Source: Paenibacillaceae bacterium
GTDB lineage: Bacteria; Bacillota; Clostridia; Lachnospirales; Lachnospiraceae
Length of the DNA: 64,000 bases
NCBI GenBank assembly: GCA_015057705.1
Contig: SVDU01000015.1
Coordinates: forward strand, 62,001-126,000
Reading direction: 5' to 3'
Shown: positions 1 to 64,000 of the stretch, piece after piece
Layout: every line of letters begins with the position of its first letter
How positions within the stretch are numbered: the stretch's first letter is position 1
Notes under the pieces: model-generated
The model's input: the letters and a program-made list of their open reading frames with translations, nothing else
Told to the model about the DNA's origin: nothing
Databases searched by the model: none
Translations under genes and position numbers: made by a program

Positions 1-490
1 TATGGCAAGGCATAAGGCGCACGGTGTATCAAAACTGGCTTTGTTTGCCGCCGCAGCCCCGAGTCTGGTAAAACGGCAGAATTTCCCCTATGGAGTTGAT
101 GTGCAGACGGTGACGGATATTATAAACGGAACTTATGAAGACCGGCCCAATATGCTAAGAAACTTTGGAGATATATTCTTCTTCCAGCATTTAACCGCAC
201 CATTTTCGGATTGGTTTTTCCAGGTGGGACTGCAGGCAGCCGGCTGGGCAACAGCAAAAGTTGCAAATACATGGATTCAGGAGGTTTTGTTCCAGGATCT
301 GACAGAAATTTGTGTACCAACTCTGATTATTCATGGAATCCATGATAAAGTAGTACCCTTCCAGTTAGGGGAGATTCAGCATCAGTATATTAAGAATTCA
401 GTGCTTCTGCCATTTGAATTCAGCGGACATGGCGCGTTCTATGATCAGAAGGATGAATTTAATCAGGCATTGGCAGAGTTTGCAAAGTAA
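1..490 (+). CDS. alpha/beta hydrolase, C-terminal part (5' truncated by window edge)
   Basis: The visible 162 residues are the C-terminal half of an alpha/beta-fold hydrolase. The ATG at position 2 is probably internal, because the nucleophile elbow (GxSxG) that must precede the ARHKAHGVSKL segment lies upstream of the window. The acid and the base of the triad are visible: Asp in HGIHDKVVPF (about residue 113) and His in FSGHGAFYDQ (about residue 142). The central stretch (residues 35-95) would be the cap. Substrate cannot be told; small-molecule ester or haloperoxidase-like chemistry is typical of the fold. A strong terminator follows 17 bp after the stop. Confidence 0.85.
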   Translation, partial: MARHKAHGVSKLALFAAAAPSLVKRQNFPYGVDVQTVTDIINGTYEDRPNMLRNFGDIFFFQHLTAPFSDWFFQVGLQAAGWATAKVANTWIQEVLFQDLTEICVPTLIIHGIHDKVVPFQLGEIQHQYIKNSVLLPFEFSGHGAFYDQKDEFNQALAEFAK

Positions 491-506
491 TTATGTTAGC
501 ATAGAT

Positions 507-559
507 AACAGGACAATTAGAAGAAAGGAACGGTTTTTTTCTTCTGTTGTCCTGTTTTT
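507..559 (+). terminator. intrinsic terminator after the hydrolase gene
   Basis: AACAGGACAA (507-516) pairs with TTGTCCTGTT (547-556); the inner arms AGAAGAAA and TTTCTTCT extend the stem. A T-run follows. Confidence 0.85.
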
Positions 560-704
560 CTATGATTTTTTAAGATACTCTGAATTATATGTCACGGGAA
601 TTAATGCTCATCACCATTCACAAATTCTCTTATATGAGGTATAATGAGGTTACGTATACAATTTTGTACTGTATTATAAGAGATAGAAAGGTGAGGGATG
701 CTGC

Positions 705-1652
705 ATGAATATGAGGAAAATTATGGCACTGATGCTAACGGCGGCATTGGTTACAGGGGCAAACTGTACCACTGCATCAGCTGCTTCCAGAAAGAAGATC
801 ACTACAGTAAAAATGACGGTAACGGCGGATATTGTGTTGGGAGGAAACATTTCTGAACAGCAGGCAGAAGTTACGGTAAAAGGCGATAAAATTGAAGTTG
901 ATCAGTGTGAATTTATCAATGACGGTTTCCAATGGTATGAAAATGATGTTCCAAGACTGGAAGTAACCATGCACTGTCAGGATGATTATTATTTTGACAC
1001 TAAGGATGGAAGTTATACCATTGAGGGCGGGACTTATGTAAAGCAGAAAAAGGAAGATTATAACCAGACTGTGATTGTTACCATAGATTTACCTTCTGCA
1101 GGCGAATTTACGCAGCCAGTCAGCTCCTTAAACTGGACCGATGGTCATGTGGCAAACTGGTCAAAGAGCGTGGGAGCAGGAAGCTATGAAGTTAAGCTTT
1201 ATCGTGATGGAAAAGGTGTAGGAACGGCAAAAACAACGGATCAGACAAGTATGGAGATGGGAGCCTTCCTGACAAAAGAAGGAAACTACACATTCCAGGT
1301 TCGTACTGTAAATGTAAAGAATCAGCAGAAAAAAGGCAATTGGGTAGAGTCTTCACAAAACTTTGTCAGCGGGGAACAGGCCAAGTCCAATTTTATAAAC
1401 TATGCAGGCAGCTGGAAGCAGGATCAGACAGGCCGGTGGTATGAAAATGGAGATGGCAGCTACTCAAAAAACAACTGGCAGAATATCAACGGAAAATGGT
1501 ATTTCTTTAACGCGCAGGGATATATGGCAACAGGCTGGATCGACTGGAATGGGAAACAGTATTACTGTGACACACAGACTGGACAGATGCTTACGGATAG
1601 TACGACTCCTGACGGCGCCAAAGTCGGTTCTGACGGAGCTCGGCTACCTTAA
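705..1652 (+). CDS. secreted cell-wall-binding protein (choline-binding-type repeats)
   Basis: A 315-residue exported protein. Residues 1-27 are a signal peptide (basic start, hydrophobic core, cut near ASAAS). The middle (about 30-120) is beta-rich and unassigned, and about 125-225 resembles a fibronectin-type beta sandwich. The last 80 residues carry wall-binding repeats with the WKQDQTGRWYENGDGSY and NGKWYFFNAQGYMATGW signatures of the choline/teichoic-acid-binding family. No catalytic domain is recognisable, so a structural or adhesive surface role is the likely one. The start is preceded by AAAGGTGAGGG. It is a single transcription unit ending at the terminator near 1680. Confidence 0.85.
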   Translation: MNMRKIMALMLTAALVTGANCTTASAASRKKITTVKMTVTADIVLGGNISEQQAEVTVKGDKIEVDQCEFINDGFQWYENDVPRLEVTMHCQDDYYFDTKDGSYTIEGGTYVKQKKEDYNQTVIVTIDLPSAGEFTQPVSSLNWTDGHVANWSKSVGAGSYEVKLYRDGKGVGTAKTTDQTSMEMGAFLTKEGNYTFQVRTVNVKNQQKKGNWVESSQNFVSGEQAKSNFINYAGSWKQDQTGRWYENGDGSYSKNNWQNINGKWYFFNAQGYMATGWIDWNGKQYYCDTQTGQMLTDSTTPDGAKVGSDGARLP

Positions 1653-1669
1653 AGATGGATCATATTTGC

Positions 1670-1696
1670 ACGGGCTGCATATTGCAGTCCGTTTTT
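1670..1696 (+). terminator. intrinsic terminator after the wall-binding protein
   Basis: ACGGGCTGCA (1670-1679) and TGCAGTCCGT (1683-1692) form the stem, followed by TTTTT. Confidence 0.85.
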
Positions 1697-1791
1697 AATG
1701 CAAAGGAAACGGATTGCCGTGTGGCAGGACGTGGAAAATACTTGTAGAATGAGGAATTCTATCATATAATAACACGAAGGAGCAGATGGAA

Positions 1792-2910
1792 ATGACAACA
1801 TATATGGCTGGAAACAAAGGAAAAAGGATTCTGGCACTGGCAGCTGTTCTTTGTATGATTTTTCTGACTGGGTGTGTATATAAAGCAACCGGATCAGATG
1901 ATTTAAATACTGCTGTGCTAAATGAGACTGATGATCAAAAGACTGGCTTTGGACTGGCTGCACATTTTATTGATGTAGGTCAGGGTGACAGCACCCTGAT
2001 TGAAGCAAATGGTCACTTTATGCTTGTTGATGCAGGAGAAAAAGATCAGACAGACACAGTTGTTAATTATTTAAAGGCACAGGGAGTAAAAAAAATTGAT
2101 TATGTGATCGGCACACATCCCCACTCGGATCATATCGGCGGTCTGGAGGGAGTGATCCGGGAATTTGATGTAACAACTGTTATGCTTCCGGAAAAAGAGC
2201 ATACTACAAGAATCTATGAGCGGATGCTTGATGCCATTGCAGATAAAAATATTAAGCTCACCATCCCAAAAGCAGGTGAAAGCTACCGTCTGGGTGATGC
2301 CTCTTTTCAGATTATTTCGCCCAACCGGGATTATGGGGATAATTTAAATAACTGGTCCATAGGCATGAGGCTGGTATACGGAAAAACCAGCTTTGTTTTA
2401 TGCGGGGATGCGGAGAAGGAAGCTGAACAGGATATGATGCTAAGTGGATTTCCTCTAAAAGCAGATGTTTTAAAAGTATCCCATCATGGCAGCAGCACCT
2501 CATCAGCCCCGGAATTTATAAAAGCGGTTAGTCCGCGGTATGCGGTTATCTCATGCGGGAAGAATAATGATTACGGGCACCCTCACAAAGAAACAATGGA
2601 ATTATTTAAGAAACAGGGAATTAAAGTTTTGCGGACGGATCAGATTGGAACAATCGTAATTGAAAGTGACGGAACCGTGCTTCGGATTTTGGGGCAGGAA
2701 GAGCAGCAGGAGAGTCTTGCTGGGGAAACCAGGGAAAATGAGACTGATACCCACAAGGATTATATTATAAACACCAATACAGGCAAATTTCACCTTCCGG
2801 ACTGCAAGCTTGCACAATCCATAAAAAAGGAGAACCGGAAGCTATATACTGGAACCAGAGAAGAACTGATTAACCAGGGGTTAGAGCCGTGCAAAAGCTG
2901 TAACCCATAA
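1792..2910 (+). CDS. ComEC/Rec2-like metallo-beta-lactamase lipoprotein
   Basis: Probably a surface-anchored hydrolase of the ComEC C-terminal type, members of which act on nucleic acids; substrate unknown here. A lipobox (LTGC, near residue 29) predicts lipid anchoring. The metal site is clear: GTHPHSDHIGG carries HxHxDH (about residue 108), followed by CGDAE and SHHGS. The last 45 residues (FHLPDCKLAQ to EPCKSC) form a small Cys-containing module like the Ada-type metal-binding domain often fused to such enzymes. Start: AAGGAG (1777-1782) is 9 nt before the ATG at 1792 and only 3 nt before the one at 1786, so 1792 is preferred. It lies 26 bp ahead of the DUF3006 gene, a frequent partner. 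Confidence 0.88.
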   Translation: MTTYMAGNKGKRILALAAVLCMIFLTGCVYKATGSDDLNTAVLNETDDQKTGFGLAAHFIDVGQGDSTLIEANGHFMLVDAGEKDQTDTVVNYLKAQGVKKIDYVIGTHPHSDHIGGLEGVIREFDVTTVMLPEKEHTTRIYERMLDAIADKNIKLTIPKAGESYRLGDASFQIISPNRDYGDNLNNWSIGMRLVYGKTSFVLCGDAEKEAEQDMMLSGFPLKADVLKVSHHGSSTSSAPEFIKAVSPRYAVISCGKNNDYGHPHKETMELFKKQGIKVLRTDQIGTIVIESDGTVLRILGQEEQQESLAGETRENETDTHKDYIINTNTGKFHLPDCKLAQSIKKENRKLYTGTREELINQGLEPCKSCNP

Positions 2911-2936
2911 AGAACCGGCATGAGGGGGGAAATACC

Positions 2937-3149
2937 ATGCAATATATCATAGACCGGATCGAACAGGAGATTGCGATCTGCGAAGAGGAAAGCGGAACTA
3001 TGGTGAAGCTGTCTTTAAAGGAACTCCCAAAAGGATCCAGAGAGGGGGACGTATTGTTTAAAGTAAACGGAGCGTTCCAATTTGATGGTGAAGAAACAAA
3101 CCGGCGCAGACAGAAGATGCGTGAGAAACTGAACAGACTCATAAAATAA
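2937..3149 (+). CDS. DUF3006 family protein
   Basis: A 70-residue acidic/basic protein that begins MQYIIDRIEQEIAICEEE, typical of DUF3006. This family is repeatedly found beside ComEC-like beta-lactamase-fold proteins, as here (26 bp after one). The N-terminal half looks like a small beta barrel (VKLSLKELP then GDVLFKVNG) and the C-terminus is a basic helix. Function unknown; a helper of the upstream hydrolase is an inference from context. GGGGGG-type ribosome site at about 2924-2930. Confidence 0.8.
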   Translation: MQYIIDRIEQEIAICEEESGTMVKLSLKELPKGSREGDVLFKVNGAFQFDGEETNRRRQKMREKLNRLIK

Positions 3150-3162
3150 AGGATTTGAATAT

Positions 3163-4155
3163 ATGAAAAACTACATTGTACTGGATCTGGAATGGAACCA
3201 GAGCGCTGGAGGGAAGGAGGAAGCAGTCGACCATTTTCCCTTTGAGATTATTGAAATCGGAGCAGTAAGGCTGAATGAGACCATGGAAGAAACGGGAGAA
3301 TACAGGAGACTGATTAAGCCCAGAGTCTATACTGAGCTTCATGAAAAAATCCTGGAAGTGACCCACATGGATCAACAGACGCTGATGGAAGAGGGAATCT
3401 GCTTTGAGGAGGCTGTGAAAGAGTTTTTTCTCTGGTGTGGAGACGATCCCGTATTTTGTACATGGGGATCCATGGATCTAACGGAGCTCCAGCGAAACAT
3501 CGCCTATTATGGACTGCCAGATCCCTTTAAAAAACCCCTTCTTTACTATGACATCCAAAAACTTTACAGCCTTCTGGAGGGGGATGGGAAAGACCGGGTG
3601 TCTCTTGATGTTGCTGTTTTTGAATCAGGAGTCATGGAAGAACGTCCGTTTCACAGAGCTCTTGATGATGCTCATTATACGGGACGGATTATGAGTAAAA
3701 TGGACTTTAAAAAGGTGGAGGCATACTGGTCTACGGATTATTATTGTCTGCCTGCCAATAAAGAGGAAGAGATCTATCTGGTCTTCCCCAGATATTCCAA
3801 ATACATTTCAAGGCCTTTTGAATCAAAGCAGGCGGCCATCGAGGATAAAACGGTAACTGATCTCATCTGCTGTAAATGCAACCGGATGCTGAAGAAGAAA
3901 ATACGGTGGTTTTCTGTAAACCAGAAAGTATATACCGCACTGGGATGTTGCCCTGTTCATGGTAATGTAAAGGGGAAAATCAGGCTGAGGCGAAATGATG
4001 AGGGAATGGTTTATGTGGTAAAGACCATGAAGCTGATTGGTGAGGATGAAATTGGCGGAATCTATGAAAAAAAGGACGAGGCAAAGAAAAAACGGGTGGA
4101 AAAGACCAAAGTCCGCAAGCTGAACAAAAAGAAGGGGGCAATCCCCCCTTCTTAA
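3163..4155 (+). CDS. DEDD-type 3'-5' exonuclease (DnaQ/RNase T/KapD-like)
   Basis: Residues 1-180 form an exonuclease fold: VLDLEWNQ (Exo I, D and E), the Exo II region around FCTWGSMDL, and HRALDDAHYT (Exo III, HxAxxD). About 150 extra C-terminal residues include CCKCNRMLKK plus a later ALGCCPVHG, which look like a four-Cys zinc site, and a very basic tail (KKKRVEKTKVRKLNKKKG) suited to nucleic-acid binding. Substrate (RNA or DNA) cannot be decided. It starts 13 bp after the DUF3006 gene, probably in the same operon. Its last codons lie inside the convergent terminator hairpin. Confidence 0.85.
   Translation: MKNYIVLDLEWNQSAGGKEEAVDHFPFEIIEIGAVRLNETMEETGEYRRLIKPRVYTELHEKILEVTHMDQQTLMEEGICFEEAVKEFFLWCGDDPVFCTWGSMDLTELQRNIAYYGLPDPFKKPLLYYDIQKLYSLLEGDGKDRVSLDVAVFESGVMEERPFHRALDDAHYTGRIMSKMDFKKVEAYWSTDYYCLPANKEEEIYLVFPRYSKYISRPFESKQAAIEDKTVTDLICCKCNRMLKKKIRWFSVNQKVYTALGCCPVHGNVKGKIRLRRNDEGMVYVVKTMKLIGEDEIGGIYEKKDEAKKKRVEKTKVRKLNKKKGAIPPS
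4129..4153. terminator. bidirectional terminator overlapping two convergent stop codons
   Basis: AAGAAGGGGG (4129-4138) and CCCCCTTCTT (4144-4153) make a very stable 10-bp stem with a short loop. It lies inside the 3' ends of both the exonuclease (stop 4155) and the convergent response regulator (stop 4152). Confidence 0.75.
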
Positions 4156-4862
4156 TATTCGCTTTCCCGCATCCGGTAACCAACACCTATTTCTGTAAAA
4201 ATATAATTTGGTTCTCCCGGATTTATTTCGATTTTTCTCCGGATATGTGCCATATTCACTCTTAGAATCTGGTTATTACTGTCTGCATAGGGTCCCCAGA
4301 TATGGTTGATCATGTAGTCATAGGTAAGTACCTTGCCGGAGTTCTCTGCCAGAAGGGATACCAGTTTATATTCAATCTGTGTTAAATGGATCACATGCCC
4401 ATTTAAAGTAACCAGGCGCTTGGCAAAGTCAATTACAAGCCCCTTGCATTGATACGGTGTCTGTATCACAGAACCGTCAACTGTGCTGACTGTGGATTTG
4501 CCGTGTCGCAGCGCTGTGCGGATTCTGGCCAGAAGTTCGCTGGTGCCAAAGGGCTTGGTAATATAATCGTCAGCGCCATAATCAAGGGCTGTAACCTTTT
4601 CCTGTTCCTGAGTTCTGGCAGAAATGACAATGATAGGAATGGCTGACCAGCTTCTTACATTCCTGATAATATCCAATCCGTCTATATCAGGCAGACCCAA
4701 ATCCAAAAGGATAACGTCAGGACAGTTGGAACTGATCATAGCCAGCCCGTCTTTTCCATTCACTGCACTGATGACCTTATAATCATGTCTTTGCAGGGTG
4801 CTTTCAATAAAACCCGAAATATTCTTTTCGTCTTCAATAATTGCTATTGTAAATTTATTCAC
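4152..4862 (-). CDS. OmpR/KdpE-type response regulator
   Basis: A 236-residue regulator with an N-terminal receiver (acidic pocket IIEDEKN; phospho-acceptor Asp in VILLDLGLPD; signalling Lys in YITKPFG) and a C-terminal winged helix (LTQIEYKLVSLLAE to VGYRMRE). Sequence style is closest to KdpE. The start is taken as the GTG at 4862, preceded by GGGAGAG; the reading frame is open further upstream but without a ribosome site. It overlaps the end of the kinase gene by 8 bp, so the pair is translationally coupled. No kdpFABC potassium pump is present in the window. Confidence 0.88.
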   Translation of the reverse strand: MNKFTIAIIEDEKNISGFIESTLQRHDYKVISAVNGKDGLAMISSNCPDVILLDLGLPDIDGLDIIRNVRSWSAIPIIVISARTQEQEKVTALDYGADDYITKPFGTSELLARIRTALRHGKSTVSTVDGSVIQTPYQCKGLVIDFAKRLVTLNGHVIHLTQIEYKLVSLLAENSGKVLTYDYMINHIWGPYADSNNQILRVNMAHIRRKIEINPGEPNYIFTEIGVGYRMRESEY

Positions 4863-5940
4863 AAGTATTCTCTCCCAATGGTAATGTAAAAGTAAAGATT
4901 GCCCCAAGTGATTCATTGCCCGCTGTTATGCTTCCGTTATGTGCGGTTATGATTGTCTTACAGATGGACAAACCAATTCCCATACCCTTATGAGAATCTC
5001 CACTGCTGTTTGGGGAAGGGGTATATCCGTCAAATATGGTAGAAAGCCTGTCTGGTGCGATTCCGACTCCATGATCACGGATGTCAAATCGGGCGTTACC
5101 ATCCTCAATGGAGATGGTTAAACTGATAGGATCTTTGGAATTTGAATGGTACACTGCATTTTCCAGAAGGTTGATAATCACCTGTTCAATCAGTGTGGCA
5201 TCCATGGGAACCATGACCAGTTCATCTGGTACGGTTACCTTTACCGCGGTACCAGGAAAACGTTTATGAAAACGCATGACTGCTTCGGACGCTACCTCCT
5301 CCAATGGTTCCAGGGATTTGGTTATCTGTGTTTTCGTCCCCCGGATTCTGGTGACTGTCAGCAAATTTTCTACCATGTTAAGAAGCCAGTTGGCATCTTC
5401 ACGGATTCCGTTTACCAGAGTTGCTTTTTCTTCTTCAGGCATGGAATCGTGATCATCAAGAAAAGAGTTGCTTGCACCGATAATTCCGGTTAAGGGTGTT
5501 CTGAGATCATGTGAAATGGCTCTCAGCAGATTTGCCCGCATTGTCTCTTTCTCTGCTTCCATTAAAAGCTTTTCCCGTTCACGGATAATTTTATTCTGAT
5601 ATTTTAAATGTGTCGTGGTGGCACTTGTAATACTGGATATGACCATTAAAGCAATAAAGGTAATGGGGTATCCATCCATGGTGAAATTTAAGTGCATAAA
5701 AGGGTATGTAAATACCAGATTTACGCAGATTACACTAATGAAAGATGCTATGACTCCCGGTATATATCCATTTGAAAAACGGGAGATCAGAACAACTGCC
5801 ATCATATATACGATACTTACATTCGCGGTGTGTCCGCCCACAAAGACCAGCAGATAAGAAACAATGGTTGCTCCGGTCAGAGCTAAGATGGTAACCAGAA
5901 AGTTCCACACCAGTTCTTTTCTTGACAAGGACTTTTTCAT
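4855..5940 (-). CDS. KdpD-like sensor histidine kinase lacking the N-terminal KdpD domain
   Basis: A 361-residue kinase with four membrane helices in about residues 10-105 (DUF4118, the KdpD membrane domain), a HisKA domain with RAISHDLRTPLTGI (His about residue 150), and a HATPase with NLLENAVYHS (N box), DHGVGIAPD (G1) and GMGIGLSICK (G2). Full KdpD has about 880 residues, with an N-terminal KdpD/USP region that is absent here. Start at 5940 chosen because GGGAGGGG sits just before that ATG. It is followed by its regulator with an 8-bp overlap. Confidence 0.87.
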   Translation of the reverse strand: MKKSLSRKELVWNFLVTILALTGATIVSYLLVFVGGHTANVSIVYMMAVVLISRFSNGYIPGVIASFISVICVNLVFTYPFMHLNFTMDGYPITFIALMVISSITSATTTHLKYQNKIIREREKLLMEAEKETMRANLLRAISHDLRTPLTGIIGASNSFLDDHDSMPEEEKATLVNGIREDANWLLNMVENLLTVTRIRGTKTQITKSLEPLEEVASEAVMRFHKRFPGTAVKVTVPDELVMVPMDATLIEQVIINLLENAVYHSNSKDPISLTISIEDGNARFDIRDHGVGIAPDRLSTIFDGYTPSPNSSGDSHKGMGIGLSICKTIITAHNGSITAGNESLGAIFTFTLPLGENTCE

Positions 5941-5952
5941 AACCCCTCCCAT

Positions 5953-7500
5953 TTACCGGAATTTAAATTTTTCTTTTCTCCAGCCTTTTTTTCTGGAGGT
6001 ATAGATACCGCGGCGCTGTTGAAGAAGTGAATCAAATTCATCTGCCGAGACACCTGATTCTTTCAGACGTTTTAGTCTTTGTTCCCTCCGTATCAGAGAG
6101 TTTTGTTCTTCCTGGTGCTTCCTGAAAATCATAAAAGATATAAGGCCACCGATAACAATGGCAGCTCCTACGCATCCAAGGATAAGCCAGGCTGACATAG
6201 GGATCTCAAAAGGCCTTAATGCTTTTTCCCTATAATCCTGTGCTGCCCCGTCTGCTTTCAGCTTTGCTGCGTCCCTTCCTGCTAAAGCGTCTACGGCCTC
6301 TTCAGACGTTTCAGAAGCTTTGGTAGAAGGAGCATCTTCAAGCTTTGATTTAACTGCGGATGCTACCAGGGAATCGTTGATTTCCAGAAAGGTAGAACCA
6401 ACTACTCTGTCCTGGTAACGATAATTAATTTTGGCTATTGCATTTTCCGGATCATCGTTTGATATGTCATAACTTAATTCTGGCTGGGCATCATAAAAGT
6501 CGGCAGTCTTTGGTAATATAATGCGGCTGTCAGGATCCAGTACCAGCGCTTCCGGTTTTGTGATGGAAAGACCGCTGAAATTTAAATCGTTGGTAATGGA
6601 ACTATAGGTTTTTTCGTATTCAGCCGCTTTTAAAGACGTAAAATTATTAAAACCAAATTCCAGAAGATTTTTGGTATCTGCCCAGTATTGGGGAGTAGAT
6701 CCCTTTAGTATAACGGTGATGAGCTTCATTCCGTTTTTATCGGCGCACGTAATCAATGTATTGCCGGCAAGCGTGGTATAACCAGTTTTTCCGCCCACAA
6801 TCTCAGGATAGTAATAAGGAGAACCTTTTCTCATCATTTTATGTCCCGGATAGATGGCCAGTCCCTCTTTGTTAATGGAATTAGGTGGAAGTTTATAATA
6901 GGTAGTGGAATCGATCTCTTCAAAGATGGGATTATTAAAGGCTGCTCTGGCAATGAGTGCCATGTCGTAGGGGGATGTATAATGTTCCGGGTTATTTAAA
7001 CCGCTGGGGTTGGCAAAATGAGTGTTTTTGCAGCCAAGTTCCTTTGCCCTAGCATTCATCATATCGGCAAAAGCCTCTCTGCTTCCTGCAACATGTTCTG
7101 CCAGCGCATTGGCAGATTCATTGGCAGATTTTAGTAAAAGAGCATAAAGGCAGTCTTTTACAGACAGCTGGTCCCCTTCGTTAATTCCGGCATTGCTGCT
7201 TCCGGATTCCACATTAAATACAGCATCATGGGAAAAGGTTACAGTGTCGTCCAGCTTGCAGTTCTCAATCACCAGCAATGCAGTCATTACCTTTGTAATA
7301 CTTGCAGGAAAATACTGGTTGTGTATATTCTGTCCCCAGAGAATTGTTCCAGTATCCCCATCCATCAGGATCGCTCCATCTGCCTGTACCGATACATTGT
7401 CAGGCCAGTCAACAGCTGCTTTCCCGGTTACTGTAAAGGAAGAGGCGAACAAAAACAGACACAGGAAGAAACTTAATACTTTTTTAGTCAATTGGGTCAT
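5953..7500 (-). CDS. dacF: D-alanyl-D-alanine carboxypeptidase (PBP5/DacF family)
   Basis: A 515-residue low-molecular-weight penicillin-binding protein that trims the terminal D-Ala from peptidoglycan stem peptides outside the membrane. All three active-site motifs are present: SITK (SxxK, in FPASITKVMTA), SAN (SxN, in LKSANESAN) and KTG (in VGGKTGYTTLAG). A signal peptide lies at the N-terminus (hydrophobic run to KAAV). A second membrane helix near the C-terminus (AWLILGCVGAAIVIGGLI) and a basic cytoplasmic tail replace the usual amphipathic anchor. The start at 7500 is preferred: GGAGAG precedes it at a suitable distance and the upstream ATG at 7518 has no ribosome site. The gene symbol is by family, not proven orthology. 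Confidence 0.87.
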   Translation of the reverse strand: MTQLTKKVLSFFLCLFLFASSFTVTGKAAVDWPDNVSVQADGAILMDGDTGTILWGQNIHNQYFPASITKVMTALLVIENCKLDDTVTFSHDAVFNVESGSSNAGINEGDQLSVKDCLYALLLKSANESANALAEHVAGSREAFADMMNARAKELGCKNTHFANPSGLNNPEHYTSPYDMALIARAAFNNPIFEEIDSTTYYKLPPNSINKEGLAIYPGHKMMRKGSPYYYPEIVGGKTGYTTLAGNTLITCADKNGMKLITVILKGSTPQYWADTKNLLEFGFNNFTSLKAAEYEKTYSSITNDLNFSGLSITKPEALVLDPDSRIILPKTADFYDAQPELSYDISNDDPENAIAKINYRYQDRVVGSTFLEINDSLVASAVKSKLEDAPSTKASETSEEAVDALAGRDAAKLKADGAAQDYREKALRPFEIPMSAWLILGCVGAAIVIGGLISFMIFRKHQEEQNSLIRREQRLKRLKESGVSADEFDSLLQQRRGIYTSRKKGWRKEKFKFR

Positions 7501-7554
7501 GCTCAATAATCTCTCCATAGTTATGTTTCAGTTTCAGATAATTTATCAATTTAC

Positions 7555-7583
7555 AGTATAGGTGATTTTGGGTAACAAGTAAA
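7555..7583 (-). promoter_or_regulatory. sigma-A promoter for the D-Ala-D-Ala carboxypeptidase gene
   Basis: On the minus strand TTTACT (7578-7583), a 17-nt spacer and TATACT (7555-7560). It lies in the gap before the carboxypeptidase start, so that gene need not depend on upstream transcription. Confidence 0.6.
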
Positions 7584-7585
7584 GT

Positions 7586-8281
7586 TTATTTGCTATTTTT
7601 CCCCTTTTTACGCATAAGAAACACGCATAAAGCTAATAGTATCACGACCGAGAAAAAGTAGAGAAAACCAATATAAAAAACAGTGTCCCTGAAAAAACCT
7701 TCCGGAACGATATTAATCAGCATGTCAGTAGAAGGATCAAGCATCCAAAAATCATTTGTAAAAAACATATGGTGAAACAGTATAAAATACCTTGTAAAAT
7801 CCGAAGAAATAATTCCTGCGATTACAGCGGATCCAAGGAAAAATAGCCCGCTTCCTATTAGAACTGACCGGGGAAATGTATTGTTCCAGCTTATTTTCAA
7901 TAACATAAGGATAATGAGGCATAGTACCATTACCATAAGGCAGCCTCTGCGGATCGACATAGCTCCTAAAAACAGTCCCTGAACATCTTCCATATGAGCA
8001 ATTTCTCTGGCACTGAAAAAATCTCTGCGGACGCCCCCCATTGTGGTACTCACCTGAAGTTCTGTCCGGTTACCTTTTAAATATGCCATCATCTGGTTTG
8101 TAACATCCATCAGATCATCCATTTTCATGGAAACTGATTCTGTTACATTATATTTTTTATATTCCTTTTCGAAATACCCGGGAGTCCAGTAAACAGCGGC
8201 CTCGACTGCTGTAAATAACAGTACAACCATAAGGCAGATGGAAAAAATGATACCAAACGTATATTGCAGTAAACGGTTCAT
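7586..8281 (-). CDS. TIGR01906 family integral membrane protein (DUF1461)
   Basis: A 231-residue protein with an N-terminal membrane helix, an extracytoplasmic loop of about 80 residues and four further hydrophobic segments (about 110-130, 138-160, 175-190 and 200-222). The loop order YWTPGYFEKEY ... REIAHMEDVQGLF matches the TIGR01906/DUF1461 family seen in Firmicutes, whose function is unknown. It starts 19 bp after the TRIC-like gene stop with a good AGGAGGT site, so the two are probably co-transcribed. Confidence 0.78.
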   Translation of the reverse strand: MNRLLQYTFGIIFSICLMVVLLFTAVEAAVYWTPGYFEKEYKKYNVTESVSMKMDDLMDVTNQMMAYLKGNRTELQVSTTMGGVRRDFFSAREIAHMEDVQGLFLGAMSIRRGCLMVMVLCLIILMLLKISWNNTFPRSVLIGSGLFFLGSAVIAGIISSDFTRYFILFHHMFFTNDFWMLDPSTDMLINIVPEGFFRDTVFYIGFLYFFSVVILLALCVFLMRKKGKNSK

Positions 8282-8300
8282 GTGTAACCTCCTGATTCTA

Positions 8301-8951
8301 TTATTTTTTAACGGCTGTAGGCAGATTCCAGCAAAAACGGGTAGCCAGAAGACGAATTACAATGACAGTTGCAGCGCCTGCCAGCATGGCAATGTCTTCA
8401 TTGATGTGATTCATCAAACCGGCGTACAGCATGGCTCCTGCAATGGAAGCACAGGCATAGATGTGCTTTTTAAGAACATAAGGGGTCTGGCCTGCCATGA
8501 TATCACGCAGGATACCTCCGCCCACACCAGTGATAACACCTAGAAAAACTATAAGAAAATGATAATCACCATAGCCCGCCAAAACAGCAGTATCGATTCC
8601 AACTACTGTAAATGCGCCAAGACCGATTGCATCAAAGATATTCATCACCTTTTCAAAAGTTTCCATGTGGCGGCCGGAAATAAATTTCTGATTCATCCTT
8701 ACTGTAATAAATAGAAGCATAACCGTAATAAAGGCAAGTAATACGTAAATTGGGTCCTTAAACAGCGCAGGAGGGACATTTCCAATAATAATATCCCGCA
8801 GCATACCGCCGCCCACTGCTGTAGTAACGCCCAGAACAATGACTCCCAGCAAATCAAGCTGTTTTTTAATGGCGACCATGGCTCCCGAAGAGGCAAATGC
8901 AATGGTACCAACTGCTTCTACAAAAAAAAGCAAAGATAATTCTATTTTCAT
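8301..8951 (-). CDS. UPF0126/TRIC-type cation channel family protein
   Basis: A 216-residue protein with seven hydrophobic helices arranged as two repeats. Each repeat carries the family's glycine-rich signature: VTTAVGGGMLRDIIIG (about residue 45) and ITGVGGGILRDIMAG (about residue 130). Bacterial members (YicG-like) fold as trimeric intracellular-cation channels; ion specificity here is not readable. GGAGGATATCC precedes the ATG. Confidence 0.88.
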   Translation of the reverse strand: MKIELSLLFFVEAVGTIAFASSGAMVAIKKQLDLLGVIVLGVTTAVGGGMLRDIIIGNVPPALFKDPIYVLLAFITVMLLFITVRMNQKFISGRHMETFEKVMNIFDAIGLGAFTVVGIDTAVLAGYGDYHFLIVFLGVITGVGGGILRDIMAGQTPYVLKKHIYACASIAGAMLYAGLMNHINEDIAMLAGAATVIVIRLLATRFCWNLPTAVKK

Positions 8952-9062
8952 GGATATCCTCCGATTATTTCAAGTAGGGAAATTAAGGCAAGTATAAAAG
9001 CTGTGGGAGTGTTTGTCAATATACAAAAACTGTGAGAAATACAGCTGTTCACAAAATATATC

Positions 9063-9091
9063 TTGATTTTTTTATTGAAATTATATATTAT
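9063..9091 (+). promoter_or_regulatory. candidate sigma-A promoter for citrate synthase
   Basis: TTGATT (9063-9068), 17-nt spacer, TATTAT (9086-9091). It leaves a leader of about 107 nt before the gene. Confidence 0.5.
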
Positions 9092-9204
9092 ATGAAAAAG
9101 TTCAAAAGTGAACAGTTGGAATATATTTACAATGGGAAAGGAGCGGGTAGGCATTTGGTAAGACGGCGGAACTTGATGATCTGTTTTCAGAAAGAGGTGT
9201 TTGC

Positions 9205-10563
9205 ATGATTGATCAGAAAGAATTTGAAAAAAACGTACAGGAGTGGTCAGATATCTGTTTAAACGATGAACGGATTGACTTAGAATCCTACGATAAATAC
9301 GATGTAAAGAGGGGGCTTAGAGATAGGAACGGTAACGGAGTGGTTGCCGGTCTGACCAAAGTGTCAAAGATCTTGTCGAGTAAAACCATAGACGGAGAGA
9401 AGGTACCTTGTGAAGGGGAACTTTATTATCGGGGATATAATATTTATGACCTGGTAAACGGAGTAGTGAAAGAGGAAAGGTATGGATTTGAAGAAATCGC
9501 CTATCTTCTTTTATTTGGAGAATTGCCGGATAAAAAACAGCTGGAACGTTTCTCCCAGACACTGGGCTACAGCAGAACTCTTCCTACCAATTTTGTCAGG
9601 GATGTAGTGATGAAAGCACCAAGCCATGACATGATGTCCACCCTTGCCAGGAGTATACTCACCTTGTCAGCTTATGACGAAAAAGCAGGGGATATATCGG
9701 TGCCAAATGTCCTTCGCCAGAGTCTGATGTTAATCAGCGTCATGCCAATGTTAGCGGTCTATGGATACCATGCCTTTAATCACTATGATCGGGGCGGGAG
9801 CATGTATATTCACAGACCCGATGAAAAACTGTCCACAGCTGAAAACATTTTAAGACTTCTAAGACCTGATATGAAGTATTCAAAAGTGGAAGCTCATGTA
9901 CTTGACCTGGCCCTTATTCTTCACATGGAACACGGCGGCGGCAATAACTCCACATTTACAACCCATGTGGTGACCTCCTCTGGTACCGATACTTACAGCG
10001 TAGTAGCGGCAGCGCTTGCATCATTAAAAGGACCAAAGCACGGCGGTGCCAACATCAAGGTAGTTGAGATGATGGAGGACTTAAGGAAAGAGGTTCACGA
10101 CTGGAAAGATGAAGGAGAAATAGAGGAGTACTTAAGAAAGCTGCTTCACAAGGAAGCATATGACCGGAAGGGACTGATCTACGGAATGGGACATGCCGTC
10201 TATTCCAAATCAGACCCCCGTGCGGAAATATTCAAAGGTTTTGTAAAACAGCTCTCGGAAGAAAAGGGGCGCATGGAAGATTTTAACCTTTATTCGGCCA
10301 TAGAGAGGCTGGCTCCCAAGGTAATCGGGGAAGAGCGCCGGATCTATAAAGGCGTCAGTGCCAATGTTGATTTTTACAGCGGATTTGTTTATTCCATGTT
10401 AGATATTCCCAATGAGTTGTTTACTCCCATTTTTGCAATAGCAAGAATCGTAGGCTGGAGTGCTCACCGGATTGAGGAGCTGATTAATATGGATAAGATT
10501 ATTCGTCCGGCTTATGTGAGTGTGATGCAGGAGGAAGAGTATAATCCCCTTGATTTAAGATGA
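9205..10563 (+). CDS. gltA: citrate synthase
   Basis: A 452-residue citrate synthase (acetyl-CoA + oxaloacetate to citrate + CoA). The three catalytic regions are visible: HMEHGGGNNSTFTTHVV (His of the first motif), GPKHGGAN (second His) and the Asp of VDFYSGFVYSMLDIP, with GMGHAVYSKSDPRAE contributing substrate contacts. It is slightly longer than classical type II enzymes because of an N-terminal extension of about 40 residues, as in clostridial homologues. No aconitase or isocitrate dehydrogenase is adjacent, so it probably feeds glutamate synthesis. GAGGTG precedes the ATG. Confidence 0.95.
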   Translation: MIDQKEFEKNVQEWSDICLNDERIDLESYDKYDVKRGLRDRNGNGVVAGLTKVSKILSSKTIDGEKVPCEGELYYRGYNIYDLVNGVVKEERYGFEEIAYLLLFGELPDKKQLERFSQTLGYSRTLPTNFVRDVVMKAPSHDMMSTLARSILTLSAYDEKAGDISVPNVLRQSLMLISVMPMLAVYGYHAFNHYDRGGSMYIHRPDEKLSTAENILRLLRPDMKYSKVEAHVLDLALILHMEHGGGNNSTFTTHVVTSSGTDTYSVVAAALASLKGPKHGGANIKVVEMMEDLRKEVHDWKDEGEIEEYLRKLLHKEAYDRKGLIYGMGHAVYSKSDPRAEIFKGFVKQLSEEKGRMEDFNLYSAIERLAPKVIGEERRIYKGVSANVDFYSGFVYSMLDIPNELFTPIFAIARIVGWSAHRIEELINMDKIIRPAYVSVMQEEEYNPLDLR

Positions 10564-10576
10564 TTATCTAATTAGA

Positions 10577-10603
10577 AAAGCAGGCTGAAAAGCCTGTTTT
10601 TTT
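10577..10603 (+). terminator. intrinsic terminator after citrate synthase
   Basis: CAGGCT (10581-10586), GAAA loop, AGCCTG (10591-10596), then seven T. Confidence 0.9.
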
Positions 10604-10619
10604 GTGACTATTTTTGGCG

Positions 10620-10631
10620 TTTACATGTAAA
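10620..10631. promoter_or_regulatory. 12-bp palindrome upstream of the phosphatase gene
   Basis: TTTACATGTAAA is a perfect palindrome about 140 bp before the phosphatase start. It could be an operator, but no regulator can be named. Confidence 0.3.
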
Positions 10632-10773
10632 TTTCAGATATAGTTTGTAAAGCTTTGGCAAAGTATCTTGAATATTATAACCCACCGATTTATGCTTTAG
10701 AAAATGAGACGCGCCTTCATTGGAAAAACATCAGACGGAATATAATAACGAGGAGCATAAGGAGGAATTAAGT

Positions 10774-12282
10774 ATGAAGAGCAGAAAGAATTATGCGGCT
10801 GCTTTTATTCTAGCTGCCTTAACAGCAGCATTGGCGGGGGGATACGTATATGCGGCAACGGAACACTTCTCTGATTCTACTACTGATCAGGCATGGGATG
10901 CGTGGACTCAGAAGTGGGAAGGGGAAGTGAGCCGTGATTACGAAAAAATAGCTCTTACACCTGGAGCAGATGAGTCAAAATTAAATTTTGCCTGGTATTC
11001 AAAAACGGATGGTACAGCAACTCCCAGGATTGAATTATCAAAAAACAGTGATTTAAGTCAATCCGTTACATACGACGGGAATGCGGTTCAGGCGGTAGAG
11101 GGATATCAGAGCAACCGGGTAACCGTGGATTCTCTTTCTGAAAATACCACATATTATTATCGGTATTTTAAAAACGGTCAGCCTTCCAAAACCGCTTCTT
11201 TTAAGACTCATAATTTTAACAGTTATTCCATGCTCTATGTTGGAGATCCTCAGATCGGTGCTTCAAAGGGGCAGACCACTTCCAGAGGAGATAAACTGGA
11301 AAACAAGTCAGAGATTAATACAGCGGCACGCAATGATGCTTTTAGCTGGAACAAGACATTAAATACCGCCATGAATGCAAATCCGGATATCAGCTTTATA
11401 CTTTCTGCAGGAGACCAGATTAATAAAAATGTTGAGGGAAGAGATATGGGAAATGAAACGGAATATGCAGGATTTTTAAATGCGGACTGGATGAAATCCC
11501 TTCCTGTTTCTACAACCATCGGAAACCACGATTCCACCAATGAAAGCTATAGTCTGCACTTTAATAATGCTAATGATACCCAGCTGGGAAAAACAACGGC
11601 AGGAGGAGATTATTTTTATAAGTATGGTCCTGCTTTGTATGTTGTGCTTAATACGAATAATTACAATTGCGCGGAACATGAACAGGCCATTCGCCAGGCA
11701 GTGGAAGCGTATCCCAAAACAACATGGAGAATTGTAATGATTCATCAGGATATTTACGGAAGTGGTCTTGATCACTCTGACTCTGATGGAATCGTCCTAA
11801 GAACCCAGCTTACTCCTTTGATGGATAAATATGATGTGGATGTGGTACTTCAGGGGCATGACCATACCTATTCCAGAAGCTATTTATTAAAGTCTGATTC
11901 TAAAACTCATTCCAATTATAATTTTTATGACTGGGATAATGTAAAGGATGAGGCAGGTAATGTATTTCCTTATACAGACGCCACTTACCAGGCCCAGAAC
12001 AATTGTTACACCATTGCGAATACAATGGCTGGGGGTGTAACAAATGGAGATGGAACACTTTATATGGAAGCCAATTCTGCAACGGGAAGCAAATTTTATG
12101 AATTGATTCCAAGCAAACAGGATTATATAGCAACAAGAAGCCAGAACTGGAATCCTACTTATTCCGTAATCCGCATAAACAACAATACCTTCGCAATTGA
12201 TACTTATGAGATTGTGGGCGGGAAGGTTCAGAAAATTGATGATACTTATGAGTTAAAAAAGACCAACGCAGCAAGAAGGTAA
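10774..12282 (+). CDS. secreted purple-acid-phosphatase-like metallophosphoesterase
   Basis: A 502-residue exported enzyme, probably releasing phosphate from organic phosphates outside the membrane. A signal peptide (to VYAATEH) is followed by an N-terminal fibronectin-like domain (about 40-150) and a calcineurin-type domain with YVGDPQIG, SAGDQIN, IGNHDS, MIHQDIYG and QGHDHTYS, which supply the two-metal ligands. This domain order is that of purple acid phosphatases. The ATG at 10774 is chosen because AAGGAGG sits about 7 nt upstream; an in-frame ATG at 10720 has none. No phosphate-regulon box was recognised. Confidence 0.88.
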   Translation: MKSRKNYAAAFILAALTAALAGGYVYAATEHFSDSTTDQAWDAWTQKWEGEVSRDYEKIALTPGADESKLNFAWYSKTDGTATPRIELSKNSDLSQSVTYDGNAVQAVEGYQSNRVTVDSLSENTTYYYRYFKNGQPSKTASFKTHNFNSYSMLYVGDPQIGASKGQTTSRGDKLENKSEINTAARNDAFSWNKTLNTAMNANPDISFILSAGDQINKNVEGRDMGNETEYAGFLNADWMKSLPVSTTIGNHDSTNESYSLHFNNANDTQLGKTTAGGDYFYKYGPALYVVLNTNNYNCAEHEQAIRQAVEAYPKTTWRIVMIHQDIYGSGLDHSDSDGIVLRTQLTPLMDKYDVDVVLQGHDHTYSRSYLLKSDSKTHSNYNFYDWDNVKDEAGNVFPYTDATYQAQNNCYTIANTMAGGVTNGDGTLYMEANSATGSKFYELIPSKQDYIATRSQNWNPTYSVIRINNNTFAIDTYEIVGGKVQKIDDTYELKKTNAARR

Positions 12283-12298
12283 TAGGTTTCTAAGATCT

Positions 12299-12330
12299 CC
12301 GGGGCAAATGGCTGAGGCTGAATGCCCCGG
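12299..12330 (+). repeat. inverted repeat between the phosphatase and yibE/F genes
   Basis: CCGGGGCA (12299-12306) and TGCCCCGG (12323-12330) are perfectly complementary. There is no T-run, so it may be an RNA-stabilising hairpin rather than an intrinsic terminator. Confidence 0.5.
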
Positions 12331-12375
12331 GGTATAGACGGAAAAAAGTAACAGGTGAGAAAGGAGCCGCCATAT

Positions 12376-13539
12376 ATGGAATTTGAGCAGCAGGGAAAAA
12401 CCACATGGATAACACAAGAAAAGAGGTGGCTTCAGTGGATCGTATTTGCAGCTGTTATGGCAGCATTTACTCTGTTTTTGATCCGTTTTAATCAGGTAGA
12501 TATAGCCAGCCTTATATCCACACAAGGAAGAACCTTTGAACGTGGCCGGGTTATAGAGGTTCTTTCGGACAATTTACAGGAAGATGGCAGCAGGACCGGC
12601 CAGCAGAATGTTCTGGTTGAAATTCGTTCCGGATCTCTGAAAGGTAAAATGGTTGAGGCAACCAGCAACAATGGTTATCTGTTTGGAGCAGCCTGTGAAC
12701 CAGGAATGAATGTAATTTTGATTCAAAGCGTGTCCGGTGATATTGCTATCCATACAGTATACAGCGTAGATCGGGAGTGGGCTGTTCTTGGATTTGTTCT
12801 GCTTTTTCTGGCGGTGGTCTGTGTAATAGGGGGCTGGAAAGGCTTTTATTCCTGTGTAGGACTGATCTTTACCTTCGTCTGCATCGTGTGGCTTTATATA
12901 CCAATGATTTATAAGGGATATTCTCCATTTTTTGCAGCAGTCCTGGTTGCATCAATCACTACTTTTGTCACAATGTATTTACTGGGAGGCTGGTCCGGAA
13001 AAACGTTGTGTGCTGTGGCAGGAACTGTGAGCGGAGTTATCATTGCGGGTGTGTCAGCCTATGCATTTGGTGCGGTATCTCATATCTCAGGTTACAATGT
13101 ATCTGATATTGAGTCATTGACAGTACTGGAAAACATACGAGGAATCCGTGTTGGGGAACTTCTGTTTTCCGGTTTACTGATTTCTGCTCTGGGCGCAGTT
13201 ATGGACGTGGGAATGTCCATATCGTCCACTGTATTTGAGATACATACCAACAATCCTGAACTGACCACAAAAGAGCTGTTTCGTTCTGGCATGAATGTAG
13301 GCAGAGATGCCATGGGAACCATGGTGAATACCTTAATCCTGGCATTTGTGGGCAGCGGAGTCAGTACGCTGTTGTTAAACTATGCTTATGAACTGCCTTA
13401 TCTGCAGATTATTAATTCCAACAACATGGTAATTGAAATCATGCAGGGGATTTCAGGAAGTTTAGGAGTCGTGATGACGATTCCAATTGTATCCCTGATG
13501 GCATCGGTAACGGCTGTAAGGTGGAAGATAAACCGCTGA
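12376..13539 (+). CDS. YibE/F-like multi-spanning membrane protein
   Basis: A 387-residue membrane protein. A first helix (about 20-40) is followed by an extracytoplasmic beta-rich domain (about 45-135) and then seven or eight helices. The glycine/alanine-rich stretch ISALGAVMDVGMSISSTVFE and the later RSGMNVGRDAMGTMVNTLILAF are characteristic of the YibE/F family. Function is unknown; transport has been suggested for the family but nothing here proves it. Start chosen at 12376 because AAGGAG lies 9 nt before it; an in-frame GTG at 12355 overlaps that region. Confidence 0.82.
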   Translation: MEFEQQGKTTWITQEKRWLQWIVFAAVMAAFTLFLIRFNQVDIASLISTQGRTFERGRVIEVLSDNLQEDGSRTGQQNVLVEIRSGSLKGKMVEATSNNGYLFGAACEPGMNVILIQSVSGDIAIHTVYSVDREWAVLGFVLLFLAVVCVIGGWKGFYSCVGLIFTFVCIVWLYIPMIYKGYSPFFAAVLVASITTFVTMYLLGGWSGKTLCAVAGTVSGVIIAGVSAYAFGAVSHISGYNVSDIESLTVLENIRGIRVGELLFSGLLISALGAVMDVGMSISSTVFEIHTNNPELTTKELFRSGMNVGRDAMGTMVNTLILAFVGSGVSTLLLNYAYELPYLQIINSNNMVIEIMQGISGSLGVVMTIPIVSLMASVTAVRWKINR

Positions 13540-13546
13540 TACATAC

Positions 13547-14521
13547 TTAATAACTGGAATGTATGATTCGGTGAAGCTCAGCAAATTTGTCAGTCAGATG
13601 GCCGGCAGCCCATTCATACATATCCCGGGTTTCGTATTGGCGATAATCGAATTCCTGGATAACAAGGAGCATGGTGTAAACGTCATACCATATCGCCCGT
13701 AAGTATTCCTTTTCTGTAAGTTGGGCAATGCCGTACCCATTGAAAAAATTCGTGTCCGAACTATAGGTTCGAAATCCGACTTCCATCAGGGGATCTGCCC
13801 AAAGACTTCTCTCCCAGTCTATCAAACCGGTAATCCGGTTATCTTTCACAAAGATATTTCCATCCCACAGATCCCAGTGGACTAGTACGGGGGTTTTAAC
13901 CTCATCAAACAGTTCTTTACATGTTTCTAAATCCTCAAACAACTGTTTTTTGGATATCTTTAAGTCAATGGACAAACGTTCTCCATCTGAAAAAGCAAGC
14001 TCTGTCATAGTGGAAAACACATGATACCAGTCATTTCCCTGAAAAGACGGCTGTCCCAGATAGCCGAATTTGTTTCCATGAATCGAGTTGATTTTTCTGT
14101 TCAAACTGCCCGCTTCTGTTCGAACGGCTGACTGGACATCCGGAGACAGACTGGAAAGAATGGAGTGGAAGCTCGCGCCCTCCAGTACCTCCATGAAAAA
14201 ATATGGAGCATGAATCAGGCTTAGACTGTCATCATAAAATAAAACTTTTGCAACTGGTACATCAGATTGTTCTTTTACTGTGCGCATAGCAAGGACTTCG
14301 CTCATCATAATATTCTTTTCGTATGACATAACAAGAGCATCCTTAGGAGGTGCAATCTTTAATATACAGGAGGGGGCATGCTCCAGGGATATTTTATATG
14401 CCACATTAAAATAACCTTCTGTCAGTTCTTCAATATCTGTACAGACTGCATGTGGAAATGCGTGATGAATAAGGTTAAGAAGAGTCTCTTCCGATTGAAT
14501 ATTTTTTGTCAGGCTGTTCAT
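13547..14521 (-). CDS. aminoglycoside phosphotransferase (APH) family kinase
   Basis: A 324-residue small-molecule kinase of the APH/choline-kinase fold. The catalytic loop is HWDLWDGNIF (about residue 220; catalytic Asp and metal-binding Asn) and the metal-binding Asp is in GLIDWERS. An N-lobe Lys in CILKIAPP would bind ATP. The family covers antibiotic kinases and many metabolic kinases, so resistance cannot be concluded. It is divergent from a TetR gene, and its promoter contains a near-perfect palindrome, which suggests control by that repressor. Confidence 0.85.
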   Translation of the reverse strand: MNSLTKNIQSEETLLNLIHHAFPHAVCTDIEELTEGYFNVAYKISLEHAPSCILKIAPPKDALVMSYEKNIMMSEVLAMRTVKEQSDVPVAKVLFYDDSLSLIHAPYFFMEVLEGASFHSILSSLSPDVQSAVRTEAGSLNRKINSIHGNKFGYLGQPSFQGNDWYHVFSTMTELAFSDGERLSIDLKISKKQLFEDLETCKELFDEVKTPVLVHWDLWDGNIFVKDNRITGLIDWERSLWADPLMEVGFRTYSSDTNFFNGYGIAQLTEKEYLRAIWYDVYTMLLVIQEFDYRQYETRDMYEWAAGHLTDKFAELHRIIHSSY

Positions 14522-14565
14522 CGTTCTCCGTTCCTTTCTAAGGTGCCGTTTGCTTGTTTTTTATC

Positions 14566-14594
14566 ATTGTAACACAGTGATTTCGCTGTGTCAC
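14566..14594 (-). promoter_or_regulatory. promoter of the APH gene with operator-like palindrome in the spacer
   Basis: On the minus strand GTGACA (14589-14594), 17-nt spacer and TACAAT (14566-14571). The palindrome ACACAGTGA-TT-TCGCTGTGT (14572-14591, one mismatch) fills the spacer, an ideal place for a repressor. Confidence 0.5.
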
Positions 14595-14670
14595 TACAAG
14601 TACAGATCCGGGCAACTGGATTTAATTCATGGACGTTTTTTCCTCTCTTGTGATATACTGAATTATGTAA

Positions 14671-14688
14671 TTTCATCTCCGGATGAAA
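14671..14688. promoter_or_regulatory. candidate TetR operator ahead of its own gene
   Basis: TTTCATC-TCCG-GATGAAA is a perfect inverted repeat 20 bp upstream of the TetR start, just before its ribosome site. Autoregulation is an inference from position. Confidence 0.45.
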
Positions 14689-14707
14689 ATTAAGGAGGAA
14701 TTGTTAC

Positions 14708-15298
14708 GTGGCGAAAAAAAGTGTGCGCAATACCAGGGGAAAAATCGTAAGCGCAGCCTGGAAACTGTTTTATGAACAGGGATATGAAGATACGACTGTG
14801 GAGGAAATCATAGAACTTTCCAAGACGTCAAAAGGGTCGTTCTATCATTATTTTGATGGGAAGGATGCGCTTCTCAGTACGCTTAGTGTTTTGTTTGATG
14901 ATAAATATGAAGAGCTGAAAACTCAGCTTGATCCTGAACTTTCGGCTGTAGAAAAGCTGCTATGGTTAAACAGTGAGCTATTTACAATGATAGAAAATAG
15001 TATTTCCATTGATCTTCTGGCAAGATTATTATCCACCCAGCTTATAACAAATGGCGAGAAGCATTTACTAGATCATAACCGAACCTATTATAAGCTGTTA
15101 AGAAAGATTATTGCCCAGGGACAGGAAGACGGACAGATTGGAACCAAAATGAGCGTCACTGAAATGGTGAAGCTTTATGCTCTCTGTGAACGGGCGTTTT
15201 TATATGACTGGTGTCTGTGCGGAGGAGAGTATTCACTGAGACAATACAGTGCATCGGTGCTGCCATCCTTTCTAAGCGGATTTCTGCCGGAAAAATAA
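14708..15298 (+). CDS. TetR/AcrR family transcriptional regulator
   Basis: A 196-residue repressor. Residues about 8-55 form the TetR helix-turn-helix (IVSAAWKLFYEQGYEDTTVEEI, broken here by no gaps, then SKGSFYHYFDGKD). The C-terminal helical domain would bind an unknown ligand. The gene starts at a GTG, 9 nt after AAGGAGG. It is divergent from the APH-like kinase; two palindromes lie in the shared intergenic region, so it probably controls both genes. Confidence 0.88.
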   Translation: MAKKSVRNTRGKIVSAAWKLFYEQGYEDTTVEEIIELSKTSKGSFYHYFDGKDALLSTLSVLFDDKYEELKTQLDPELSAVEKLLWLNSELFTMIENSISIDLLARLLSTQLITNGEKHLLDHNRTYYKLLRKIIAQGQEDGQIGTKMSVTEMVKLYALCERAFLYDWCLCGGEYSLRQYSASVLPSFLSGFLPEK

Positions 15299-15420
15299 AT
15301 TACACATACTTGTATTAGAATTATAATTAACTGGAGTACAGTTAAAAATCCTTATAAAATATAGATATAATTCTATTTTTTATAAAAAAGTATGGTATTT
15401 AGTCTATACTTCGTTCTGCG

Positions 15421-15449
15421 TTGCGTTCTATTTTTGTTGATGCTATAAT
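15421..15449 (+). promoter_or_regulatory. sigma-A promoter for putP
   Basis: TTGCGT (15421-15426), 17-nt spacer, TATAAT (15444-15449); start codon about 60 bp downstream. Confidence 0.65.
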
Positions 15450-15511
15450 ACACATTATTGCTGTGTTATAAAGCTGACAGCAGAAATAAGTGAGTAACAA
15501 GGAGGAACGTT

Positions 15512-17047
15512 ATGAGTATAGGTCAAATAGGCATATTATCTGCCATTGTGGTTTATCTGGTGGCAATGGTCTATATCGGGTTTTATTACAGCAAGAAGGG
15601 TGGGGGTGACTCTGCTGACGAATTCTATCTGGGAGGAAGGAAGCTGGGGCCGTTAGTAACTGCCATGAGTGCTGAGGCATCAGACATGAGCAGCTGGCTG
15701 CTGATGGGACTTCCGGGTGTTGCTTATATGACTGGTATAGCTGACGCCGGCTGGACAGCAATCGGTCTGGCAGCGGGCACATACTTAAACTGGCTTTTGG
15801 TTGCAAGACGACTTCGCCGGTATTCCGTGGTTTGCAATACCATTACCATTCCGGATTTTTTCTCCCGACGCTATCGGGATGAGAAAAATATTTTAATGTG
15901 TATCTCTGCAGTAATTATTCTTGTTTTCTTTATTCCATATACTGCTTCCGGTTTTAAGGCAATAGGTACCCTGTTTAACAGTTTATATCACATAGACTAT
16001 CATACTGTTATGATTATTGGTGCAATCGTAGTGGTGGGATACACGGTAATGGGTGGGTTCATGGCGGTTTCCACAACCGACCTTGTTCAGAGTATTGTTA
16101 TGAGCATTTCACTTATTATCATTGTATTTTATGGAATATCAGTAGCTGGTGGCTGGGACAGAGTAACAGAGAATGCAGGCGCTTTAGAAGGCTATTTAAG
16201 CATGAGCAGAACCCATAATATGGCAGATCAGACATCATCCCCTTACGGTATATTAAATATTGTATCTACTCTGGCATGGGGGCTGGGATATTTTGGTATG
16301 CCTCATATTCTTCTGCGTTTTATGGCTATCAGTGATGAGAAGAAGCTTACAACTTCCCGCCGTATTGCGTCTACCTGGGTAGTGATATCCATGTTTGTAG
16401 CAATTCTTATCGGAATCATTGGTTACAGCGTTTCTGTGGCTGGCGGTATTCCGGTATTCACCTCCGGATCGGAAGCGGAAACAGTGATTATCCGGCTGGC
16501 GGGGCTTTTGGGAAGTCATGGTTTTCTTTATTCCGTATTGGCAGGTGTGGTGCTTGCAGGTATACTTGCATGTACCATGTCTACGGCAGATTCCCAGCTG
16601 TTAACAGCTGCATCAGGAGTATCCCAGAATCTTATGCAGGATTTTTTAAAGCTTAAAGTAAGTCATAAAACTTCCATGCTGGCGGCCAGGCTGACGGTAG
16701 TTGGAGTCGCACTGATCGCGGTGTTCCTTGCTTGGGATCCCAATAGTTCCGTATTCACCATCGTTTCCTTTGCCTGGGCTGGTTTTGGAGCTTCCTTTGG
16801 CCCTGTAATGCTGTTTGCACTGTTCTGGAAGAGAAGTAATTTTTACGGTGCTGTTGCAGGAATGGTTTCTGGAGGCGCAATGGTGTTTATCTGGAAGTAT
16901 CTGGTGAGGCCTCTGGGTGGAGTCTTTAACATCTATGAACTTCTTCCGGCTTTTACTGTGGCATGCGGGGCAATCATTATCGTATCGCTTTTAACACCCG
17001 AACCTGATCATGAAATTTATAAGGAATTTGATTCAGTAAATAAATAA
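15512..17047 (+). CDS. putP: sodium/proline symporter (SSS family)
   Basis: A 511-residue transporter with about 13 membrane helices. It has the family features DEFYLGGRKLGP in the first loop and AMSAEASDMSSWLLMGLPG in helix 2, where PutP Na+ and proline ligands lie, plus a later STADSQLLTAASG with conserved Ser/Thr residues of the second sodium-site helix. It imports proline with Na+ across the cytoplasmic membrane. AAGGAGG precedes the ATG. It stands alone between its own promoter and terminator. Confidence 0.92.
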   Translation: MSIGQIGILSAIVVYLVAMVYIGFYYSKKGGGDSADEFYLGGRKLGPLVTAMSAEASDMSSWLLMGLPGVAYMTGIADAGWTAIGLAAGTYLNWLLVARRLRRYSVVCNTITIPDFFSRRYRDEKNILMCISAVIILVFFIPYTASGFKAIGTLFNSLYHIDYHTVMIIGAIVVVGYTVMGGFMAVSTTDLVQSIVMSISLIIIVFYGISVAGGWDRVTENAGALEGYLSMSRTHNMADQTSSPYGILNIVSTLAWGLGYFGMPHILLRFMAISDEKKLTTSRRIASTWVVISMFVAILIGIIGYSVSVAGGIPVFTSGSEAETVIIRLAGLLGSHGFLYSVLAGVVLAGILACTMSTADSQLLTAASGVSQNLMQDFLKLKVSHKTSMLAARLTVVGVALIAVFLAWDPNSSVFTIVSFAWAGFGASFGPVMLFALFWKRSNFYGAVAGMVSGGAMVFIWKYLVRPLGGVFNIYELLPAFTVACGAIIIVSLLTPEPDHEIYKEFDSVNK

Positions 17048-17061
17048 CAAAAAAGCATAGT

Positions 17062-17100
17062 AAAAACTGCCGGGTATTTGAATTCCGGCAGTTTTTATTT
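17062..17100 (+). terminator. intrinsic terminator after putP
   Basis: AAAAACTGCCGG (17062-17073) pairs with CCGGCAGTTTTT (17085-17096), followed by more T. Works in either direction. Confidence 0.92.
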
Positions 17101-17174
17101 GCTTTTTTAACATATGGGATTTACAATAATTAAAAATCTGAATGACATACTGATAGAATGAAAGGAGTTTATTG

Positions 17175-17813
17175 ATGCTTTTTGATAACAAGAATGTTCC
17201 TGAGCACGTGGGAGAGGTTATTGAGAACCTAAATAAAAATAAAATGGCAGGATATTATGTGGATCAACAGGGTCTGTTGATTTCTCTTTTGGATGAGTTG
17301 ATCAAAGATGGAGAAACCGTAGGCTGCGGGGATTCAGTGACGCTGGATCAGCTTGGGGTATTCGATCATTTGAGAATTCGGAACATTCATTTTCTGGATA
17401 AGTTTCAACCTTCTCTGACTGGCAAAGATAAAAGGGAATTGTATTTGCAGAATTTCCGGGCAGATACATTTGTTACCGGAGTAAATGCAATTACAAAAAA
17501 AGGCGAGCTGTTTAATATAGATGGAAATGGAAGCAGAGTGGCTCCCATGTTATATGGACCTGGTCAGGTAATTGTTGTAGCAGGAGTTAATAAAATCACT
17601 GATAATCTGGACGAAGCCATAAAAAGAACCAGGCAGATTGCGGCACCACTGGATGCAAAACGGCTGGGAAAATCAACTCCTTGCGCGGCTTTGGGAAGGT
17701 GTATTGACTGCAATCATAAAGAAAGATTCTGCAATGACTTTGTCCTGATAAAAGGCCAGTTTATAAAGGACCGCATAAAAGTGATTATTGTGGATCAGAG
17801 TCTGGGATATTAA
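17175..17813 (+). CDS. LUD domain protein (DUF162, LutC-like)
   Basis: A 212-residue protein with the lactate-utilisation (LUD/DUF162) fold: GCGDSVTLDQLG near residue 55, FVTGVNAITKKGELFNIDGNG near 105 and the ending GVNKITDNLDEA. The segment CAALGRCIDCNHKERFC adds a Cys cluster. True lactate utilisation needs LutA/LutB partners, which are absent, so this is the stand-alone clostridial type of unknown role. The ATG at 17175 lies 7 nt after AAAGGAG; a TTG precedes it directly. Confidence 0.85.
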   Translation: MLFDNKNVPEHVGEVIENLNKNKMAGYYVDQQGLLISLLDELIKDGETVGCGDSVTLDQLGVFDHLRIRNIHFLDKFQPSLTGKDKRELYLQNFRADTFVTGVNAITKKGELFNIDGNGSRVAPMLYGPGQVIVVAGVNKITDNLDEAIKRTRQIAAPLDAKRLGKSTPCAALGRCIDCNHKERFCNDFVLIKGQFIKDRIKVIIVDQSLGY

Positions 17814-17913
17814 GAAGGCACCGGCTTATTGGTTAATCAGTTCTAAGAATTATTCTTCCCCAGATCTTGGCGTCAAGTGGAAGCAATTATCAGAACGAAA
17901 GATTTATTAAAAC

Positions 17914-17956
17914 AAGAGAGCTGAAATGTCGCTAAATCAGGCATCCCAGCTCTCTT
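17914..17956. terminator. terminator of the V-ATPase operon (bidirectional)
   Basis: AAGAGAGCTG (17914-17923) and CAGCTCTCTT (17947-17956) form a 10-bp stem. On the minus strand GTTTTAATAAAT follows, and on the plus strand ATTTTAC follows. Confidence 0.8.
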
Positions 17957-17959
17957 ATT

Positions 17960-18580
17960 TTACATGCTTTTCTTGGTGCGCTTAATAACTTTAAGTCTTG
18001 TAAATTCCTCCCGGTCCTTTTCCTCCAGAGAATTTGTAATATTTCTGGTAAGAGTTTCGTAGCGGGGTATGGTAATGTTCTTTAATGCGTTAGCCCGTTT
18101 TTGTGTCCTTTTAATACTGTTAGCCAGACGATAAGCTGAGTTTTCCACCATGGAAAGTTTTACGGAAAGCAATTTTACCTTTTCAAAATGATAACGTGCC
18201 TCATCAAGAGATTCCCTCGTGCTGTAATAAGCATAGGTTAAATTAAGAGGCATTTCCTCATGCTCCACTAATGGAATCTCAGTGCCCATAATGCTTCGTG
18301 TCTTAATACGCACCCTGTCATCAATGGGTACTGCCATGGCAATATCCTGCACGTAATTAATTCCCAGTTCAATGTTTGCCTTCTGAAGTGCTTTATACGC
18401 AGCAGTAAACGTCACGTCAATTTCCGACTGAATTCCCTTGGCCTCATCGATTAAGCTCATCAGTTCTTTGATCAGGATGTTCCTCTTTTTATCCATCAGC
18501 TCATAACCCTGTCTGGCTAATGTCAGGGAGTTCTTCGCAAGGATTAAATTACCCTTGGTAGGAAATGTATTCGGATTCAT
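17960..18580 (-). CDS. ntpD: V/A-type ATP synthase subunit D (central stalk)
   Basis: A 206-residue, almost wholly helical protein that forms the rotor axle inside the A3B3 head. The start (MNPNTFPTKGNLILAKNSL) and the internal RTQKRANALKNITIPRYE near the C-terminus are signatures of subunit D. It is the last gene of the V-type operon, 11 bp after subunit B with an AGGAGGTG ribosome site, and is followed at once by the operon terminator. Confidence 0.93.
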   Translation of the reverse strand: MNPNTFPTKGNLILAKNSLTLARQGYELMDKKRNILIKELMSLIDEAKGIQSEIDVTFTAAYKALQKANIELGINYVQDIAMAVPIDDRVRIKTRSIMGTEIPLVEHEEMPLNLTYAYYSTRESLDEARYHFEKVKLLSVKLSMVENSAYRLANSIKRTQKRANALKNITIPRYETLTRNITNSLEEKDREEFTRLKVIKRTKKSM

Positions 18581-18591
18581 TCTGACACCTC

Positions 18592-19995
18592 CTATTCGCC
18601 TGAAGCTTCAGCGGTGGTTTCCTTATAATACTGGTCTAATACCTTGGTATCGACACGATCCAGCTCCGCTCTTGGGAGCAGACCAAGCAGCTCCCAGCCG
18701 ATGGTTAATGTCTCAAGAATATTTCTGTTGGAGTGATTTCCCTGTCCCACAAAGCGTTCTTCAAATGCTTTGCCGAATATCAGATACTTTTTATCAATGG
18801 GGGAAAGTTCATCTTCACCAATTACGGAAGCCAGAGCTCTTGCGTCACCTACCTTGGCGTAACAGGAAAACAGCTGGTTCGCCACGCCCTGGTGGTCCGC
18901 CCTGGTAAATCCTTCTCCGATTCCATCCTTCATCAGACGGCTTAGGGACGGGAGCACGTTAATGGGTGGATAAACAGACTGTCCGTATAAGTTCCGGTCC
19001 AAAACGATCTGTCCCTCTGTGATATAACCGGTGAGATCAGGGATTGGATGGGTGATGTCATCATTTGGCATGGTTAAAATGGGAATCTGGGTAACAGATC
19101 CATGCCGCCCTTTTACGATGCCTGCTCTCTCATAGATGGATGCCAGCTCGCTGTACAGATAGCCGGGATAACCTTTTCTTGATGGGATTTCTCCCTTGGA
19201 GGAAGAAACCTCACGAAGTGCCTCTGCATAAGCTGTCATATCCGTTAAAATAACCAGGATATGCATTCCCTTTTCAAAAGCCAGGTATTCTGCCAGAGTA
19301 AGCGCCACTTTTGGCGTAATAAGACGTTCTACCACCGGATCATTGGCCAGGTTAATAAACATTGCCACATGGTCGGATACGCCGCTTTCCTCAAAGGTAC
19401 GACGGAAGAAATCTGCCACGTCGTATTTCACGCCCATGGCAGCAAATACAACGGCAAATTTTTCGCTGGATTCGGAATTATCACCTAAGGATGCCTGTTG
19501 TACAATTTGTGCAGCCAGCTCATCATGGGGAAGACCGTTTCCCGAGAATATGGGTAGCTTCTGACCGCGTATTAAGGTCATCAGGCCGTCAATGGCTGAG
19601 ATTCCGGTACGGATATAATCTCTGGGATACTCTCTGGTAACGGGATTTAATGGCTTACCATTAATATCAAGATAGATATCTGAGTTGATATCACCCAGTC
19701 CGTCAATGGGTTGCCCGATCCCGTTAAATGTTCTCCCCAGCATGTCTTCGGAAACGGCCAGTTCCATGGGGCGCCCGGTCAGTCTTGTATGGACATTTCT
19801 AAGAGCCAGTCCGTCAGTTCCTCCAAATACCTGAATAATTGCCTTATCTTCATAAACTTCAATAATACGTCCCAGTTTCTGGGTTTTACCAGCTACTGTC
19901 ATTTCCACGATTTCGTCAAAGGCAGCATTCTGGACGCCCTCTAAAACAACCAGGGGTCCGTTAATTGCACTTAAGCCTAAATATTCGATTGCCAT
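18592..19995 (-). CDS. ntpB: V/A-type ATP synthase subunit B
   Basis: A 467-residue non-catalytic head subunit. It has the alpha/beta ATPase fold without a normal P-loop ([15 protein letters not shown] in its place), as expected for subunit [32 protein letters not shown] and [15 protein letters not shown] are family landmarks. It alternates with subunit A in the hexamer. It begins 14 bp after subunit A with AAGGAGG. Confidence 0.95.
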
Positions 19996-20009
19996 CGTCT
20001 GCCTCCTTC

Positions 20010-21776
20010 CTATGCGTTTCGTTCTATGACAGAATCATAAAAGTTATCAATCTGTTTTTTATAGTCATCAAATAGATCCAGTCTGTCGTTTGGCACATCG
20101 TATTTCAGAGATATAATCTTATCAAAGACAGGATCTTCTTTGAGGACAGACATGGGCATTCCCATTGAAACCAGGGAACGGGACTTTTTATACAGATAGA
20201 GAATTAAGTCCATCATCTTAAACTGCTTTTCCATTGGAACGCAGGTGTCGTCCTTATGGAAGGCATTCTGCTGTAAGAATCCGATTCGGATGACCTTGGC
20301 AATCTCTAAAATCAGCTTTTGATCATCAGGAAGCATATCTCCGCCAATCAGTTTTACAATCTCCATCAGACTGCTTTCCTGTGTCAGGATAAATACCATA
20401 CGGTTTCTGTAATCCACAAACTTTTTATCTACCTTCTCCAGGTACCAGGGAGCCAGATCCGTTAAATACTCGGAATAGCTGCTAAGCCAGTGAATAGCCG
20501 GGAAATGACGCTCGTTGGCCAGATTCCGGTCAAGACCCCAGAAGCAGCGGACAAAACGTTTTGTGTTTTGTGTTACGGGCTCTGAGAAATCGCCTCCCTG
20601 AGGAGAAACCGCACCGATAATCGTAACGGAGCCTTCTGTCCCGTTGATATTCTGCATCATACCTGCACGCTCGTAGAAAGCGGATAAACGTGAGGCTAAA
20701 TAAGCAGGAAAGCCTTCTTCTGCAGGCATCTCTTCCAAACGGCCGGATAATTCACGAAGTGCCTCTGCCCACCTGGAGGTGGAATCTGCCATGATGGCTA
20801 CGTGATACCCCATATCTCGGTAATATTCTGCCAGTGTAAGACCGGAATAAAGGCTGGCCTCACGGGCGGCTACCGGCATATTGGAGGTGTTGGCGATCAG
20901 AGTAGTCCGGTCCATTAAGGGGTTGCCGGAACGGGGGTCGATTAATTGAGAGAATTCTTCCAGTACCTGAGTCATCTCATTACCCCGCTCTCCGCATCCG
21001 ATATAGATAATGATATCAGCATCGGACCATTTGGCAATCTGATGCTGGGTCATGGTTTTACCAGTACCAAAACCTCCCGGAATACAGGCTGTACCGCCCT
21101 TGGCAAGAGGGAAGAGGGTATCAATAATTCTCTGACCGGTAATAAGCGGTTTGGTAGCCGGATATCGTTTTAATGTAGGTCTTGGAACCCGGATAGGCCA
21201 CTTCTGTGTCATTGTCAGCTGTTTTTCTGTTCCGTCAGAAAGCTTTAGTGTAATGATTGGGTCAGATATGGTATAAGCGCCGTCTTCTGCCACATCAAGT
21301 ACGATTCCCTCCACATCAGGGGGTATCATTACCTTGTGAACGATGGCAGGTGTTTCTGGTACTTCTGCGATAATTGCGCCAGGAAGTAAGTGGTCGCCTT
21401 TTTTAACCGTAATATGGGTCTGCCAGAGTTTTTCGGTATCAAGAGAATCCACGTGGATCCCTCTGTCAATATAAGCGCCTCCTGTTTTTGCAATCTCGCT
21501 TAAGGGGCGTTCGATACCGTCGAAAATATTGTTGAGAATTCCGGGAGCCAGAGTTACGGAAACAGGATACCCTGTGGAAGTGACTGTTTCACCTGGTTTT
21601 ATACCGCTGGTCTCCTCGTATACCTGAACGATGGTGCGGCGGTCCGTAAGTCCGATCACCTCTCCGACTAAATGATCTTTCCCCACATGGACCATTTCAT
21701 TCATTCTGAATCCGGGATCGCCCTTTAAATAAATGACGGGGCCGTTGATGCCGGAAATGGTACCTGTATTAGTCAT
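20010..21776 (-). CDS. ntpA: V/A-type ATP synthase catalytic subunit A
   Basis: A 588-residue catalytic subunit. The P-loop is [13 protein letters not shown] (about residue 228), Walker B lies near the conserved [13 protein letters not shown], and the non-homologous insert of about 90 residues typical of V/A-type A subunits is present (the region around [15 protein letters not shown]). It hydrolyses or makes ATP at the head. Its ATG overlaps the end of subunit E by 8 bp, so translation is coupled. Confidence 0.96.
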
Positions 21777-22371
21777 TTTCCGTACCTCCCATCAAATCTT
21801 TTATATTAAACCGGAAATCCCGTTTTGCCTCCGCCAGTTTTGTCTGGAAGGAGTTATCAATTAAAATGTGTCTGTTAGGAATCACGGCTCTTGTTCCGCC
21901 CATGAATGAATACTCACTGACCCGGATATCAGCGCTCTCCGGTAAGGACAGGCTTCTGATTTTTTCCTCGTCAGCAGGATCAATGTAGATGGTAATAAAT
22001 TCTTTTCCTGCCAGTTCCTTTGCTTCCCTGATTTCCTTTTCAATCAGCTCTGTATACTGGGGGGTGTTCCTGAAATGATTTACCATCTCCTGTAACTCCT
22101 GAAACAGTTTTTCTTTTAATTCATCTTGTTTTTTTCCAAATTCACGCTTTGTGCCGATCTGCTCTAAGGAGAGCTGTTTGTTAATCTCCCGCTCGATCTG
22201 TTCGCTTTCTGATGCCACCTGCTGTCTGGCTCTGCGTTTTGCATCCTCTTGATGTTCTGAAAAGGTCTGCTCTAAGGCAGTGGTATATTCATCAAGCATC
22301 TTTGCACTGCGGGACCTGGCATCTTCCATACAAAACTCAAGGAAGTGCTGCAATTTTTCCTCAGTTGTCAA
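21769..22371 (-). CDS. ntpE: V/A-type ATP synthase subunit E (peripheral stalk)
   Basis: A 200-residue, strongly coiled-coil protein with a C-terminal globular cap. It pairs with the short H/G-like helix protein to form the peripheral stalk. A TTG at 22371 is preferred as start because AGAGGTGG precedes it; an in-frame GTG at 22380 lies within that ribosome site. It sits between F and A, as usual. Confidence 0.88.
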   Translation of the reverse strand: MTTEEKLQHFLEFCMEDARSRSAKMLDEYTTALEQTFSEHQEDAKRRARQQVASESEQIEREINKQLSLEQIGTKREFGKKQDELKEKLFQELQEMVNHFRNTPQYTELIEKEIREAKELAGKEFITIYIDPADEEKIRSLSLPESADIRVSEYSFMGGTRAVIPNRHILIDNSFQTKLAEAKRDFRFNIKDLMGGTEND

Positions 22372-22387
22372 GATGACCACCTCTTTC

Positions 22388-22696
22388 TTATAGTTTTAAT
22401 CCGATTGCTTCGTTGACATAGTCCGTGATAAAGTTGGGCTTGCGGCCAGTACCGTGGCGGTCAGGGATTTCAATAATTAACGGCAGCTTGCGGTTTAATT
22501 TTACATCATTAATGATGTCAGGAAATGCTTTCCCGAATTTTTCCGTCAAGAGGATGATCCCGATCTCTTTGTCGGCCAGAACCTTATCAAGCTGGCTTTT
22601 CAATTCTGCTTTTTCATGAACGACAGCGCCTTCTACGCCGGCCAGTCTCATACCTGTCCAGGTATCCACATTGTCGCTGATCAGATACATTTTCAT
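22388..22696 (-). CDS. ntpG: V/A-type ATP synthase subunit F
   Basis: A 102-residue Rossmann-like central-stalk subunit that binds subunit D. MYLISDNVDTWTGMRLAGV, the central GIILLTEKF and PLIIEIPDRHG are the family landmarks. It lies 3 bp after the K subunit gene. Confidence 0.92.
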   Translation of the reverse strand: MKMYLISDNVDTWTGMRLAGVEGAVVHEKAELKSQLDKVLADKEIGIILLTEKFGKAFPDIINDVKLNRKLPLIIEIPDRHGTGRKPNFITDYVNEAIGLKL

Positions 22697-22699
22697 AAA

Positions 22700-23131
22700 T
22701 TATAATTTACCTAAGATCATGAAGGATATGATCAGGCCATAGAGACAAACACCTTCGGCAAGACCTACGAAGATCAGTGATTTACCAAGTATGGAACCAT
22801 CCTCGCTGATGGCACCCAGTGCTGCACTTGCTGCTGCGGATACAGCGATTCCGCCGCCGATGCAGGCAAGACCGGTAGAAAGAGCGGCTGCCAGATATCC
22901 CATTCCTGCAACGCTAGCAGAAGCATTTGCAGCAGCTTCTGCAGCATGTGCCTGGCCGTTAAAGAGAAAAATACCGGATACAGCAATGGTGCCAAGGAAC
23001 AGAAGTAAGTTAATTCCCAGCGCTTTTTTATAACGCCCCTTTGATTTTTCCCCCATGGCAAAAGCTCCGAACGGGATTGCAATGCTTAAAAGTAATGCAG
23101 CTGCTAATGTAATTTTTACTAAAGTTGACAT
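22700..23131 (-). CDS. ntpK: V/A-type ATP synthase subunit K (membrane rotor ring)
   Basis: A 143-residue proteolipid with four hydrophobic helices. Only the last carries the ion-binding carboxylate (Glu in VGLAEGVCLYG). The first helix pair has none, so the ring would have one site per four helices, as in other V-type rings. The Gln and Ser/Thr ligands of sodium-binding rings are not seen beside that Glu, which argues weakly for protons. AGGAGG precedes the ATG. Confidence 0.9.
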   Translation of the reverse strand: MSTLVKITLAAALLLSIAIPFGAFAMGEKSKGRYKKALGINLLLFLGTIAVSGIFLFNGQAHAAEAAANASASVAGMGYLAAALSTGLACIGGGIAVSAAASAALGAISEDGSILGKSLIFVGLAEGVCLYGLIISFMILGKL

Positions 23132-23152
23132 ATTGGTTTCCTCCTGAAATAA

Positions 23153-25081
23153 TTAATTTTTCTTTCCGTAAGGTTTAAATGCACGGCCGGTTCCACGGTA
23201 AAAGCGGCTGAATAATTCATAATATTCCAGACGAAGAACCTGAATTCCTACAATCAGTCCTTCCATGCCGCAGACAAATAGGTTGCCTAAGATCACACCA
23301 ATCCAGTTGGGGTTGCCGGCCTCTGCTCCGGAAAGCATTAATACAACTCCCATCATGGCAGCGTGGCTGATTGCAAAAGCACCCACTCTGACAAAGGAAA
23401 GCGTATTGGAAAAATAACTTAAGAGAACTTCAAACAGTTCAAAAAAACCCTGTATAACAAACATAGCCTTGCCTTCCGGCAGGACCGCGGCTTTGCGCTC
23501 CAGCAGGGCGGTTAGCGGTTCTTTAAAGAATATTAGCAGAAGCGGAAGTCCGAACATTAAAATTAAGATTGCGGATGCCGGTATTGGATTGCCTGTCATA
23601 TAAAGAACAATGGTAAGGACAAGGCTTGCATAAAAGATAAGTCCGGCGGCGCCGTTGGTATCAAAAAACGTTCGCTCCGGATCATGTGACCGGATGCTGT
23701 TTATGATATTGAGTATCATGGTAAGAAGTATAATCCCCATACCAATGCAAATTGCAGCAATAAATACGGTATTCAGTTTACCGATAAACGGCAGATTGGT
23801 CATATGCTCCATTGGACGCAGCCATACGGCATGAATCACATCTTCAAATCCAAATACGCTGCCAAACAGGAATCCGAAAATGGTGGAAAAGAAGCCGCAG
23901 CAGGATATGATGGCAGCCAGGCTGATCTTTTTCAGACGGAAAAGAAGAAATCCGCCAAAGAGAAGGCAAAGTCCCTGACCAACGTCCCCGAACATGAAAC
24001 CAAACAGGAATGAATAAGTAATCCCAATGAGAATCGTAGGATCGATCTCATTATATGCCGGAAGACCGTACATTTTTATAAACAGTTCAAATGGCTGAAA
24101 TAACCGGGGATTTAACAGCTTTGTGGGAGGATCGCTCATAATGTTACTGTGGTCATCTTCCACGATGCAGAAAGTCTTCTCGTCATTGGAGATTTCTTTC
24201 TGGAATGCCCTGGCGTCCCGGAAGCTCATCCAGCCGCAGAGAATGTAAAAGGTATTGATATTCTGCCTGGTGCAGGCAGCAAGCTTTCTTACATTAAAAT
24301 TAGTGGAAAAAGTCTCCAGACGGTTTAGTGCGGATAACAGATCAACCCGTTTTGTCTCCAGAACCTGCTCCAGATCCTTTTTAATGGCATTCTGTTCTGT
24401 CTCAAGCACCTTTATTTTATCCTGGAGGGTATGAATGGCATCGGAAGGAGTACCTTTATACTCGTCAGGTACAAAGAAACGTTCAAAATGCATGGACGAA
24501 TAAATGGCATCAATCTGATTAGAGATTGTATCCGGGACAAAGTAAACCAGCCAGACGTATTCTGAATCTTCCCTGCATTTATAAAGTACGGTGTCTATGG
24601 TGTCGTAAACGTAGCTTTCGAATTTGTTATAGTATTCATGTAAAATTCGCCCGAAACGGAATTTGATGTATTTAAAATGCAATATGGAACTTAAATCGTA
24701 GTTCAGTCCCGTAAACGGTATTATTTTATCCAGAGACTGGTTTAAGGCATCAATTTTTTCCTGATATTCTGCCTGCGCAGTGGTCAGTTCTTCTACCTGA
24801 GAGCCAATTTCCTCAACCGTTCTGACCGCGTCTTCAATTGATACATCCTTTAAGTCTGCATTAGTAATGTTATCAGAAAGAAGTCTGGATAACTCCTGGG
24901 CGCGCTGATAGGTGTCCTTATATGGATTGGTTTCTATATAAGGCCGTAGATCTTTTACCGTTTTCAGCTCGGACAACGCATTTTCCAAATGAATTTCATA
25001 TTTGGACAGATAGGTATCTATGACCCGGTCAATATCTTCTTTTGGTCCGGTAATACTTAAAAACTTCATTTTTTCAATCAC
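23153..25081 (-). CDS. ntpI: V/A-type ATP synthase subunit I (a-type, ion channel)
   Basis: A 642-residue subunit with a long cytoplasmic N-terminal half (about 1-330, helical arms that hold the peripheral stalks) and seven or eight C-terminal membrane helices. FGFMFGDVGQGLCLLFGG is the family signature and SFVRVGAFAISHAAM carries the essential Arg of the ion half-channels. The start is a GTG at 25081, after GGGGGTAGC. Confidence 0.93.
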   Translation of the reverse strand: MIEKMKFLSITGPKEDIDRVIDTYLSKYEIHLENALSELKTVKDLRPYIETNPYKDTYQRAQELSRLLSDNITNADLKDVSIEDAVRTVEEIGSQVEELTTAQAEYQEKIDALNQSLDKIIPFTGLNYDLSSILHFKYIKFRFGRILHEYYNKFESYVYDTIDTVLYKCREDSEYVWLVYFVPDTISNQIDAIYSSMHFERFFVPDEYKGTPSDAIHTLQDKIKVLETEQNAIKKDLEQVLETKRVDLLSALNRLETFSTNFNVRKLAACTRQNINTFYILCGWMSFRDARAFQKEISNDEKTFCIVEDDHSNIMSDPPTKLLNPRLFQPFELFIKMYGLPAYNEIDPTILIGITYSFLFGFMFGDVGQGLCLLFGGFLLFRLKKISLAAIISCCGFFSTIFGFLFGSVFGFEDVIHAVWLRPMEHMTNLPFIGKLNTVFIAAICIGMGIILLTMILNIINSIRSHDPERTFFDTNGAAGLIFYASLVLTIVLYMTGNPIPASAILILMFGLPLLLIFFKEPLTALLERKAAVLPEGKAMFVIQGFFELFEVLLSYFSNTLSFVRVGAFAISHAAMMGVVLMLSGAEAGNPNWIGVILGNLFVCGMEGLIVGIQVLRLEYYELFSRFYRGTGRAFKPYGKKN

Positions 25082-25098
25082 AGGAAAAGCTACCCCCT

Positions 25099-26145
25099 TT
25101 ACTGTTTAACTACATAGGAGATAATTTCTTCCGGTTTCAGCTGATACCGGATACTCTCTATGAGTGTTATTATTTTTTGGATTTCCTCCTCCTTTAAATA
25201 AAGATAGGAATTTAATGTCGCGATGGAATAAGGATTCTGTCTGCTTGTGGAACGGTATATCTTATCAAGAACCTCACTGGTAAGCTGCTCTAAGTCCGGC
25301 TTCTCCCTTACATCCATATCTGCCTTCTGGCCGTAATAGGTAGTTTTAAGGACAGCAAAAAACTCATCCATAGTCCCGGCTTCTACTAATTTTGCAGTCT
25401 GATCCTTTTTTAAATGATAATGAAAAGGAATAAGAAGTGCATAAATATCAGCGGATTGTAAGTGGTAATATTTAAGGGAACGGTATATCCACTGAATATT
25501 AAGCAAATCCAGTTTACTGCCAAAACATTGGATTAAAAGTTCCTGGGACTTTTTGTTTAGGTATTTACTCATTACTTTCCAGATTGTTTTAAAATAAAGC
25601 AGATCCAGATGTACTTCATAATCAAACAGTGTGGTTTCGGTTCCCTCTTCTAAATGGATCAGAAGATCGTAATAGATGGAGCCCTCCAGATTTGCGATAA
25701 ATTCATGTAAATTTGCGGAAGAGGAAAGCTTCATTAAATCCAGTGAAGAATGTTTGAAAAAAAAGTCCCTGAACACAGAAAGATCGATATCCAGCTGGTT
25801 ACGTCCCATGGCGTTACGGAAACATTTTTTCAGGATATCGATTTCAAAGTGCATAAAATATAAGTCAAGGAATTTACGCTGTGTTAAGTTGGAAAAACGG
25901 TAGAGCTTTGCAAAATCCTGGTACAGGGACAGGATAAGCCGCTGTTCAATCGCACCCCGGTGAAGTTTTTCATCATCCACATCGGAAAACAAGCCCTCAT
26001 AGGCCTTTAAATGTCTTAAATACTCCACTGCATCGGGAACTGTTTCAAGAGCAGCCATATCACGGAACTGGCTGTCGGAGATCAGATGGCTTTCCATCGC
26101 CCGTACCTTGGTCGTCAAACCGCTGTAGGATAACAGATTTCCCAT
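25099..26145 (-). CDS. ntpC: V/A-type ATP synthase subunit C (d-type coupling subunit)
   Basis: A 348-residue helical funnel protein that joins the central stalk to the K ring. FSDVDDEKLHRGAIEQRL near the start, the internal Y-rich helices and the LKPEEIISYV end match the archaeal/bacterial subunit C family. AAAGGAG precedes the ATG; it lies 4 bp after the H-like subunit. Confidence 0.9.
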   Translation of the reverse strand: MGNLLSYSGLTTKVRAMESHLISDSQFRDMAALETVPDAVEYLRHLKAYEGLFSDVDDEKLHRGAIEQRLILSLYQDFAKLYRFSNLTQRKFLDLYFMHFEIDILKKCFRNAMGRNQLDIDLSVFRDFFFKHSSLDLMKLSSSANLHEFIANLEGSIYYDLLIHLEEGTETTLFDYEVHLDLLYFKTIWKVMSKYLNKKSQELLIQCFGSKLDLLNIQWIYRSLKYYHLQSADIYALLIPFHYHLKKDQTAKLVEAGTMDEFFAVLKTTYYGQKADMDVREKPDLEQLTSEVLDKIYRSTSRQNPYSIATLNSYLYLKEEEIQKIITLIESIRYQLKPEEIISYVVKQ

Positions 26146-26149
26146 TGAA

Positions 26150-26461
26150 TCACTCCTTTATCATGTTATTGAATAGTTCCTCTGCATATTGGGTATGATG
26201 GACTTCAAAGTTTTTTTCCATAGCCTTCAGGATTTCCTGCAATTCATCCCGTTGTTTCTTTAAGCGTTGATTCATTTTGATTTCCATACCTGCTCTCAGT
26301 TTCTCTATTTCTTTTTCTGTTTCTTGTTCCAGCTGGGCATCAAATGCAGCAGTGCGTTCATCCATTTCTTTTGCAAACGCTTTTTTCTGTTCATTGGCAT
26401 GTTCCATGATGGAAGTGGCAGCTGATTCGATCTCAGATATTTTATCAATCACAACATCCAT
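26150..26461 (-). CDS. V/A-type ATP synthase subunit H/G-like peripheral-stalk helix
   Basis: A 103-residue, highly charged coiled-coil protein and the first gene of the operon, the position of AhaH/NtpF in related operons. It would pair with subunit E. The start at 26461 is set by AAGGAGGG 7 nt upstream. An upstream in-frame ATG (26563) would add a hydrophobic N-terminus but has no ribosome site, and AT-rich DNA there looks non-coding. Confidence 0.82.
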   Translation of the reverse strand: MDVVIDKISEIESAATSIMEHANEQKKAFAKEMDERTAAFDAQLEQETEKEIEKLRAGMEIKMNQRLKKQRDELQEILKAMEKNFEVHHTQYAEELFNNMIKE

Positions 26462-26631
26462 TTTTTGCCCTCCTTTTGTGAATAGTGAACTAAATAAAAA
26501 GGTTCTAATTATTAATAATACTACAATTAAAAAAAATTTCCATAGTAAATTGGAAAAAAACAAATAGAAGTCTGAATTTTAACATAAATATAAAGTATGC
26601 CAACAGTACTATACTTATGCATTATATACAT

Positions 26632-26675
26632 ATAAAAGCGAAGATCAAAAGCAGGTTTACTTTTGTTCTTCGCTT
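26632..26675 (-). terminator. terminator between the SH3 gene and the V-ATPase operon
   Basis: The stem is 26636-26651 with 26660-26675 (one or two mismatches). TTTTATAT follows on the minus strand. Confidence 0.75.
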
Positions 26676-26682
26676 CATAATA

Positions 26683-27762
26683 TTATTGACTTGCGGCTTT
26701 CGTGGTTTCGGAAGCCGATTCTGATTCTGATTTACCAGTTCCTTCCATGACGGTTAAAAATTCCGTTGCTACGTAGGCCTGTTTCCCTTCAAATGTGATA
26801 ACGGTCCATTTATCATCATAGGTATCAACATACTCCACAACAGTACCAGATGCAAGGCTTCCAAGCTTTGTGCTGTCGGAAGCAGGTTTGGACCGGACAT
26901 TAAGTTTACTTTTAGTTGTATAAACTTTCGGAGGCTCTGTTTCTGTTTCTGCAGGCTCAGTAACAACTTCCGCAGTAGTAGATATTGGCTCTGAAGTAAC
27001 CTCTGTTGAAATCTCTGTAGGCACAGTCTCATTCTTTTTATCTTTCCCTGGTATCAGCTTTACAATAATCACCACAACAACAAAAAGAAGTAAAAATATA
27101 AGAAGCGGCTTTAATAAACCGGATAAATCAGAACGTCTGTTTTTAATACGGCGTCGGCTTCTGTTTTGAGGAGCCGGGCGTCTGTCATTTCTTGGCGCAG
27201 TACCCTGAGGTGGTCTTTGACCTGATCTGGAACCAGAACTCTGTGGTGCTCTGCGGGAAGAACCGGTATTGGCCCTTTGAGGCGTTCCTGTTCTTCTGGG
27301 CTCGTCTGCCGTAGCCGCAGCTCTCTGGGAGGCAGCTCTTGATGCGATGGGAGCGGCCTGTACACCTGAAGTGCGTGGTTTCTGGGCGTGTGAACCCTGA
27401 TTGCTTTTATGAAATGCGTTTGTAAAGGCAGTAACTTCAATAGAAATCAGTTTACAGGCTTCCGAAGCATCATAGGGACTGTCATTGCCCTCGTGTACTG
27501 CTTTATTACCAAGTACCCGGATCCGGTGGTAGTGATCTTTGACCGTCTGGGAAATAAATCGTCCTTCATATAACTGATCAATGCTGTCTGCCAGATCGGT
27601 TTCCACAATCAAAGCCTTTTCGGCAAGAAAATGAATCATATATTCCAGAGTCTGACGAGCTTTGATCATGACCATGTTATACTGCTTCTGGTTCATAAGT
27701 GCCTCGGTTTCCCTCAAACCCTGCTGGATTTTGATCCAGAGACTGTTATCTGTAGTTCCCAT
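26683..27762 (-). CDS. membrane protein with DUF4145-like domain and C-terminal SH3 domain
   Basis: A 359-residue protein. Residues 1-120 form a helical DUF4145-like domain (IKARQTLEYMIHFLAEKAL and RVLGNKAVHEGND). A Ser/Arg/Pro-rich linker (about 125-215), one membrane helix (LLKPLLIFLLLFVVVVIIV), a Thr/Glu-rich stalk (about 245-280) and a bacterial SH3 domain (SKLNVRSKPASDSTKLGSL) follow. The SH3 domain would face the wall. Role unknown; wall sensing is a guess. Start at 27762 follows GGAGG; a TATAAT-like -10 lies near 27806-27811. Confidence 0.8.
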   Translation of the reverse strand: MGTTDNSLWIKIQQGLRETEALMNQKQYNMVMIKARQTLEYMIHFLAEKALIVETDLADSIDQLYEGRFISQTVKDHYHRIRVLGNKAVHEGNDSPYDASEACKLISIEVTAFTNAFHKSNQGSHAQKPRTSGVQAAPIASRAASQRAAATADEPRRTGTPQRANTGSSRRAPQSSGSRSGQRPPQGTAPRNDRRPAPQNRSRRRIKNRRSDLSGLLKPLLIFLLLFVVVVIIVKLIPGKDKKNETVPTEISTEVTSEPISTTAEVVTEPAETETEPPKVYTTKSKLNVRSKPASDSTKLGSLASGTVVEYVDTYDDKWTVITFEGKQAYVATEFLTVMEGTGKSESESASETTKAASQ

Positions 27763-27859
27763 GTATTTCCTCCTTTGCAAAACGGTTATATCCTAATATA
27801 CTGACATTATACTAGATTATAGTAAATTGCGCACCTGTTATTTTATTGTTTTTGAATTT

Positions 27860-27901
27860 GTAAGAGAAAATTAAAAAATATACAGGGAGTACCTATAAAT
27901 A
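27860..27901 (+). repeat. attL of the 13.4-kb element
   Basis: Perfect 19-bp core at 27860-27878, and a 42-bp imperfect match to the right-end copy ending TATAAATA. A hairpin (TACAGGGA at 27881-27888 with TCCCTGTA at 27908-27915) overlaps its inner side and may terminate the integrase transcript. Confidence 0.78.
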
Positions 27902-27929
27902 AAGGATTCCCTGTATATAAAAAATAGCT

Positions 27930-27948
27930 GTGATACTATTTTGATACT
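27930..27948 (+). repeat. candidate integrase arm-type site, left end
   Basis: TGATACT-ATTT-TGATACT, direct heptamers 11 bp apart. The same layout occurs at 41146-41163, inside the other end. The repeat overlaps the last codons of the integrase gene. Confidence 0.6.
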
Positions 27949-28988
27949 AATTCTTGTAATTTGTTTGCAACTTCATTGTGTTTATTAGGATATAAATGAC
28001 CGTAAATGTTGTTTACCATGTCTACTGAATCCCCTATGCGTTCTGCTATAAGATAGGGAGAAAACCCCATGTCTATCAATAGGGAAACATGGCTATGCCG
28101 AATGTCATGTATGCGTATTGGCTTAATCCCGGAAGCTGCGCAGGCTTCTTTTAAACCGATGCATAGTCTATACCGGGTGATTTGAAAAAGCCTGTCCTTA
28201 GGTCCTATTCCGTAGTTCATACCTATAAAATTTTTCAAGTAATCTGTAAGGAAGGGCGGTATAGTAATAAGCCGGGTACTGCCGGCTGTTTTGGGTGAGG
28301 TAATAACGTCATTTTGATCATGTCGGTGATACGTTTTGGAAATTGATACAGTGTTTGATTTTAAGTCGATATCCTCTGGACTGAGAGCTAACAGCTCACC
28401 ACAACGTACTCCAGTATAGTATAAAGTATTAAAAGCTGTTTTGAGAGCAATATCGTCTATTTTTGATTCAAATAATTTAAAATCCTCCGGTGTCCAAAAG
28501 TCAACTCTTCCGGCTTTTAATTTACCGATTGATCCTGTAACCTTACAGGGGTTCTTTGGCAGGTCATAATATTTAACGGCATAGTTTAGGATTGCATTAA
28601 GCTGATTATATACTTGCCGCTGTGATGTTTCTTTCAAGCCCGCTTTCATAATTTTGTTTTGCCATTTTCTAATGTCTGCAGGCGTGATCTGGTTAATGGG
28701 CTTGTCTTTGAAAAATGGGACTATATGATGCATGAATAAATACCGTTTAGGCTTCATTGTGGAAGTTTTTAGACGGTGCTCCATATCTTCCATATATAAA
28801 TCATATAATGCCTGAAAACTCATATCAGGCGTTCCCTGTTGCTTTTCCAGGAACTCGCGTTCCCAGGCAGCAGCTTCTTTTTTAGTCTTAAATCCCCGTT
28901 TCATTTTGGTCTTGCGGATTCCGGTCCAGTCTGTATAGTAGAATTTGCAGTACCAGGAGCTGCGCTCTTCGTCTTTGTAAGATGGCAT
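27936..28988 (-). CDS. int: tyrosine-type site-specific integrase
   Basis: A 350-residue integrase that would recombine attP with the chromosomal attB. There is an N-terminal AP2-like arm-binding domain (about 1-55, GFKTKKEAAAWEREF), a SAM-like core-binding domain (about 62-150) and a catalytic domain (about 165-340). The catalytic residues are Arg in YYTGVRCGELLAL, His-x-x-Arg in IHDIRHSHVSLL and the nucleophile Tyr in NNIYGHLYP. Start at 28988 set by AAAGGA upstream. Its stop is 35 bp inside attL. Confidence 0.93.
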   Translation of the reverse strand: MPSYKDEERSSWYCKFYYTDWTGIRKTKMKRGFKTKKEAAAWEREFLEKQQGTPDMSFQALYDLYMEDMEHRLKTSTMKPKRYLFMHHIVPFFKDKPINQITPADIRKWQNKIMKAGLKETSQRQVYNQLNAILNYAVKYYDLPKNPCKVTGSIGKLKAGRVDFWTPEDFKLFESKIDDIALKTAFNTLYYTGVRCGELLALSPEDIDLKSNTVSISKTYHRHDQNDVITSPKTAGSTRLITIPPFLTDYLKNFIGMNYGIGPKDRLFQITRYRLCIGLKEACAASGIKPIRIHDIRHSHVSLLIDMGFSPYLIAERIGDSVDMVNNIYGHLYPNKHNEVANKLQELVSK

Positions 28989-29010
28989 AAATATCATTCC
29001 TTTCATTCTG

Positions 29011-29033
29011 GCCGGGCAGCATAGGAATGAGTG
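29011..29033 (+). repeat. 23-bp direct repeat, copy 1
   Basis: Matches 29819-29841 at 22 of 23 positions (GCCGGGCAGCAT then GGAATGAGTG). The two copies bracket the repressor/Cro module; copy 1 lies between int and the repressor. Confidence 0.75.
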
Positions 29034-29053
29034 GAATTGTGTGCTTTACTTCA

Positions 29054-29458
29054 TTATTCTTTGTCAGGTTCTGTATTTTCGGGCTTGTCTGCCAAATATC
29101 CTATATAATCATAAGCCTTTGCTATTCCCTGGTGATTTAACATATCTAATTTATTCTTTGCTTCATTACGGAGTGTTGCAGTAGTTCCCTCTTTGTTAAC
29201 TTGGCTATTATCATGAGCAATGGGAATTTTGAAATCTTCTACAAAATCTTCCGTTGTGTACTGTCCCCAATCTGCTAATTCATGTAACGGAACTCCCAGA
29301 GCACCTGCAATAGAACGAAGCGTTTCTATTTTAGGTAGTCTATTACCTTTTTCATATTGTGCAATCATTTGCGGAGAAACGCCAAGTGCTGTACCAAGCA
29401 TTTTTTGGGTCATATTGGCCGCTTTTCTTGCATTACGAATTTTTTCGCCGATTTTCAA
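29054..29458 (-). CDS. XRE-family repressor (CI-like) of the element
   Basis: A 134-residue protein with an N-terminal helix-turn-helix (MTQKMLGTALGVSPQMIAQYE) and a C-terminal region lacking a LexA-type peptidase. The start is a TTG at 29458 with a near-ideal GGAGGTGAT site. It is divergent from a Cro-like gene, and three identical operators lie between them. It is the likely keeper of the integrated state; induction must be by something other than RecA-stimulated self-cleavage. Confidence 0.85.
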   Translation of the reverse strand: MKIGEKIRNARKAANMTQKMLGTALGVSPQMIAQYEKGNRLPKIETLRSIAGALGVPLHELADWGQYTTEDFVEDFKIPIAHDNSQVNKEGTTATLRNEAKNKLDMLNHQGIAKAYDYIGYLADKPENTEPDKE

Positions 29459-29515
29459 GTTCCTATCACCTCCCTGTTATGCTAGCCTTTATCATACCAT
29501 AATACAAGCACAAAA

Positions 29516-29594
29516 TAAAGCAAAAGATTGAAAAAAGGCTTGACTAAAGCAAAAGATTGACTTAATATAAAAGAGAAGTAAAGCAAATGATTGA
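29516..29594. promoter_or_regulatory. three-operator switch region with Cro-side promoter
   Basis: TAAAGCAAAAGATTGA occurs at 29516-29531 and 29545-29560, with a one-mismatch copy at 29579-29594. The plus-strand promoter TTGACT (29540-29545), 17-nt spacer, TAATAT (29563-29568) has the middle operator lying almost exactly between -35 and -10. A weaker minus-strand promoter for the repressor (TTGCTT, 16 nt, TATGGT) overlaps the first operator. Confidence 0.72.
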
Positions 29595-29613
29595 AATGAA
29601 AGGAGAAGAAGAT

Positions 29614-29805
29614 ATGAGAGTCAACAGAAAAAAGTTACTTCTTACCATGTTAGATCTGGATATGAAAGTAGGTCAGCTGGTAGAAAAATCCGGGCTTTCT
29701 CGCTGCACTGTTTCCGCAGTTCGAAGTGGAAAAACTTGTTCACTAGAAACGGTACAGAAATTAGCGCAGGCTCTGGGCGTAGAGCCGATAGAAATTACTG
29801 AATAA
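29614..29805 (+). CDS. Cro-like small XRE-family regulator
   Basis: A 63-residue protein that is almost only a helix-turn-helix (VGQLVEKSGLSRCTVSAVRS), ending SLETVQKLAQALGVEP. AAAGGAG precedes the ATG at 29614. As the first gene on the side opposite the repressor, with the operator trio before it, it probably plays the Cro role. Confidence 0.8.
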   Translation: MRVNRKKLLLTMLDLDMKVGQLVEKSGLSRCTVSAVRSGKTCSLETVQKLAQALGVEPIEITE

Positions 29806-30140
29806 ACACAATTAACATGCCGGGCAGCATGGGAATGAGTGAAACGTTGTAACATCACAACTAAAAGGGTACTGCAAAAAGGAGTACCCTTTGTATCGTC
29901 CGTTTTGGACGGTATGAATGCAAAATCCAAAAGGGTATATGTGAAGTAAATATCCTCTCATATCAACCGGGGACATTCGTCCTGGTTCTCACCACTCAGG
30001 GTGAAAAGGTGGCTGTTCTGGCCATGTTATATAGCAGTATTCCATTCGTCCTACATGAAGAGTGAAGAGGTTTTCAACATCAATGTTGTAAAGTGAAGTG
30101 TTTTCTGCATTCGTGCGGAATTACAGGAAGGAGATCCATT
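29806..30140 (+). other. non-coding leader with hairpins and repeat copy 2
   Basis: No gene is seen. It holds the second 23-bp direct repeat (29819-29841), a strong hairpin AAAGGGTACT (29864-29873) / AGTACCCTTT (29883-29892), a small hairpin CGTCC-N5-GGACG (29897-29911), three ATTCGT motifs at about 29988, 30046 and 30108, and a CAACAT/ATGTTG inverted pair near 30080. It reads like a structured 5' leader of the next genes. Confidence 0.5.
29819..29841 (+). repeat. 23-bp direct repeat, copy 2
   Basis: See 29011-29033; same orientation, one mismatch. Confidence 0.75.
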
Positions 30141-30332
30141 ATGACGGCAACGGATGTAATTCGGTATTTAGCATTGGTAGATCGCAGAATGTTCATTATA
30201 GAGCATTCGGGCATGAGCTGGCAGCCAGAGTATGGCCCGGAGTTGGAAAGTATTGATCAGGAGCTTGTTGATCTGCGGAAAGTGATTGACGCGGAGCATA
30301 TCAGAAGAAAGGGGCATAAGTGCAAGAAATAG
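30141..30332 (+). CDS. small phage-type hypothetical protein
   Basis: A 63-residue helical protein (MTATDVIRYLALVDRRMF to RRKGHKCKK). AAGGAG lies 7 nt before the ATG. Its 3' end overlaps the next gene's GTG by 13 bp, so the two are coupled. Not recognised as a named family. Confidence 0.65.
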   Translation: MTATDVIRYLALVDRRMFIIEHSGMSWQPEYGPELESIDQELVDLRKVIDAEHIRRKGHKCKK

Positions 30333-30970
30333 TCTTAATCAGGGGAAAGGAAATTTTTACAGATAGCATGGTTATGTCAAATGGTACAGGCGTAGGGCAT
30401 AGAAAGATTAAATATGTAATCCGTACTCATAAAAACGATCTGGAAAAACTGGGAAAACTTTCGGCCCCATATCAGGCAGAAAGTACCGGGGGAAGACCAG
30501 AGGAATATTACCAATTAAATGAGCAGCAGTCCACTTTCATTATTACTTTATTAAAGAACACTGAAAGGGTAACGGCTTTCAAATTGGAGCTTGTGCGACA
30601 GTTTTATGTCATGCGCCAGCTTCTCCAACAGAAGCGGACTAATATTTATAAGGATGCACGGTCTTATCAGGTAGATATTCGAAAGAAGGAAACAGACACG
30701 ATTAAGGAGTTTGTGGAGTATGCCAAGGGACAGGGAAGTCTTAACGCTGACAGATATTATACCTCACTTTCCAGACTGGCAGATAAAGCTGCGGGAATTA
30801 CTGAACGCCAGATGGCAAACATGGAGCAGTTGGGGCGTTTGGCTATGGTAGAGAAGATTATTAGTTGTTGCATTATGGAAGGGATGGAGTTAATGGAGCC
30901 ATATAAAGACATTTACCAGTCTTGCAAACGGCGTTTAGATCAGTTCCAGACAATAGCATATTTAAAATGA
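30320..30970 (+). CDS. Rha-family phage regulatory protein
   Basis: A 216-residue protein. The N-terminal half has the Rha signature: GHRKIKYVIRTH near residue 27, GRPEEYYQLNEQQSTFII and VRQFYVMRQLLQQ near 90-97. The C-terminal half is helical and unassigned. Rha proteins of temperate phages affect lysogeny or host interference. It begins with a GTG inside the preceding gene. Confidence 0.82.
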   Translation: MQEIVLIRGKEIFTDSMVMSNGTGVGHRKIKYVIRTHKNDLEKLGKLSAPYQAESTGGRPEEYYQLNEQQSTFIITLLKNTERVTAFKLELVRQFYVMRQLLQQKRTNIYKDARSYQVDIRKKETDTIKEFVEYAKGQGSLNADRYYTSLSRLADKAAGITERQMANMEQLGRLAMVEKIISCCIMEGMELMEPYKDIYQSCKRRLDQFQTIAYLK

Positions 30971-30984
30971 AGGGAGTGAAAGAG

Positions 30985-31179
30985 TTGAGTAAATTAATGA
31001 TTACCGCTGCAGAGGTAGCAAATATTATGGATTGTTCAGAGCGTCACGGCTATAAGCTGATCCAGGAAATGAACGGGGAGCTTAAGGCCAAGGGATTCAT
31101 AATCAGAGCAGGGAGAGTCCCCCGGAAGTATTTTTTTGAAAGAGTGGGGTTAGAGGAGGTAGAAATATATGAAGGATAG
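30985..31179 (+). CDS. small helix-turn-helix protein (excisionase-like)
   Basis: About 64 residues. MITAAEVANIMDCSERHGYK is a winged-helix/MerR-like DNA-binding segment of the kind used by excisionases and small phage regulators, and a basic strand follows (RAGRVPRKYFFERVG). A TTG at 30985, 8 nt after GGGAG, is the best start; an ATG at 30997 is possible. Whether it acts as excisionase for this element's integrase is inference. Confidence 0.65.
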   Translation: MSKLMITAAEVANIMDCSERHGYKLIQEMNGELKAKGFIIRAGRVPRKYFFERVGLEEVEIYEG

Positions 31180-31354
31180 GTATTACCAAGTGACCATATT
31201 ATGTGGACCGAAACATGATGTTGATGATATTTTTAATCCTAAAGTTTTTCCAAGTACATACGAAGAGGCTATACAGATTATGCAACCATGGGTGGAGCAA
31301 GGTTGGGATGTAATTGTTACAACTAGACTGCGTGATGATGGAGACAAAGAATGA
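31169..31354 (+). CDS. hypothetical protein
   Basis: A 61-residue acidic protein (MKDRYYQVTILCGPKHDVDD...). It overlaps the preceding gene by 11 bp and the next by 4 bp, with GGAGG before its ATG, which supports a real coupled gene. Family not recognised. Confidence 0.55.
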   Translation: MKDRYYQVTILCGPKHDVDDIFNPKVFPSTYEEAIQIMQPWVEQGWDVIVTTRLRDDGDKE

Positions 31355-32304
31355 GAAGTGAATCAAATGGGCGTCTCTGGTGGCTGCAGTTACAATTTGC
31401 ATTTTTTCAAGATAAGAAGGTCAGGGCATTAAGAAGGAAATTTGGTGACCTTGCTTTGATTATCTATCAAAAGATGATGCTTAAAAGTCTTGAAAACAAT
31501 TGCTATATGAAATTTGAAGGGCTAGAAGATACTTTTGAAGAGGAGATAGCTATAGATATTTCTGAAGATGAAGCGGAAAAAACAGAACTGATCAAGAAGG
31601 TTATGAATTTTCTAATTGGCCATGAGTTAATGATTGAACAGGAAGAAGGTAGCTTTTTCTTTCCTCAGGCCGCAAAAATGAGCGGCAGTGAAGGCAGTTC
31701 TGCGGAACGAATGAGACAAAAAAGAGAACGAGAAAAGGCGACGTCACAATGTGACGCAAGCATGTCAAATAGTGACGATATAATAACAAGAACAAAAACA
31801 GATACAGATTTACATCTAAAGTCAAATAAAAGTAAGACTTTAGATGTAAAATCAAAAACAGATACAGAACAGGCTGTTTTTGATTCTGTTGACCGACAAG
31901 CGGCTTCGGCTGCGGCAAAGGCCGAGCCGCCCGCCGGTGATTTGTTTTCTATTAAGCAGTTAGAGGTTATAGTCACTAAGAATAAAGTAAACCTTACCCA
32001 GGAGGGAATTAAAGAATTTTACGATCAAATGCAAGATGATAGATGGACGCTTTATAGCAAGCCTATTGAGAGAAAAACTATACTCAGGGCGTTGAGGGCT
32101 TATGCAAAACATCATCCTGAGTATGCACCAGAGTCGGAGAAAGAAGTAGAATCCAAGCACGCCCCGAAAGAGATTATAGATACAGAAATTCCTTTAGAGG
32201 AAAAGAGGGAAAAACAGAGGGTAGAGCAGGACGAGACTCAGCGTATCCTTTCTGATCCAGTAGCGTTTGAACAATGGATAAATGAAGAGTTCGGAGAGGA
32301 GTGA
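31351..32304 (+). CDS. phage replication protein with DnaD/DUF4373-like N-terminal domain
   Basis: A 317-residue protein. The N-terminus (WWLQLQFAFFQDKKVRALRR then GDLALIIYQKMML) is the Lin1244/Lin1753-type (DUF4373) domain found on phage replisome-organiser proteins. A Ser/Lys-rich linker follows (about 110-200), then a region with ILRALRAYAKHHPEY like the DnaD-type C-terminal part. It probably starts replication of the excised element, perhaps at the iterons near 37.5 kb. The ATG overlaps the upstream stop (ATGA). Confidence 0.75.
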   Translation: MRSESNGRLWWLQLQFAFFQDKKVRALRRKFGDLALIIYQKMMLKSLENNCYMKFEGLEDTFEEEIAIDISEDEAEKTELIKKVMNFLIGHELMIEQEEGSFFFPQAAKMSGSEGSSAERMRQKREREKATSQCDASMSNSDDIITRTKTDTDLHLKSNKSKTLDVKSKTDTEQAVFDSVDRQAASAAAKAEPPAGDLFSIKQLEVIVTKNKVNLTQEGIKEFYDQMQDDRWTLYSKPIERKTILRALRAYAKHHPEYAPESEKEVESKHAPKEIIDTEIPLEEKREKQRVEQDETQRILSDPVAFEQWINEEFGEE

Positions 32305-32311
32305 CCTAAAA

Positions 32312-32566
32312 ATGAACAGTTGTGCATATTTCGAAATGGAAAAGGAAATTTGTAAAATCATTAGAAAACACCTGAATGATGACCAGATTGAAGAGAACTA
32401 CCAGAATGCTTGTAATAAATATTTTCCAGATGGTGGTTGTAGTTTGGATCCAATGGACTTAGTGGTCCATGAGTGTCGCAAAGTGGCATTAAGCGAAATA
32501 CCACAAGAGGAGTTCACTCCACAACAACTGCTATTTATTCGTAAAGCATGGAAATTGAATGTATAG
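32312..32566 (+). CDS. hypothetical phage-type protein
   Basis: An 84-residue protein, 7 bp after the replication gene. AGGAG precedes the ATG at 32312 by about 10 nt. It is acidic with four Cys, ends FTPQQLLFIRKAWKLNV and belongs to no family I recognise. Confidence 0.6.
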   Translation: MNSCAYFEMEKEICKIIRKHLNDDQIEENYQNACNKYFPDGGCSLDPMDLVVHECRKVALSEIPQEEFTPQQLLFIRKAWKLNV

Positions 32567-32587
32567 CCCCCTAAGAAATTAAAACAG

Positions 32588-32617
32588 CCCCACAGGGAGC
32601 AGCCACTCCCCACAGGG
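32588..32617 (+). repeat. pair of 10-bp direct repeats
   Basis: CCCCACAGGG at 32588-32597 and 32608-32617, exactly two helical turns apart, in the 130-bp gap before the next gene. Confidence 0.5.
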
Positions 32618-32696
32618 CCATAGCAGCCGGAGCCGCTACATAAATAGACATGTTTATAGTAGCATACTTTCCCGGCAGAAGGAAAGAGGTAATTTT

Positions 32697-33164
32697 ATGA
32701 ATTATCCTAATTTGGTAGAAATAATTACATATCATCCTTACCATGTTTCTACATTTGCTAATTATGCGGAGGTAACCGGAGAATTATTGCAGGAAGTATT
32801 AAGGGGACGAGAAGAGTTGCTTCCGGAAGAAATTCGCAATATTTCTAAGTATGCAGGACTTTCTAAGTCTGTCTTAATGTGCCCTAAGTTAATTATGCTT
32901 GATATTCGCAGATATCGGCATCGTACAATGATTAATGAATTATTAGAGAAAGCCAGATATATACAACGTTGCCAAGAAAACGGCAGCCATGCTGCAGACG
33001 TCTTTATGAAATATAATATCGGGTATATAGCCGAACTTAGGCGATCGTTCGTAGATGATAAAGCAACCTATGGCCAGTATATTGGAGCCAGAGAGTATGT
33101 AAAACAATGCCTATCATTTATTAACAGTGAGCAGAGAAAAAAAAACGGTAAGAACCGTATCTAA
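32697..33164 (+). CDS. hypothetical protein with possible HTH
   Basis: A 155-residue protein. Residues about 15-60 (FANYAEVTGELLQEVLRG then NISKYAGLSKSVLMCPK) resemble a Cro/C1-type helix-turn-helix, and the rest is helical. GAAAGAGGT precedes the ATG. It could be a regulator of the following small genes; not proven. Confidence 0.6.
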   Translation: MNYPNLVEIITYHPYHVSTFANYAEVTGELLQEVLRGREELLPEEIRNISKYAGLSKSVLMCPKLIMLDIRRYRHRTMINELLEKARYIQRCQENGSHAADVFMKYNIGYIAELRRSFVDDKATYGQYIGAREYVKQCLSFINSEQRKKNGKNRI

Positions 33165-33181
33165 AAGGGGGATCTTGTAAA

Positions 33182-33538
33182 ATGACCAGAGATTTATATA
33201 TTGATAGTAAAGTTTTAGATCTTGAGGTACTGGCCAATAAAGCGAAAGTAATAATTGATGATGTGAACCAGGGGTATTTCTGCGAAAGAATCGAATCACC
33301 AGGAGACGCATGGAGAGTATTAACCCCTTATTATGAGAATGCAGGGACAAAGGTTAATATTGCAAGTGATATTATTTTCGAACTCGTCAAGAGTCTTACA
33401 AACCTGCGTAGCGTTTTAGATGCCGATAACGGTGACGAAGCTGAAAGAGAATTTAAAATCTATGACTATATGGACAAGCACAACTGTGATCGGGACGTTG
33501 CGGAGCTTCTTCTCCAGGATCAGGAGGAACATGATTAA
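33182..33538 (+). CDS. hypothetical protein
   Basis: A 118-residue acidic protein with AAGGGGGAT upstream. The sequence is mostly helical (IASDIIFELVKSLTNLRSVL) and is not recognised. Its end overlaps a possible small membrane ORF. Confidence 0.6.
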   Translation: MTRDLYIDSKVLDLEVLANKAKVIIDDVNQGYFCERIESPGDAWRVLTPYYENAGTKVNIASDIIFELVKSLTNLRSVLDADNGDEAEREFKIYDYMDKHNCDRDVAELLLQDQEEHD

Positions 33539-33581
33539 CCGGGAGCGGCGTTGCGATATCGCAACAGGAAGAGAGGAACAC

Positions 33582-33668
33582 ATGAATGTTTTATTATACA
33601 GGCTTACCATTTGCTCCATGGTCATTAATTGCCTTCTGGCAGCGGCATTTGGCTATTTGGTGAGGTAA
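33582..33668 (+). CDS. small membrane peptide
   Basis: A 28-residue peptide, mostly one hydrophobic helix (LLYRLTICSMVINCLLAAA). GAGAGG precedes the ATG at 33582. An in-frame ATG at 33531 (45 residues) also follows AGGAGG, but only 3 nt away. Role unknown; its TGA/TAA end sits just before the next ATG. Confidence 0.45.
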   Translation: MNVLLYRLTICSMVINCLLAAAFGYLVR

Positions 33669-33673
33669 TAGCC

Positions 33674-33817
33674 ATGATAAAGATTAAAGTATCCTATGAA
33701 CGGCCGGAGGAGCTTAAGAAGATATTGGACAGGCTCCGGCCAGAGGTTAAAAGTCTGAAGGTTGCAAGGAACCAGGAAGGGCAGTTTAAAAAGGCATACA
33801 TTGAAGTGAAGGAGTGA
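33674..33817 (+). CDS. small phage-type hypothetical protein
   Basis: A 47-residue protein (MIKIKVSYERPEELKKIL to KKAYIEVKE) of a type common in clostridial prophages. GAGGT lies before the ATG. Beta-alpha-beta pattern, function unknown. A terminator follows 6 bp after the stop, ending the early operon. Confidence 0.65.
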   Translation: MIKIKVSYERPEELKKILDRLRPEVKSLKVARNQEGQFKKAYIEVKE

Positions 33818-33822
33818 GAGGG

Positions 33823-33851
33823 AGCACCTGGGAAACTGGGTGCTTTTCTTT
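33823..33851 (+). terminator. terminator of the element's early operon
   Basis: AGCACC (33823-33828) pairs with GGTGCT (33839-33844), extended by CTGG/CTGGG pairing, then TTTTCTTTT. Confidence 0.8.
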
Positions 33852-33910
33852 TGGATAATTATGGTATATTATAGAGCATATAAAGTAAAAGAAAAGGGAG
33901 GGGGATTTAT

Positions 33911-34555
33911 ATGCCTTCAAAAGCGTATAGCACATTTACAAAAAACGTGCAACAAGTAGATAGACTGCTTGAAGCATATGACCTTTTACAAGGGCCAAAA
34001 AGGGGTAAAAGAAAATTGGACCATTTAACAAGAGCCGCACTAATGTTTTTATGCTCATCGTGGGAGGTATATATTGAACAGGTTGCTAATGAATCTGGAG
34101 AAAAGATTGCCAAAAATATAAATGAGATAAAAAAGCTTCCTAAAAAGATTAAGAAAACAATAGCAAAACAAATAAATAAAAATAAAAATGACGAAGAGGC
34201 AATTTTGTTTATTGATAGTTGGCGAGAGTATTATTTGGGAATGTTAGATATGAAAACAAAAGGGCTTAACACGCCTAAACAAGCACAGGTTACAGAATTA
34301 TTTGAAGACTATTTAGGCATTAATAAAGATTTAATTGATAGTTCGATACTTATGATTTCCGAAATTGATGAAATAATTGTAACTAGAGGTGAAGTTGCGC
34401 ACAATGTTTTTGCTGAAAGATATTTAAAAAAGAATGTTGTGGATAAATATTATGACATCATTAAAATGGCGGTGAGGGACGTAGATGTAATGCTGTATAA
34501 TTATATTCCTTCTGTAGTAGACAAGGGAAAAAAACCATGGAATAATACTTATTAG
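33911..34555 (+). CDS. HEPN-domain protein (RiboL-PSP-HEPN type)
   Basis: A 214-residue helical protein. The HEPN RNase motif Rx4H is present as RGEVAH (about residue 158), and the N-terminal SSWEVYIEQVANE is typical of the RiboL-PSP-HEPN group. Such proteins usually act as RNases in toxin or phage-defence systems. It is more AT-rich than the genes around it, has its own ribosome site (AGGGAGGGGG) and precedes an FRG protein by 47 bp. That they form a two-gene defence cassette is inference. Confidence 0.75.
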   Translation: MPSKAYSTFTKNVQQVDRLLEAYDLLQGPKRGKRKLDHLTRAALMFLCSSWEVYIEQVANESGEKIAKNINEIKKLPKKIKKTIAKQINKNKNDEEAILFIDSWREYYLGMLDMKTKGLNTPKQAQVTELFEDYLGINKDLIDSSILMISEIDEIIVTRGEVAHNVFAERYLKKNVVDKYYDIIKMAVRDVDVMLYNYIPSVVDKGKKPWNNTY

Positions 34556-34602
34556 TTTATTTAATGCGTTGTGTTTAATCATATTACATTAAAGGAGTAC
34601 AG

Positions 34603-35478
34603 ATGAAAACAATAAAAATTAATTCTTTAGAAGATTTAGAAAATAAGATATCAGAATACAATAAAGATTTTAATTGTTGGTTTAGAGGACAGTCGAATAG
34701 TGATTATCTATTACAGCCTGGAGCATATAGAGAACTATATGTTATAAAAGATCATTACAATCTTCCAGTACGTCCAACTATGTTAGGCCCAGGTGATTAT
34801 AATAGTCGGGGTGACTCCATTTTTATTCCAGCTGAAATATATTTAGATTTATTTATAAAAATACTTAAACAGAGGTCTATGGAGTTTGATGATAAATTAA
34901 GTCGTTTAACATTGGCATGTATTGGTCAGCATTATGGATTAAAAACAAGATTGCTTGATTGGAGCTCTGACGCAACCGTTGCTTTGTTTTTTGCAACAGA
35001 GGATATTAAAAAGGATAGTGAAGCTGCATTTTTTATATTACGTCCGGATTTATATAACGAGAAGGTTACGGGTGAAAGTAAGATCTTTGATGTTGATGAT
35101 ATTTGCAAACTAGATTGTGACTATGCTCCTGTTGCCTTTAATGGACCTAAAAATACTAAAAGAATCTGCAGGCAGTCTGGAAATTTTACAATTCATGGAA
35201 GAAATGTATGGCCGTTTGACAAATATGAGTGTTTTGATGAAGTTATATATAAATTTACTTTATCCTATGAGTTATCTTTAGAAATTCAAAAAAAATTACG
35301 TAGTTTAGGAATTAATAAAGATTCTATTTATGTTAATAATGATTTTAGAGAGGAAGTAGCAAAAGAAGTTATTGATCTGTCAAAAAAAGAAATTAAAAAT
35401 TTTTTAACAGAGAAAGAAATTGAATGGAAAAGCCTTCCCAATAGTGAAAGGGGATATAATAGGTATTTACAACAATGA
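34603..35478 (+). CDS. FRG-domain protein
   Basis: A 291-residue protein. The defining FRG motif is in CWFRGQSNSDYLLQPGAYRE (about residue 30), and the second hallmark is IGQHYGLKTRLLDWSSDATV (about residue 105). The domain is common in mobile elements and its chemistry is not settled. AAAGGAG precedes the ATG. Same strand as the HEPN gene and equally AT-rich, which suggests one transferred unit. Confidence 0.82.
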   Translation: MKTIKINSLEDLENKISEYNKDFNCWFRGQSNSDYLLQPGAYRELYVIKDHYNLPVRPTMLGPGDYNSRGDSIFIPAEIYLDLFIKILKQRSMEFDDKLSRLTLACIGQHYGLKTRLLDWSSDATVALFFATEDIKKDSEAAFFILRPDLYNEKVTGESKIFDVDDICKLDCDYAPVAFNGPKNTKRICRQSGNFTIHGRNVWPFDKYECFDEVIYKFTLSYELSLEIQKKLRSLGINKDSIYVNNDFREEVAKEVIDLSKKEIKNFLTEKEIEWKSLPNSERGYNRYLQQ

Positions 35479-35490
35479 TTTACGTAGTAA

Positions 35491-35512
35491 GTATAGTATA
35501 GTATAGTATAGT
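35491..35512 (+). repeat. GTATA pentanucleotide microsatellite
   Basis: Four GTATA units plus GT, followed by a seven-T run, 12 bp after the FRG stop. The units also resemble overlapping -10 boxes (TATAGT). Confidence 0.8.
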
Positions 35513-35615
35513 TTTTTTAAAATGTATTACGTATATTTATTAGCCTGGAATAGTATTCATATACAAAATCGACCTATAAAAACACTGATTATGCCCATAG
35601 AATAAGGCTTTTCTC

Positions 35616-35644
35616 TTGCATACCCCCTCCTCTTCTGTTATAAT
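35616..35644 (+). promoter_or_regulatory. strong sigma-A promoter ahead of the leader RNA
   Basis: TTGCAT (35616-35621), 17-nt spacer, TATAAT (35639-35644). Confidence 0.8.
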
Positions 35645-35650
35645 ATCTAT

Positions 35651-35760
35651 AAGTAAACAAAATATTGACGAGTACCCCAGGTCAAAGCCTGGAAGCCATA
35701 ATAAGGCGTGGGAATAGCGATTCATCAAATTGATGGTTCGTTGTTCCTGCGTCTTTTTTT
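35651..35760 (+). ncRNA. structured leader RNA or small RNA ending in an intrinsic terminator
   Basis: From the promoter start (about 35651) the transcript folds a small hairpin CCAGG-N6-CCTGG (35677-35692). It ends in a long hairpin in which 35705-35726 pairs with 35732-35753 at 21 of 22 positions, counting G-U pairs, around a 5-nt loop, then seven T. The cold-shock gene starts 34 bp later. It is either a stand-alone RNA of about 110 nt or an attenuator leader for the cold-shock operon. No Rfam family was recognised. Confidence 0.65.
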
Positions 35761-35793
35761 GTTTGCAAATTTTGAGAGGAAGGAGTGGAAAGA

Positions 35794-35994
35794 ATGTTTA
35801 CCGGAAAAGTAGAATGGTTCGATCAGAAGAAGGGTTACGGCTTCATAGCCGGATCGGACGGAAAGAATGCGTTTGTGCATTATTCAGATATTTTGACAGA
35901 TGGATATAAGGCTTTAGAGACTGGCCAGAGTGTCAGCTATGATGTGGAGCAGACGAGGAAAGGTCCCAAGTCAATAAATGTAGTAATACAGTAG
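35794..35994 (+). CDS. csp: cold-shock protein (CspA family)
   Basis: A 66-residue single OB-fold. RNP1 is KGYGFIAG and RNP2 is NAFVHYSDI, the RNA/ssDNA-binding strands. AAGGAG lies 8 nt before the ATG. It is the first gene after a leader with an intrinsic terminator; cold-shock proteins can melt terminator hairpins, so autoregulation by antitermination is a reasonable hypothesis. It heads a four-gene operon. Confidence 0.9.
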   Translation: MFTGKVEWFDQKKGYGFIAGSDGKNAFVHYSDILTDGYKALETGQSVSYDVEQTRKGPKSINVVIQ

Positions 35995-36011
35995 GAAAGG
36001 AAGGAAATGTA

Positions 36012-36629
36012 ATGTGTAAGAAAGCAGATTTAATCAATCATTTTAAAGAATTCAAGAACCGGTATGAAACGGTGCAAGCCCAGGTGGCAGAGATACAAAG
36101 GAGTGTAGCTTATACAGAGATCGGCAGGGAACAGGCAGTTAAACAGCTTCTTGATAGTTTCGCCCCTACAGTGCAGCTCTATCATGATAAGGCCATAGCA
36201 GCCATTGACCAGGGGCTTGAAGGACTGGCCGAGCGGTGGAAGAAGAGCAGCACCGGGAAGCTCTTTGATGCCGGATATCAGGCAGGGCTTGCCAATGTGG
36301 TGAAGATGTTGGAAATGGGAGCCGTCACCGAAAAAGAGGACGTACAAAACATCATTGATACATACACGGGAGATCATAGCGCCCTGGCACTTATTAAGAC
36401 GGTTCTGGTTAAGAGCGAAAACATCGCCTTGAAAGATTGTGCTCTCCTGATCCCTGCAGATAACCGGGAGTATAACAGGCGGCTCCTGGGACAGCTTCGG
36501 GATAACGTGGATCAGAGTATGAACATATATACTTTCAATCAAGGGTTGGCCAGTGTTTCAATGTCCATAGACGGTATGATCCAGTTTGTAACGGACCGCC
36601 TGGGGGACAACCTGGAATTGATTGCTTAG
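36012..36629 (+). CDS. hypothetical protein A of the cold-shock operon
   Basis: A 205-residue soluble, helical protein with coiled-coil tendency at the N-terminus (HFKEFKNRYETVQAQVAEIQ). No known domain is recognised. GGAAGGAA precedes the ATG, 17 bp after csp. Codon and base use are less AT-rich than the HEPN/FRG genes. With the next gene it forms an unknown pair probably acting together. Confidence 0.65.
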   Translation: MCKKADLINHFKEFKNRYETVQAQVAEIQRSVAYTEIGREQAVKQLLDSFAPTVQLYHDKAIAAIDQGLEGLAERWKKSSTGKLFDAGYQAGLANVVKMLEMGAVTEKEDVQNIIDTYTGDHSALALIKTVLVKSENIALKDCALLIPADNREYNRRLLGQLRDNVDQSMNIYTFNQGLASVSMSIDGMIQFVTDRLGDNLELIA

Positions 36630-36653
36630 AGAAGGAGAGGAAGGAAAAATAAT

Positions 36654-37214
36654 ATGACTAAGTTTGTAGAAGAAATCAGAAAGATTATAAGAGAGTTTAA
36701 TGCGCTGCGTGAAGCCACGAAGGGTAAGACAGCTTCCATCATGAAGGATGAGCGGTATTCCGATGATTTTAAGCGGAATCTGATTGCCCAGGAGAAACAG
36801 GCCTGCAAGGCGATCCAGGAGCAGCTTATTTCAAAGGCTAAGAAGATCACGGAGGACGCAAAGAATGAGCTGTTAAAAGGTAAGACGGTGGGAACCAGGG
36901 ATCAGGCTTTTGATATCAAGTTGAGCAACGTCCTGCAGCTCCTTAAGACTATCGGGGATTCCATGACCCTTGATGAGCTTACCGAGTTGGTAGAGCCGTT
37001 CCGGCAGGACTACTATACCATGAACTTGCTGCGGAAAGTATTTGTAAAAGGGAATATCAAGGGCGTGATGGAGATATTCGGTGTTGACAGGATTGACCAC
37101 AACGTATCAGCTATGGACGAGCTTATGAAGCATCTTTCCCAGGAGTTTAACCGGGACATTGATAAGGCAGATACCATGCGCTTGCTGATTACATTAGAGG
37201 TCATGAAGGAGTGA
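36654..37214 (+). CDS. hypothetical protein B of the cold-shock operon
   Basis: A 186-residue helical, charged protein (FVEEIRKIIREFNALREA to MRLLITLEVMKE), 24 bp after protein A with AGGAAGGA. No recognised family. It resembles the coiled-coil scaffolds or regulators found in prophages, but no specific match can be claimed. Confidence 0.65.
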   Translation: MTKFVEEIRKIIREFNALREATKGKTASIMKDERYSDDFKRNLIAQEKQACKAIQEQLISKAKKITEDAKNELLKGKTVGTRDQAFDIKLSNVLQLLKTIGDSMTLDELTELVEPFRQDYYTMNLLRKVFVKGNIKGVMEIFGVDRIDHNVSAMDELMKHLSQEFNRDIDKADTMRLLITLEVMKE

Positions 37215-37219
37215 TAACT

Positions 37220-37411
37220 ATGGACAATGCAAATTCTGGATCAGGCGAGGGATACGTAAACGGTGTATATGTGGGAATAAGACACGGCAGCCCATTGGGT
37301 GATGCCCTAGCTCCAAATGATGATGGATATGGTCATCTTAGAAGTGTGAAGCGGTTCGGATCTATGCTGCAGGATGCCGCTTTGGATAAAAACGTTTCAT
37401 CAGGTGAATAA
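37220..37411 (+). CDS. small hypothetical protein
   Basis: A 63-residue Gly/Asp-rich protein (GSGEGYVNGVYVGIRHGSPL). AAGGAG (37206-37211), inside the end of gene B, is 8 nt before the ATG. Last gene before the terminator. Confidence 0.55.
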   Translation: MDNANSGSGEGYVNGVYVGIRHGSPLGDALAPNDDGYGHLRSVKRFGSMLQDAALDKNVSSGE

Positions 37412-37417
37412 GAAAGG

Positions 37418-37456
37418 TGCCCCGGTCTTTCCTCTGTGATTGCCTGGGGCATTTTT
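37418..37456 (+). terminator. terminator of the cold-shock operon
   Basis: TGCCCC (37418-37423) pairs with GGGGCA (37446-37451), then five T. Confidence 0.85.
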
Positions 37457-37529
37457 GTTAAGATTTGTTAAGGTCTGAATGCTAACAAATGCTAACTTTT
37501 GTTAACCTTTGATGCTAAGATTTGCTAAG
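37456..37529 (+). repeat. iteron-like array of seven TGYTAAS heptamers
   Basis: Heptamers begin at 37456, 37466, 37480, 37490, 37500, 37513 and 37523, mostly 10 bp apart: TGTTAAG x2, TGCTAAC x2, TGTTAAC, TGCTAAG x2. Two related CCTAAC units, also 10 bp apart, follow at 37705-37720. Helical phasing suggests cooperative binding by one protein, as at iteron origins; an operator array is the alternative. Confidence 0.65.
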
Positions 37530-37567
37530 GTATTCGGAGATTCCGGAGGCCCCAAAAAGAATAAGTT

Positions 37568-37612
37568 GACATCGTTATACGCGCGGAATATTCGGACATC
37601 GTTATGCGCGCG
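37568..37612 (+). repeat. 18-bp direct repeat pair
   Basis: GACATCGTTAT-R-CGCGCG at 37568-37585 and 37595-37612 (one mismatch), 27 bp apart and much more GC-rich than the flanks. The first copy overlaps a possible -35 (TTGACA at 37566). Confidence 0.65.
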
Positions 37613-37760
37613 TGAAGAGGCGGTGTACATACAAAAGTAAAAAAAGTGCGCACCGGAATATAGCATTACGAGGATTACCAGAACAAACACATTGGGAGTA
37701 GGAACCTAACAAAACCTAACTTTCTACACAATAACAGAAAAAGGGGTTATGGGTTGAACT

Positions 37761-37824
37761 CCGGACGAACCCCGGAGAAATCACACCGGATCAGGAGCTT
37801 GAAGCCCGGACGAAGCCCGGAGAA
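37761..37824 (+). repeat. 19-bp direct repeat pair before the sigma-factor gene
   Basis: CCGGACGAA-S-CCCGGAGAA at 37761-37779 and 37806-37824. Smaller CGAACAGAG repeats follow at 37830-37838 and 37841-37849. Confidence 0.6.
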
Positions 37825-37876
37825 TTTAACGAACAGAGAACGAACAGAGGAATCAAAGCAAGGGGGAGATCAGGAT

Positions 37877-38839
37877 ATGACCAACGAGCAACTTGTAATC
37901 AGAATTAAAGCCGGTATTGATCCGGCAGAGAATATGCTTGCTTTGTATGAGCAGGTAAAAGCCTTTATCCATTCTATCGCCTGGAAGCACCGGGGACTGG
38001 GAGAGGTAGAGGATTTAGAGCAGGAAGGGTATCTTGCCCTATACGATGCCATAGACGGCTATGACCCGGATACCGGGAACAAGTTCCTTACCTATGCGGA
38101 GTACTGGATCAGACAGCGCATTGTCAGATACATAGAACGGAACTCTTCTTCCCTACGTCTTTCCTTCCAAAGTCAGGCACGTTTACGGCAGTATAAGCGG
38201 CTCTGCGATTCCTTCATGAAAGAATATGGACGGGAGCCGTCAGAAGCCGAAACAGCCGCCCAAATGGGCTTAAGTATAGATCAGGTTAGAGATATCCATA
38301 AAAACGCTTGTACGGCTAATCTGGGAAGCCTGGACGCTCCTGTAAAGGGTTATGAAGAGGAAGGGCTTACTGTGATTGAGGGTATAGCTTCCGGGGAGGA
38401 TATGGAAGGGGATGCGCTTGATCGGCTGCAGCATGAGCAGCTTAAGGCGGTAATATGGGAATGTGTGGACAGCTTACGTGGACGGCAGCCGGAAGTGATC
38501 CGGAAGCGGTACCAGGACAACATGAGCATGAGAGAGGTCGGAAGGGTATACGGTGTTTCCTGTGAAGCTATCCGACAAGATGAAGCCCAGGCCATGAGGG
38601 AGTTAAGGAAGCCTAAAAATTCAAAGAGGTTAAGGCAGTTCTTACCGGAAGAAGATCGTATTTACAGTATGGGCCTTGTTGGGAATGGTGTGGATCGGTT
38701 TAATAGAACCTGGACCAGTTCCACGGAAAGGGCGGTCATTGCCAGGGAAGAACTAGCAGAACGGATGGAAGAGCATAAACGGTGGCTTGAAGAGTTGCGA
38801 CGGTCGCAACAGGCCAGGAGGGAAAGTGCTGCACTGTAA
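37877..38839 (+). CDS. RNA polymerase sigma-70-family factor of the element
   Basis: A 320-residue sigma factor. Region 2 is clear (DLEQEGYLALYDAIDGYDP then FLTYAEYWIRQRIVRYI), region 3 lies around EPSEAETAAQMGLS, and region 4 helix-turn-helix is MREVGRVYGVSCEAIRQDEA. An N-terminal region 1.1 is absent. A C-terminal tail of about 60 residues is unusual. Start at 37877 follows GGGGGAGA. It probably directs transcription of the element's own promoters, but no late genes follow it here. Confidence 0.82.
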   Translation: MTNEQLVIRIKAGIDPAENMLALYEQVKAFIHSIAWKHRGLGEVEDLEQEGYLALYDAIDGYDPDTGNKFLTYAEYWIRQRIVRYIERNSSSLRLSFQSQARLRQYKRLCDSFMKEYGREPSEAETAAQMGLSIDQVRDIHKNACTANLGSLDAPVKGYEEEGLTVIEGIASGEDMEGDALDRLQHEQLKAVIWECVDSLRGRQPEVIRKRYQDNMSMREVGRVYGVSCEAIRQDEAQAMRELRKPKNSKRLRQFLPEEDRIYSMGLVGNGVDRFNRTWTSSTERAVIAREELAERMEEHKRWLEELRRSQQARRESAAL

Positions 38840-39208
38840 AGGGGCTTCACTTAATGAATACCCCTGTTCGTCATGGGGACGAGCTTGTAATAGGGTTCAA
38901 CATGAGGTAGACCCCCAGGCATTCAACAATAGGGTTGAATGGATACGCTTAAAGTGAATAGCCTTCTATTCGTACCTGGGGACGAGCGCAGGAACCTTTT
39001 AAGGGTTGTTATGGTGGAAAGGGTCGGTACTTTGTACCGATCACAGCCGGATCATGCTGTTGTGGTTGATGGGAGACTGCAGGAGGTTTTCGTCATGAAG
39101 GAAGAAAACTGTACGGACTCCAGACAACTCAATAACGAATCGTTATCTATTGACAGAAGTGGCAACGAGTAACGAATCCAAAATAGGATTGGTTATGACA
39201 AATAAATA
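38840..39208 (+). other. repeat-rich region between the sigma factor and toxin genes
   Basis: TTCGTCA-TGGGGACGAGC (38867-38884) recurs as TTCGTACC-TGGGGACGAGC (38969-38987). A perfect hairpin CATTCAAC (38920-38927) / GTTGAATG (38934-38941) lies between. An open frame of 77 codons (38939-39172) has no good ribosome site and is listed separately with low confidence. Confidence 0.5.
38939..39172 (+). CDS. doubtful small ORF
   Basis: 77 codons from ATG (MDTLKVNSLLFVPGDERRN...). No ribosome site, and the 5' end lies inside a hairpin; kept only because the composition is protein-like. Confidence 0.25.
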   Translation: MDTLKVNSLLFVPGDERRNLLRVVMVERVGTLYRSQPDHAVVVDGRLQEVFVMKEENCTDSRQLNNESLSIDRSGNE

Positions 39209-39237
39209 TTGTGTGCCTTGGGAATGTATGGTAATAT
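39209..39237 (+). promoter_or_regulatory. extended -10 promoter for the toxin mRNA
   Basis: TTGTGT (39209-39214), 17-nt spacer ending TGG, TAATAT (39232-39237). Predicted start about 39244. Confidence 0.6.
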
Positions 39238-39243
39238 GCTATC

Positions 39244-39504
39244 AGGAGTAACCGAATACAGGGTGGAGCCTTCTGTTTAGAAAGGAGGTAACGCTCATGA
39301 AGAAAAAAGAAAATATAATCTTATTACTTACAGCAATTATGACTGTTATCGAAATTCTAAATTATTTTAAATAAAAAGCCCTTCCTATTGGCGTAGGAAA
39401 GGCGTACTCATGAATTATGAGTATTATAAACAGACTTGAATAAATTTGAGAAAATAACAAATAAAAAAACCTGGAAGGTTTCCACCTTCTAGGCGGTTAC
39501 TCCT
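39244..39504 (+). repeat. long-range inverted repeat joining the ends of the toxin transcript
   Basis: AGGAGTAACCG (39244-39254, at the predicted 5' end) is perfectly complementary to CGGTTACTCCT (39494-39504). The downstream arm can also pair with the toxin ribosome site AAAGGAGGTAACG (39281-39293) with a bulge. The match extends imperfectly to 23 nt. The 3' end could therefore shut the ribosome site, as in hok-type mRNAs. Confidence 0.65.
39297..39374 (+). CDS. 25-residue hydrophobic peptide, candidate type I toxin
   Basis: A peptide beginning MKKKENIILLLTAIMTV and ending NYFK: basic N-terminus, then a single membrane-length hydrophobic helix, the shape of type I membrane toxins. A near-perfect ribosome site (AAAGGAGG) lies 8 nt before the ATG. 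Three strong hairpins follow, including CTTCCTA/TAGGAA (about 39381-39400) and TACTCAT/ATGAGTA (about 39404-39422). A short antisense RNA gene overlaps the 3' region. Too short for standard gene calling. Confidence 0.6.
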   Translation: MKKKENIILLLTAIMTVIEILNYFK

Positions 39505-39509
39505 TTTAT
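39463..39509 (-). ncRNA. candidate antisense RNA (antitoxin) of the type I locus
   Basis: A minus-strand promoter TTGAAA (39539-39544), 17-nt spacer, TATATT (39516-39521) would start an RNA near 39509. It ends at the hairpin CCTAGAAGGT/ACCTTCCAGG (39470-39493), followed by seven T at 39469-39463. The RNA of about 47 nt is fully complementary to the 3' part of the toxin transcript, including its anti-ribosome-site arm. Confidence 0.5.
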
Positions 39510-39515
39510 AATTCT

Positions 39516-39544
39516 AATATAGCATATCTGGATTGGTATTTCAA
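39516..39544 (-). promoter_or_regulatory. promoter of the antisense RNA
   Basis: TTGAAA, exactly 17 nt, TATATT on the minus strand. Confidence 0.6.
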
Positions 39545-39621
39545 TATTATAGTGCGAAATAAAACTATGTGTGTTCGACTGTAAAGCCAGAAATCGTATA
39601 ATATATGAGGAAAACCGAGAT

Positions 39622-39810
39622 ATGATAATAAGAAATAAAATCGTTGCTGTTCGATTGAGCTGTCCAGATCGGGGAGCTGATAGCCCCAATAACAAGCATA
39701 GCATGATCTTTATTGCACCTATCGAAAGATGGGTGTTTTCTTTTAAACTATTAGGTGATATTATGGAAGAAAATGTAAGGAGGGTGGAAGAGTGGATTAT
39801 TCTAATTTGA
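39622..39810 (+). CDS. possible small protein upstream of the KAP gene
   Basis: 62 codons from ATG at 39622 (MIIRNKIVAVRLSCPDRGAD...). It overlaps the first 19 bp of the KAP gene in another frame, as coupled genes do, but its own ribosome site is weak. Family not recognised. Confidence 0.35.
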   Translation: MIIRNKIVAVRLSCPDRGADSPNNKHSMIFIAPIERWVFSFKLLGDIMEENVRRVEEWIILI

Positions 39811-41078
39811 GATTTGAAAAAGATGATGCTTTAGATAGAAAAAAATTTGTAGAAAACATAATGAACGTTATAGCAAAGTGGAATAATGCAAGGCATGAAA
39901 ATGATTCTCTGGTCATATCCTTAGATGCACCGTGGGGGTCTGGGAAAAGTTATTTAATTAATATGTGGAAAAATTGGCTATTATCTGAAGAAAACGCAGA
40001 TAAAAGATTCTGTATTACATATTATAATGCCTGGGAGAATGATGATAATGACAATGCCTTTATACCTTTAGTTTATAAATTACAAGATTTAGAGGCATAC
40101 AGAGAAGAGGATGATATTTCTGAAAACTTAAAAGAAATATCTAAAAGTTTTTTAAAATCATGCGGGTTGGCACTGTTGAAAGACGTGGTTAAGAAGAGTA
40201 TAGGGGAAAGCACAGCTGAAATATTATGTAATGGTATTGATGGAGTTAAAGATGCAGATATGATCGAAGATTTCTTCTCAAAGTATAGAAAATACAATGA
40301 TGAAAAAGTTAAGTTCAAAGAGGCTTTAAAAGACTTGATACCCGTAGATGGGAAATTAATAATATTTATTGATGAATTAGATAGATGTAGACCTACATTT
40401 TCCATAGAAACTTTAGAAATAATAAAGCACTATTTTAATCAAAAGGATATAGTATTTGTATTTGCAATTGATTTAGAACAACTATCATATTCAATTTCTA
40501 CGATGTATGGCGTTGGAATGGATTCTGCAGGATATTTAAGACGGTTTTTTGATTTTAATATACGCATACCAACAGGGAATTTATATAATTATATGAAACC
40601 AGTATTTAACGCAAATTTTCAAAATTTAAGTAGTATTGGCAAGTTTAAAGATATGGTAATCAATCTGTTTTCTAAATTGAACCTATCATTGAGAGATATA
40701 GATAAGATATTTATTAATTTTAATGTATTCTATTTGTTTTATCAACCGCATTTTGAACATTTATCAGCTGATAAAGAGGTTGAAGTTATGGAGGTATATC
40801 TGTATTTTATGACACTAAAATACAAGTTCCCAGGTGTATATTCCTTAATAATAAACAAAGAATTTATAGCGTACGATAATGCACCAAAGAACTGGGATAT
40901 TTTGGAACAAAAGTATTTTGTGTCGGCGAATATAACAAAATTATTAAAAGCAATTCAAACTGGTGCAAATCACGATATAAAAAAAGAGATAATTACTTCA
41001 TTTGGGTTGGATAGTGTGAATTGTGATAACACTACATTTTCTCAGCATATAGAAAGAACAATAGAAATGTTTGTTTAA
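39792..41078 (+). CDS. KAP-family P-loop NTPase
   Basis: A 428-residue NTPase. Walker A is APWGSGKSYL (about residue 48) and Walker B is LIIFIDELDRCRP (about residue 196), the arrangement of KAP NTPases. YNAWENDDNDNAF (KAP-specific Trp/Asn strand) lies between. No convincing membrane insert is present, unlike many KAP proteins. KAP proteins are frequent in anti-phage systems and mobile elements. GTG start 7 nt after AGGAGG. AT-rich like the HEPN/FRG pair; last gene of the element. Confidence 0.85.
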   Translation: MDYSNLRFEKDDALDRKKFVENIMNVIAKWNNARHENDSLVISLDAPWGSGKSYLINMWKNWLLSEENADKRFCITYYNAWENDDNDNAFIPLVYKLQDLEAYREEDDISENLKEISKSFLKSCGLALLKDVVKKSIGESTAEILCNGIDGVKDADMIEDFFSKYRKYNDEKVKFKEALKDLIPVDGKLIIFIDELDRCRPTFSIETLEIIKHYFNQKDIVFVFAIDLEQLSYSISTMYGVGMDSAGYLRRFFDFNIRIPTGNLYNYMKPVFNANFQNLSSIGKFKDMVINLFSKLNLSLRDIDKIFINFNVFYLFYQPHFEHLSADKEVEVMEVYLYFMTLKYKFPGVYSLIINKEFIAYDNAPKNWDILEQKYFVSANITKLLKAIQTGANHDIKKEIITSFGLDSVNCDNTTFSQHIERTIEMFV

Positions 41079-41113
41079 TGAAAATAAGAATGGCATTATA
41101 CTATTTCAACTTA

Positions 41114-41144
41114 GGCGAGTATCCGGCATTCCGGGCTCGCCTTT
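41114..41144 (+). terminator. terminator after the KAP gene
   Basis: GGCGAG (41114-41119) and CTCGCC (41136-41141), with CCGG-N4-CCGG inside the loop, then TTT. Confidence 0.65.
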
Positions 41145-41163
41145 GTGATACTAAAATGATACT
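41145..41163 (+). repeat. candidate integrase arm-type site, right end
   Basis: TGATACT-AAAA-TGATACT, same spacing as the left-end site at 27931-27948. Confidence 0.6.
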
Positions 41164-41266
41164 GTTATTTTTTGCAAGGATAGCAAAAAGAACAAACATT
41201 CGAATGAATTGACGTAACAAGCACATAAAAACGATATCTACAAGACAAAGTAAAATATAGAACGTC

Positions 41267-41308
41267 GTAAGAGAAAATTAAAAAACATATGAGGGACTCC
41301 TATAAATA
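41267..41308 (+). repeat. attR of the 13.4-kb element
   Basis: Perfect 19-bp core (41267-41285) shared with 27860-27878; 42-bp imperfect repeat ending TATAAATA. A CTCCTAT/ATAGGAG palindrome lies at its outer edge. Confidence 0.78.
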
Positions 41309-41416
41309 GGAGGAGTAACTTGCGCATTTTATATCCTATATGATACAATCTATCTGCCATACGCCATTAAGGCATTGAATTGAATTGGAAAGATGATTAA
41401 TTGGAGGAATAAAGAT

Positions 41417-42052
41417 ATGAGGCTACGTCACATCCCCGGATCGGAAGAGGAAATTGCTGCGAGTCCTTATGTAATCCAGAACCCGTCTGGGAAAAAAGGA
41501 TGCTGGAAGGATGTATTTGGTAATGAAAACCCAATAGAAATAGAAATCGGTATGGGAAAAGGCCGTTTTATTATGGAACTGGCTGCACTTCATCCGAATA
41601 TTAATTATGTCGGTATTGAACGGTATCCCAGTGTTTTACTGCGGGGATTACAGAAACGGGCAGATTTGGAGTTGAATAACATTTACTTCATGTGCGTTGA
41701 TGCCAAGAATCTGGCTGAAATTTATGCGCCGGATGAGGTTGAAAAAATCTATCTCAATTTTTCAGATCCATGGCCGAAGGACCGTCATGAAAAGCGCAGG
41801 CTTACTTCTGAAGAGTTTATGGCAGTATATAATCAGATTTTAAGACCAGATGGTGTAGTGGAATTTAAAACTGATAACAGGGGATTGTTTGATTATTCTC
41901 TGGAAGCCATTCCAAGAGCAGGGTGGAAGATAGAAGACTTCACATATGATTTGCATCACAGTGAAATGGGAATCGGGAATGTAATGACGGAATATGAAGA
42001 GAAATTTTCATCAAAAGGAAATCCTATTTATAAACTGATTGCCTGTCGATAA
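41417..42052 (+). CDS. trmB: tRNA (guanine-N7-)-methyltransferase
   Basis: A 211-residue S-adenosylmethionine-dependent enzyme that makes m7G46 in tRNA. The motifs are EIGMGKGRFIMELA (SAM-binding), GIERYPSVLLR, and NFSDPWPKDRHEKRRL (catalytic Asp-Pro-Trp-Pro region), with FKTDNRGLFDYSLE near the end. Start at 41417 follows GGAGG by 9 nt. The element's attR ends 108 bp upstream, so its promoter may come partly from the insertion. Confidence 0.95.
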   Translation: MRLRHIPGSEEEIAASPYVIQNPSGKKGCWKDVFGNENPIEIEIGMGKGRFIMELAALHPNINYVGIERYPSVLLRGLQKRADLELNNIYFMCVDAKNLAEIYAPDEVEKIYLNFSDPWPKDRHEKRRLTSEEFMAVYNQILRPDGVVEFKTDNRGLFDYSLEAIPRAGWKIEDFTYDLHHSEMGIGNVMTEYEEKFSSKGNPIYKLIACR

Positions 42053-42066
42053 CCTAAAAAAACAAT

Positions 42067-42103
42067 TACCGGTCTTCTTTCTATAACGAGGAGGCCGGTT
42101 TTG
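42067..42103 (+). terminator. terminator after trmB
   Basis: ACCGG (42068-42072) pairs with CCGGT (42095-42099), extended by CTTC/GAGG, then TTTT. Confidence 0.7.
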
Positions 42104-42141
42104 CATATAATAAAGCAAAAGGTGAGGCAGGTGAGCGTACC

Positions 42142-42294
42142 ATGGGAATGAAAGATAAGGTAACAAATAAGCTTTTACAGGCAACCAGCGATAAAACTGA
42201 GCTGAATAAGAAAATGCTCGCATGGAACAAATCTTTTGTGGAAGTGAACAAAACACTGGGTGGAAATATTAAAAAAAGTACAAATAATAAATAA
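42142..42294 (+). CDS. small basic hypothetical protein
   Basis: A 50-residue Lys-rich helical protein (MGMKDKVTNKLLQATSDK to KKSTNNK) between trmB and the tRNA gene. AGGCAGGTGAG lies before the ATG. No recognised family. Confidence 0.5.
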   Translation: MGMKDKVTNKLLQATSDKTELNKKMLAWNKSFVEVNKTLGGNIKKSTNNK

Positions 42295-42330
42295 ATTCGA
42301 AAAAGTTGTAAATATTTTGTAAAAAAGGTG

Positions 42331-42359
42331 TTGACTTTTGCAGAATACGGTTATATAAT
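42331..42359 (+). promoter_or_regulatory. promoter of the tRNA-Lys gene
   Basis: TTGACT (42331-42336), 17-nt spacer, TATAAT (42354-42359); tRNA starts 46 bp later. Confidence 0.8.
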
Positions 42360-42405
42360 TACACACGTGCTTGAGACAAGAGCACACCGAAAAAACGAAA
42401 GACAA

Positions 42406-42478
42406 GCGCCTTTAGCTCAGTTGGTAGAGCAGTAGACTCTTAATCTATTTGTCCAGGGTTCGAGTCCCTGAAGGCGCA
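42406..42478 (+). tRNA. tRNA-Lys (anticodon CTT)
   Basis: 73 nt. Acceptor GCGCCTT/AAGGCGC, D-arm AGCTCAGTTGGTAGAGC, anticodon loop CTCTTAA (anticodon CTT at 42439-42441) and T-arm GGTTCGAGTCC. CCA is not encoded. The gene is intact and is not an attachment site. Confidence 0.97.
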
Positions 42479-42486
42479 CTAAAAAA

Positions 42487-42528
42487 GTACTGGTTTTGCA
42501 GACGGAGAGCTGCGGGGTCGGTGCTTTT
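42487..42528 (+). terminator. terminator after tRNA-Lys
   Basis: GTACTG (42487-42492) pairs with CGGTGC (42519-42524), inner GCAG/CTGC, then TTTT. Confidence 0.7.
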
Positions 42529-42815
42529 CCTTTGTGTAAAAATATCGGCGGGATTCTATTAGTCCTTTAGAAGGGGTTTAAGGGTAGGAGATTTCGAAAA
42601 AAAGAGCCCCCCTCTTTGTGAAAATTGTAGACGAACCACGAAGAAGGAAAAATAATGTAATTGTTGTCCACCCTATACCGTGCAACTTCCTAGGGTTTCG
42701 CATTGTGTAACATGCAATATTAAGTTTTTTAGCTATCTTTATTTTTACATCATATTTGGTGCATATGTCAACTGCTGGATAAAAAATTCACACAAAAACT
42801 CTGCAGTTGTTCATC

Positions 42816-44555
42816 TCATTCAATCTCATAATAACTCCCAGCCTGCCGCTTACACTTCTTTTTTAGTTCGGCAATTTCTGTGGAAAAAGCTTCTATATCT
42901 TTATAAGTCTTGATCCGGTTTGAAATACCTGCAACGGACAGGCTTGCAATTGGAAATTCTTCTGTGATTCCCCTCCTGTTTTTCGATATGATATAACCCC
43001 GAACCATATCATCTTTATGGTATAGGGAAGAAACACGATGAGAAAATCGTTCAATTACTTTTTCACAATAATTTTCTGCTTCATGGTAATCGCAGATTAC
43101 AATAAAATCATCTCCTCCGATATGGCCAATAAACTCATTTCTGGAGGCGGCTTTTTTCAGGATATCTGCGAGGAGCATCAGCATCATGTCTCCGGATTGA
43201 AAGCTGTATGCGTCATTATAAGATTTGAAGTTATCAATATCAAAATATATAATACAATAGGGTGAATCATTTAATATCCTGTACAGGATCTCCTGGTCGA
43301 TTAACAGGTTGCCAGGCAATCCTGTCAGTGGATTTGAGTGCATGGCAGTATCTACCTCTACCTTGGTACAGGCTTCAAGAAGATCTTTTATAGTTACAAT
43401 TCCCCAGTACATCCCTTCTTTTTCCACAACAATTGGGTTATAAAGCTGATCATAATGTCTTTGCATGGCAAGCTTGGAAACTTGGTTCACGGGCATATCG
43501 TAATTTACACTGAGGAAGTTTTTGCTGGTCAGCTGCTGTATACTTCTTTTGGAGTTAAGGCTAAAACCATATCTTCCTCCAAATTTTTCTATTAAGGAAG
43601 TTCTGGTCATAAAACCAATGGCAGCGCCGCCTTCTGTCACTGTAAATTCTGTGATAGAGGGGTCATTTTGAAGTTCTTCATATATTCTAAGTGCCTTTTC
43701 ATGTGGGTAAAAAGTATGCCCTGAACGTGACAGATAACCGGCCATGGGATAAAGAGAAGCTATGTTTTTCCTGATGTAACTTTTAGTCTGAAAGCTTCTG
43801 ATTAAGTCTGCCTTATCTTTGGTAATATCCTTAAAATCCGGATCAGGGTAACCCAAAAAGAAACCCTGGCCATAACCGACTCCCAGACTGACCAGTGTTT
43901 CCAGTTCTGCTTCTGTTTCAATTCCTTCTGCAATTACAAGTATACCTGCATTTTTTCCGAATTCAGACAGTGCCTTAATCAGCAACTGCTTTGTTTCGTC
44001 CTTATGTACATCTCTGATTATATTCATGTCAAGCTTTATTAAATCAGGTCTGGCGTTTGCAATTATATTAAGCCCAGAGTAACCGGCGCCCACATCATCA
44101 ATTGCAATTCCGTAATTCTGCTTTTGATAATGCTCAACTGCGGATGTAAAGGCATGGGTATCCAATATAGACACACGTTCCGTTATTTCAAAAATGATGT
44201 CATTGGAATTTAAACCGAATTTTTGAAGGTATGCTTTGGTAAAACCTTCCCGAAAGGCGTTATCATAAATAATATTACAGTTTACATTGAGAAATAGCTT
44301 TTTACCCCGCTCCATATGTATGGATTGTTCCAGTGCTTTTACCCTGCACAGCGTTTCCAGTTCCCAGGACTTATTATGTTTAAATGCTGTTAGAAACATC
44401 TCCTCTATATTCATTTCCAGTTCTTTTTGAGATATCCGGCTTAATGCTTCATATCCGTAGGTTTTTCCATCCACAAGCGAAACAATTGGCTGGAATACCG
44501 GTGCTAAATGCTGGCCTTCTAAAATTCTGTTTAATAGCTGCTGTTTGTCGTCCAT
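42816..44555 (-). CDS. EAL-CBS-GGDEF cyclic-di-GMP signalling protein
   Basis: A 579-residue cytoplasmic protein with no membrane helix. The EAL domain (about 1-240) keeps all catalytic positions: YEALSR, NVN, EITER, IDDVGAGYSG, IKLD, AEGIE and GQGFFLG, so it should hydrolyse c-di-GMP. A CBS-pair-like region (about 265-395) follows. The GGDEF domain (about 410-570) carries GHIGGDDFIVI, with Asp where the catalytic Glu is expected, so cyclase activity is doubtful. Start at 44555 follows AAGGAG by 7 nt. No c-di-GMP riboswitch was seen nearby. Confidence 0.9.
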   Translation of the reverse strand: MDDKQQLLNRILEGQHLAPVFQPIVSLVDGKTYGYEALSRISQKELEMNIEEMFLTAFKHNKSWELETLCRVKALEQSIHMERGKKLFLNVNCNIIYDNAFREGFTKAYLQKFGLNSNDIIFEITERVSILDTHAFTSAVEHYQKQNYGIAIDDVGAGYSGLNIIANARPDLIKLDMNIIRDVHKDETKQLLIKALSEFGKNAGILVIAEGIETEAELETLVSLGVGYGQGFFLGYPDPDFKDITKDKADLIRSFQTKSYIRKNIASLYPMAGYLSRSGHTFYPHEKALRIYEELQNDPSITEFTVTEGGAAIGFMTRTSLIEKFGGRYGFSLNSKRSIQQLTSKNFLSVNYDMPVNQVSKLAMQRHYDQLYNPIVVEKEGMYWGIVTIKDLLEACTKVEVDTAMHSNPLTGLPGNLLIDQEILYRILNDSPYCIIYFDIDNFKSYNDAYSFQSGDMMLMLLADILKKAASRNEFIGHIGGDDFIVICDYHEAENYCEKVIERFSHRVSSLYHKDDMVRGYIISKNRRGITEEFPIASLSVAGISNRIKTYKDIEAFSTEIAELKKKCKRQAGSYYEIE

Positions 44556-44579
44556 AACAATGCTCCTTATTCCGTTCAC

Positions 44580-45105
44580 ATTGTGATGAATCCATATTAA
44601 TATATAAATTAAATCAGAACAAGCATATTACGGTAAAGATTATGTAATACTTGTTTAAGGACTAATGCTCCTTTCTGAAAGAAAAAGCATTTTCTATTTC
44701 TTTTTCCTGTATCTTCCAATTTCTAATCCATTTTAATAAGAAGAGAGAGAATCAAAATTATATTTCTATTCGTGGGAGCATTTGTGTGTTTTGATAGCGC
44801 CACTTTAGCACGGTAAAATGGTAGTTGGTTTTTTATCCATCTTAATTACTGTATTTGGACGATCGTTCGTTACTTATGACGATGAATTAAAAAAAACGAA
44901 AAAAATACATGGCAATTTACACAAAATATTAGAAAAAAATTCTACATATAACCTAGAAAAATTTCTTTAAAGAGATTAAGTTTACAATTCGTTTACATTT
45001 TAGGTTAAAAAATTAATAATAATTTTAGATTTTAGACAGTTAAAATTGTTCCAAATGTTCAAACAATTGTGCGCATTAATAAGATGTTATGAATCAGACA
45101 AAATG
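44580..45105. other. AT-rich intergenic region upstream of the F-ATPase operon
   Basis: No gene, atpI/atpZ homologue or recognised riboswitch is seen. Features are a GGAGCATTTGTG segment, an ACGATCGT palindrome near 44861, and long A/T runs around 44890-45060 of the UP-element type before the atp promoter. Confidence 0.5.
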
Positions 45106-45134
45106 TTGACAATTTTTGCAGATGAAAGTATGAT
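45106..45134 (+). promoter_or_regulatory. sigma-A promoter of the F-ATPase operon
   Basis: TTGACA (45106-45111), 17-nt spacer, TATGAT (45129-45134); leader of about 87 nt. Confidence 0.8.
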
Positions 45135-45227
45135 ACACGGTATACCTGAGCTACATTGTATATTTACACGTACAATATTGTGAATCGGGAACCATAAAGG
45201 AGAAAAAAACAGTCTCTAAGAAAGGAA

Positions 45228-45923
45228 GTGAGCATTACGGAGGAGCTGGCAGAGAAGTTATTAGAGGAACTGAACTGCGAAACGGTCTTTACCATTCCGA
45301 TATTCGGCGGCATTCCAATCGCTGAGTCCGTAGTGGTGACATGGGTTATCATGTTGGCATTGACTGTCCTTTCCATCATCCTGGTTAGAAACCTACAGGT
45401 TGAGAACCCTGGAAAGAAACAGCAGGTGCTTGAGATGGCCATCGGCGGGCTTTACAATTTCTTTGAAAGTCTGATCGGTGAGGAAGGGAAACGTTATATC
45501 CCTTATCTGATATCTGTGGCAATTTATATTGCTGTGGCCAACTTAATCGGTATCATTGGTTTTAAGCCTCCCACAAAGGATTTAAATTCCACTGCTGCAC
45601 TTGCGGTTATGAGCATTGTGCTGATCGAATACTCCGGTTTTCATAAAAAAGGGGGAAAAGGTTTTCTGAAGGCATTTGCAGAGCCAATGCCGCTGTTAAC
45701 CCCAATGAATGTCATGGAACTATTTATCAGACCATTGTCGCTGTGCATGCGATTATTCGGTAATGTTTTGGGATCATTCGTAGTAATGGAACTAATCAAA
45801 CAGGTGGCGGGTTTCATCGTACCAATTCCGTTCACCATGTATTTTGACATTTTTGACGGATTGATTCAGGCATACGTATTTGTATTTTTAACAGGTCTAT
45901 TTATGAAAGAAGCATTAGAATAA
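45228..45923 (+). CDS. atpB: F-type ATP synthase subunit a
   Basis: A 231-residue membrane subunit with five to six helices that form the ion half-channels. The essential Arg is in PLSLCMRLFGNVLG (about residue 174), and the C-terminal YVFVFLTGLFMKEAL is typical. The start is uncertain: the GTG at 45228 abuts its AAAGGAA, but no other in-frame start precedes a stop at 45195. First gene of the eight-gene atp operon. Confidence 0.92.
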   Translation: MSITEELAEKLLEELNCETVFTIPIFGGIPIAESVVVTWVIMLALTVLSIILVRNLQVENPGKKQQVLEMAIGGLYNFFESLIGEEGKRYIPYLISVAIYIAVANLIGIIGFKPPTKDLNSTAALAVMSIVLIEYSGFHKKGGKGFLKAFAEPMPLLTPMNVMELFIRPLSLCMRLFGNVLGSFVVMELIKQVAGFIVPIPFTMYFDIFDGLIQAYVFVFLTGLFMKEALE

Positions 45924-45951
45924 AACTATTGATGAAAAAGGAGAAATAATT

Positions 45952-46170
45952 ATGTTTGCAGCAATTGGAGCAGGAATCGCAGTATTTACAGGTTTAGGAG
46001 CAGGAATCGGTATCGGTATCGCAACATCAAAAGCAACAGACGCAATTGCAAGACAGCCTGAGGCAGAAGGCAAGATCAGCAAAATGCTGTTACTTGGTTG
46101 TGCGCTTGCAGAGGCAACCGCTATTTATGGTTTCGTTGTAGCCATTCTTATCATTTTATTCCTTAAATAA
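45952..46170 (+). CDS. atpE: F-type ATP synthase subunit c
   Basis: A 72-residue hairpin of two helices joined by the ARQPEA loop. The ion-binding Glu is in ALAEATAIYGF. Of the sodium-site residues known from Ilyobacter-type rings, the helix-1 Gln is Ile and the residue after the Glu is Ala, so the sequence fits proton coupling better. AAGGAG precedes the ATG. Confidence 0.94.
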   Translation: MFAAIGAGIAVFTGLGAGIGIGIATSKATDAIARQPEAEGKISKMLLLGCALAEATAIYGFVVAILIILFLK

Positions 46171-46224
46171 TTTATACCGACAGGATGTACATGGAAAAAA
46201 ATATTAGAAAGGCAGGCGATACAG

Positions 46225-46725
46225 ATGCTTAGACTGGATATGAACTTTGTGTGGAATATCGTGAATCTCATCGTCCTGTATTTTCTGCTGAGGCATTTCC
46301 TGATTCAGCCGGTTATGAATGTCATTAATAAACGGCAAACGATGATTGAGCAGAGCATCAGCAATGCAAGGTCTTCGGAAGGGCAGGCAGCAGTTTTGAA
46401 AAAGCAGTATGAAGAAAAACTGGCCACTTCCGGAGAAGAGGGCGCTAAACTGATTGAGGAAGCGAAAATCCAGGCGAAAGCCCAGTATGACAGGATCTTA
46501 AAGGATGCACAGGAAGATGCGGGACGCGTGATCAGCGAAGCACAGAAAAAGACAGAAGCCGATCAGGAAAAAGCAATGCGCGAAGCAAAAGCCCAGATTG
46601 CAAGTCTGGTGATTGCGGCAGCAGCCAAGGTAGTTGGCCAGGAAACAAACGCGAAAGCAAATCAGGCGCTTTATGATTCATTTTTAGCAGAAGCAGGTGA
46701 TTCCCATGACGCAGGCAGCAATTAA
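46225..46725 (+). CDS. atpF: F-type ATP synthase subunit b
   Basis: A 166-residue stator subunit with one N-terminal membrane helix (NIVNLIVLYFLLRHFLI) and then a long Ala/Glu/Lys/Gln-rich coiled coil to the end. Its last 20 bp overlap the delta subunit gene. Confidence 0.92.
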   Translation: MLRLDMNFVWNIVNLIVLYFLLRHFLIQPVMNVINKRQTMIEQSISNARSSEGQAAVLKKQYEEKLATSGEEGAKLIEEAKIQAKAQYDRILKDAQEDAGRVISEAQKKTEADQEKAMREAKAQIASLVIAAAAKVVGQETNAKANQALYDSFLAEAGDSHDAGSN

Positions 46726-47209
46726 TTACGGGCAGGTGCTGTATGAACTCTCCCTTCCCGAGAAGGTGATAGAGGATGCGGCTCTGGCGCTTAAAACAGT
46801 GCCGGAGCTTAAGCGTGTCTTAAACAGCCCTGTGGTTCCTAAAACCAGCAAACACCGGGTTATCGAGCGGGTATTTGACGAATCCATCAGAATCTTTTTT
46901 AAGGTGCTGGTTGATCGCCGTGATATGGATCTTGCAGATGAAATATTTGAAGCCTGGCGTTCCAAAGTATGCAAAGAAGCGGGCATTTTAGAAGCAACGC
47001 TTTATTATGTAACGGAACCAGATGAAGAACAGATCCGTGAAATAAAGGCCATGCTTTGCAGGAAATATGAGAAAAAGGAAGTAAGGCTCTGCATGATCGA
47101 AGACCCCGGTTTAATCGGTGGCTTCATCCTCCGTGTGGGAGATGTGGAGACTGACTGGAGTTTAAAGGGACGTCTGAGGCAATTAGAACAAAATATAATG
47201 CGGAGGTGA
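46706..47209 (+). CDS. atpH: F-type ATP synthase subunit delta
   Basis: A 167-residue stator subunit. The N-terminal helical bundle begins [13 protein letters not shown] and the C-terminal end has the family pattern [24 protein letters not shown] at 46706 follows AGGTGA inside atpF. Translation is coupled with atpF. Confidence 0.92.
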
Positions 47210-47214
47210 AAAAC

Positions 47215-48723
47215 GTGGCTTCCATCAATTCAGATGAAATTATTTCTATATTGAGAAGTGAAATTAAGGATTATGACGCTCAAGCCAGAGACCAGGAAGT
47301 GGGAACTGTCTTAAGCGTAGGAGACGGCATTGCAACGGTATACGGAATTGATCATGCAATGTACGGTGAAATTGTTATATTTGATAACGGTGTCAAGGGA
47401 ATGGTTCAGGATATCAGAAGAGAAGATATCGGCTGCATTCTCTTTGGCTCAGACCGTGATATAAAGGAAGGCTGCAAGGTTACAAGGACAAAAAGACGTG
47501 CCGGAATTCCGGTTGGCGATCAGTTTGTGGGCAGAGTAGTAAATGCACTGGGAGCACCGATTGATGGAAAGGGAGAGATTCCTTCTGATGATTTCCGTCC
47601 TATTGAAAATGAGGCACCTGGTATCATCGACAGAAAGAGCGTATCCGTTCCCATGGAAACCGGAATTCTCGCCATTGACTCCATGTTCCCAATCGGACGT
47701 GGTCAGAGAGAGTTAATCATCGGTGACCGTCAGACAGGTAAAACATCGATTGCAGTAGACGCTATCTTAAACCAGAAAGGCAAAGATGTAATCTGTGTTT
47801 ACGTGGCAGTTGGACAGAAGGCATCTACAGTTGCCAAGCTTGTTAATACCCTGACTCATTACGGTGCCATGGATTACACCATAGTAGTGTCCTCCACTGC
47901 AAGTGAGCCAGCTCCCCTGCAGTATATTGCACCTTACTCAGGAACAGCACTTGCTGAGCATTTTATGTATAAAGGCAAAGATGTACTGATCGTATATGAT
48001 GATCTTTCCAAGCATGCGGTAGCATACCGTGCACTATCTCTGCTTCTTGAGCGTTCTCCAGGACGTGAAGCGTACCCAGGTGATGTTTTCTATCTTCACT
48101 CCAGGCTATTGGAGCGTTCCAGCCGCTTAAAGGAAGAACTGGGAGGCGGATCCATTACAGCTCTTCCCATTATTGAGACACAGGCTGGAGACGTATCTGC
48201 CTATATCCCGACAAACGTTATTTCTATTACAGATGGACAGATCTTTTTAGAGAGTGACCTCTTTTTCTCCGGTATGAGACCTGCAGTTAACGTTGGTCTT
48301 TCTGTATCCCGTGTAGGCGGTGCAGCTCAGACAAAGGCCATGAAGAAAGCAGCAGGAAGCATTCGTATCGATCTGGCACAGTGCCGTGAGATGGAGGTAT
48401 TTACCCAGTTCAGTTCAGATCTTGATGCAGCTACCAAGGAACAGATTCAGTTCGGAAGAGGACTAACGGAACTGTTAAAGCAGCCATTATGCCACCCACT
48501 AAGTCTTCATGAACAGGTAATCAGTCTGCTAACAGCGAATAACCGCCTTTTACTGGATGTAGAAGTTCCGAAGATGAAAGAATTCCAGAGAAACTTACTT
48601 GATTTCTTTGAGAGTGTTCATCCGGAGATCGTCAAAGAGATCGAGGAAACCAAGGCATTGTCTGATGAGCTGAAACAGAAGATTCTTGACGGGGTTGCAG
48701 AATTTAAACAGAAACGGGTGTAA
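47215..48723 (+). CDS. atpA: F-type ATP synthase subunit alpha
   Basis: A 502-residue regulatory head subunit. P-loop [13 protein letters not shown] (about residue 168), [13 protein letters not shown] (Walker B region) and the signature [17 protein letters not shown] are present. GTG at 47215 lies 8 nt after GGAGG; a GTG at 47206 lies within that site. It overlaps nothing else and is followed by atpG after 3 bp. Confidence 0.96.
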
Positions 48724-48726
48724 GAT

Positions 48727-49623
48727 ATGGCAAATGCGAGAGAAATACAAAGCAGGATGAACAGTATCAAGAGTACCATGAAAATAACCAATGCGATGTA
48801 TACTATTTCCTCGTCAAAGTTAAAAAGGGCCAGAAAAGCCCTGACTGATACGGAGCCTTATTTTTACGGGTTACAAAGAACCATTGACCGAATCATAAGG
48901 CATACGCCCGACATTGATGACCAGTATTTAGATACCCGGCCAGAGATCAAAAAAGAGGACCGTAAAATAGGATATATCGTAGTAACAGCAGATAAGGGTC
49001 TTGCAGGTGCTTATAATCACAACGTTTTTAAACTGGCACAGGAACAGATCGACAAGGGAGGAAATCCCACCCTGTTTGTAGTAGGTGATCTGGGACAGCA
49101 GTATTTTTCTAAAAAAGGAATACCGGTGGAACAGGATTTCCGCTATACAGTTCAGAAACCTAATATGAGCCGTGCAAGAATTATTGAAGAGAAGATTGTT
49201 GATTATTTTCTTTCAGGGAAACTTGATGAAGTGTATATGATCTATACAAGAATGGTCAATGCGATGAAAATGGAAGCCGAAATACGGCAGCTTCTGCCAA
49301 TTCCCAAGAACCGCACCGGGCAGAGTGTTCCTTTAAATGTCCATTTAGAGGAAATCACCATGAAGCCGTCTCCCCAGGCAGTAATTGACGCGATTGTGCC
49401 TAACTATATTGCAGGATTTATTTATGGAGGACTGGTGGAATCCTATTCCAGTGAGCAGAACTCCAGAATGATGGCAATGCAGGCAGCCACAAAGAGTGCC
49501 CAGGAAATGCTTGATGATCTGGCAATTACCTATAACCGGGTGCGGCAGGCTGCAATTACCCAGGAAATTACCGAGGTAATCAGCGGAGCAAAGGCACAGA
49601 AGAAGAAACAGAAAAAGGCTTAG
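48727..49623 (+). CDS. atpG: F-type ATP synthase subunit gamma
   Basis: A 298-residue central stalk. Begins ANAREIQSRMNSIKSTMKIT; VVTADKGLAGAYNHNV and the C-terminal RQAAITQEITEVISGA are the family signatures. It follows atpA by 3 bp. Confidence 0.94.
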   Translation: MANAREIQSRMNSIKSTMKITNAMYTISSSKLKRARKALTDTEPYFYGLQRTIDRIIRHTPDIDDQYLDTRPEIKKEDRKIGYIVVTADKGLAGAYNHNVFKLAQEQIDKGGNPTLFVVGDLGQQYFSKKGIPVEQDFRYTVQKPNMSRARIIEEKIVDYFLSGKLDEVYMIYTRMVNAMKMEAEIRQLLPIPKNRTGQSVPLNVHLEEITMKPSPQAVIDAIVPNYIAGFIYGGLVESYSSEQNSRMMAMQAATKSAQEMLDDLAITYNRVRQAAITQEITEVISGAKAQKKKQKKA

Positions 49624-49679
49624 GCCATATCGTATTTTCCATAAATTGAGAGAGGAGGAGTCCTCACGACTGTGAGTAA

Positions 49680-51080
<1,401 letters not shown>

Positions 51081-51096
51081 CTTGGAGGTGCTGCCA

Positions 51097-51516
51097 GTGA
51101 GTACAAGTACATTTTTCCTTCAGGTGCTTGCCAGTGACAAGGTTTTTTACAAAGGACCGTGCCAAAAGTTAATCATTCCTCTTGCAGATGGTGAAAAAGC
51201 AGTTCTGCCTCATCACGAAGATATGGTAATTGCGGTTGCCATCGGAGAGATGAGACTGATGAACGAAGACGGAGAATGGATTCACGCCGTGGTAGGAAAC
51301 GGATTTGTTCAGATTGTTAACAACCGTGTGACTCTTCTGGTGGATACGGCAGAGCTTCCTCAGGATATTGACGAACGCCGTGCGGAAGAAGCCAGGGAGA
51401 GAGCAGAGGAACAGTTAAGACAGGGCAAGAGCCTTCAGGAGCATTCTCATTTTGAAGCATCCTTAGCCAGATCTCTGGCAAGACTGCGTACCAAGCATAA
51501 ATATGAGATCCGATAG
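51097..51516 (+). CDS. atpC: F-type ATP synthase subunit epsilon
   Basis: A 139-residue subunit with an N-terminal beta sandwich (LPHHEDMVIAVAIGEMRLM) and a C-terminal helical hairpin (DERRAEEARERAEEQL) that can inhibit hydrolysis. GTG at 51097 follows GGAGGTG. Last gene before the operon terminator. Confidence 0.92.
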   Translation: MSTSTFFLQVLASDKVFYKGPCQKLIIPLADGEKAVLPHHEDMVIAVAIGEMRLMNEDGEWIHAVVGNGFVQIVNNRVTLLVDTAELPQDIDERRAEEARERAEEQLRQGKSLQEHSHFEASLARSLARLRTKHKYEIR

Positions 51517-51533
51517 GAAATTACAGTGAAAAG

Positions 51534-51580
51534 AAAGATACCCGAAAACGGCAGATCGTGCCGGCAGGGTATCTTTTTTT
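51534..51580 (+). terminator. terminator of the F-ATPase operon
   Basis: AAAGATACCC (51534-51543) and GGGTATCTTT (51567-51576), inner GGCA/TGCC, then a T-run to 51580. Confidence 0.93.
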
Positions 51581-51709
51581 GTATAAAAAATTATCCAAAA
51601 ATATGGTTTTTATTGGAAGCACTGCGGTTGACGGTGTATTTGATTGGTGCTATAGTAAACAGTACAAAGCCTGTAAACAACAGGGAAAACAGATTATGGA
51701 GGAGTTGTA

Positions 51710-53440
51710 GTGTTTAGAAATCTAAAGATAAGAGCGAAGGTTTTTGCTGCTTTTGGTTTGATTATTGTATTTGGCATACTTGCCTTTTCCGGCCTTTTAA
51801 TGGGTATGAAAAAGATTGCAGGCAATGCCCAGGATTTATATGACAAGCCATATTCGGCAGCCCAGAACACATGGGAGATCCGCCGGGGACTGTTAGACAG
51901 TCAGATGGCTCTTTACCGCCTTACCAGCGTAAAAAAGACTGAACTTAATTCAGCAACTGAGGAAGCCAGGACTGTTATGGATCAGGATAGTAAGGAGATT
52001 GAACAAGCAGTAGCAGAACTGGGGCAGAAGTTAAGAACTCAGGAAGAAAAGGACATACTGGCTAAGATACAGGCTGGTATTGGAGAGACATCAGAGATCA
52101 GAGAGAGTGTGTTAAGTCTGACTTCGGGCGGCAAGCTTGACGAGGCAAGAAGTCTTGTAAAAAGTGCTTACGAACCAAAGTTTGAAGAGGTCAGGTCTCA
52201 GGCTGTGAATCTGGGTGATCTTGTGGCAAAGGATGCCCAGGGGTTTGTGGGAGCAGCAAACAGATCCAGTAACCTGTATCTCATGGCAGGTATCATGGCT
52301 ATGGTATTAACCATTGTATTATGCGGGGTGACGGGGTACTTTTTCTCAAAATCTATTTTAAAACCACTGAAGGAACTGGATCTGGCGGCAAAGGAGATGG
52401 CAAACGGTGATTTAAAGGCTGTCCGTTATATTACATACCAGTCCCGTGATGAGCTGGGTGGTCTGGCAGAAAACCTCCGCCTTACCATGAAGACTCTGGA
52501 TGCTTATATCTCAGAAATATCATCCATTCTTTTACGGCTGTCCAAGGGAGACTTAACGGTGCCGCGAGATCAGATCACTGATTTTGTAGGTGATTTTTCA
52601 GAAATTAAAAGCTCCTTTGTTACCATATTAAAGAGCTTTAACAGTACACTGGGAGATATTCACGAAGCCAGTGCCCAGGTTGATGTCAGTTCTGATCAGG
52701 TTTCTGATGCGGCTCAGCTGCTGTCACAGGGATCCACAGAACAGGCAACTGCGTTAGAGGATCTGACAGGGGCGATTTCTCATATTTCAGAGCAGATCAG
52801 AGACAACGCAGAACATGCAAAGAAAGCCAATTCTCTTACGGAACAGGCACAGACAGAAGTGGAAGAAAGTAATCATCACATGGTATCCATGAATGATGCC
52901 ATGAGGGAGATCAGCCAGTCATCCCAGGAGATCGGAAAGATAATGAAAGCAATTGAGGACATTGCATTTCAGACTAATATTCTTGCATTAAATGCAGCCG
53001 TGGAAGCTGCAAGAGCAGGTGAAGCAGGAAAAGGATTTGCAGTGGTAGCAGATGAAGTAAGAAATTTAGCAAGCAAGAGTGCGGAAGCCAGCAAGAATAC
53101 GGCTGTTTTAATTGAAAACTCGGTTAGTACAGTGGAAAAGGGAATGGGTATTGCGGAGCAGACTTCCCGCTCACTGAATGTGGTGAGAGATACCATGGAT
53201 CAGGTAGTGGATACGGTTAACCGCATCACCCTGGCATCGGAAAAACAGGCAGAGTCGGTTGAGAATGTATCCGGCAGGGTTAATCAGATTGCCGCAGTGG
53301 TACAGACCAATTCTGCTACCGCAGAGGAGAGTGCAGCTGCCAGCGAGGAGATGTCCAGTCAGGCTGCATACCTAGAGCAGCTTGTGGAGCGGTTCCACCT
53401 GTACTGCGACAGAAAAGAAACGGAAAACGAATCGTGTTAA
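51710..53440 (+). CDS. methyl-accepting chemotaxis protein
   Basis: A 576-residue receptor. TM1 is about 12-32, the periplasmic-type four-helix-bundle sensor (4HB_MCP) 33-185, TM2 187-210, HAMP 212-265, and a long signalling coil follows. The hairpin tip [20 protein letters not shown] (about residue 430) is the CheA/CheW contact. There is no C-terminal pentapeptide for CheR. GTG start after GGAGGAG. Confidence 0.93.
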
Positions 53441-53446
53441 TAAAAT

Positions 53447-53485
53447 GGACCCTGGATGGTGAAATACCTTCCAGGGTCCGTTTTT
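53447..53485. terminator. bidirectional terminator between the chemotaxis and ZIP genes
   Basis: GGACCCTGGA (53447-53456) pairs with TCCAGGGTCC (53470-53479), followed by GTTTTT on the plus strand and ATTTTA on the minus strand. Confidence 0.9.
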
Positions 53486-54290
53486 AGCCTAAAGAAACGT
53501 CCAGAATCATCATAACAAGAAATCCAGCCATAACGCCCAACGTTCCTACATTAGAATGCTCGCCTAAGTGAGCCTCCGGAATCAGCTCTTCTACTACAAC
53601 ATACATCATGGCACCTGCAGCAAAAGACAAAAGCCAGGGCATTAGTGGTGCAATGCTTCCAGCAATAATAACGGTAAGAATTCCAAAAACAGGTTCCACG
53701 ATTCCGGATAAACTTCCTTTTATAAATGCCTTTTTTGCAGACAGCCCTTCCTGTCTCAGGGGAAGGGAGATTGCAGCACCTTCCGGAAAGTTCTGAATAC
53801 CAATTCCTAAGGCGAGAGCCATGGCTGAGGTATAAAGCGCAGGATCGCCTCCGTGCTGCGCTGCAAGAGCAAAGGCCAGACCGACTGCCATACCTTCCGG
53901 GATGTTATGAAGGGTTACAGCCATAACTAGCAGTGTGGTACGTTTCCAGGAAGAGGAAACGCCTTCCGCTTTATTCACTCCGGGATTGCTCATATCTGGA
54001 TGAAGATGAGGCAGATAGGAATCCAGTACAATTAAAAACAGTACGCCCAGTAAAAATCCACCGGCAGCAGGAATCCAGCCGATGCCGCCCTTTGCTTCCG
54101 CCTCTTCTATGGCAGGAATGAGCAGAGACCAGACAGATGCTGCAATCATAACGCCTGCCGCAAATCCAAGAAAGATTCTCTGAATTGATTGGTTTACTTC
54201 CTTACGGAAGAAAAATACAACCGAAGCTCCCAGTGTTGTCATTAGAAATGTAAAGCCGGTTCCTCCGGCAGCCCATAATATTGGTGTCAT
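53484..54290 (-). CDS. ZIP-family metal ion transporter
   Basis: A 268-residue transporter with eight membrane helices. Metal-site motifs are VTLHNIPEGMAVGLAF (TM4) and GIQNFPEGAAISLPL (TM5). The loop between TM3 and TM4 has LPHLHPD, a His-rich ligand loop. It imports divalent metal, probably zinc, manganese or iron. AGGAGG precedes the ATG. A 16-bp palindrome just after its promoter suggests metal-dependent repression. Confidence 0.9.
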   Translation of the reverse strand: MTPILWAAGGTGFTFLMTTLGASVVFFFRKEVNQSIQRIFLGFAAGVMIAASVWSLLIPAIEEAEAKGGIGWIPAAGGFLLGVLFLIVLDSYLPHLHPDMSNPGVNKAEGVSSSWKRTTLLVMAVTLHNIPEGMAVGLAFALAAQHGGDPALYTSAMALALGIGIQNFPEGAAISLPLRQEGLSAKKAFIKGSLSGIVEPVFGILTVIIAGSIAPLMPWLLSFAAGAMMYVVVEELIPEAHLGEHSNVGTLGVMAGFLVMMILDVSLG

Positions 54291-54316
54291 AAAATTCCTC
54301 CTTTCTATCAGAAAAA

Positions 54317-54332
54317 GTTAGCAAATGCTAAC
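54317..54332. promoter_or_regulatory. operator-like palindrome ahead of the ZIP gene
   Basis: GTTAGCA-AA-TGCTAAC, perfect 7-bp arms, lies 18 bp downstream of the -10 of the ZIP promoter. Size and place suit a DtxR/MntR- or Fur-type repressor; the protein cannot be named. Confidence 0.5.
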
Positions 54333-54349
54333 CTGCATTTCTTACATTT

Positions 54350-54378
54350 ACTATACCATAACCCATTAAATGTGGCAA
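54350..54378 (-). promoter_or_regulatory. sigma-A promoter of the ZIP gene
   Basis: Minus strand TTGCCA (54373-54378), 17-nt spacer, TATAGT (54350-54355). Confidence 0.65.
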
Positions 54379-54456
54379 TGAAATAAATTCCCTTTCCATT
54401 TACGACAAAATTGTGTTAAAATAGACCTGATTTTACATACGAAAGGAAATTGATTG

Positions 54457-55989
54457 ATGAACATAGATAAAGACTGGAACAGACGTTTTGCAGGGCCGGT
54501 TTTACTGGCCGCAGTGACTGCAGCCTGCCTGTCTGCATGCAATAGTGAGAGCGGAATTAATAAGAAAACAGAGGCTGCCACACCTTCCGTGGCTACCGTC
54601 TCTGAAGCAAAGAAAGAGCAGCCCATTCAAATTCTGACACCGGGAGGATTATTGCTTCCAGATATTGATAACGTTCCGGTGCTGGAAGATAATCCTATAC
54701 CAGAGTTTTTGAGAAACGGTGTGGAGCATCCGGTGGTGGCCAGCCTTCAGGAACGTTTGATGAATCTTGGATTTATGGATAACGATGAACCTACGAAATA
54801 TTTCGGAAACGTGACAGAGGCAGCAATAAAGACTTACCAAAGACAAAACGGACTGGTTCAGGATGGGATTGTGGGACCGGAAACCTTAAATTCAATTATG
54901 TCACCGTCAGCAAAATATTATGCGGTTGCCAAGGGGGTTCAGGGTGATGATATCACCAGGATTCAGAACCGTCTTTATGAACTGGGGTATCTTGCTAATG
55001 CAGGTCAGGTATCTGGGACCTTTGGTGATGAGACAGAGGTGGCAGTTCAGAAACTTCAGGAGGTCAACGGTCTTAATGTAGATGGTAAGGTTGGACGCCA
55101 GACGATCAACCTGCTTTACAGTGAAGAGATCCGTCCCAATTATCTGACCTATGGAGAAAAGAGTGACGTAGTGCTTGCCTGCCAGCAGCGCTTAAAGGCA
55201 CTTGGATATTTGATGACGGAACCAGATGGCGCCTATGGAAATGATACAGTAACTGCTGTGAAGCAGTTCCAGTCACGCAATGACCTTGTTGTAGATGGTT
55301 ATCTGGGACCCTCAACCAGAGTAGCGTTAAACAGCTCAGAGGCACAGCCCAATGGTATGGGACTTGGAGAACAGGGAGATTCTGTAACCAAAATTCAACA
55401 GCTCTTAAATAAATATGGATATCTGGCAAAAGGCAACATAACCGGCTATTACGGGGAAGCAACAGAAAAAGCCGTTAAAGAATTCCAAAGCAGAAACGGT
55501 CTTTCTTCCGATGGTGCTGTAGGTCAGATGACCTTAAGCAAATTAGCCGGAAGCGGCGTAAAGTCTGCCGGTAGTTCCGGCGGATCAGGAAGTAATACTG
55601 GAAAGGGAGGAACTGTTAAGGGCGGTTCTGGCGTCAGCGGACTTCTTTCCATTGCAAGATCCAAGCTGGGCAGCCCTTATGTGTGGGGCGCAAAAGGATC
55701 AGGCTCTTTTGACTGTTCCGGTTTTATATACTGGTCATTAAATCAGGCGGGTGTCCGTCAGAGTTATATTACCTCTTCCGGTTGGAGGAGTGTTGGAAAA
55801 TATACGAAGATATCAAGCTTTGGCAGTCTGCAGGCAGGAGATATTATCGTTGTTAGCGGTCATGTGGGAATTGTGGCCGGCGGCGGTAAGGTAATTGATG
55901 CTTCTTCCAGTAACGGACGTGTGGTAGAACGGTCTTTAAGCTCCTGGTGGAGCAACAACTTTATCTGTGGCTGGCGTATATTTGGATAG
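54457..55989 (+). CDS. peptidoglycan-binding NlpC/P60 lipoprotein (endopeptidase)
   Basis: A 510-residue lipoprotein (lipobox LSAC near residue 28). Four PG_binding_1 domains follow (about 90-150, 160-215, 225-280 and 295-350; each with the YQ/FQ..NGL..DG.(V/L)G pattern), then a Gly/Ser-rich linker (about 365-395) and an NlpC/P60 domain with the catalytic Cys in SFDCSGFIYWS and His in SGHVGIVAGG. It probably cleaves stem peptides of the wall. ATG at 54457 lies 9 nt after AAAGGA. Confidence 0.9.
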   Translation: MNIDKDWNRRFAGPVLLAAVTAACLSACNSESGINKKTEAATPSVATVSEAKKEQPIQILTPGGLLLPDIDNVPVLEDNPIPEFLRNGVEHPVVASLQERLMNLGFMDNDEPTKYFGNVTEAAIKTYQRQNGLVQDGIVGPETLNSIMSPSAKYYAVAKGVQGDDITRIQNRLYELGYLANAGQVSGTFGDETEVAVQKLQEVNGLNVDGKVGRQTINLLYSEEIRPNYLTYGEKSDVVLACQQRLKALGYLMTEPDGAYGNDTVTAVKQFQSRNDLVVDGYLGPSTRVALNSSEAQPNGMGLGEQGDSVTKIQQLLNKYGYLAKGNITGYYGEATEKAVKEFQSRNGLSSDGAVGQMTLSKLAGSGVKSAGSSGGSGSNTGKGGTVKGGSGVSGLLSIARSKLGSPYVWGAKGSGSFDCSGFIYWSLNQAGVRQSYITSSGWRSVGKYTKISSFGSLQAGDIIVVSGHVGIVAGGGKVIDASSSNGRVVERSLSSWWSNNFICGWRIFG

Positions 55990-56004
55990 GAACGGTTCAG
56001 AATA

Positions 56005-57366
56005 ATGGGTATGAAAAAACAGAGAAAAGAAATTAATATGATTACGGATCATCCGGGAAGGTCGCTTCTCCTTTTTGCACTTCCCATGATCCTTGGTAAT
56101 TTATTTCAACAGTTTTATAATATTATTGATTCTGTTGTGGTAGGACGTTTTGTTGGGGAAGAAGCTCTTGCTTCCGTGGGGGCATCTTTCTCTATTACCA
56201 ATGTATTTATTGCCATAGCGGTAGGCGGAGGAATTGGAAGTTCCGTCGTGGTATCACAGTTTCTTGGTGCAAAGCAGACAGGGAATATGAAGACAGCCAT
56301 TTCCACAACGCTGATTAATTTCCTGACGATTGGTGTGATTTTAGGTGGACTTGGTCTGGTTTTTAATGACCGGATTCTAATTCTTATGAATACACCCTCC
56401 AATGTTTTTGAGCAGGCAGCGGTATATTTAAGTATCTATTTTATTGGTCTGCCATTTCTGTTTATGTATAACGTGCAGGCAGCGGTGTTTCAGTCTCTGG
56501 GAGACTCTAAAACACCGCTTTATCTTCTGCTTTTTTCTTCGCTGTTAAATATTGTGCTGGACCTGGTGTTTGTAACACAGCTCCATAAAGGAGTATCAGG
56601 TGTAGCAGCAGCCACTTTAATTGCACAGGGGTTGTCAGCTGTTCTCTCATTTTCCGTTCTGATCAGGCGGCTTAAAACTTATGAAACCACAGAATTATTC
56701 CAAATCTATGACTGGAGAATGACAGTCCACATGATGCGGGTAGCCATCCCTTCCACGCTTCAGCAGTCCATTGTACACATTGGGATGCTATTGGTTCAGT
56801 CAGTTGTCAATGGGTTTGGATCTGCGGTTATGGCAGGATTTGCAGCAGGAACCAGGATTGAGTCCATCTGCATCGTACCAATGCTGGCTCTTGGAAATGC
56901 CATGTCTACGTATACTGCTCAGAATATGGGAGCTAAAAAAACAGAGCGTATTAAGAAAGGTTATAGTGTGTGTTGTCTGATGGCAGCAGCATTCGCTGTG
57001 ATTATCTGCATCTTAATGCAGGGCTTTGGAGAGATATTTATAAGAAGTTTTCTAAATGAAAGCAGTGCCAGTGAAGCGTTTGCAACTGGAATCAGCTATG
57101 TTCATTTCATATCTTTCTTTTATATCTTTATCGGGTTAAAAGCAATAACAGACGGGCTTTTAAGAGGTGCAGGAGATGTGGTGGTGTTTACGGCTGCCAA
57201 TCTGGTGAATCTGGCTATCCGTGTATCGGGAGCGGCTTTGCTTGCGCCTGTAATCGGGGTCCAGGCCGTATGGTTTGCAGTACCCATCGGCTGGACCGCT
57301 AATTACATCATATCACTGATCCGCTATCTCACCGGGAAGTGGGAGCGAATTCACCTTATTTCTTAA
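56005..57366 (+). CDS. MATE-family efflux transporter
   Basis: A 453-residue transporter with 12 membrane helices. PMILGNLFQQFYNIIDSVVVG in helix 1 and the repeated half (AIPSTLQQSIVHIGMLLVQS) mark the MATE fold. It exports cationic organic compounds using Na+ or H+. Starts 15 bp after the NlpC gene with a weak ribosome site. Its 3' end overlaps the convergent kinase gene by 11 bp. Confidence 0.9.
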   Translation: MGMKKQRKEINMITDHPGRSLLLFALPMILGNLFQQFYNIIDSVVVGRFVGEEALASVGASFSITNVFIAIAVGGGIGSSVVVSQFLGAKQTGNMKTAISTTLINFLTIGVILGGLGLVFNDRILILMNTPSNVFEQAAVYLSIYFIGLPFLFMYNVQAAVFQSLGDSKTPLYLLLFSSLLNIVLDLVFVTQLHKGVSGVAAATLIAQGLSAVLSFSVLIRRLKTYETTELFQIYDWRMTVHMMRVAIPSTLQQSIVHIGMLLVQSVVNGFGSAVMAGFAAGTRIESICIVPMLALGNAMSTYTAQNMGAKKTERIKKGYSVCCLMAAAFAVIICILMQGFGEIFIRSFLNESSASEAFATGISYVHFISFFYIFIGLKAITDGLLRGAGDVVVFTAANLVNLAIRVSGAALLAPVIGVQAVWFAVPIGWTANYIISLIRYLTGKWERIHLIS

Positions 57367-59626
57367 GGGGAAATGCAACAGTTGCTTTAAACAAATCTCC
57401 ATCAATATAAAGCTGGAACTGCCCTCCCTGAAGCTCTGTCAGGCTCTTCGCAATGGAGATTCCAAGACCGCTTCCTTCGGTAGTTCTTGCAACATCACCG
57501 CGGACGAACCGCTCCGTCAGTTCGTCCGCCCGGATGTTTAACGGATTCTCAGAAATATTTTTAATGGTAAATAAGATCTTATCTTCTTCTTTCGTAATGT
57601 CTACATAAACACGGCTGTGTTCCATCGCATATTTGAATGCATTGTTGTAAAGGTTTTCAAGGACTCTCCATAGGTACCTTCCGTCTGCCTCAATCAACAT
57701 GGTATCATCTGGAAGCGTAGACACCAGCTCTAAATGCCTCAGTGCAAACTTTTCTTCAAATTCTCCGTTTGTCTGGTAGATCAGTTCAACGAAATCAATG
57801 CTTGTCATATCCAGTTTTAAATTACCGGAACTTGCTTTGGAAGCCTCCACCAGATCTTCCGTCAATGTCTTCAGTCGCTGGGATTTCTGTTCCAGAACCT
57901 CAAGGTAACCCTGAATTCGTGGGTCCTGTATTTTCTCCCTTTTAATTAAATCCACATAATTGATAATCGACGTAAGAGGTGTTTTTATGTCGTGGGATAC
58001 GTTGGTGATCAGATCAGCTTTCAGCCGCTCACTGCGAACCTTTTCCTGCAGGGCAGTTTCAAGTCCTGTGCTGATATGATTGATATTTTCTGCCAGCTCC
58101 CGTTCTTTTCCATAAAATAGTCTGGTATCAATCTTATATGTGGTATTTCCGTTGGAGATATTTAACAGGGCCTGGTTGATCTGATCCGTCTGCCAGGCAT
58201 TTTTATACATCTGATGAAATACCCAAAGATCCAGGAGAAGAAACAGCACAGCTACTGCTCCCATAAGAATTCGGGATTCTAAGTCGTTATAGGTAAAGAG
58301 TAAAAATGAAAAAGCCATAATCATCACAACATTAAAAATCAGAAACAGAGAATAGGTTATCATGATTCTGGTTGTAAAACGGTGATGCTTAAAATAGAGT
58401 AAAAGGGTTTTTACCCCTTTATTTAGCAGGCTGTTCTTCCATAAAACCCCGGACTTATACTGTTTTAAGAGGTTTAATAGTGCAGAAACTCCTGTCACAT
58501 ATAAGATGAGAACTTTTAAAACCAGCTCACCATAGTACCAAACCTCAGTAGAAAGGAACAGATGGATAATCTTAAAAAATATAAGCTGTGAAACCAACAG
58601 TGCAATGCCGCAAGCAGCCAGGTATAAAATTAGACTGATCTCCCCAGGAAGCCGATCCATTCTCTTCATGAGAGGAGAAGGACTTTGTTCTTCCGGAGCA
58701 CCGGTGAGTAGAACCAGCATGTAAAGTGTTGCGGCGCAACCTAAGATTCCCAGAGCAAGGCAGATCATACCAACGATGAAAAACAGACGTATCTGATCAA
58801 AGGATTCAGCAGCCTGAAAGTAGGCGTCTTTGTAAGGATAGGATGTATTAACAGCCACAGACATATGATAATTCCCATTGTTATAGGGATTAATCTTTTC
58901 AAGTTCAGGAGATACGTTCTTTGGAACAGAAGTTAAGTTGGAATCTACATAGAGTGCCTCACCTGTAACGTATAAATATTTCCCCAGCGATTTAAACTCA
59001 TCAACGGTTTTACCTGGGAAATTGGTATAGAGTTTATAATCCTTGTCTGTATTCTGATACTGGATTTCAAACTTTAAGTTCCCTGGATTCTGGATAAACC
59101 GGTAATAGAACCGGTAATAGTTCCCCAAATGAGAGAGAACCTCATAGGACAGCTGATCAATGGACTGAAAAGAGTCACCTGGTTCTGCGGCCTTAAAGTC
59201 AGGTTCATAAGCCCGGTAAACGACCTGATAATTTAGATCTTCACCTGTATTATTATTAGGGTGACCTCCACTTACTTTAAACTGTTCATTTAAATAATAA
59301 CCCTTTGACTTGGCGTGGCGGATCATCTCATCCAATGTGAAATCTTTCGTAGTTCCCGGCCCGTCAGCAACCCGTATGATAAATTTGGAGTAATCCAGCT
59401 TTCCGTTTGTTTCAAATACTTCTTTATATTTTACATAGTTAAAAATATCATCAATATCAGATTTCAACTGACCTGCAAACTCGGGGGTATCTTCATAACT
59501 TTCGTTGGCAATCCATCCGATACCTTCTCCATAATGGGTGTTGTTGTACATGACAGAGACACCGATCACTACCAGAAGGGAAAACAGGAGATGGGCCAGA
59601 ATCGCCTTTTCTTTTCTTTTTTTCAT
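57356..59626 (-). CDS. large membrane sensor histidine kinase
   Basis: A 756-residue kinase. TM1 (about 8-25) is followed by a 240-residue extracytoplasmic sensor domain and then five or six helices (about 280-475). HisKA has NVSHDIKTPLTSIINYVDLI (His about residue 548) and HATPase has NLYNNAFKYA, ENPLNIRAD and GSGLGISIAKSL. Sensor ligand unknown. It follows its regulator gene by 8 bp. Confidence 0.9.
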   Translation of the reverse strand: MKKRKEKAILAHLLFSLLVVIGVSVMYNNTHYGEGIGWIANESYEDTPEFAGQLKSDIDDIFNYVKYKEVFETNGKLDYSKFIIRVADGPGTTKDFTLDEMIRHAKSKGYYLNEQFKVSGGHPNNNTGEDLNYQVVYRAYEPDFKAAEPGDSFQSIDQLSYEVLSHLGNYYRFYYRFIQNPGNLKFEIQYQNTDKDYKLYTNFPGKTVDEFKSLGKYLYVTGEALYVDSNLTSVPKNVSPELEKINPYNNGNYHMSVAVNTSYPYKDAYFQAAESFDQIRLFFIVGMICLALGILGCAATLYMLVLLTGAPEEQSPSPLMKRMDRLPGEISLILYLAACGIALLVSQLIFFKIIHLFLSTEVWYYGELVLKVLILYVTGVSALLNLLKQYKSGVLWKNSLLNKGVKTLLLYFKHHRFTTRIMITYSLFLIFNVVMIMAFSFLLFTYNDLESRILMGAVAVLFLLLDLWVFHQMYKNAWQTDQINQALLNISNGNTTYKIDTRLFYGKERELAENINHISTGLETALQEKVRSERLKADLITNVSHDIKTPLTSIINYVDLIKREKIQDPRIQGYLEVLEQKSQRLKTLTEDLVEASKASSGNLKLDMTSIDFVELIYQTNGEFEEKFALRHLELVSTLPDDTMLIEADGRYLWRVLENLYNNAFKYAMEHSRVYVDITKEEDKILFTIKNISENPLNIRADELTERFVRGDVARTTEGSGLGISIAKSLTELQGGQFQLYIDGDLFKATVAFPLKK

Positions 59627-59634
59627 AGTGGCTC

Positions 59635-60330
59635 CTATTGCTTTTCGATCTTATACCCAACGCCCCAGACTACCTTTAAGTACCGCGGTTCTCTGGGATT
59701 GATCTCGATTTTCTCCCGGATATGGCGGATATGAACAGCAACCGTGTTATCGGCGCCAATTGCCTCCTCATTCCAGATCTGTTCATAGATCTCATCAATG
59801 GAGAAGACCTTTCCTTCGTTTTTTACAAGAAGTAAAAGGATGTTATATTCAATGGGAGTCAGCTTAATGATTTCATCGTCAACCGTAACTTCTTTATTAT
59901 CATCATTAATAGCAAGTCCACCGCATTTATAGATCTGTCCGGCAGGCTGCTGATTCATATTACCAAGCTGGGTATAGCGGCGCATCTGTGATTTGACTCT
60001 TGCCACAAGTTCCAGTGGGTTAAATGGCTTGGTAATGTAGTCATCTGCCCCGATATTTAAGCCAAGAATCTTATCGGTGTCTTCTGATTTGGCTGAAAGA
60101 ATGATGATAGGAATACTGCTTGTCTCCCGTACTTTTAAAGTAGTGCGGATACCGTCAAGACCTGGCATCATAACGTCCAGAATCATAAGATCCACTTCAT
60201 TTTCCTCCAGCAGTTCCAGAGCTTCAAAGCCATCGTAGGCTTTTATTACATGGAAGCCTTCTCCGGTCAGATATATATCAATCGCTTCAACAATTTGCTT
60301 GTCATCGTCACATACTAAGATATTTTGCAT
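59635..60330 (-). CDS. OmpR-family response regulator
   Basis: A 231-residue regulator. Receiver: VCDDDK, phospho-Asp in MILDVMMPGLDG, Lys in YITKPFNP. Winged helix: LTPIEYNILLLLVKNEGKV to VVWGVGYKIEKQ. ATG at 60330 follows AAAGGAGG; an open frame continues upstream without a ribosome site. First gene of the two-component operon, of VanR/WalR-like type. Confidence 0.92.
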   Translation of the reverse strand: MQNILVCDDDKQIVEAIDIYLTGEGFHVIKAYDGFEALELLEENEVDLMILDVMMPGLDGIRTTLKVRETSSIPIIILSAKSEDTDKILGLNIGADDYITKPFNPLELVARVKSQMRRYTQLGNMNQQPAGQIYKCGGLAINDDNKEVTVDDEIIKLTPIEYNILLLLVKNEGKVFSIDEIYEQIWNEEAIGADNTVAVHIRHIREKIEINPREPRYLKVVWGVGYKIEKQ

Positions 60331-60479
60331 TTGATAACCTCCTTTTTTCAATATTATACAACGAAGGCAGTAAAAAAGCACATTACATTTTTATGAAGAG
60401 AAGGAAAATGAAGCAGTTTCTATCATGTTTCCAACTGATTTTTCATATGCTTTACCAATTCAGGTAAAAGGGTGTTGCT

Positions 60480-61220
60480 ATGAACATATATGTAGTAAAG
60501 CCGGGTGACAGTGTAGATTCCATTGCCGCGTCCCAGAACGTTCCGGTAGAAGCATTGACATATGACAATCAGATTTATCCTCCATACCGCCTGGCAGTCG
60601 GTCAGGCACTTTATATCAGGGGTGACAGTCCGCCCGAAGACAGGATTCCACTTTATGTGTTTGGCTATGCATATCCCTTCATTAATCCGGATAATCTGGA
60701 TGAAACTCTTCCATTTCTCACTGACCTTTACGTTTTTTCCTATGGATTTACGTTAGAGGGAGATTTAGTTCCGCCTCAGAGCCCGGATGACTGGATGATC
60801 GATCGTGCATTGGAAGCCGGAGTGCGCCCGGTTCTGACTTTAACGCCCTTTGGACCAGATGGCCGGTTTAATAATAATCTTGTAACAAACCTGGTACACA
60901 ACCCACAGATTCAGCAGCGTCTGATATGGAATCTTGGTAAGATCATGCAGGAGAAACGGTTTGGCGGTCTGGATATTGACTTTGAGTACATTATGGCAGA
61001 TGACCGTCAGGCTTATGCGGACTTTGTAAAACGGATCACGCAAATCATGAATCAGTTTGGCTATCAGGTGACGGTTGCACTTGCACCCAAGACTTCCGCT
61101 GATCAGAGCGGGCTTTTATATGAAGGGGTGGATTACAGGCTTCTTGGGGAAGCGGCAAACAGGGTTTTGCTTATGACTTATGAGTGGGGGTATACATATG
61201 AGCCGACAAGATATAGGTAA
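60480..61220 (+). pseudogene. LysM-GH18 (YaaH/SleL-like spore) gene, 5' part, interrupted by a mobile element
   Basis: 246 codons remain. There is an N-terminal LysM (VVKPGDSVDSIAASQNVPVE, residues 4-46), then a GH18 domain with the catalytic segment FGGLDIDFEYIM (about residue 162; Glu is the acid). Family members have about 420-430 residues, and the strand LLMTYEWGYTY here is normally followed by about 170 more; instead the frame ends 8 codons on, EPTRYR-stop. No ribosome-site defect. A serine recombinase gene begins its 3' end 27 bp later. The rest of the gene should lie beyond the far end of the element. Such proteins act on spore cortex. Confidence 0.85.
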
Positions 61221-61247
61221 TTATAAATCCTTTAAAAACCCAGTGTT

Positions 61248-62831
61248 TTAGCGGTTTTCCGGGATCCGTGGAAAAATGTTTAATGTGAAGTTCGCCGTAT
61301 TTCCGGCGCCTTTTTTATTTCTTTCAGTTTTTAGGTAGTCAATACGGTCTATTACATTTCTTAACATTGAGTTTCTTGTTATAACATCGTCGATTTCCCA
61401 GTATGCTTCAATTAACCGTTCAATAGCTGGAATAAAGTCCTTGCGAGCCTGCTCCATGGCAGTGATTCGATCCCGTTCTTTCTCAATGTGATCCAGCTCT
61501 TCCTCCAGTTCAGCCTTTTGAGAATCTAATGTTGCACGGCGCTCCTGGAAAGTTTCAAGATCATAAACACCTTGCTCCAGAAGGTCAAAGGTTTTATTTA
61601 ACTGTTTCAATGTCTGGTTGAGCTTTTCTTCTATATTAATAATGGAGTTTTCTAACACTGCAAGTGTTGTTTCCCCTTCATGTTCTGATTGCTCTGGCCA
61701 TTCTACGTTATACTCCGGGATCCATTCTTTTAGGCTTTCAATAACCTGTTCTTCTATTAAAGTGAGAGGAGAGGATATATTGCTACACTTACTGTTTGCA
61801 CAGCGTAAAACGGCGTAGCGGAGCCGGGTATTACTGGGCTGCCTGGTCATTAAGTTTCCGCACTTTGCACAGTATACCAATCCTGAAAGTGGGTTCTGCA
61901 GGGCAGTACTTATATTAATGGGGAGTGGCTTACCGGCTTTGATCTTTTGCGCCAGGTTAAAGGTATCTTCTGAAATTATGGGATCAAAGCGTCCCCGGAC
62001 TTTCTCACAATCCGCATCTTTTGGCCGTGATTCAATAATGCGTCCCCCTACCATTTGTTTGTGGACCTTGCGCCATTGCCATCTTTGATATCCACAATAG
62101 GTCGGGTTATTAAGTATATCAACAATGGAAGATGCGGACCAGGGCTTTTCACTTCGAGATGGAACGCTCAGCTCATTGAGCCGATCTCGGATCTGGTAGG
62201 ATCCAAACTGGGCATAGCTGCCGTCTTCCCGGGGTTCGCCTGCTGTGTAGAGCTCAAATATATATTTAATAATTTTAGCTTCCTCCGGCACGATCTGAAG
62301 GGTGTAGCCTTTATCACCTTTATGCTTAACCTTTTCATAACCGTAGGGCGCTGTCCCGGCAATATACCAGCCATCACGAAAGGCTGCGATTCGACCGCGC
62401 TGGATCCGTCGATTAATAGTCTTATATTCCCGACGGCTCATGAAGAGATTGAATTCAAAATACTCCTCGTCGAATTCATCAGACGGGTCATATGTTTTCA
62501 TAGGGGTTATGATTCGGGTATTACTAAACTTAAAGGCTTCAGCTACCGTTCCCTGATCCTTTGTGTCCCCTCTGGCCAGACGTTCCACTTCCATGACAAG
62601 GACACCTTCCCACATGCCCTGCATTACTTCTACGAGGAGCTGCTGCATCTTGGGGCGGGCGGATATGGTTTCTCCGGAGACCAGTTCTTTGTAAACGGCA
62701 CCGATTTCAAGCCCCATTTTTACGGATAGCTCTGTCAGTAGCATTTCATGACGGGCGAGGGTTTCACCTTCGCCGCGTGATTCTGCTTCTTTATCAGCTC
62801 GGCTTTTTCTGAGATACATGAGATATGACAT
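61248..62831 (-). CDS. large serine recombinase
   Basis: A 527-residue site-specific recombinase. The catalytic Ser is in MYLRKSRAD (about residue 10), with ERLARG in the catalytic domain. A recombinase domain (about 160-270) is followed by a zinc ribbon (CAKCGN then CANSKC, about 322-350) and a long coiled coil (about 395-460), the parts that choose direction and partner. AGGAGG precedes the ATG. It is the outermost gene, facing the broken GH18 gene, as in SP-beta and skin. Confidence 0.93.
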   Translation of the reverse strand: MSYLMYLRKSRADKEAESRGEGETLARHEMLLTELSVKMGLEIGAVYKELVSGETISARPKMQQLLVEVMQGMWEGVLVMEVERLARGDTKDQGTVAEAFKFSNTRIITPMKTYDPSDEFDEEYFEFNLFMSRREYKTINRRIQRGRIAAFRDGWYIAGTAPYGYEKVKHKGDKGYTLQIVPEEAKIIKYIFELYTAGEPREDGSYAQFGSYQIRDRLNELSVPSRSEKPWSASSIVDILNNPTYCGYQRWQWRKVHKQMVGGRIIESRPKDADCEKVRGRFDPIISEDTFNLAQKIKAGKPLPINISTALQNPLSGLVYCAKCGNLMTRQPSNTRLRYAVLRCANSKCSNISSPLTLIEEQVIESLKEWIPEYNVEWPEQSEHEGETTLAVLENSIINIEEKLNQTLKQLNKTFDLLEQGVYDLETFQERRATLDSQKAELEEELDHIEKERDRITAMEQARKDFIPAIERLIEAYWEIDDVITRNSMLRNVIDRIDYLKTERNKKGAGNTANFTLNIFPRIPENR

Positions 62832-62985
62832 GGGTGCCTCCTTTCTTAGATCTATTTTATGGAAATAGTATATATTTAATTCTGTTTTGAGAGTTAATAA
62901 TATGTTTTCTTATAAGGGTGCTCCGAAAATAATGTAATTATATTTATCTCTTTCCATAAGCCCAATAGGAAAGCTTTTTGAAAAG

Positions 62986-63014
62986 CCGCTCGGTGTTTCA
63001 AAGGCACCGGGCGG
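62986..63014 (-). terminator. terminator after the zinc-ribbon membrane protein gene
   Basis: CCGCTCGGTG (62986-62995) pairs with CACCGGGCGG (63005-63014), one mismatch; CTTTT follows on the minus strand. Confidence 0.7.
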
Positions 63015-63041
63015 TCTCATATAATTAATAAAGGTCCAATT

Positions 63042-63482
63042 CTATTTAAGTCCAACTTGCGCTTTTGCAGTAGCGGAATCATTTGTAAAAGTTACATTGG
63101 CATTTGAGCCAGCTGTTCCGTTTCCGTACCAGGTGACTATAATGATTTTGTAACCATTAGATTCAACCTGAGAAGAGATAGTGCCAGCGCTGCCAACTAT
63201 TTTTTGTACTTCTTCATAGGTCATTCCTGTATCTATCTGGTTATATTCATCCAGGGTTATGTACTCGCTTTTGTCAGCTACTCCGGAAACTTCTTTTTGT
63301 ATTCCGCCGTTCAATACAGTGCCGATAACTAAAATGCCAGCAAAGACAATTATAAATGAAAAAATTGCAGCTAAACATCCGTGTGATTTCAAATTTCTTT
63401 TGCATACAGGGCATACTTTTGCCTTTGAGTTGATTTCAGATTGACAGTATTTGCATTTCTTTGTTTTTGTTTCTTTTCCCAT
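63042..63482 (-). CDS. zinc-ribbon membrane protein with DUF3862/SmpA-like domain
   Basis: A 146-residue protein. The N-terminal zinc ribbon is CKYCQSEI then CPVCKRNL (about 10-30), followed by one membrane helix (about 36-60) and an extracytoplasmic domain with YNQIDTGMTYEEVQKIVG, the start of a BLIP/SmpA-type fold (DUF3862). Role unknown; cargo of the second element. Ribosome site AAAAGAT is weak. Confidence 0.75.
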   Translation of the reverse strand: MGKETKTKKCKYCQSEINSKAKVCPVCKRNLKSHGCLAAIFSFIIVFAGILVIGTVLNGGIQKEVSGVADKSEYITLDEYNQIDTGMTYEEVQKIVGSAGTISSQVESNGYKIIIVTWYGNGTAGSNANVTFTNDSATAKAQVGLK

Positions 63483-63501
63483 ATCTTTTCCCCTTTTAAT
63501 T

Positions 63502-63984
63502 TTATTTCATATCTGCCAGTCCGAATCTGTCTTTTACTGGTTCAGGAGCAACGTCGTGGTCATAAACCACAGTTTCCTGATAAGCATTGGGGTCACTCCA
63601 ATAACGATTATTGTAGTAAACCACGCTTCCGTTTGCCAGATCACGTGCAGTAGCCTCAGCACTTCCGCTATATTCTATCCAACCTTCATGAGGTCCACCA
63701 ATAGGCATAAGGGTGTTGTAATCACAGGGATTCATGCAAGCTCCGCTATTTGCAAATCCGAACCAGCCGTTTTGAAATTGGTACCAGCCTGTTTTCATAT
63801 AACCCGTCTTGTCAAAATAATACCAGTTATGATCAATTTCTTTTAATCCATTCATGGGATATGTACCGTTATCATTTTGATACCACCAACCGGTTGCATT
63901 CTGCTTCCATTCTCCTGCGAACGCAGTAATTCCCAAAGTCATAGATATTACAGTTGTTGCAAAAAACAATTTTAACTTCTTCAT
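63502..63984 (-). CDS. secreted wall-binding-repeat protein
   Basis: A 160-residue exported protein. Signal peptide to about residue 25 (cut near AFAGE). Wall-binding repeats are WKQNATGWWYQNDNGTYP and HNWYYFDKTGYMKTGWYQF. The C-terminal 80 residues are unassigned. ATG at 63984 lies 7 nt after GGAGG. It resembles the chromosomal wall-binding protein at 705-1652 but is cargo of the second element. Confidence 0.8.
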   Translation of the reverse strand: MKKLKLFFATTVISMTLGITAFAGEWKQNATGWWYQNDNGTYPMNGLKEIDHNWYYFDKTGYMKTGWYQFQNGWFGFANSGACMNPCDYNTLMPIGGPHEGWIEYSGSAEATARDLANGSVVYYNNRYWSDPNAYQETVVYDHDVAPEPVKDRFGLADMK

Positions 63985-64000
63985 GCTCATTCCTCCGCCT

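Follow-up and report, generated by a model that had tools for sequence, protein, structure and literature searches.

The locus near the right end of the window (the whole 64,000-nucleotide stretch of DNA that was analysed, which lies on contig C15 of its genome) raises the question of whether a spore gene is kept in two pieces by a mobile element and is put together again during sporulation. The preliminary description of this stretch had proposed such a split, of the kind caused by skin and SP-beta, for a gene that stops within its GH18 domain right after the strand LLMTYEWGYTY, 27 bp from the 3' end of a gene for a large serine recombinase (LSR). Both structural observations were confirmed. 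The ORF at 60480..61220 on the plus strand encodes the N-terminal half of a SleL/YaaH-like LysM-GH18 protein. A profile search detected a LysM domain in it (E 8.9e-10), and only positions 82-182 of the 317 positions of the GH18 profile are covered. The ORF ends with LLMTYEWGYTY-EPTRYR-stop; host DNA extends to about 61195, and the final codons, six of which lie between LLMTYEWGYTY and the stop, are derived from the P' arm of the element. The LSR gene (61248..62831, minus strand), separated from this ORF by 27 bp, encodes a protein of 527 aa with Resolvase, Recombinase and Zn-ribbon domains, the presumed integrase and excisionase of the element, which thus encodes a site-specific recombinase of its own.

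In order to locate the remainder of the gene, the complete genome assembly (4.53 Mb, 36 contigs) was searched for GH18. The missing profile positions (about 208-314) were found on the minus strand of contig C33, next to the other att half, clean and in frame; the preliminary description had named this remainder as the decisive thing to look for, and had noted that the frame left in the window shows no decay, which holds for both halves. The remainder on C33 starts with ...CATATACATACGGCCCACCCATGGCA, the window side of the break reads GAGTGGGGGTATACATATGAGCCGACAAG, and the two sides have TATACATA in common in direct orientation. When the flanks are joined at the core TATAC, recombination of the att sites rebuilds the reading frame exactly, as a single clean ORF of 381 aa, with the insertion point at codons 238-239. 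The 1394 bp around the joint align at 93.6% identity with the intact gene region of Lacrimispora xylanisolvens DSM 3808, the alignment running collinearly through the joint, and relatives that do not carry the element show precisely the corresponding empty site (e.g. GAGTGGGGGTATACATACGGCCC), a comparison that the preliminary description had proposed. The two halves of the gene lie on different contigs in this genome, as an assembly artefact or a chance joining of unrelated fragments would also produce. This explanation can be set aside with near certainty, given the collinearity of the joined flanks with the intact relative and given that both gene halves and the element are found on one contig in five other genomes (G005, G018, G019, G020 and G013). 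In a comparison with the PDB, the joined protein is closest to the cortex-lytic enzyme 4s3j and to YaaH (4s3k). The joined gene is, judging from this homology, a gene for a SleL/YaaH-like spore enzyme, and the element is located inside the coding sequence of what is by the same token a sporulation gene.

The attL site was placed at 61169..61220 (plus strand), with a B half, the core TATAC at 61191-61195 and the P' arm at 61196-61220. The core is shared with attR (C33:26532-26536) and with the intact relatives, and the crossover is presumed to take place at the AC at 61194-61195. Around this central AC, the P arm of the right end pairs with the P' arm of the left end at 24 of 25 positions in the window's own genome. 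The seven further elements for which both ends were read show 18-20 paired positions of 25, so that all eight elements fall between 18 and 24. Such a palindrome of P and P' around a central dinucleotide AC is the layout expected of a serine integrase attP. An alternative crossover at the central GC of the palindrome CTTGTCGGCCGACAAG was ruled out: a segment would then remain duplicated and the rejoined gene would be out of frame, whereas recombination at TATAC yields the empty site of the relatives together with a near-palindrome of 52 bp.

The element itself is a prophage with a contractile tail. Its left end occupies 61196..64000 of the window, from where it runs on along C15 to position 142625 and then from position 53401 of C33 down to attR, which gives about 46 kb (19.4 kb on C15 and 26.9 kb on C33) apart from the join between the contig ends. 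Matches in PHROGs were obtained for 9 of the 10 element ORFs scanned: integrase, RecE-like exonuclease, RecT-like annealing protein, large terminase, portal, tail sheath, tape measure, baseplate and amidase/endolysin. At the same place, G013 has a contiguous insert of 46.2 kb and G003 one of about 42 kb, as estimated from its ends. Other genomes have much smaller elements. That of G018 (6.9 kb) carries, by eye, a peptide transporter, a peptidase, an aminopeptidase and an XRE-cupin regulator, and those of G005, G019 and G020 (5.4-5.6 kb) carry a subtilase and another LysM-GH18 gene. The best NCBIfam matches of the subtilase are CspBA and CspC, below their cut-offs; on L048 the CspBA/CspC-like subtilase and the extra LysM-GH18 gene (3662-5332 and 5498-6793) constitute spore-related cargo in an element that is expected to leave. 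In G011 the element is spread over two contigs, with the LSR gene about 2.2 kb inside it. The constant parts of all eight elements are the LSR, the att sites and an ORF of 55 aa, with differing cargo in between.

The named relatives of the window's genome belong to Lacrimispora. Among 25 species-level Lacrimispora genomes, including the one analysed here (G000), the GH18 gene is whole in 16 and broken at one shared codon in 9; the element is seen in eight of the latter, and in G007 each half is found at the end of a separate contig. The split and intact states need 7 changes on the gene tree and are not more clustered than shuffled labels. The break was also found at the same codon in 5 genomes outside Lacrimispora, a recurrence beyond what chance would give. 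These come from a scan of named genomes that returned at least 588 relatives, the best 80 of which were kept: 70 have the gene whole, 8 have it split (3 of them Lacrimispora), one has a frame slip and one a contig end. For these 5 non-Lacrimispora splits, the C half was found elsewhere in the same genome, and an LSR flanks one half or the other (judged by eye in three of the 5). In a sample of the family, a match to the GH18 gene was obtained in 95 of 397 genomes. The 6 of these 95 (own genome included) with an open frame shorter than 330 aa were inspected, and the other 89 were counted as whole by frame length; G164 and G207 appear to be split, G164 beside an LSR, and their C halves are absent from the stretches read. 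Several further candidates for a split turned out to be something else: L099/G425 represents contig ends of an unbroken site, L068 is contiguous with a frame slip, G298 has a frame slip and G075 a contig end. In G274 (L203, C4:366500-371000), a genome of the family sample outside Lacrimispora, a dead element was observed, with the LSR truncated to 314 aa in an insert of 1.35 kb between the GH18 halves.

The presence of the recombinase follows the state of the gene. Orthologs of the window LSR with 77-97% identity occur in seven other split-gene Lacrimispora genomes and in none of the 16 with a whole gene, so that the LSR (77-100% identity) is present in 8 of 9 broken vs 0 of 16 intact cases (Fisher p 8e-6, kinship ignored). 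An ortholog search did not find the GH18 LSR in the G007 assembly. A more distant LSR (40-42%) is encoded elsewhere in four intact genomes (G004, G006, G008 and G014). In the LSR tree, G000/G013/G003 and G005/G019/G020 form groups similar to those of the gene tree, and thus both a long residence with losses and an exchange among near relatives are possible. In the PDB, the sole matches of the window LSR are to the SP-beta recombinase YokA (E 5.6e-43), which we take to be identical to SprA. Related LSRs occur in phages and viral contigs; four viral contigs with an LSR at 79-97% identity carry the 55-aa ORF too, and three of these four end in the GH18 N half. In G011 (C89, L154) an LSR 38% identical to that of the window was observed at a ComM/YifB-like gene (recognised by eye), a type of gene that the consulted part of PMC10083194 reports as a common LSR target.

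The 55-aa ORF is located outside the window, at C15:128369-128533 on the plus strand, and accompanies the LSR in 8 of 8 LSR-bearing elements of differing cargo; in G018 and G011 its length is about 56 aa. Its distance to the LSR start is some 200-280 bp in five elements and 2.4-4.1 kb in the three large ones. A block AAAGGTGTACAAAC...CATARRMT is kept upstream of the ORF, with one base different in G011 and one in G018; its CATARRMT part lies 20-27 nt ahead of the start codon, as counted by eye. No match of the 55-aa protein was found in Pfam, PHROGs, NCBIfam or the PDB, the best PDB hit of the family (E 0.15) not being credible, and a search of the PDB library for SprB (YotN, part of chain 9dxd) did not match it either. 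ORFs near the distant LSRs resemble it weakly. Because it stays with the LSR amid varying cargo, as sprA and sprB do in SP-beta-like elements, the 55-aa protein is likely to be the recombination directionality factor (RDF).

Is the gene still of use to its host while it is split? Among the 9 broken-gene genomes, pairwise dN/dS was 0.02-0.18 for the N half and 0.01-0.09 for the C half (where computable, several values being saturated). G005 and G019, which have one small element in common, differ by 4 nonsynonymous vs 13 synonymous changes in the N half (p 4e-6) and by 2 nonsynonymous vs 23 synonymous changes in the C half (p 2e-15), and the LSR is constrained in the same pair (p 3e-19). For the 55-aa ORF, purifying selection was not detected in G005-G019 (p 0.5) or G005-G020 (p 0.7), and constraint was observed in G000-G013, G000-G003 and G018-G011. 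These substitution patterns indicate that both halves are under purifying selection while the gene is split. The N half alone, with its LysM domain and a presumed catalytic barrel strand, could in principle work as a shortened protein, the split being a stable new form, and the clean frame with a short tail and a stop supplied by the P' arm would suit such a protein. We regard this as very improbable, given that constraint on the C half, for which no ribosome site of its own is evident, is no weaker than on the N half, and that the break interrupts the GH18 barrel, as seen in the alignment to 4s3j.

A more serious competitor is plain lysogeny, in which this LSR family would use a conserved but dispensable spore gene as attB and the gene would be restored only on phage induction. 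The element of the window's genome is indeed a phage that has genes for head, tail, lysis and recombination, related LSRs are those of phages and viral contigs, and the element must be dispensable because 16 of the 25 congeners live without it. Against this stand the strong constraint on both halves in split genomes and the retention of LSR, att sites and 55-aa ORF by elements of 5-7 kb that have no phage structural genes, as well as the fact that sigK and cotJC are split likewise within Lacrimispora. Taken together, we consider plain lysogeny unlikely. The element is in our judgement quite probably a spore gene-intervening prophage in a SleL/YaaH-like gene, whose excision in the mother cell rejoins the gene; the mother-cell timing and the RDF role are what we infer. 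The skin- or SP-beta-like split of a spore-type gene proposed in the preliminary description is thus supported by the remainder, the empty sites and the constraint on the halves, and the outcomes that would have spoken against it (a remainder absent, out of frame or decayed) were looked for and not encountered.

Traces of excision can be seen in two of the assemblies. In G007, contig C126 ends with ...GGGTATACATA, at the last base that attB and attL share, and contig C63 starts with TATACATACGG, at the first base that attB shares with attR. In G003, contig C127 starts with ATATACATACGG, again at the first base shared by attB and attR, and contig C68 holds both attL and attR. The sigK gene of G007 shows a similar picture: the N contig ends with ...AATGA, the C contig starts with AATGAGATCC, and a separate contig of 7,842 bp with the skin LSR starts with AATGATATAC and ends with ...AAATGA. 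At cotJC of G007, the sequence of contig C127 continues across the joined site, where it has one additional base, and C89 begins at the joined site; the cotJC site-A LSR was also not found in this assembly. The contig break points of G003 and G007 fit a mixture of excised and integrated molecules and suggest that excision happens. It is important to mention that those of G007 are indirect, because the GH18 LSR is absent from its assembly.

With regard to the timing, Spo0A and SpoIIID are present in the host genome, and a promoter-like pair, TCATGTT-N14-CATATGCT, is located upstream of the GH18 gene (60423..60451, plus strand). The pair, tentatively described as sigma-E-like, is kept with small changes in 24 aligned Lacrimispora sequences. 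The sigma-E pattern used for scanning was that of B. subtilis, and single matches were given zero weight: the window contains 21 matches vs 17.0 expected, so that the pair by itself is not above chance, and the next 18.6 kb contain 6 vs 6.9 expected, with none upstream of the LSR or the 55-aa ORF. In C. difficile, according to the part of PMC3789822 that was available, sigma-E promoters have ATA at -35 and a -10 element common to sigma-E and sigma-K.

The GH18 gene is not the only spore gene of this genome to be interrupted. Its sigK is split by a skin-like element of 7.9 kb (G000:C17:4712-13190, L216), the LSR of which is 23% identical to the window LSR. A small ORF was observed beside that LSR, and by eye the element contains hydrogenase-like genes. 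Both sigK pieces are found in at least 22 of the 25 Lacrimispora genomes, in at least 19 of these on one contig. As to cotJC, a second copy is apparently split after about codon 33 in 15 of the 25 genomes (from fragment coordinates), and the inserts at this site in G024, G017, G018 and G006 (loci L176, L186, L179 and L180) hold a different LSR. A split after about codon 66 was seen in G004, G005 (L185), G006 and G014, beside a relative of the window LSR with about 42% identity; cotJC consists of three pieces in G004, G006 and G014. The region G018:C9:2055000-2068500 (L179) is a tandem cotJC repeat, in which the LSR is present three times and cotJB, together with the start of cotJC, twice. Five viral contigs (L160, L161, L163, L169 and L171) carry LSRs 43-46% identical to that of the window, with a cotJC-like C-terminal part recognised by eye within about 230 bases after the LSR, and cotJC may therefore be a phage target outside Lacrimispora too.

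Elements of this kind are already known. SP-beta interrupts spsM in Bacillus subtilis and B. amyloliquefaciens and uses SprA and SprB; elements of different size retain sprA and sprB, and the mother-cell promoter of sprB has a good -10 and a poor -35, as far as the accessible part of PMC4191935 goes. The arrangement described here is similar in having a prophage or reduced element in a spore-surface gene, an LSR at the end and a small (here candidate) RDF, but it differs in its LysM-GH18 target, its clostridial host and its 55-aa candidate, which has no SprB match. It is thus not an SP-beta-like element in the strict sense of a SprA-type LSR with a SprB-type RDF in spsM, the LSR being distant and the target another gene. 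With skin in sigK of B. subtilis and Clostridioides difficile (CD1231/CD1234), it shares the in-frame reconstitution of a sporulation gene by an LSR and a small RDF, again a candidate here; in C. difficile, sigma-E and SpoIIID direct the synthesis of the skin RDF in the mother cell (PMC5025042, in the portion seen). It is nevertheless distinct from skin, since the window's genome carries a separate skin-like element with the dissimilar LSR mentioned above. Further intervening elements in spore genes, likewise similar in kind but with other target genes, are yin in yabG (Clostridium botulinum), gin in gerE (Bacillus cereus) and vfbin in spoVFB; for yin, integrated and excised subpopulations in pure culture are described (PMC10747680, PMC5595907, sections available to us). 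In those sections yin is described for a single isolate, whereas the site studied here is broken in 9 of 25 species-level genomes. In the open-licence literature, as far as its accessible text extends, we found no earlier report of the GH18 target, the LSR/RDF pair or the genus-wide use, and the supplementary target lists of PMC10083194 may include the site.

The following sequence of events is proposed. A phage of about 46 kb would have integrated by means of its own LSR into the GH18 coding sequence at TATAC. In the mother cell, during sporulation, the 55-aa RDF would be made and would switch the LSR to excision, the element would leave as a circle, and the rejoined GH18 gene would be expressed from its own promoter. 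The element would be retained in the forespore, so that the split gene is inherited by the descendants. In phage-carrying strains the same excision reaction would also serve lytic induction, and in strains with elements of 5-7 kb only the developmental use would remain.

That relatives keep the split arrangement in good order suggests a programmed DNA cut during spore formation. Beyond this locus, Lacrimispora and its relatives may run a sporulation excision programme at several loci, a proposal that we hold in even balance: at least three spore genes (sigK, the SleL-like GH18 gene, and cotJC at two sites) would be stored in pieces by recombinase elements with small companion ORFs, and the LSR-RDF-att module of the GH18 gene would be an exchangeable cassette whose cargo, ranging from whole phages to spore-related genes, would be discarded by the mother cell upon excision. 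The LSR, the att sites and the candidate RDF could also provide a new set of serine integrase tools. Intervening elements in the literature, in the parts consulted, are mostly single cases from model or pathogen strains. In the present case a single codon of a single gene, together with one LSR/55-aa pair, can be traced over 25 species-level genomes through intact, phage-split and small-element-split alleles. As alleles with and without the element occur in one genus, it would be directly testable by strain comparison whether such elements are parasites or switches that serve the host.
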